19,462 nucleotides of DNA from Chloroflexota bacterium (lineage in GTDB: Bacteria > Chloroflexota > Ktedonobacteria > Ktedonobacterales > Ktedonobacteraceae). Shown here piece after piece: positions 1 through 19,462 of this stretch. Position 1 is the first letter of the stretch. Each line of letters starts with the position of its first letter. Both the position numbers and the translations under genes were made by a program. The notes under the pieces are model-generated. The model was not told the DNA's origin, made no database searches, and saw only the letters and a list, made by a program, of their open reading frames with translations. The stretch spans positions 1 to 19,462 of the forward strand of contig CADDYT010000123.1 in the NCBI GenBank assembly GCA_902810755.1, in the 5' to 3' direction.

Positions 1-291
1 GGAGCAGGCCACCCGCCAGGGGTGGCCCTACTATATACGTGTTTTCATCCCCGCCACACCGCTCGCATGGCGAACGGGGCTATATAGTAGGGCCACCCCC
101 CATAGGCGTTAACTTAAGGCCGTGCGAGCGCCAGGCAGGCCACCCGCCAGGGGTGGCCCTCCTCTAGACGCGACTCCACAGGCGGCACGAACGCCACGGC
201 TAGAGTAGGGCCACCCCTGGCGGGTGGCCTGCGGCGACCTTAAGTTAACGCCTATGGGGCCACCCCCTCACGGGTGGCCCGGCAATGGCCT
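1..291. repeat. Family A nested inverted-repeat element, copy 1 (may extend left of the window)
   Basis: This non-coding stretch downstream of the permease is built of nested palindromes. A perfect 20-bp inverted repeat lies at 100-119 and 238-257; each arm contains adjacent CTTAAG and GTTAAC palindromes. Between these arms is a second inverted pair, about 135-167 against 199-231, carrying the core GGCCACCCGCCAGGGGTGG. A third pair, about 20-37 against 80-98, ends in a TATATA-rich hairpin. The same modules recur at 14541-14787 after groEL with scattered substitutions, so this is a dispersed element and not local sequence. No open reading frame in it looks real. It could form strong hairpins that end transcription of the permease, but there is no clear T-run. 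Confidence 0.85.
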
Positions 292-323
292 GTAGCCTGC
301 AAGATGTCTGAGCGTTAGCGCGT

Positions 324-1877
324 TTAGTCGCCAGCCGCACCGCCGGTGACTTCGGCGAGAACCTCTTCATCGCTCACGTCACTCTTGATGGTTGCCTGGC
401 CGATGAAGAATACGACGACCGCGACGACCAGCGAGAGGAGAGCGATGCCGCCAATCCAGAGCAGCCAGCTACTCTCCGTGACTAAAGGGGTCCACGGGCC
501 GGTGAAGGTGACATAGACGCCAACGGCGCTGGCGACGAGGCCGAAGACCGAGCAGAGGTAGAACACCCAGTCCGGCGCCAGACGCGCGCGCGTGAAAGCC
601 TCGTGGTACTTGTAGCGAATGATGATCACATCGATGAAGAGGATCACCATCGAGACGCACCAGATGACCGTGACAGCCGCCTGCAGGATATCGTAGACGA
701 TGGTGGACAGGTCGGTGGGCTTAAAGCCGGCTGAGAGGGCATAGGGCATGATAATGAACGCGATCACTGTGAAAAGCGCGGCAATCACGCTTTGCACCAG
801 CACGGCTACCCAGGGAACCCTGTTCGCATTGACTTTGCTCATGACCGTCGGTAAGCGTCGGTCAAGACCAGAGACGAAGAGCAATCGCCCGAACGAATAG
901 TTGTAGACGGCGGTGTTAAAGAGGAAAAAGCCGATAAAGATGAGGTTGACGATGACCCCAAGGACGGTGCCAGCCGCGCCAAACCCGTTCTGTACGGCGG
1001 CGGCCACCGCTGCCGGGTTGCCCTGCGTGACGACATTCGGGTTGCTCGACGATGCGGGAACCGCCATCATCACGCCGAAGGTGCCGATCAAATAGGCAGC
1101 CATGACCACGACCGACCCCCAGAGGAGATAGCGAGTGATGGCGCGCATATCATTGATCTCAACGCCCATATTTAACGGGACTTCAATGCCGAGCAGGGCC
1201 AGCACGACCAGGCCGAAGAACGTCCAGTTGCCGCCGTTGAGGCTCCAGCTCTTCGCGGAAAAGTCGGCCTGCGGCGCGTGACCGCTGAGCAGCCAGACTA
1301 CCCCGGCCAGACCGATCAACAGGATGGCGCCACCATAGGCGATGAAAACGGCATTGACAAAGTTTTGCGTGACACGGAAGCGCAAAATGGAAAGCACAAA
1401 GGAGAAGGCGATGACGAGGATAATCACCAGCCCTTGCTCCCACGCCTCCGGCAAAAGGCTGGCATTGAACTGGCCGCCCAGTTGCTGAATCAGCGTGACA
1501 ACGGCGTCGCCTGTTGCAATCATGACCAGAATGCCAGGCCACCAGGCGCAGAAACCGGCAAAGAAGCCCATAAAAGCGCCGAATGCCTTGTTGGTCCAGA
1601 CGTAGATCGAGCCTTCACCGGGGAACATCAGGCCCAGTTGCCCGGTCACGATGGCGCCGGGAATGAGGAACGTGATGAAACCGAGGCCCCAGTAAATGTA
1701 AGCCGCCGCCCCCGCGCCGGGGATGACGCCTGCATTACTGATAAAAAGGACGATTGCTACGAAAATAGCTACCATGTCGAAGGAATTGAGGACTTTTGGC
1801 AGAATGCCACCGGCAATGCGTTCTGAACGCAGAACGTTGCTGCTGCCACTGCCACTACTGCTCGCGGTTGTAGCCAT
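324..1877 (-). CDS. APC-superfamily amino-acid permease
   Basis: This encodes an integral membrane transporter of the amino acid-polyamine-organocation superfamily, 517 aa, with about 12 predicted membrane helices. Helix 1 starts near residue 33 and carries a GVIPGAGAAA segment matching the unwound substrate-binding glycine stretch of APC proteins. It is followed by the typical FPGEGSIYVW motif near residue 86. Long hydrophobic segments continue to about residue 500, and the tail is short and acidic. I chose the ATG at 1877 because AGGAGGTG lies nine bases upstream; an in-frame ATG twelve codons earlier has no such site. The substrate cannot be read from sequence, although amino acids or amines are usual for the family. 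The gene is monocistronic, with its own promoter at 2006-2034 and a family A repeat just after its stop. Confidence 0.9.
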   Translation of the reverse strand: MATTASSSGSGSSNVLRSERIAGGILPKVLNSFDMVAIFVAIVLFISNAGVIPGAGAAAYIYWGLGFITFLIPGAIVTGQLGLMFPGEGSIYVWTNKAFGAFMGFFAGFCAWWPGILVMIATGDAVVTLIQQLGGQFNASLLPEAWEQGLVIILVIAFSFVLSILRFRVTQNFVNAVFIAYGGAILLIGLAGVVWLLSGHAPQADFSAKSWSLNGGNWTFFGLVVLALLGIEVPLNMGVEINDMRAITRYLLWGSVVVMAAYLIGTFGVMMAVPASSSNPNVVTQGNPAAVAAAVQNGFGAAGTVLGVIVNLIFIGFFLFNTAVYNYSFGRLLFVSGLDRRLPTVMSKVNANRVPWVAVLVQSVIAALFTVIAFIIMPYALSAGFKPTDLSTIVYDILQAAVTVIWCVSMVILFIDVIIIRYKYHEAFTRARLAPDWVFYLCSVFGLVASAVGVYVTFTGPWTPLVTESSWLLWIGGIALLSLVVAVVVFFIGQATIKSDVSDEEVLAEVTGGAAGD

Positions 1878-2005
1878 TGAAGCGTACACCTCCTGGAAAA
1901 ATTTCTGTAGCACATGCCACAGACGACAGTTCGGACTACATCGACAGGAATGAATATGAAAGAACTACCGGCAAACCCTCCTTTCTGTATAACATTCCAC
2001 AGTTG

Positions 2006-2034
2006 AGTATAGCGCATGAAACGCCGCCTGTCCA
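2006..2034 (-). promoter_or_regulatory. Sigma-A promoter of the permease gene
   Basis: On the minus strand a -35 TGGACA (2029-2034) and a -10 TATACT (2006-2011) are separated by 17 bases. It lies about 130 bases upstream of the permease start, leaving a moderately long leader. Both hexamers are close to consensus. Confidence 0.65.
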
Positions 2035-2096
2035 GTGAGGACAATGCTGATTTACCTTTTAATGGCTCACTCTATCGATGAAAATGATCTCAGACG

Positions 2097-2211
2097 TGTC
2101 ATGCGGAGCGGCAAAGAGCCGTTAGCCCTGAGTGCAGCGAAGGGAAGCATCTCATATTGCCCTGGCCGACCAGGGGTTACTCCAGAAACTTCGCCGTTGC
2201 CCGGCATGACA
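2097..2211. repeat. Family B palindromic repeat, composite copy
   Basis: The ends are inverted copies of TGTCATGC (2097-2104) and GCATGACA (2204-2211). Inside is the family core CTGAGTGCAGCGAAG (about 2129-2143). It fills most of the 348-base gap between the unrecognised membrane-protein gene (stop at 2226) and the permease promoter. No coding potential is evident. Confidence 0.75.
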
Positions 2212-2225
2212 TGGCTGAAGGGGCA

Positions 2226-3539
2226 TCAGTGCTTTCCCGGTGTGGCAGTGGGTTTCGCGCCCGGTCTGGCGGTGGGTGTTGGCGTGGCCTTTGTTGATTG
2301 ATTCAGTAATGCCTGTTCCTGCTGGAGTTTGCGCTGCACGGCGCGCAGATAGGCTTGCGCGCCATCCAGATCGGTATCAGTAATGGTCTGGAGCTGTCGC
2401 GGCATCTTGTTGACATCGTTGACCCAGCTTTGCAGGACGTTCTGCAGGGCCGCCAGCGTATCGTTATCCTGGTAGATACGGGCGAGCCAGCCGCGAGCGG
2501 TGATGACGGCGCGCAGGGTCACATTGAGGAAGTCGCCGGCCACCGTCGCGGCGAGCGTGACCAGCGGGGAAACGAAAACATCGTAGGCTACGCGAGTGAG
2601 GCGCGCGGCTGCGATGGCGGCATCGAGCGAGACGCCCTCCATGCTGTCCAGCGCGGTGATAAATTCACGACGCACCTGATCGGCTCCGGCCTGAACGCCC
2701 TTCTGAAACTGCTCTTCCAGTTGTTTTTCGATATTGTTGCCGGCGTTCTCTACGGCCTGGGGCAGCTTCGGGCCAAGTTCGATGGCGGCAATTGTCCCGC
2801 CTCCAACGGCGGCGAGGCCCAGGCCCCAGAGCAGTTTGCGGCGCGTGACGCCCTTTTTCTTGCGCCGGGGTTTGCGCTCCGGCTCCTCATCCTCATCGGC
2901 GGGCGCGGGGCTTCGGCGAGCCGTGCGTGTGGGCTTGCTGATACGACGCGGCGGTACGACGGTGGCGCGGCGATCCAGTGGATCCTCTTCGCCCTCATCC
3001 TCATCCTCGTACTCATAGCCGAGATCGGGGTCAACGCCCTGGGGTTCCCATTCGACGAGCGCCTCTTCATCTGCCGGGTGCAGTTCTGTCAGTCGTCGCG
3101 TGCGTGGGGCCGCTACAGGTGCGGGGGGATACGGATGATACGGTTGCAGCATGCGGCTCTGTGTCCGGCCTTCGTCCTGTCCCCGGCGCTGCTGTGGCGT
3201 GGGGCGGCGCGAGCCGTGATGCGGCTGAGGATCGGCGTGGCGCGGCGTCTCCTCAACTTCGCCTTCCAACTCCTCTGGCTCCAGCACCATAGTGGCGCGG
3301 GCCTTACTGGCAAGGATGTTCTGTCGCAGGAGTTGTCGCGTGCGGCGCGGATCGGGGCGGGGGGCCAGAATACCAGAAGTATGCCGGGAATCCGCGCCGA
3401 TTTTCGTTGCCTGCTGGCTCGTGGGACCCGTGCGGCCCGCGTTTGAGGACGTGTGAGGTCTGCTACGCAGTGGGTCGTAATCATACGCGTACTGTCGTCC
3501 TGGACTCTTCCGGTAGGTTCTTCTTTCCGATTGTAGCAT
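2226..3539 (-). CDS. Unrecognised single-span membrane protein with long charged N-terminal region
   Basis: I do not recognise the family. The 437-aa product has three parts. Residues 1-230 are low complexity: rich in Arg, Pro and Gln, with an acidic run (EYEDEDEGEED) near 176-186, then a strongly basic patch (RKPRRKKKGVTRRK). One hydrophobic helix lies at about 235-256. A region of about 160 residues follows that is predicted helical, and a Thr/Pro tail ends the protein. The RRKLLWGLG sequence just before the helix resembles a twin-arginine signal but lies deep inside the protein, so I read it as a membrane anchor with the disordered charged part in the cytoplasm and the helical part outside. 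I chose ATG 3539 because AGGAAGG lies five bases upstream; a GTG at 3578 is the alternative start. The function is unknown. Confidence 0.75.
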   Translation of the reverse strand: MLQSERRTYRKSPGRQYAYDYDPLRSRPHTSSNAGRTGPTSQQATKIGADSRHTSGILAPRPDPRRTRQLLRQNILASKARATMVLEPEELEGEVEETPRHADPQPHHGSRRPTPQQRRGQDEGRTQSRMLQPYHPYPPAPVAAPRTRRLTELHPADEEALVEWEPQGVDPDLGYEYEDEDEGEEDPLDRRATVVPPRRISKPTRTARRSPAPADEDEEPERKPRRKKKGVTRRKLLWGLGLAAVGGGTIAAIELGPKLPQAVENAGNNIEKQLEEQFQKGVQAGADQVRREFITALDSMEGVSLDAAIAAARLTRVAYDVFVSPLVTLAATVAGDFLNVTLRAVITARGWLARIYQDNDTLAALQNVLQSWVNDVNKMPRQLQTITDTDLDGAQAYLRAVQRKLQQEQALLNQSTKATPTPTARPGAKPTATPGKH

Positions 3540-3663
3540 GGGTACCTTCCTGCTCCTGCCCTGTTCGCTTGCACTCACTCGCAGACATCAACCATTCAAA
3601 GCAACAGACACGCTGCTGCTCGTACACATTTTACACTATAAAAATGCAAATGTCCAGTTCCTA

Positions 3664-3696
3664 CGTGTCATTCTGAGCGGAGCGAAGAATGACACG
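3664..3696. repeat. Family B palindromic repeat, short perfect copy
   Basis: An 11-bp perfect inverted repeat, CGTGTCATTCT (3664-3674) and AGAATGACACG (3686-3696), surrounds the 11-base core GAGCGGAGCGA. It is the simplest copy of the family in the window. It lies between the stop of the prenyltransferase gene and the start of the unrecognised membrane-protein gene. A hairpin is likely, but there is no T-run to call it an intrinsic terminator. Confidence 0.85.
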
Positions 3697-3721
3697 TTCG
3701 AGGACGATTGGTCATGGCATA

Positions 3722-4918
3722 TCAGTGAATGAGCAGTGAGGGCAGGTGGGGCAGCAGCGACCAGAAGGTGGTGCCGAGCAGCGCGATGGTGAGCCAGAAG
3801 GCAAACCAGCCAGAGAGTTTGAGCGTCTGCTGCATCACGGCGTGGAAGCCGACCGGGTTGTCTGTGCGGAAGGCGCCGGTGAGGGCGACGACGGCGATGG
3901 GCAGCGTCCAGAGGGTGATGAGCAGCAGGTGTGGTGCGCCGTGTGGCAGGGCCAGCGCAACGATAATGCCATAGGCGGCCAGCAGCAGCAGGAGATAGAA
4001 GACGCGGCTCAAACGCAGGCTGAAGAAGGTGGCCAGCGTGTGCTTTCCCGCCTGCACATCGCTCTCCATGTCGCGCAGGTTATTGGCATGGATGACCGCC
4101 GCCGCCAGCAGGCCCAGTGGGAGGCTGTAGAGCAAGACCATGCGATCAAGGGAGCCGATCTGCACGGCGTAGGCGCTCAGCGTGAGCAGGGGGCCGAAGA
4201 TGCCGAAGGCGACCAGCTCCCCCAGCGTCAGTGAGGAGAGCGAGCGCGTGGTGGCGCTGTAGAAGAAGGCGCAGAGCAGCCCGACAAGCCCGAAGAGGAT
4301 GATGGGCCAGCCGCCATTGAGGGCCACCACCAGATCGAGCAGGCCGCCGAAGGCCAGCATAAACAGCCCGACGCTGAGAACGGTGACCGGACGCACAACC
4401 GCCTGCTGGATCAGCCCGCCGGGGCCGAAGGCGTTGCTGGTATCGATGCCGCGCAGGTAATCGTAATAGTCGTTGACCAGTTGCGCCCCGGACTGGATCA
4501 GCACGACGGCGACCAGCAGGCCGAGGAAGTGCAGGATGTGGAAATGACCGAATGGCGGTTTCTGTGGAATAGTCTGCGTCCACGCCAGCGCGCTGCCGAC
4601 GACGACGGGCGCGAGCGAAAGCGGCAGGTAGGCCGGTCGCAGGCCATCCCACCAGAGATGAAGCCATTCAAAAGGGCCGCGTCGGTATTCCGCCGGGTGG
4701 ACGACCAGCGCCCCCGGCAGGCTGACCGAGCGTGTCGCCGTGACGGGATGCACCTCAATCTCCGGCTGCAGAGCATTAATGGCCTGAAATGAATCTAGCG
4801 GAATGGTCGGCACCTCTTCCGCCTGCACCGTTTCCGCCGTAACGATTTGTGAAGTGACCGGTTTTCTGGTTTTCTGGCCGGTATTTTTCTGGTTCCTGTC
4901 TTCGTGCTTATCTTGCAT
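3722..4918 (-). CDS. menA: UbiA-family prenyltransferase, probable 1,4-dihydroxy-2-naphthoate prenyltransferase (MenA-type)
   Basis: This is an integral membrane prenyltransferase that would attach a polyprenyl chain to an aromatic acceptor, probably 1,4-dihydroxy-2-naphthoate in menaquinone synthesis. The two Asp-rich motifs that bind Mg-diphosphate are visible: NDYYDYLRGID (149-159, with N149, D150, D153) and NNLRDMESD (279-287). About eight to nine hydrophobic helices run from residue 97 to the end, and DGLRPAYLPLSLAP at helix 1 is typical of MenA. The 398 aa are longer than the usual 290-310 because of a polar extension of about 85 residues before helix 1. ATG 4918 was chosen because the 38 in-frame residues upstream look non-coding; its AGAGGGG site is rather far, at 14 bases. 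No other men gene is nearby, so the acceptor is inferred from motifs and another UbiA role is possible. Confidence 0.82.
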   Translation of the reverse strand: MQDKHEDRNQKNTGQKTRKPVTSQIVTAETVQAEEVPTIPLDSFQAINALQPEIEVHPVTATRSVSLPGALVVHPAEYRRGPFEWLHLWWDGLRPAYLPLSLAPVVVGSALAWTQTIPQKPPFGHFHILHFLGLLVAVVLIQSGAQLVNDYYDYLRGIDTSNAFGPGGLIQQAVVRPVTVLSVGLFMLAFGGLLDLVVALNGGWPIILFGLVGLLCAFFYSATTRSLSSLTLGELVAFGIFGPLLTLSAYAVQIGSLDRMVLLYSLPLGLLAAAVIHANNLRDMESDVQAGKHTLATFFSLRLSRVFYLLLLLAAYGIIVALALPHGAPHLLLITLWTLPIAVVALTGAFRTDNPVGFHAVMQQTLKLSGWFAFWLTIALLGTTFWSLLPHLPSLLIH

Positions 4919-5050
4919 AATGTACGATACGTCCCCTCTGGTATCAAATGGAAATATGGAGCAAGAACAGAAAAAAGCTCTTACAGAGAATACGCTACAA
5001 CTCCGAAAAACGTATACGCCGTCTGCATGCATAGCTGATTACTACCTCTA

Positions 5051-5079
5051 AGTATACACCATTTTGTCGGCGCTGACAG
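5051..5079 (-). promoter_or_regulatory. Sigma-A promoter of the prenyltransferase gene
   Basis: On the minus strand a -35 CTGTCA (5074-5079) and a -10 TATACT (5051-5056) are separated by 17 bases. It lies about 130 bases upstream of the chosen ATG, in the gap after the translin-family gene, so the prenyltransferase is probably not dependent on read-through. Confidence 0.55.
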
Positions 5080-5095
5080 CGGGAAAAGTGCGCAA

Positions 5096-5749
5096 TCATA
5101 ATGGTTCGTGTCGATGGTGCTGAAGCTCGTCTCGCAGGGCAAGCATGGTACGTTGCAATTGTGCCTGTTCCATCGCGATGGTCAGGTCGCCGCGTGTTTT
5201 TTCCAGGATGCCGCGTGCGCTATCGGTAGTGCGGCGCAGGCCAGCGGTGATGGCGTCGGGGAAATCGATGGAGATCAGAATAGCATAAATATCATCCATG
5301 TAGCCCAGGTAGACCTCGCAGGTTTCGATGTTGCCCCGGCGCAACTGGTCGAGCAGGTAGCGGCGCAACTCGCCCACCGCTTCTCCCAGGCCGTTGAGGT
5401 ACGCGGCCCAGCCAATGCCAAGCTGTTCCGCGCCGGGCAGAGGCTGATGCTGGACAAGGGCGCTGAAGGTGCAGGCCTCGGCAAATTCTTTCTGCGCGTC
5501 CTGTACGAAGCCGGCATAGTAGATATCCTGGTGGTCGCGCAGGTCGATTGCCATTTCCTGGAGCAGGTCTGCCGCCTGCGCCAGCAGGCGGGCCGCCGTC
5601 TGGAAGTCCTGCCGGTGGGCGGCGCGTATGCTGTTGGCGCAGAAGCGAATGGCGCTGCGTGATTTGGGCAAGGCCCGTTCGCGCGCCGCGTTCTTCAGCG
5701 CCAGGTGTTCCGTCGCCTCGCGCCCGATACTCTCAAAGTTTTCCGCCAT
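5096..5749 (-). CDS. Translin-family protein
   Basis: This is a 217-aa, all-helical protein of the translin/TRAX family, whose eukaryotic and archaeal members form hollow octamers that bind single-stranded RNA or DNA; TRAX-type subunits cut RNA. Family landmarks are QKEFAEA at 86-92, GLGEAVGELRRYLLDQL at about 120-136, GNIETCEVYLGYMDDIYAIL at 139-158 and GLRRTTDSARGILEKTRGDL at 170-189. The QExxEA-like spacing places Glu88 and Glu91 where TRAX has two catalytic glutamates; the third position falls at GNIET, where the acid appears to be Glu instead of Asp. It is near the family's usual length. The ATG at 5749 has only a weak ribosome site (GCGAAG), but the promoter just upstream is strong. Such proteins are sometimes misannotated as haloacid dehalogenases; no HAD motif (DxDxT) is present. 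Confidence 0.8.
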   Translation of the reverse strand: MAENFESIGREATEHLALKNAARERALPKSRSAIRFCANSIRAAHRQDFQTAARLLAQAADLLQEMAIDLRDHQDIYYAGFVQDAQKEFAEACTFSALVQHQPLPGAEQLGIGWAAYLNGLGEAVGELRRYLLDQLRRGNIETCEVYLGYMDDIYAILISIDFPDAITAGLRRTTDSARGILEKTRGDLTIAMEQAQLQRTMLALRDELQHHRHEPL

Positions 5750-5800
5750 CGTAGCTTCGCTTTCTCACACTCGTTTGTCTGCCGGTTCGCCTGTACGCCC

Positions 5801-5829
5801 ATTATAGCGAAGCTGCGATGGCCTTGCAA
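5801..5829 (-). promoter_or_regulatory. Strong sigma-A promoter of the translin-family gene
   Basis: On the minus strand a -35 TTGCAA (5824-5829) and a perfect -10 TATAAT (5801-5806) are separated by 17 bases, about 50 bases upstream of the ATG at 5749. It is the closest match to consensus in the window. Confidence 0.8.
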
Positions 5830-5864
5830 CCATAGCCGTTGGAGGTACTAGCCAGAACGACATC

Positions 5865-5975
5865 CGTGTCATGCTGAAACAACAATCGTGTCATGCGCAG
5901 CGGCAGCGAAGCATCTGAGTGAGTAAAATTACATAGCGGTGACCTCAGAGCTTCGCTGCCGCTGCGCATGACACG
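5865..5975. repeat. Family B repeat forming a long near-perfect hairpin
   Basis: Two 26-base arms, 5887-5912 and 5950-5975, are perfect reverse complements; each begins or ends with CGTGTCATGCGCAGCGGC or its complement. The pairing continues inward for about six more bases (TCTGAG/CTCAGA) after a one-base bulge, leaving a loop of about 24 bases. A truncated extra start of the family (CGTGTCATGCTGA) lies at 5865-5877. The element sits between the stop of the 144-aa protein gene and the translin promoter, so transcripts from the right would fold into this hairpin. Confidence 0.9.
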
Positions 5976-6003
5976 GCCTGTGAAAGTGCGTTTTGAAACT
6001 TCC

Positions 6004-6438
6004 TTATATGAGCCGCCGCACCTCGATTTCGGGCGGGAAGCTCATGTCGTTAAGGTCGCCGGACCAGAACAACTGCTTCATGATCTCGGCGACGGCGTAG
6101 AGCAGGTGTTGCAGCGCCGCCTCGCGCCCCTGCTCGAAGGCGGCGCTGCCCCGGTAATCGCCAAGTTGCGCGAATAGCGGGTTGACCGGTGCCCGCTCGC
6201 TCATGCGCACGAGATACATCTCCATCTTCAAGGCTCCCTGTTCAACAGGCACCATGATACGCAGTTGTGGCACCGAGTTGATGATGTCCAGGCGGTAGAA
6301 CACGCCGTAGTGGTCGCGGGAGGCCTGGAAAATGGAGACCTCCGGGACGCAGTCGTCGTTATCATAGCCGTACTCTGGATGTTCCATCTCTACTCCTAAA
6401 TCTGCCAGGATGTTTTGAACTTGTTCGTGAATATTCAT
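6004..6438 (-). CDS. Unrecognised small acidic protein, 144 aa
   Basis: I do not recognise the family. The product is 144 aa, soluble, without signal peptide or membrane helix. It begins with a short amphipathic helix (residues 1-15), then an acidic, Tyr-rich segment (about 18-31). Alternating hydrophobic residues at about 32-80 suggest a beta sheet. A helical stretch at about 88-130 includes QLGDYRGSAAFEQGREAALQ. The pattern resembles small alpha/beta sensor or secretion-chaperone-like folds in general layout, but I see no diagnostic motif. The ATG at 6438 follows GAGAGGG with a four-base gap. The neighbours give no functional hint: an alpha/beta hydrolase upstream and a long hairpin repeat downstream. 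The coding call rests on the length of the frame, the ribosome site and a sensible amino-acid composition. Confidence 0.7.
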   Translation of the reverse strand: MNIHEQVQNILADLGVEMEHPEYGYDNDDCVPEVSIFQASRDHYGVFYRLDIINSVPQLRIMVPVEQGALKMEMYLVRMSERAPVNPLFAQLGDYRGSAAFEQGREAALQHLLYAVAEIMKQLFWSGDLNDMSFPPEIEVRRLI

Positions 6439-6490
6439 TCTGCCCTCTCTCAGGGGCGAATACAGGATCGCCCGAACCTCTCTCTGCTTG

Positions 6491-6518
6491 CTTCTAGCCT
6501 GATAAGACCAGTTTTCAA
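6491..6518 (-). promoter_or_regulatory. Possible promoter of the 144-aa protein gene
   Basis: On the minus strand TTGAAA (6513-6518) and TAGAAG (6491-6496) are separated by 16 bases, about 53 bases upstream of the ATG. The -10 is poor, so this is only a candidate. The rest of the gap from 6439 to 6697 holds nothing else I can support. Confidence 0.3.
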
Positions 6519-6697
6519 ACGACTACCGGCACCTACGGTTGCCCCTTCATCCTGCTATTCTGTGCATGCGCAGGGAAAACGGAAATGTCATCCACGCAAT
6601 AGGCGAACGTTGACTCCCAGGCGTCCATTGATGGTGCGCGCCGGTGATGGATGGTAACAACCGAAAAACGGTAATGAGGAAGGCGCAGGGAGATGGC

Positions 6698-8434
6698 TCA
6701 CTGGAAGGCCGGCTCCTGCATGGCGGCGAGGCAGGAACCGTCAGGCTGCGTGGCGGGCTGTTGCAGGAAGGCGATCATGATGGTGTCCGGGCAAATGTTG
6801 GTGGCGAAGACGCCGTGACCGGTGGCGGGGAAGAGGAAAAAGTAGCTGTGGCTCAACGTTTGAGCCGCCAGCCTGCCATTGGAGGGCGGGGTGATGGGGT
6901 CGTATTCGCCGGAGAGGATGAGCGTAGGAATGGAACTGACGACGGGCTGCTTCTGCGCCGTCGGAACCAGTTGCTGGTGCCAGTCCTGGCAGATGGTGAA
7001 CTGCCCCAGCAATCTCGCCTGGAAGCCCGACCGCAATTGTGGGCGCAGGACGGTGATCGCCTGATCCAGCTTGCTCTCCGTGACAAAGCCAATATCTTCC
7101 CCGCACTCGACAGCATAGTACATGCCATCGCTGATGCCGTTCGACGGGCCGAAGGGAATGATGCTGGCAAGATCTGAGAGCGAGTGATAGTTCCCTTTGT
7201 CCACCTGCATAATCAGTTGCGGCAGCAAGGGTATGGCCGGGGTATCGTACATGGCGCTGAAGATGATCTGGGCGAAATTGTCGCCGTTCAACAGCAGCGT
7301 GCCTGCTCCACGTACCGTGACGACCTTTGGCTGCGCGTTGAGCCTGGCGACCAGCCCGTAAAAGACGCTATCGAGATGGGGATACTCGGCATTGCAGGAA
7401 GGACTGGCGGCGCAGCCGTGAAAGAGGACATCCAGCGCGTGTTGCAGATCGAATGGTTCCTGAGTGAAGGCGTTGAGCTGGGTCGGCACGGTCGAATCGA
7501 GGATAACGCTGCGAATATCGGCGGGGAAGAGGCGCATGACCGTCAGGGCCAGGCGCGTGCCATAGGAGACACCGTAGAGATCGGCCTGCCGGTAGCCCAG
7601 CGCGTGAATCAGGTCATGGACATCGGTGGCGTCGGCGATGGTGGTGTACGCCTGGACATTGATGCCCGCTTTGAGCAGGCGATCATGGCAGTCTATTCCG
7701 GCCAGCACGGGGCCACCGGGATAGTTGCTGAGCGGGTCGAGTTCCGGGCAGTCCAGGGCCGGTCTGGAATAGCCGGTGCCGCGCTGGTCGAGCAGGATCA
7801 GGTCATGGCCCATCGTAAAATCTTCCAGGTTCGAGGAGTCGATGAAGACGCCCACATCATCCAGCAGGCCGCCGCCGGGTCCGCCGCTCAGGTAGATCAG
7901 CGGGTCGGCAGGCGTCGCCGTCCCCGGCGCTTTGAAGATGGCAACGGCCAGTTGAATGGTCTTCCCTTCCGGCAGGCTCGCGTCTTCCGGCACGGTGAGG
8001 TAGCCGCATCTGAGCTGCTTGCCCTCAACAATGCCGGAGCCAGGCATGAAGGGGCAGTGTGCATACTGAAAATGGCTGGCCGCGACAGCGGTTCGCGCGG
8101 GCGTTGAACGGGCATGAATGCGGAGCAGCAAGGTGTATGTCCCGGCGAAGATAACCAGCAGCGCGCCGAAAACTGCGGCGATGCTATACAGAATGGGGCG
8201 ACGACCGGCGCGCTGCGGCTGTTGAGGGGAGATGGTATCCGGTTCAGGTGCGGCGGCAGGCGTCTCTTCTTGCCGCGTTTGCGCCTGCGAGCTGCTATAA
8301 TCCATATAAGGCAGGGAGTCATCCAGGTATGGAAAGGCGTCATCTGGGCCGGTTCCAGTCGCGCTCATTGCGGCCCCCGGCAGGCCAGAACGGCTGTTGT
8401 CATCATTATCTACAGGCTCATGGTAATCGTACAT
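6698..8434 (-). CDS. Membrane-anchored alpha/beta hydrolase, TAP-like/prolyl aminopeptidase type
   Basis: This is a serine hydrolase of the alpha/beta fold group that includes tripeptidyl aminopeptidases and prolyl iminopeptidases. The 578-aa protein has an acidic, Pro/Gln-rich cytoplasmic N-terminus (1-78), one membrane helix at about 80-105, and an outside catalytic domain from about 120. Visible are the oxyanion-hole loop SGGPGGG (183-189), LLDQRGTGYSRP (214-225), the nucleophile elbow GVSYGT with Ser290, and the C-terminal TAP-like part with GEYDPITPP (Asp512) and TGHGVF (His540), completing the triad. Cysteines in the catalytic domain could form disulfides, which fits an extracytoplasmic position. 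ATG 8434 was chosen because GGTGGGGG lies nine bases upstream; an ATG eleven codons earlier lacks a good site. It is probably a surface peptidase, but an esterase role cannot be excluded. Confidence 0.85.
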   Translation of the reverse strand: MYDYHEPVDNDDNSRSGLPGAAMSATGTGPDDAFPYLDDSLPYMDYSSSQAQTRQEETPAAAPEPDTISPQQPQRAGRRPILYSIAAVFGALLVIFAGTYTLLLRIHARSTPARTAVAASHFQYAHCPFMPGSGIVEGKQLRCGYLTVPEDASLPEGKTIQLAVAIFKAPGTATPADPLIYLSGGPGGGLLDDVGVFIDSSNLEDFTMGHDLILLDQRGTGYSRPALDCPELDPLSNYPGGPVLAGIDCHDRLLKAGINVQAYTTIADATDVHDLIHALGYRQADLYGVSYGTRLALTVMRLFPADIRSVILDSTVPTQLNAFTQEPFDLQHALDVLFHGCAASPSCNAEYPHLDSVFYGLVARLNAQPKVVTVRGAGTLLLNGDNFAQIIFSAMYDTPAIPLLPQLIMQVDKGNYHSLSDLASIIPFGPSNGISDGMYYAVECGEDIGFVTESKLDQAITVLRPQLRSGFQARLLGQFTICQDWHQQLVPTAQKQPVVSSIPTLILSGEYDPITPPSNGRLAAQTLSHSYFFLFPATGHGVFATNICPDTIMIAFLQQPATQPDGSCLAAMQEPAFQ

Positions 8435-8495
8435 GAAGCAAAGCCCCCACCAGAAAGTTTTTATCATTCATTGAAGCATATGAATGTTCATCACT

Positions 8496-8524
8496 TTTAT
8501 AACTCATCTTTCACAAAAAAGCAA
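8496..8524 (-). promoter_or_regulatory. Sigma-A promoter of the alpha/beta hydrolase gene
   Basis: On the minus strand a -35 TTGCTT (8519-8524) and a -10 TATAAA (8496-8501) are separated by 17 bases. It lies about 60 bases upstream of the chosen ATG, immediately after the stop of the SUI1-family gene. Confidence 0.65.
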
Positions 8525-8545
8525 TATCGCATCTGATGCGTTGCG

Positions 8546-8911
8546 CTATCCCCCGGCGCGTTTGACTTTATAGCCGAGAGCAGTCAATTTCGCCATCACT
8601 TTCTCGCAGTGGTCGCCCTGGATTTCGATGGTATCGCCTTTGACGGTGCCACCGGAGCCACAGAGCTTCTTGAGGTGTTGCGAAAGCTGTGCCAGCGCCT
8701 GCTGGTCGCCCGGCACGCCGGTAATGACGGTGACCGTCTTGCCGCCGCGCCCTTTCCGGTCGCGCATCACGCGCACAATGCCGTTGCCTGTTTTGCCTGT
8801 CGCTGCTGGCGGCGCGGACTGCTCGCAGCGGCAGCGTTTCCAGGGCTGTCCGCAGGTGGGGCAGGTCTCGATTCTACCTGTATCGGTCGAATAGACCAGT
8901 CGGTCTGCCAT
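8546..8911 (-). CDS. SUI1/YciH-family translation factor-like protein with zinc-ribbon-like insert
   Basis: This is a bacterial homologue of eukaryotic/archaeal initiation factor 1, 121 aa. The N-terminus RLVYSTDTGRI (4-14) is the one found in E. coli YciH. It is followed by four cysteines, C17, C20, C27 and C29, that could bind zinc. The SUI1 domain occupies about 44-121, with the basic loop RDRKGRGGKTVTVITGV and the C-terminal LCGSGGTVKGDTIEIQGDH segment. Such proteins bind the small ribosomal subunit and affect initiation fidelity, though the bacterial role is not settled. Two adjacent ATGs exist; the second (8911) is five bases after GAGGAG and is preferred over 8914. The gene follows a lipoprotein gene on the same strand after 123 bases and has its own extended -10 promoter. 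Confidence 0.9.
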   Translation of the reverse strand: MADRLVYSTDTGRIETCPTCGQPWKRCRCEQSAPPAATGKTGNGIVRVMRDRKGRGGKTVTVITGVPGDQQALAQLSQHLKKLCGSGGTVKGDTIEIQGDHCEKVMAKLTALGYKVKRAGG

Positions 8912-8958
8912 CATGGCTCCTCTCTCTGTATCTGTAAAGACGCAGGTTGTACAGCAGT

Positions 8959-8964
8959 ATTGTA
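8959..8964 (-). promoter_or_regulatory. Extended -10 promoter of the SUI1-family gene
   Basis: On the minus strand the sequence TGGTACAAT gives a -10 TACAAT (8959-8964) preceded by the TGn extension. A -35 at the right distance is poor. Transcription would start about 40 bases before the ATG at 8911. Confidence 0.45.
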
Positions 8965-9034
8965 CCATAGCTGAAAAGGGCCAATGTGTGGCCGGAGAGA
9001 GGTCAAGTCGGCGATGCGCACTATCCGCCTATCC

Positions 9035-9739
9035 TCACAGCGCCACGATGCGCAGGCTGCTGATGCGCAGGATGGCCAGGGTACTATTGAAGGTGAGCGG
9101 GCCGTTGGAGAGCGTATCGGTACCATTGCTATTGGCATGGGCAATTTCCGTGCCGTCGACGAGCAGGCGCACCTCGTTATCCTGCACTTCGAGCCGGTAG
9201 GTATGCCAGTCGTAGCCGGGTTCGTAGTCGATGGGCAGGCAGCAGCTCCTGGGCATATTACCGGACGGATCAATGGTGGCCTGGGCCTGTGGATGGCTGC
9301 CGAAAGGGCCTGGCTTCTTCAGGTCAAGCACGCCGACCTGGTAGCCGTCTTTCCCCTTTTGCTTTGCCGCCGCGAACAGGAAATTCCCGCCGTGATCTTG
9401 CGGCAGGCGCACCACCTGCAGGTGAATTTCAATGGCATAATTGCTCACTACCGGCTTATACGGGATAGCAAGCGTAGCCGAACTGGTGGAATTAACCTCT
9501 ATCTCTTCCTGCCCCTGCGCCACCGTCCAGCCCTGCGTTCCGGTCCAGTCGGAGAGGCCGCGCGACCAGCTCGCCTGAAAAAGCACCGTCCCACCCGGAA
9601 CCGACGGTGTAGGCGTCCCCGCCACCGTTGGCGTCGAGGCGCGTGTCGTCGATGGCGTCCCCGTACCGGAAGAGCAGGCGGCCAGCACACAGATAAGCGC
9701 ACCCAACAGCAACGCCTGCGATACACGTTTCTGTAACAT
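9035..9739 (-). CDS. Secreted lipoprotein with a concanavalin-like (DUF1080/LamG type) domain
   Basis: The 234-aa product starts with a lipoprotein signal: positive residues, hydrophobic stretch 9-21 and lipobox LAAC with lipidated Cys22. A Thr/Pro/Ser linker follows to about residue 48. The rest looks like a beta-jellyroll of the concanavalin A-like group: VLFQASWSRGLSDWTG, a YAIEIHLQVVRLP strand pair, WHTYRLEVQDNEVRLLVDG near 178-196 and a final RISSLRIVAL strand. WHTYRLEVQDNEVRLLVDG is the hallmark of DUF1080 and LamG-like domains, which bind or act on carbohydrates. No catalytic residues are obvious, so binding is as likely as hydrolysis. The ATG at 9739 is eight bases after AGGAG. The protein would be anchored on the outer face of the membrane. 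Confidence 0.85.
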   Translation of the reverse strand: MLQKRVSQALLLGALICVLAACSSGTGTPSTTRASTPTVAGTPTPSVPGGTVLFQASWSRGLSDWTGTQGWTVAQGQEEIEVNSTSSATLAIPYKPVVSNYAIEIHLQVVRLPQDHGGNFLFAAAKQKGKDGYQVGVLDLKKPGPFGSHPQAQATIDPSGNMPRSCCLPIDYEPGYDWHTYRLEVQDNEVRLLVDGTEIAHANSNGTDTLSNGPLTFNSTLAILRISSLRIVAL

Positions 9740-9785
9740 GATTCATGCTCCTGAAGATTCTTCACGTTCTCAAAACTCTCATCAG

Positions 9786-9819
9786 CAGGGCGACAGCTAT
9801 CGCGTTGACTGTGGCCCTG
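9786..9819. repeat. Imperfect inverted repeat in the leader of the lipoprotein gene
   Basis: Arms 9786-9796 and 9809-9819 pair over 11 positions with one mismatch around a 12-base loop. It lies 47 bases upstream of the lipoprotein ATG, so it would form a hairpin in the leader mRNA if transcription starts further upstream. The surrounding 331-base gap, 9740-10070, has no convincing gene; I could not find a clear promoter there. Confidence 0.4.
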
Positions 9820-9967
9820 CCGTATGCAGAAGAGTTCTGGCGTTGCTACCGCGCCGATAAGACCATCGCCCCTCTCCCGGAAACGCGCGTCCCCGGTGTT
9901 TTCGCGGGCGAGGAACACAGTAGTTAGGCCAGGCGCCTGTCATACCACAAAAAAGGCTTTCTGGCAT

Positions 9968-10052
9968 GCATGCTATGAACAAGTGGCTGAGACCTGTCAT
10001 GCTGAGCGGCAGCGAGGCATGACACGTTGGGGGCCGCGTTCTCATAGCATGC
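9968..10052. repeat. Family B palindrome inside a second 11-bp inverted repeat
   Basis: The core runs from TGTCATGC (9995-10002) to GCATGACA (10017-10024) with the family loop CTGAGCGGCAGCGAG. It is itself flanked by a perfect 11-bp inverted pair, GCATGCTATGA (9968-9978) and TCATAGCATGC (10042-10052). It ends 18 bases before the kinase stop codon and could fold in the 3' end of the kinase transcript. Confidence 0.8.
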
Positions 10053-10070
10053 TATGCCCACGATACGTTT

Positions 10071-11798
10071 TTATGGTGTGCTGCGCTGCCTCGCGACTGC
10101 GTTGTAGATGGCGAGTATGATGGCAAGCACAATCAGGCTGATTACTGAGTACAGGGCGCTGTAAACGAGAATGATAATCACAGCATTGCCATCAAAGGGC
10201 CTGTACGTACCGGCCACGCTGAAAGTGGTGGTAAGGACAATGCCAATCAGGCTGATACCGGTCACGAGACGGATATTGCGCTTATGGCTTGATCTTCTGT
10301 ACGCGCTTAAGAGCGTCAGCCCGACAATGAAGCCAGCAATTGCCAGACCGACATCTCCATACCAGAGGATTGGCACCAGCCGATTTATCAGATCAGGCAC
10401 GAAAGTAGCAATTCCTCCCACGATAAGGCCCACCCAGGGACCGTAGACGGCTGCAAAGTAGAAGACAACGACAAATTCGGCGCAACTGAGAGCAAGGAAG
10501 CCATCGATGAAAATGCGGTTATTCCCTATCAAAAAGGTAGACCAGATAGGAAGGTAGGCGTAGATACCATGATCTAACCAGACCTCGAGCAGGCCGCACA
10601 ACACAAGGCCAACGATCATGGCTATCAGTTGACGTTTGCCGATACGCCAGACAGAGGCGGCCTTTGCTCCTGTCGGCTGTGGCACGGCATGACCAAAGGC
10701 TTGCTGTTGCAGGTGCGCCGGAGTTGCCTGCTGCGCCAGCACGGTGGGTTTCACCGCCGGCTGCGCTGGCTGTGCCAACGGGGGTGGCGTGACCGGGGTG
10801 ACCGGCGGCTTCGCCAGCACGGTGGGGGCGTAGCCGGAAACATTGCCGGAAGTGGTGGCTGAGGGACTGGCGGCAATGTCTTGCAGTTTGCGTTTGACCG
10901 CTGCCATCGTAGGGGGGCGTTTTGTCTCGTCCATCTCGACCATTTGCATGATGAGAATACCGAGATCGGTGGGAATGGACTGGCCGGATGCCTGCAGCGG
11001 GGGGAAGCGGAATGGAGCGGTGGCCGGATGGCGACCAGAGATGAGCTGGTGCAGCACGGCGCCCAGGCTGTAGATGTCGGAGCGAGGCGTCGTCTGTGCC
11101 CTGCCGTACTGTTCTGGCGAGGCGTACCCGGCGGAACCGAAATAGGCGGTATCTCTGGCCTGACCGGGCTTGAAGTGACGGGCAATGCCGAAGTCGATCA
11201 GGTAGATATGCCCGTCCGGGGAGCGCATGATGTTCGACGGCTTGAGGTCGCGGAAGATGATCGGCGGCTGCTGGCTGTGCAGGTAGTCCAGTACGGTGCA
11301 GAGCTGGATACCAACCTCAAGGGCCTCTTTGACGGGCAGCTTCTTGCCAGGAGATCGCTCAAGATAGTCTTCCAGCGTCTCACCCTTGATATAGGTCATG
11401 ACGAGATACCAGCGCCCGGAATCGGAAAAATGATCGTAGATGTTGGGCAGGTGATGATGCTGGAGACCGGCCAGGATCAGCGCCTCTTTCTTGAAGTTGT
11501 CAGTCGCCTCAGCAATCTCCTGTGAAGAGAGGCCGCTCTGGCTCATCTCTTTGACGGCGACCGTGCGATTGCCCAGTTGCGTATCCTCAGCGATATAGAC
11601 TGCTCCCATGCCCCCTTTGCCCAGCGTCGTCAGAATGCGGTACCTCTGCTTGAGCAGGGAATTGGGCAGCAGGCGCCCGGTAGCAGTATTAAAGCCAACG
11701 CCGCTACTGGCAACCTGCAAGGCCCGCCCGCAGGTGCGGCAATAGGACGCGCTCGCCTGGTTGACGCTGCTACATACAGGACAGGTAATGGTAGCCAT
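10071..11798 (-). CDS. Ser/Thr protein kinase with N-terminal zinc ribbon and six-helix ECF S-component-like C-terminal domain
   Basis: This is a Hanks-type kinase of 575 aa. Residues 6-23 form a zinc ribbon (C6, C9, C20, C23). The kinase domain spans about 53-310: Gly loop LGKGGMGAVY (59-68), AVKE lysine Lys83, catalytic FRDLKPSN (182-189, Asp184), DFG (202-204) and ASPEQY (226-231). The HRD histidine is Phe, and Arg and Asp are kept, so activity is expected. A Pro/Ala/Gln linker (about 311-385) joins it to six hydrophobic segments (about 388-566) with YGPWVGLIVGGIATFVPDLI (452-471) and GDVGLAIAGFIVGL, which resemble vitamin-binding S components of ECF transporters. ATG 11798 was chosen because AGAGGGG lies eight bases upstream; a GTG at 11804 is too close to it. 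Targets are unknown. The kinase family is certain; the S-component relation is an inference from pattern. Confidence 0.9.
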   Translation of the reverse strand: MATITCPVCSSVNQASASYCRTCGRALQVASSGVGFNTATGRLLPNSLLKQRYRILTTLGKGGMGAVYIAEDTQLGNRTVAVKEMSQSGLSSQEIAEATDNFKKEALILAGLQHHHLPNIYDHFSDSGRWYLVMTYIKGETLEDYLERSPGKKLPVKEALEVGIQLCTVLDYLHSQQPPIIFRDLKPSNIMRSPDGHIYLIDFGIARHFKPGQARDTAYFGSAGYASPEQYGRAQTTPRSDIYSLGAVLHQLISGRHPATAPFRFPPLQASGQSIPTDLGILIMQMVEMDETKRPPTMAAVKRKLQDIAASPSATTSGNVSGYAPTVLAKPPVTPVTPPPLAQPAQPAVKPTVLAQQATPAHLQQQAFGHAVPQPTGAKAASVWRIGKRQLIAMIVGLVLCGLLEVWLDHGIYAYLPIWSTFLIGNNRIFIDGFLALSCAEFVVVFYFAAVYGPWVGLIVGGIATFVPDLINRLVPILWYGDVGLAIAGFIVGLTLLSAYRRSSHKRNIRLVTGISLIGIVLTTTFSVAGTYRPFDGNAVIIILVYSALYSVISLIVLAIILAIYNAVARQRSTP

Positions 11799-11892
11799 AT
11801 CCACGTCCCCTCTTCTTGCACATAGACTTCGGTGAAAATCAATATCTCTATTCTATCATACTTCGAGGTTGAGATGGAAGTCTTTTTCATAT

Positions 11893-11911
11893 ATTGATAC
11901 AAAATTGATAC
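11893..11911. promoter_or_regulatory. Tandem 8-mer direct repeat, possible operator upstream of the kinase gene
   Basis: ATTGATAC occurs at 11893-11900 and again at 11904-11911, giving an 11-base spacing, about one helical turn. It lies about 100 bases upstream of the kinase start, in an AT-richer patch where its promoter is expected. I could not identify that promoter with confidence. Confidence 0.35.
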
Positions 11912-11913
11912 GG

Positions 11914-12099
11914 CAGCCGGGCATTGAAAATCGTTCGGCCTTGCTGCTGATCGCGCTGGATGGCCCGGCCCGTGTCTACCTGGGCGACCACCGGGCAAGC
12001 GACGTCATCGGCGGCTACCTCTTCGGCAGCGGCTGGCTGGCCCTCTGGTTCAGAATATACCTGCTCTTGCGCGGCAAACATATCCTGGCAAGCTCATAG
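11914..12099 (+). pseudogene. C-terminal remnant of a PAP2-family phosphatase
   Basis: The plus-strand frame here reads ALLLIALDGPARVYLGDH followed by RASDVIGGYLFGSGWLALW. This matches the last catalytic motif of PAP2/phosphatidic-acid phosphatases (SRxxLGxHxxxDVxxGY), including the Arg, His and Asp, and the helix after it. Only about 60 residues remain, ending at TAG 12097-12099. The earlier motifs (KxxxxxxRP and PSGH) are absent, and upstream sequence becomes AT-rich and non-coding, so this is a truncated gene. It sits between the kinase start and the groES promoter. A complete short protein is very unlikely. Confidence 0.65.
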
Positions 12100-12240
12100 A
12101 GTGCCGTGTCACCTGTTTCTCGTCCCCTTTCGTGCTAGAATCGTACCATAGGAGAGAGTGTGGAGAGGGCAGGTTGTCAGGGGAGTCCTCATATCTATGC
12201 TGGCGCTGTCAGATCATCTAGCATTTTCGGGGTAAGCCTC

Positions 12241-12270
12241 TTGCTAAACAGCCTGCTCGTGGTGTATGAT
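12241..12270 (+). promoter_or_regulatory. Sigma-A promoter of groES-groEL
   Basis: A -35 TTGCTA (12241-12246) and a -10 TATGAT (12265-12270) are separated by 18 bases. The start of transcription would fall near 12277, directly at the CIRCE operator, which is the usual arrangement for HrcA repression. Confidence 0.8.
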
Positions 12271-12278
12271 GTAGCTGC

Positions 12279-12305
12279 TTCGCACTCTCATATGAAGAGT
12301 GCTAA
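12279..12305 (+). promoter_or_regulatory. CIRCE operator (HrcA binding site)
   Basis: The inverted repeat TTCGCACTC, nine bases, GAGTGCTAA matches the CIRCE consensus TTAGCACTC-N9-GAGTGCTAA at 17 of 18 arm positions; only the third base of the left arm differs. It lies just after the groES promoter and about 73 bases before the groES ATG. The heat-shock repressor HrcA binds this element in many bacteria; hrcA itself is not in the window. Confidence 0.96.
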
Positions 12306-12378
12306 TAGGCGGGCGTGACCTGTGCTGGCGCGCTTGCAAAGCAAGAGAAGAGATGAAGATTTCCGGGAGGTTTGAGGT

Positions 12379-12681
12379 ATGACGACTGTAAGCACAAAGA
12401 TTCATCCACTGGGTGATCGTGTGGTGGTGAAGCCGCTCAGCCGCGAGACGACGACGGCCAGCGGCATTGTGCTGCCGGAGACGGCGAAGGAGAAGCCGCA
12501 GGAAGGCGAAGTGCTGGCTGTTGGCCCCGGCAAGGTGCTGGATAACGGCAAACGCGTCACGCCGGAGGTGCAGGTTGGCCAGAGGGTTCTCTTCGCCAAG
12601 TACGCGGGAACCGAGGTCAAGATGGATGGACAGGAGTATTTGATCCTGCGCGACAGCGACATTATGGGCGTGGTCGAGTAG
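12379..12681 (+). CDS. groES: Co-chaperonin GroES (Cpn10)
   Basis: The 100-aa product is the GroES lid of the GroEL folding chamber. It starts with [13 protein letters not shown] (8-20), continues into the mobile loop with [20 protein letters not shown] (25-44), whose IVLP contacts GroEL, and then shows GEVLAVGPG and the C-terminal [20 protein letters not shown] strand. Length is normal. The ATG at 12379 follows GGGAGG with eight bases between. It is the first gene of the CIRCE-controlled unit, and groEL follows on the same strand after 209 bases, an unusually wide gap filled by a family B repeat. Confidence 0.97.
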
Positions 12682-12719
12682 CGATCAACCAGTGAATGAG
12701 CTATGAGAATACCTCTCGA

Positions 12720-12850
12720 ACGTGGCATCCTGAGTGCAGCGAAGGATCCGGGGCCGCCAGCCGGTTGCTCTATCTGGCCCGGCAGAAACCCTTCCCCTTT
12801 CACTTCACTCAGGGCGAAAGGCGTACTGCGCTCAGGGTGACATGGCCGGG
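12720..12850. repeat. Family B repeat in the groES-groEL gap
   Basis: The element contains two family cores in opposite orientation: CATCCTGAGTGCAGCGAAGG near 12726-12745, and near 12825-12844 the complement of CATGTCACCCTGAGCGCAGT. It fills most of the gap between groES and groEL, so it must be transcribed with them. A small reading frame across it (12696-12878) has no ribosome site or family resemblance and I do not call it a gene. Confidence 0.8.
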
Positions 12851-12878
12851 AGGGCGTTTTCACTGGCAAAAACGATGA

Positions 12879-14525
<1,647 letters not shown>

Positions 14526-14540
14526 CCCCTACTCGGCCAG

Positions 14541-14787
14541 TGGCCCAACCAGGCCACCCCTGGCGGCTGGCCCTACGAGAGACGCGACTCCCCAGGCGGC
14601 ACGACCGCCGCAGGCCAGCCGCCAGGGGTGGCCCTCCTCTAGACGGGCAGCTCGTGCCGCCTGGGGAGCCATCGTCTAGAGGAGGGCCACCCCTGGCGGC
14701 TGGCCTGCCTGGCCTTCGCACGGGCTGAAGTGAACGCCTCTGGGGTCACCCCTGGCGGCTGGCCTGCCTGGCCTTCGCACGGGCTGA
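14541..14787. repeat. Family A nested inverted-repeat element, copy 2
   Basis: A perfect 35-bp inverted repeat lies at 14611-14645 and 14673-14707, with CCGCCAGGGGTGGCC at its heart. The loop and the left flank (about 14586-14604) are themselves inverted copies carrying CCCCAGGCGGCACGA. On the right a 41-base segment is repeated directly, at 14688-14728 and 14747-14787, ending CTTCGCACGGGCTGA. Modules match those at 1-291, for example AAGTGAACGCCTCTGGGG here against AAGTTAACGCCTATGGGG there. It starts right after groEL and ends against the APH-like remnant. Confidence 0.9.
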
Positions 14788-14788
14788 T

Positions 14789-15052
14789 ATGCTGCTGCAC
14801 CTGCACCACAGAGGGGTAGCGGTGGCGTACCCGTTTGCCAGGCAGGATGGGCGGCTGGTCTCGATGCTGAACGCGCCGGAGGGCGCCAGGGCGATGGTGG
14901 TTTTCTCTTACGCGGCAGGAGAAGCGAGGCCGAGGCCGGGCGATGAAGCGTACAGCAAGGCCTATGGGCAGGCCGTCGCAACCGTGCATAACGCGCTGGC
15001 TGATTTTTCGAGCCAGCATGAACGCTTTCACCTCGATCTCGATCATCTCTAG
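14789..15052 (+). pseudogene. Internal remnant of an APH-type phosphotransferase
   Basis: The plus-strand frame reads RGVAVAYPFARQDGRLVSML, then APEGARAMVVFSYAAG, then a helix ending YSKAYGQAVATVHNALADF and the segment HERFHLDLDHL before TAG at 15050-15052. This is the hinge and early C-lobe of aminoglycoside/homoserine phosphotransferase-family (APH) enzymes. The N-lobe before it and the catalytic HGD and DFD parts after it are missing. The left break coincides with the end of the family A repeat, and a family B repeat starts 11 bases after the stop. The 87 residues cannot be an active kinase, so this is a gene fragment. Resemblance is judged by eye. Confidence 0.7.
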
Positions 15053-15062
15053 CAATGGAACC

Positions 15063-15122
15063 ATATCATGCTTCGCTTCACTCAGCATGACATGCCAGAG
15101 GGCGTTTTTTCCGGCATGTCAT
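15063..15122. repeat. Family B palindromic repeat, double hairpin copy
   Basis: A core in reverse orientation, ATCATGCTTCGCTTCACTCA (15065-15084), runs into GCATGACATGCC. The segment ATGACATGCC (15087-15096) then pairs perfectly with GGCATGTCAT (15113-15122) around a 16-base loop containing six Ts. The remaining sequence to the methyltransferase start (15123-15289) holds no clear promoter or gene. Confidence 0.75.
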
Positions 15123-15289
15123 AGCCCGCGGCCGTTCAGGTATTCAAGTAGCGCATATATTCCTCGCAAAACGTGTAGTTATTAGAAAGACGAATTGAGC
15201 AGAAACAATTGTGGATGGTTTCGCGAGACAGAACCATTGATAGACATGATGAACTACAGAGGAAGAACGCTGGAACGGAGGAATGAGCT

Positions 15290-16081
15290 ATGCCGATCGA
15301 TTTTCATGAGAAGCGGAACCGTCAGTCATATGCGCTGCGTGAGGCTGATCGCTCGTGGCGAGAGGCGATACAGGAGATGGTGAATGTCAGCGGGTTGAAT
15401 GTCCTCGACATAGGTAGCGGGGGGGGCATCTACAGCCGGGCGCTGGCGGAGATGGGGGCCGCGCATGTGACGGGCGTTGATTTCTCGCAGGAGATGCTGG
15501 AGGAGGCGCGCGAGCAGAGCCAGGGCTACGCGCAGGTGGAATTTGTCTCCGGCAACGCGCTGGCAACCGGGCTGCCCGGCGAGGAATATGATCTGATCGT
15601 AGAACGCGCGCTGATCCACCACCTGGCGCAGGCCGATCTGGAAGAGGCGTTTCGGGAAGCATTCCGACTGCTGCGCCCCGGCGGCACCCTGCTCATCCAG
15701 GATCGCACGCCGGAGGATATCCTGCTGCCCGGCAGCAAGCGCCATATTCGCGGCTACTTCTTTGAACGCTACCCGCGCCTGATGCGTAAAGAGATCGAGC
15801 GCCGCCCGGAACTGGACATTGTGCTGCAAGCTCTGAACCACGCCGGTTTCGTGCGCGTCAACGCCGAAAAACTCTGGGAGACGCGGGCGCGCTACCCCGA
15901 CCTCGCTGCCCTCGCCGAAGACCTGCTCAGCCGTACAGGCCGTTCCATCCTGCACGAACTCAGCGACGCCGAACTGCAAGACCTCGTCGACTTCATCCGG
16001 CAGGAAGTGCAAAGCCAGCTCAGGCCTGGGGAAGAGATTGTGGAGGAGGATCGGTGGACGGTGTGGAGCGGGAAACGGTAG
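15290..16081 (+). CDS. Class I SAM-dependent methyltransferase
   Basis: The 263-aa product has a Rossmann-type methyltransferase domain. Motif I, VLDIGSGGGIYS (38-49), binds S-adenosylmethionine, and VDFS (63-66) supplies the acidic residue for the ribose. YDLIVERALIHHL (about 103-115) and LLRPGGTLLIQDRTP (about 129-143) complete the fold. The C-terminal third (about 150-263) is helical and specific to this subgroup; it probably covers the substrate site. The pattern is that of the UbiE/Methyltransf_11 group, whose substrates are very varied, so none is assigned. The ATG at 15290 is eight bases after GGAGG. The gene stands alone, converging on the phosphoesterase gene, and does not appear linked to the prenyltransferase 10 kb away. 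Confidence 0.88.
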   Translation: MPIDFHEKRNRQSYALREADRSWREAIQEMVNVSGLNVLDIGSGGGIYSRALAEMGAAHVTGVDFSQEMLEEAREQSQGYAQVEFVSGNALATGLPGEEYDLIVERALIHHLAQADLEEAFREAFRLLRPGGTLLIQDRTPEDILLPGSKRHIRGYFFERYPRLMRKEIERRPELDIVLQALNHAGFVRVNAEKLWETRARYPDLAALAEDLLSRTGRSILHELSDAELQDLVDFIRQEVQSQLRPGEEIVEEDRWTVWSGKR

Positions 16082-16115
16082 CGTAACGGCGCGTCGGCCC
16101 ACAGGCCAGCCGTGA

Positions 16116-16143
16116 GCAGGATGGAGGCTAGCCTCCACCCTGC
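16116..16143. terminator. Probable bidirectional terminator hairpin between convergent genes
   Basis: GCAGGATGGAGGCT (16116-16129) and AGCCTCCACCCTGC (16130-16143) pair over 14 positions with one mismatch, giving a strong GC-rich stem. It lies 34 bases after the methyltransferase stop and eight bases after the end of the phosphoesterase gene. There is no long T-run on either side, so efficiency is uncertain. Confidence 0.55.
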
Positions 16144-16151
16144 CGTCTTGC

Positions 16152-18359
16152 TTAATCGGTGAAGTCGGTGTTCTCCGGGTCGCTTTGCGGCGGTTGCCAG
16201 AGGGTGCCAACGCCAGCCGAGGAGGCGGGCGCCGTCCCGGCAGCCGAGATCGTCGGCCCGTTATACTGGTACGGGTCAAACGGGTCGGCCCAGGCGGTGT
16301 TCGCATTGGTGAAGACGAAGAAGAAATGGTGTTTGCCGGTGGCAAGCTGCAGCTGCGTCTGATAGACTGCCCCCTGCTTGTACGAGCCGCAGTTCGTGGC
16401 GCAGGTCATGTTGTAGGGGGTGCCATCGACATAGACCTTCGCGGTCGTGGGCGCGCTGTTGTTGACATCGGTATAGGTCGTTGAGAAGGTATAGGTGCCT
16501 GAAGAGCTTCCACTGGCCGGGTTGACCGATGAATTGGTCAGCGTCACCTCACTGACAACCGGCTGCTCAAAGCCCAGGTAGACCTGCTGATCCGAGCCAT
16601 CTGAGCTATCGTCGAAGACGAAGCGCGTGTAATGGATGCCAACCGGAAGCATCGTGGTGTAACTATAATTGACGCCCGTGCTATAGTTGCAGGTTCCCTT
16701 ACTCGTACAATTCGCCGTCAGCTTGTAGGCTTTGCCGTCGATATCGACCTCGGTCTGGGTTGGCGCCGTGTTGGTATCCGACTTATAGGTCGCGCTGAAC
16801 TTGTATGGCACGTTAGAGAGACTGGCCTTCGGCTTCACCGACCAGGTCAGCGTGTAGGGATGGACATAGGGGCCGGGGAAATTCACGCCATTATCGGGCA
16901 GCGTCACTGTGCCGCCGGAGGGGTTGGAGAACGTGAACGAGAAGGTGTGGTTCAGCCCCAGCGGGAGTTTGGTCGAATACTGGTAGAGGTTGCCGGTGCT
17001 GACCTTCTCGATGAAAGTCATCGGATGAGAAACCCCGTCAATATTGACATCAGCGACCGAGGGGGCCTGTTTGGGCGTGTAGACCACGCTATAGGTATAG
17101 GTGGTATTGGGGTCGCCATAGCGCGGGACGATGGTTCCTGCCAGCGTCTGCCCGTTCACTGTGACGGTATTGACCGTCGCAATCCGCAAGAGCTTTGTGT
17201 AGGGAATAAGTTGCAGGATGAAAGGCGATTGAGGCGTCTGGTTCCAGTCGAAGAAATCCATCAGGTCGCTGGTCTGCGCCAGGCTATCGCGACTGCCGAC
17301 GGGGGGAATATTCCAGTTCTCTTCAATGAACTTGTCGAAGGAGGCGAATTCACCCTGAGCGTGTGAGATGTAGTTATGTTTGGCGTAGGGCGAAATCACG
17401 ATCAGCGGGACGCGCGGACCGAGGCCCAGACCATCGACGGTCGGGGGCGCGACATGGTCGTAGAAGCCGCCGAAGTCATCCCAGGTTACAAAGATGGCGG
17501 TCGAACTCCAGTACTTGCTGTTCATGACCGCGTTGACCGCCCCGGTCACGAAGTCCTGACCGGCTTCCAGGAAGGCGGGTGGATGATCGCTCTGAGCCGG
17601 AACAGGCGTCACCAGCGACACCTGGGCCATATTGCCAGACTGGACATCTGTCACGAACTGCTTGGCATTCTGAATGTCATTGGGAGAGCCGTCCAGCGCG
17701 GAGAAGTAGCGCGGGCCGTCCCAGTTGGGCGAGGAGACGTAATACTTCCAGGAGATACCATTGGCCGTGAGTTCCTGCGGCAGGGTCGGTACGTTGTAGC
17801 ACGGATAGTTCCAGTAATAATTGCCGCTGGTGGGGTCTTTCGAATAGAGCAGCGCGTTCTGGTTAGATGTGCAGCCGCTGCTATGCGAACCATCGAAGAG
17901 GTTGGGATCGTCGCCAGAGATCCACGAGAGGTGGTTGGGAGTGCTATTGGTTGGCACGTCGGTAAAGAAATTATCACCCAGGCCGAATTGCTGCGCGTAG
18001 GCCCAGTAGTTCGGAATGTCCTGCTGCGTATACTGCACCTCTTCCCAGGGCAGGAAGCCATCCATCTTGCCGCCATCGATGGAGGCGAGGGCAGCAGGGC
18101 TGGTATGGTCGTTGTCTCCCTCCAGAGGGTTGCTTGCGCGAGGCAGTGTAACGCCATTGGCGCCGGGGAATCGCCCGAAGAAGCTATCGAAAGTACGATT
18201 CTCCATCATGATGACCACTACATGTTTAATGGGCGTGGTGGTGGTTTGTTGCCCTGTCGCGTGAATATGTGCTGGAACGAGCCACGCGGCTACTGCCCCG
18301 GCGACCAGCATCGCCAGGACACAGATGACGAGCAGCGGACGCTGTAATAATCTGCGCAC
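16152..18359 (-). CDS. Secreted phosphoesterase (PF04185, phospholipase C/acid phosphatase type) with three C-terminal beta-sandwich repeats
   Basis: The 735-aa product begins with basic residues and a hydrophobic stretch (about 8-29), a Sec-type signal or anchor. The phosphoesterase domain spans about 43-395: [20 protein letters not shown] (45-64), with Thr56 in the nucleophile place of the ENxTFD motif, [13 protein letters not shown] (132-144) and [14 protein letters not shown] (293-306) with metal-binding Asp and His. The family hydrolyses phospholipids or phosphomonoesters outside the cell. Residues 418-703 hold three related beta-sandwich units with the pattern YTYS-x-YT...ADVNIDG, YKFSATY...TEVDIDG and YTFSTTY...AKVYVDG. 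GTG 18359 was chosen because AAAGGAG lies seven bases upstream and it begins directly at the signal; the ATG 31 codons earlier (18452) has no ribosome site. Substrate is not predictable between phospholipase C and phosphatase. Confidence 0.88.
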
Positions 18360-18444
18360 GCACGTTCTCCTTTCAAAAACAGAAAAGTCAAGGGCTGTGA
18401 CGAAAGATTCCTGCAATCTTTCCGGGTCTCGAATGCTCAGAAAT

Positions 18445-18462
18445 CTTTGCATTACTTTGCAT
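18445..18462. promoter_or_regulatory. Tandem 8-mer repeat, possible operator upstream of the phosphoesterase gene
   Basis: CTTTGCAT occurs at 18445-18452 and 18455-18462, a 10-base period. On the gene's strand it reads ATGCAAAG twice. It lies about 90 bases upstream of the GTG start. Phosphate-regulated genes often carry tandem direct repeats bound by PhoB/PhoP, but this sequence is not a clear match to known boxes, so only the repeat itself is certain. Confidence 0.35.
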
Positions 18463-18479
18463 AATCTGTAGCATATCTG

Positions 18480-18485
18480 AGTGTA
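18480..18485 (-). promoter_or_regulatory. Possible extended -10 promoter of the phosphoesterase gene
   Basis: On the minus strand TGCTACACT gives a -10 TACACT with the TGn extension; the -35 region is poor. The tandem 8-mers would then lie just downstream of the start of transcription. The divergent 286-base gap (18360-18645) holds no other feature I can support. Confidence 0.3.
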
Positions 18486-18645
18486 GCAGAGAGGTTTCTC
18501 TTAGCCAGTAGTGAATCAGTTAAGAAATGATTGCAAATATTCCAATCTGGTTAAGGTTTTATCGCCATCCAATCTGACAGAAGATGTCATGAACTCTCTT
18601 TTACAATAAGGATGATGAGGATGAACGGAAAGGAGGTTTGTTTGC

Positions 18646-19462
18646 ATGCGCTATGGTTTCATTATTCCTGGCGGCGATGTGCAGAGCATTCCCGCGCTGG
18701 CGACGGAGGCGGAGGCGGCTGGCTGGGACGGCGTCTTCATCCCCGATTGCATCTCCATTGAGACGCCGACGCATCCTGCAAGCGAATGGTTCGATCCCTG
18801 GATTCTGCTGGCGTTGATGGCGGCGCGCACACAGCGCGTGCGTCTGGGGACGATGCTGACCCCCGTCTCGCGGCGGCGGCCCTGGAAGCTGGCGCGCGAG
18901 CTGGTCACGCTCGACCATATCTCCAACGGGCGCATGGTGCTGCCCGTCGGCCTGGGCGCGGCGGAAGACGATGCCGGTTTCTATAAAGTAGGCGAGGAGA
19001 TGAGCCTGAAGGGCCGGGCGCGCCGCCTCGACGAAAGCCTGGATATTCTCGACGGCCTCTGGCGCGGCCAGCCCCTCTACTACGCGGGCGAGCATTACCA
19101 TATCGAGGGCATGACTCTGCTGCCGCCGCCTGTGCAGCGCATCCCCATCTGGGTGGTGGGGGCGTGGCCGCGCCAGAAATCGATGCGGCGCGCCCTGCGC
19201 CGGGATGGCATCATGCCGACAAAGAAGGATGGCAGCAACAGCGCCATGACGCCTGACGATGTGCGAGCCATGCGCGCCTACATCGCGGAAAACCGCTCGG
19301 CCACCACCCCTTTCGATATCGTCATTGAAGGCGAGACGCCCGGCGCCGACCGTGCGCAAGCCAGCGCCCTCGTGCGCGAGTGGGAAGAGGCTGGCGCCAC
19401 CTGGTGGCTCGAATCCATGTGGGGCGAGGGCGTGACCGAAGCCGATGTGCGTCTGCGCATCC
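18646..19462 (+). CDS. LLM-class flavin-dependent oxidoreductase (partial, runs off the window)
   Basis: At least 272 residues of a luciferase-like monooxygenase-family TIM barrel are present. It opens with RYGFIIPGGDVQSIPALATE and the typical AEAAGWDGVFIPDC strand-helix. RVRLGTMLTPVSRRRPWKLA (about 64-83), the TLDHISNGRMVLPVGLG strand (about 88-104) and LLPPPVQRIPIWVVGAW (about 157-173) are standard for the group, as is the helix around SLDILDGLWRGQPLYYAGEH. Members use FMN or coenzyme F420; which one cannot be told here. The ATG at 18646 is nine bases after AAGGAGG. It is transcribed away from the phosphoesterase gene. The frame is open at 19462, so the C-terminus lies outside. Confidence 0.9.
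   Translation, partial: MRYGFIIPGGDVQSIPALATEAEAAGWDGVFIPDCISIETPTHPASEWFDPWILLALMAARTQRVRLGTMLTPVSRRRPWKLARELVTLDHISNGRMVLPVGLGAAEDDAGFYKVGEEMSLKGRARRLDESLDILDGLWRGQPLYYAGEHYHIEGMTLLPPPVQRIPIWVVGAWPRQKSMRRALRRDGIMPTKKDGSNSAMTPDDVRAMRAYIAENRSATTPFDIVIEGETPGADRAQASALVREWEEAGATWWLESMWGEGVTEADVRLRI

What the first reader, a model, noticed from the sequence alone, without database searches (positions are those of the whole stretch)
10071..11798. Ser/Thr kinase fused to an ECF transporter S-component-like membrane domain
The kinase has a zinc ribbon in front and, in place of the usual PASTA or single-span sensor, a six-helix domain with the YGPWVGLIVGG...DLI and GDVGLAIAGFIVGL patterns typical of S components, which bind vitamins or metal ions. 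If this is right, the protein could be a one-piece receptor whose kinase responds to a small nutrient bound in the membrane. No ECF A, A' or T subunits are encoded nearby, so transport is less likely than sensing. This is the best candidate in the window for an undescribed signalling design.
Basis: partly seen in the sequence, partly recalled or inferred. Interest (0 to 1): 0.72.

Follow-up and report, generated by a model that had tools for sequence, protein, structure and literature searches.

The report
Kinase carrying a vitamin-transporter membrane domain
This bacterial gene joins a protein kinase to a membrane domain that descends from the substrate-binding part of a vitamin-type transporter, which suggests that a transporter part was turned into a sensor; what it senses is unknown.

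Summary
Window 11798-10071 (-) encodes 575 residues: zinc ribbon, complete Ser/Thr kinase, disordered linker, six-helix domain. The domain alone passes Pfam's cut-off for PF07155 (ECF S component). Its AlphaFold model (pLDDT 89, pTM 0.87) matches ECF S-component chains in the first 21 rows of the PDB second look.
Relatives show the origin. In 17 of 47 Ktedonobacteria genomes a free-standing homologue was found, beside EcfT in 17 of 17 and a double ECF ATPase in 15. Twenty kinase-fused copies lie in 15 of those 47; one genome has two directly behind the transporter operon. Free and fused domains form one clade apart from other Chloroflexota (100/100). Fused copies lost the AXXXA helix-1 motif for EcfT docking (both alanines 15/15 free, 0/39 fused), so ECF-driven transport is unlikely. 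Most conserved polar residues of the transporter are also lost (R46 15/15 to 0/39; D76 is kept in 26), so the same ligand is unlikely, and no replacement pocket is clearly conserved. Receptor function is the best reading, not shown. The fusion arose at least twice. S-fold histidine kinases are published (PMC11109136); for Ser/Thr kinases our searches found nothing.

The parts
10071..11798 (-). whole gene, 575 aa from the ATG at 11798 (the GTG at 11804 is an alternative start)
   Evidence: P0002
11727..11783 (-). zinc ribbon cysteines C6, C9, C20, C23 (residues 6-24)
   Evidence: read from the sequence; weak profile matches, below cut-off
10902..11642 (-). Ser/Thr protein kinase domain, residues 53-299
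   Evidence: PF00069 E 5e-41; catalytic residues K83, D184, N189, D202
10656..10856 (-). linker, residues 315-381, predicted disordered
   Evidence: pLDDT under 50 in the full-length model; 25 of 74 positions of 308-381 vary among four close relatives
10074..10655 (-). six-helix S-component-derived domain, residues 382-575
   Evidence: PF07155 over cut-off for the domain alone; model; PDB matches; hhalign of fused domains against free ECF S components 99.6%
10572..10637 (-). helix 1 of the S domain, residues 388-409; carries IAMIVGLV where the transporter homologues have AXXXA
10503..10547 (-). predicted beta hairpin in loop 1, residues 418-432
   Evidence: DSSP of the model
10428..10442 (-). 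GPWVG scaffold motif, residues 453-457
   Evidence: G 39, P 36, W 32, V 36, G 37 of 39 fused copies and 14-15 of 15 free ones
10317..10334 (-). GFIVGL scaffold motif in helix 4, residues 489-494
   Evidence: glycines kept in 35 and 36 of 39 fused and 15 of 15 free copies

Best explanation
It is a membrane-bound Ser/Thr kinase whose six-helix membrane domain descends from the substrate-binding S component of the Ktedonobacterial ECF transporter. SHOWN by computation: fold, homology, operon context of the free relatives, and absence of the EcfT-docking motif. INFERRED: the domain no longer docks to an ECF module; it acts as a receptor whose outer pocket, covered by loop 1, takes up a small or lipid-like molecule different from the transporter's substrate. 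Because a disordered linker of about 67 residues separates it from the kinase, the signal is unlikely to pass along a rigid helix. More likely, ligand binding alters how S domains associate in the membrane, which brings the cytosolic kinases together for trans-autophosphorylation. The ligand is unknown.
For: Fold and family. Family spread; 20 fused genes in 15 of 47 class genomes. Origin: free homologue next to EcfT in 17 of 17 genomes and next to a double ATPase in 15 of 17 (in L038 the ATPase halves exceed NCBIfam ECF cut-offs, and EcfT exceeds that of PF02361); L038 has EcfAA'-S-EcfT-kinase/S-kinase/S on one strand within 7.3 kb; free and fused Ktedonobacterial domains form one clade 100/100, fused domains 100/99. 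Not a transporter: both AXXXA alanines in 15/15 free and 0/39 fused sequences, the criterion that PMC11109136 section 10 uses for receptors. Kept under selection: in one fused subfamily S-domain dN 0.10-0.37 against linker dN 0.37-0.66, S-domain dN/dS 0.11-0.24 in six pairs; five scaffold glycines kept in 35-39 of 39. D76 and W85 of the free family kept in 26 and 30 of 39, the window included. Repeated recruitment: one origin of all S-fused kinases is rejected on the kinase tree, p-AU 2e-33. Linker.
Against: Most free-family polar residues are lost in the fused copies: R46 0, N72 1, N86 3, N91 4, E119 2, K142 1, D159 0 of 39 (gaps at 119, 142 and 159 in 2, 8 and 2 rows). Within fused subfamilies those columns are not clearly more conserved than others: 8/15 vs 67/174, 3/15 vs 37/152, 2/12 vs 37/153; the window's own group, 14/14 vs 138/165, is too close to judge. 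So ligand binding has no firm positive evidence. The second AXXXA alanine alone is kept in 11 of 39. In the one pair where the linker ratio could be computed, linker and S domain have the same dN/dS, 0.237. No ligand, dimer or kinase target could be tested.
Confidence: 0.58

Rival explanations
1. The S-derived domain is only a membrane anchor or a protein-protein docking domain. It keeps the fold but has no small-molecule ligand; the kinase is controlled by partners, membrane tension or abundance.
For: Most transporter polar residues lost and no clear conserved replacement; loops vary widely in length; flexible linker.
Against: A six-helix domain kept over very divergent kinases and changing more slowly than the linker in protein sequence is more than an anchor needs, and it was joined to separate kinase lineages at least twice.
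Confidence: 0.3
2. It still works with a shared EcfT/EcfA module: a transporter S component whose kinase reports or controls uptake (a true transporter-receptor).
For: EcfT-family genes (PF02361) are present in 15 of 15 genomes with fused copies; two fused kinases lie directly behind an ECF operon in L038; 11 of 39 fused copies keep the second AXXXA alanine.
Against: No fused copy of 39 has both alanines; the first is Ile, Leu or Val in 37, and mutation of either alanine stopped ThiT from binding the ECF module according to PMC11109136 section 10. In 9 of the 15 genomes no free S component of this family was found.
Confidence: 0.07
3. Chance resemblance: an unrelated six-helix domain with glycine-rich helices.
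For: In the full-length protein the Pfam score is just under the cut-off (26.0 vs 26.7); best Foldseek E-value is only 0.014; no sequence match among solved structures.
Confidence: 0.02

Closest known systems
ECF transporter S components of the PF07155 (riboflavin-type) family, here the Ktedonobacterial EcfAA'-S-EcfT operons
   Same: Sequence-homologous six-helix fold; GPWVG and GFxxGL scaffold kept
   Different: Fused behind a kinase; AXXXA docking motif and most conserved polar residues lost
Sensor histidine kinases with a 5TMR (LytS/YpdA/BtsS-type) membrane domain, described as S-component-fold receptors in PMC11109136 (abstract, passages, sections 10 and 11 seen)
   Same: S fold as the membrane part of a kinase; AXXXA lost, with Leu, Ile, Val in its place
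   Different: Ser/Thr kinase instead of histidine kinase; kinase at the N-terminus on a flexible linker instead of on the extension of helix 6; clear sequence link to ECF S components of the same class, while the paper calls the origin of the shared fold elusive
PknB/Stk1-type PASTA kinases
   Same: Ser/Thr kinase of the same large family (NF033483 205 bits against a cut-off of 450)
   Different: No PASTA-repeat match; six-helix domain instead

Membership tests
ECF transporter S component | six-helix S fold | tested here: met
ECF transporter S component | family profile PF07155 over its curated cut-off | tested here: met
   domain alone 28.8 vs 26.7; full-length protein 26.0, just below
ECF transporter S component | AXXXA motif in helix 1 for EcfT docking | tested here: not met
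   window Ile and Val at the two alanine positions; 0 of 39 fused copies have both
ECF transporter S component | encoded or working with EcfA/EcfT | tested here: inconclusive
   none in the window; no genome held for the window; EcfT-family genes in 15 of 15 relatives' genomes
ECF transporter S component | high-affinity substrate binding | not testable with these tools
   needs biochemistry
Hanks-type Ser/Thr kinase | PF00069 with catalytic Lys, HRD/FRD Asp, Asn, DFG | tested here: met
   E 5e-41; residues
5TMR-type S-fold receptor kinase | S fold without AXXXA | tested here: met
   criterion from PMC11109136
5TMR-type S-fold receptor kinase | PF07694 profile match | tested here: not met
   not among the families listed for the window protein up to E 10; one fused relative, P0035, carries it
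5TMR-type S-fold receptor kinase | output domains follow helix 6, extra helix H0 before helix 1 | tested here: not met
   kinase is N-terminal; no seventh membrane helix in the models
PASTA kinase | extracellular PASTA repeats | tested here: not met
   no PASTA-repeat family among the Pfam matches; the whole-protein PASTA-kinase model is far below cut-off and matches the kinase side only

The most novel reading that the evidence does not exclude
Ktedonobacteria turned one ECF S component into a general-purpose membrane receptor: freed from EcfT by losing AXXXA, its pocket remodelled for new ligands, then moved between at least two kinase lineages, in one genome still encoded directly behind its parent transporter operon. 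This would be a new class of one-piece receptor Ser/Thr kinases and a traceable case of a transporter part becoming a receptor.
Probability: 0.5. Interest if true: 0.8.

Novelty: new variant of a known kind. Interest (0 to 1): 0.63.

Why it matters
PMC11109136 showed that S components and histidine-kinase receptors share a fold but stated that the evolutionary origin remains elusive because no conclusive trees could be built (section 11). Here the transporter homologue, the fused kinases, an operon-like locus that holds both, and a tree with an outgroup exist in one bacterial class, so the change from transporter part to receptor can be followed and tested. It also gives Ser/Thr kinases a possible new kind of input domain.

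Tried and rejected
Riboswitch clue to the ligand: Rfam gathering search of the window and seven operon loci gave 0 matches. Operon neighbours as a ligand clue: SAM hydroxide adenosyltransferase beside two operons (L102, L104), PLP enzymes beside three (L100, L101, L046), nothing consistent among the 10 neighbours scanned. NCBIfam: the four free S components scanned lean towards the riboflavin S-component model but stay below its cut-off (76-87 vs 99). Solved-structure sequence search of the domain: 0 matches to E 10, so the fold match rests on structure and profiles. Single origin of all S-fused kinases: rejected (p-AU 2e-33); single origin of the four zinc-ribbon ones: weakly rejected (p 0.0285). 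Whether the free Ktedonobacterial S components form one clade apart from the fused ones is undecided (p 0.377), and a joint clade of HAMP-linked and fused domains is not rejected (p 0.225). The tree tool flags long branches among the fused domains, and the six outgroup rows do not form one side of a branch (three lie on the wrong side of the root); the 61-row clade does not depend on that. dS is near saturation, so those ratios are rough; the L031 frame is cut at its start there, so its kinase figures are not used. A shift from Tyr/Phe to Ala at helix-1 position 17 (37 of 39 fused) was considered as a dimer motif, but by helix geometry it lies on the face opposite the old AXXXA and may be core packing; left open. 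Genomes outside Chloroflexota were not sampled. The protein searches gave proteins with a kinase domain except P0023 (339 aa, whose start looks like the end of a kinase); where a source named the organism it was Ktedonobacteraceae.

Full report
What is there. The gene at 11798-10071 on the minus strand encodes 575 residues: four zinc-ribbon cysteines (6, 9, 20, 23), a Ser/Thr kinase with its catalytic residues (PF00069, E 5e-41; K83, D184, N189, D202), a linker and a six-helix membrane domain. The domain alone passes the Pfam cut-off for PF07155, ECF riboflavin-type S component (28.8 against 26.7 bits). In the full-length protein it scores 26.0, just under. A direct sequence search of solved structures gave nothing.

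Relatives. A first protein search found P0002-P0005 (87-100% identical over the domain) and a distant P0006. Searches with two other family members gave 17 further proteins besides the query and 19 (its own copy P0024 included); all have a precomputed kinase domain except P0023. In the class survey 25 of 47 Ktedonobacteria genomes carry the domain; G045 was added by the phylum survey and checked. Reading the open frames gives 20 kinase-fused genes in 15 genomes: G006, G026 (2), G028, G029, G030-G034 (5), G037 (4), G038, G041 (2), G045, G046, G047. Free-standing copies were found in 17 genomes: next to EcfT in 17 of 17, and next to a double ECF ATPase in 15 of 17. The two without it are L054 (G029), where no ATPase is seen in 13 kb, and L026 (G025), a 2.1 kb piece. 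In L038 the ATPase halves exceed NCBIfam ECF cut-offs. One lone domain without kinase or ECF genes, L041:7922-8479, belongs to the fused clade.

A telling locus. L038 (genome G026) reads, on one strand, EcfAA' 4692-6395, S 6475-7080, EcfT 7171-8082, kinase-S 8178-9800, kinase-S 10208-11929. The two kinase types also show the same longest-contig length in three other cases (10564, 5980 and 5415 bases), which suggests that the tandem pair is conserved; this was not checked on the contigs.

Descent. Free S components in other Chloroflexota served as outgroup (L098, L100-L104). Ktedonobacterial free and fused domains form one starred clade (100/100, 61 rows) and the fused domains one clade inside it (100/99, 47 rows). 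Whether the fused clade arose within or beside the living free copies is undecided. The kinase tree tells another story: the window's zinc-ribbon kinases and the second kinase type are separate lineages, and one origin for all S-fused kinases is rejected (p-AU 2e-33). In the zinc-ribbon lineage, close kinases carry WD40-like or other domains instead (read by eye from the sequences, not profiled). The best match to the window's kinase domain in the 47 genomes, 69% identical, is again an S-fused one (G041, L044/L106). So the domain appears to have been freed once and attached to kinases at least twice.

Transport or sensing. PMC11109136 (abstract, passages and sections 10-11 seen) reports that AXXXA in helix 1 docks S components to EcfT, that mutation of either alanine stopped ThiT from interacting, and that receptors with this fold mostly carry Leu, Ile, Val or aromatic residues there. 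In our alignment both alanines are present in 15 of 15 distinct free sequences; among 39 fused ones the first is present in 1 (37 have Ile, Leu or Val), the second in 11, both in none. The window has Ile and Val. Transport through EcfT is therefore unlikely, though EcfT-family genes exist in 15 of 15 genomes with fused copies. In 9 of these 15 no free S component of this family was found; several of the nine are in many contigs, so absence is not firm.

Ligand. Most polar residues fixed in the free family are lost in the fused family: Q36 0, R46 0, N72 1, N86 3, N91 4, E119 2, K142 1, D159 0 of 39, against 14-15 of 15; at Q36 15 fused rows are gapped. D76 (26 of 39) and W85 (30 of 39) are kept, and the window has D76, W85 and D88. 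That these residues line the pocket is inferred from their conservation, not mapped on a bound structure. At those columns fused subfamilies are not clearly more conserved than elsewhere (8/15 vs 67/174; 3/15 vs 37/152; 2/12 vs 37/153; window group 14/14 vs 138/165). The domain is nevertheless constrained: in the window group 33 of 194 positions vary, against 25 of 74 in the linker and 22 of 257 in the kinase. In another fused subfamily dN is lower in the domain than in the linker in all six pairs, though in the one pair with a linker dN/dS the two ratios are equal, 0.237. So the domain matters, but the ligand is new, or absent.

How it probably works. The full-length model (mean pLDDT 71.6) leaves residues 315-381 under pLDDT 50, so a rigid push from membrane to kinase is unlikely. 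We propose control of kinase proximity by ligand-dependent association of S domains. This is inference.

Novelty. Searches of the paper library for S-component fold with receptor and kinase, ECF with Ser/Thr kinase, transceptor with ECF, and Ktedonobacteria with kinases (listings only, apart from PMC11109136) showed no description of a Ser/Thr kinase with an S-component domain; the main paper's text does not contain the words serine or threonine. Only open-licence papers were searched. Source databases do name some of these proteins 'serine/threonine protein kinase/uncharacterized membrane protein', so the two-part nature is visible in automatic annotation.

Noticed in passing
L086:5119-6825, L087:4448-5641, L088:4325-5482, L089:4135-5292: Other Chloroflexota carry the S domain followed by more membrane segments (by eye) and a HAMP region (Pfam HAMP in L086 and L087; L088/L089 by eye). 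All four lack AXXXA but keep R46, N72 and D76 of the transporter, so they may sense the transporter's own substrate.
   Followed up: partly
L041:7922-8479: A lone fused-type S domain without kinase or ECF genes, directly beside a kinase-S gene.
   Followed up: no
P0035: A kinase-S protein whose precomputed domains include both PF07155 and PF07694 (5TMR), a possible bridge between the two S-fold families.
   Followed up: no
L091:4420-5391, L092:4843-5784, L099:4626-5603, L105:3382-4275: S-component proteins of about 300-325 aa in which the domain match is split into pieces, as if extra membrane segments were inserted.
   Followed up: no
L102:7208-8014, L104:2729-3442: SAM hydroxide adenosyltransferase genes beside the ECF operon in two Chloroflexota, a possible clue to the substrate.
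   Followed up: no
window 12882-14525: Cpn60/TCP-1 family chaperonin on the plus strand (PF00118, 254 bits), opposite a 666-aa open frame without Pfam match.
   Followed up: no
window A393 (helix 1, position 17 of the free-copy numbering): Tyr in 14 of 15 free S components became Ala in 37 of 39 fused copies; unexplained.
   Followed up: no
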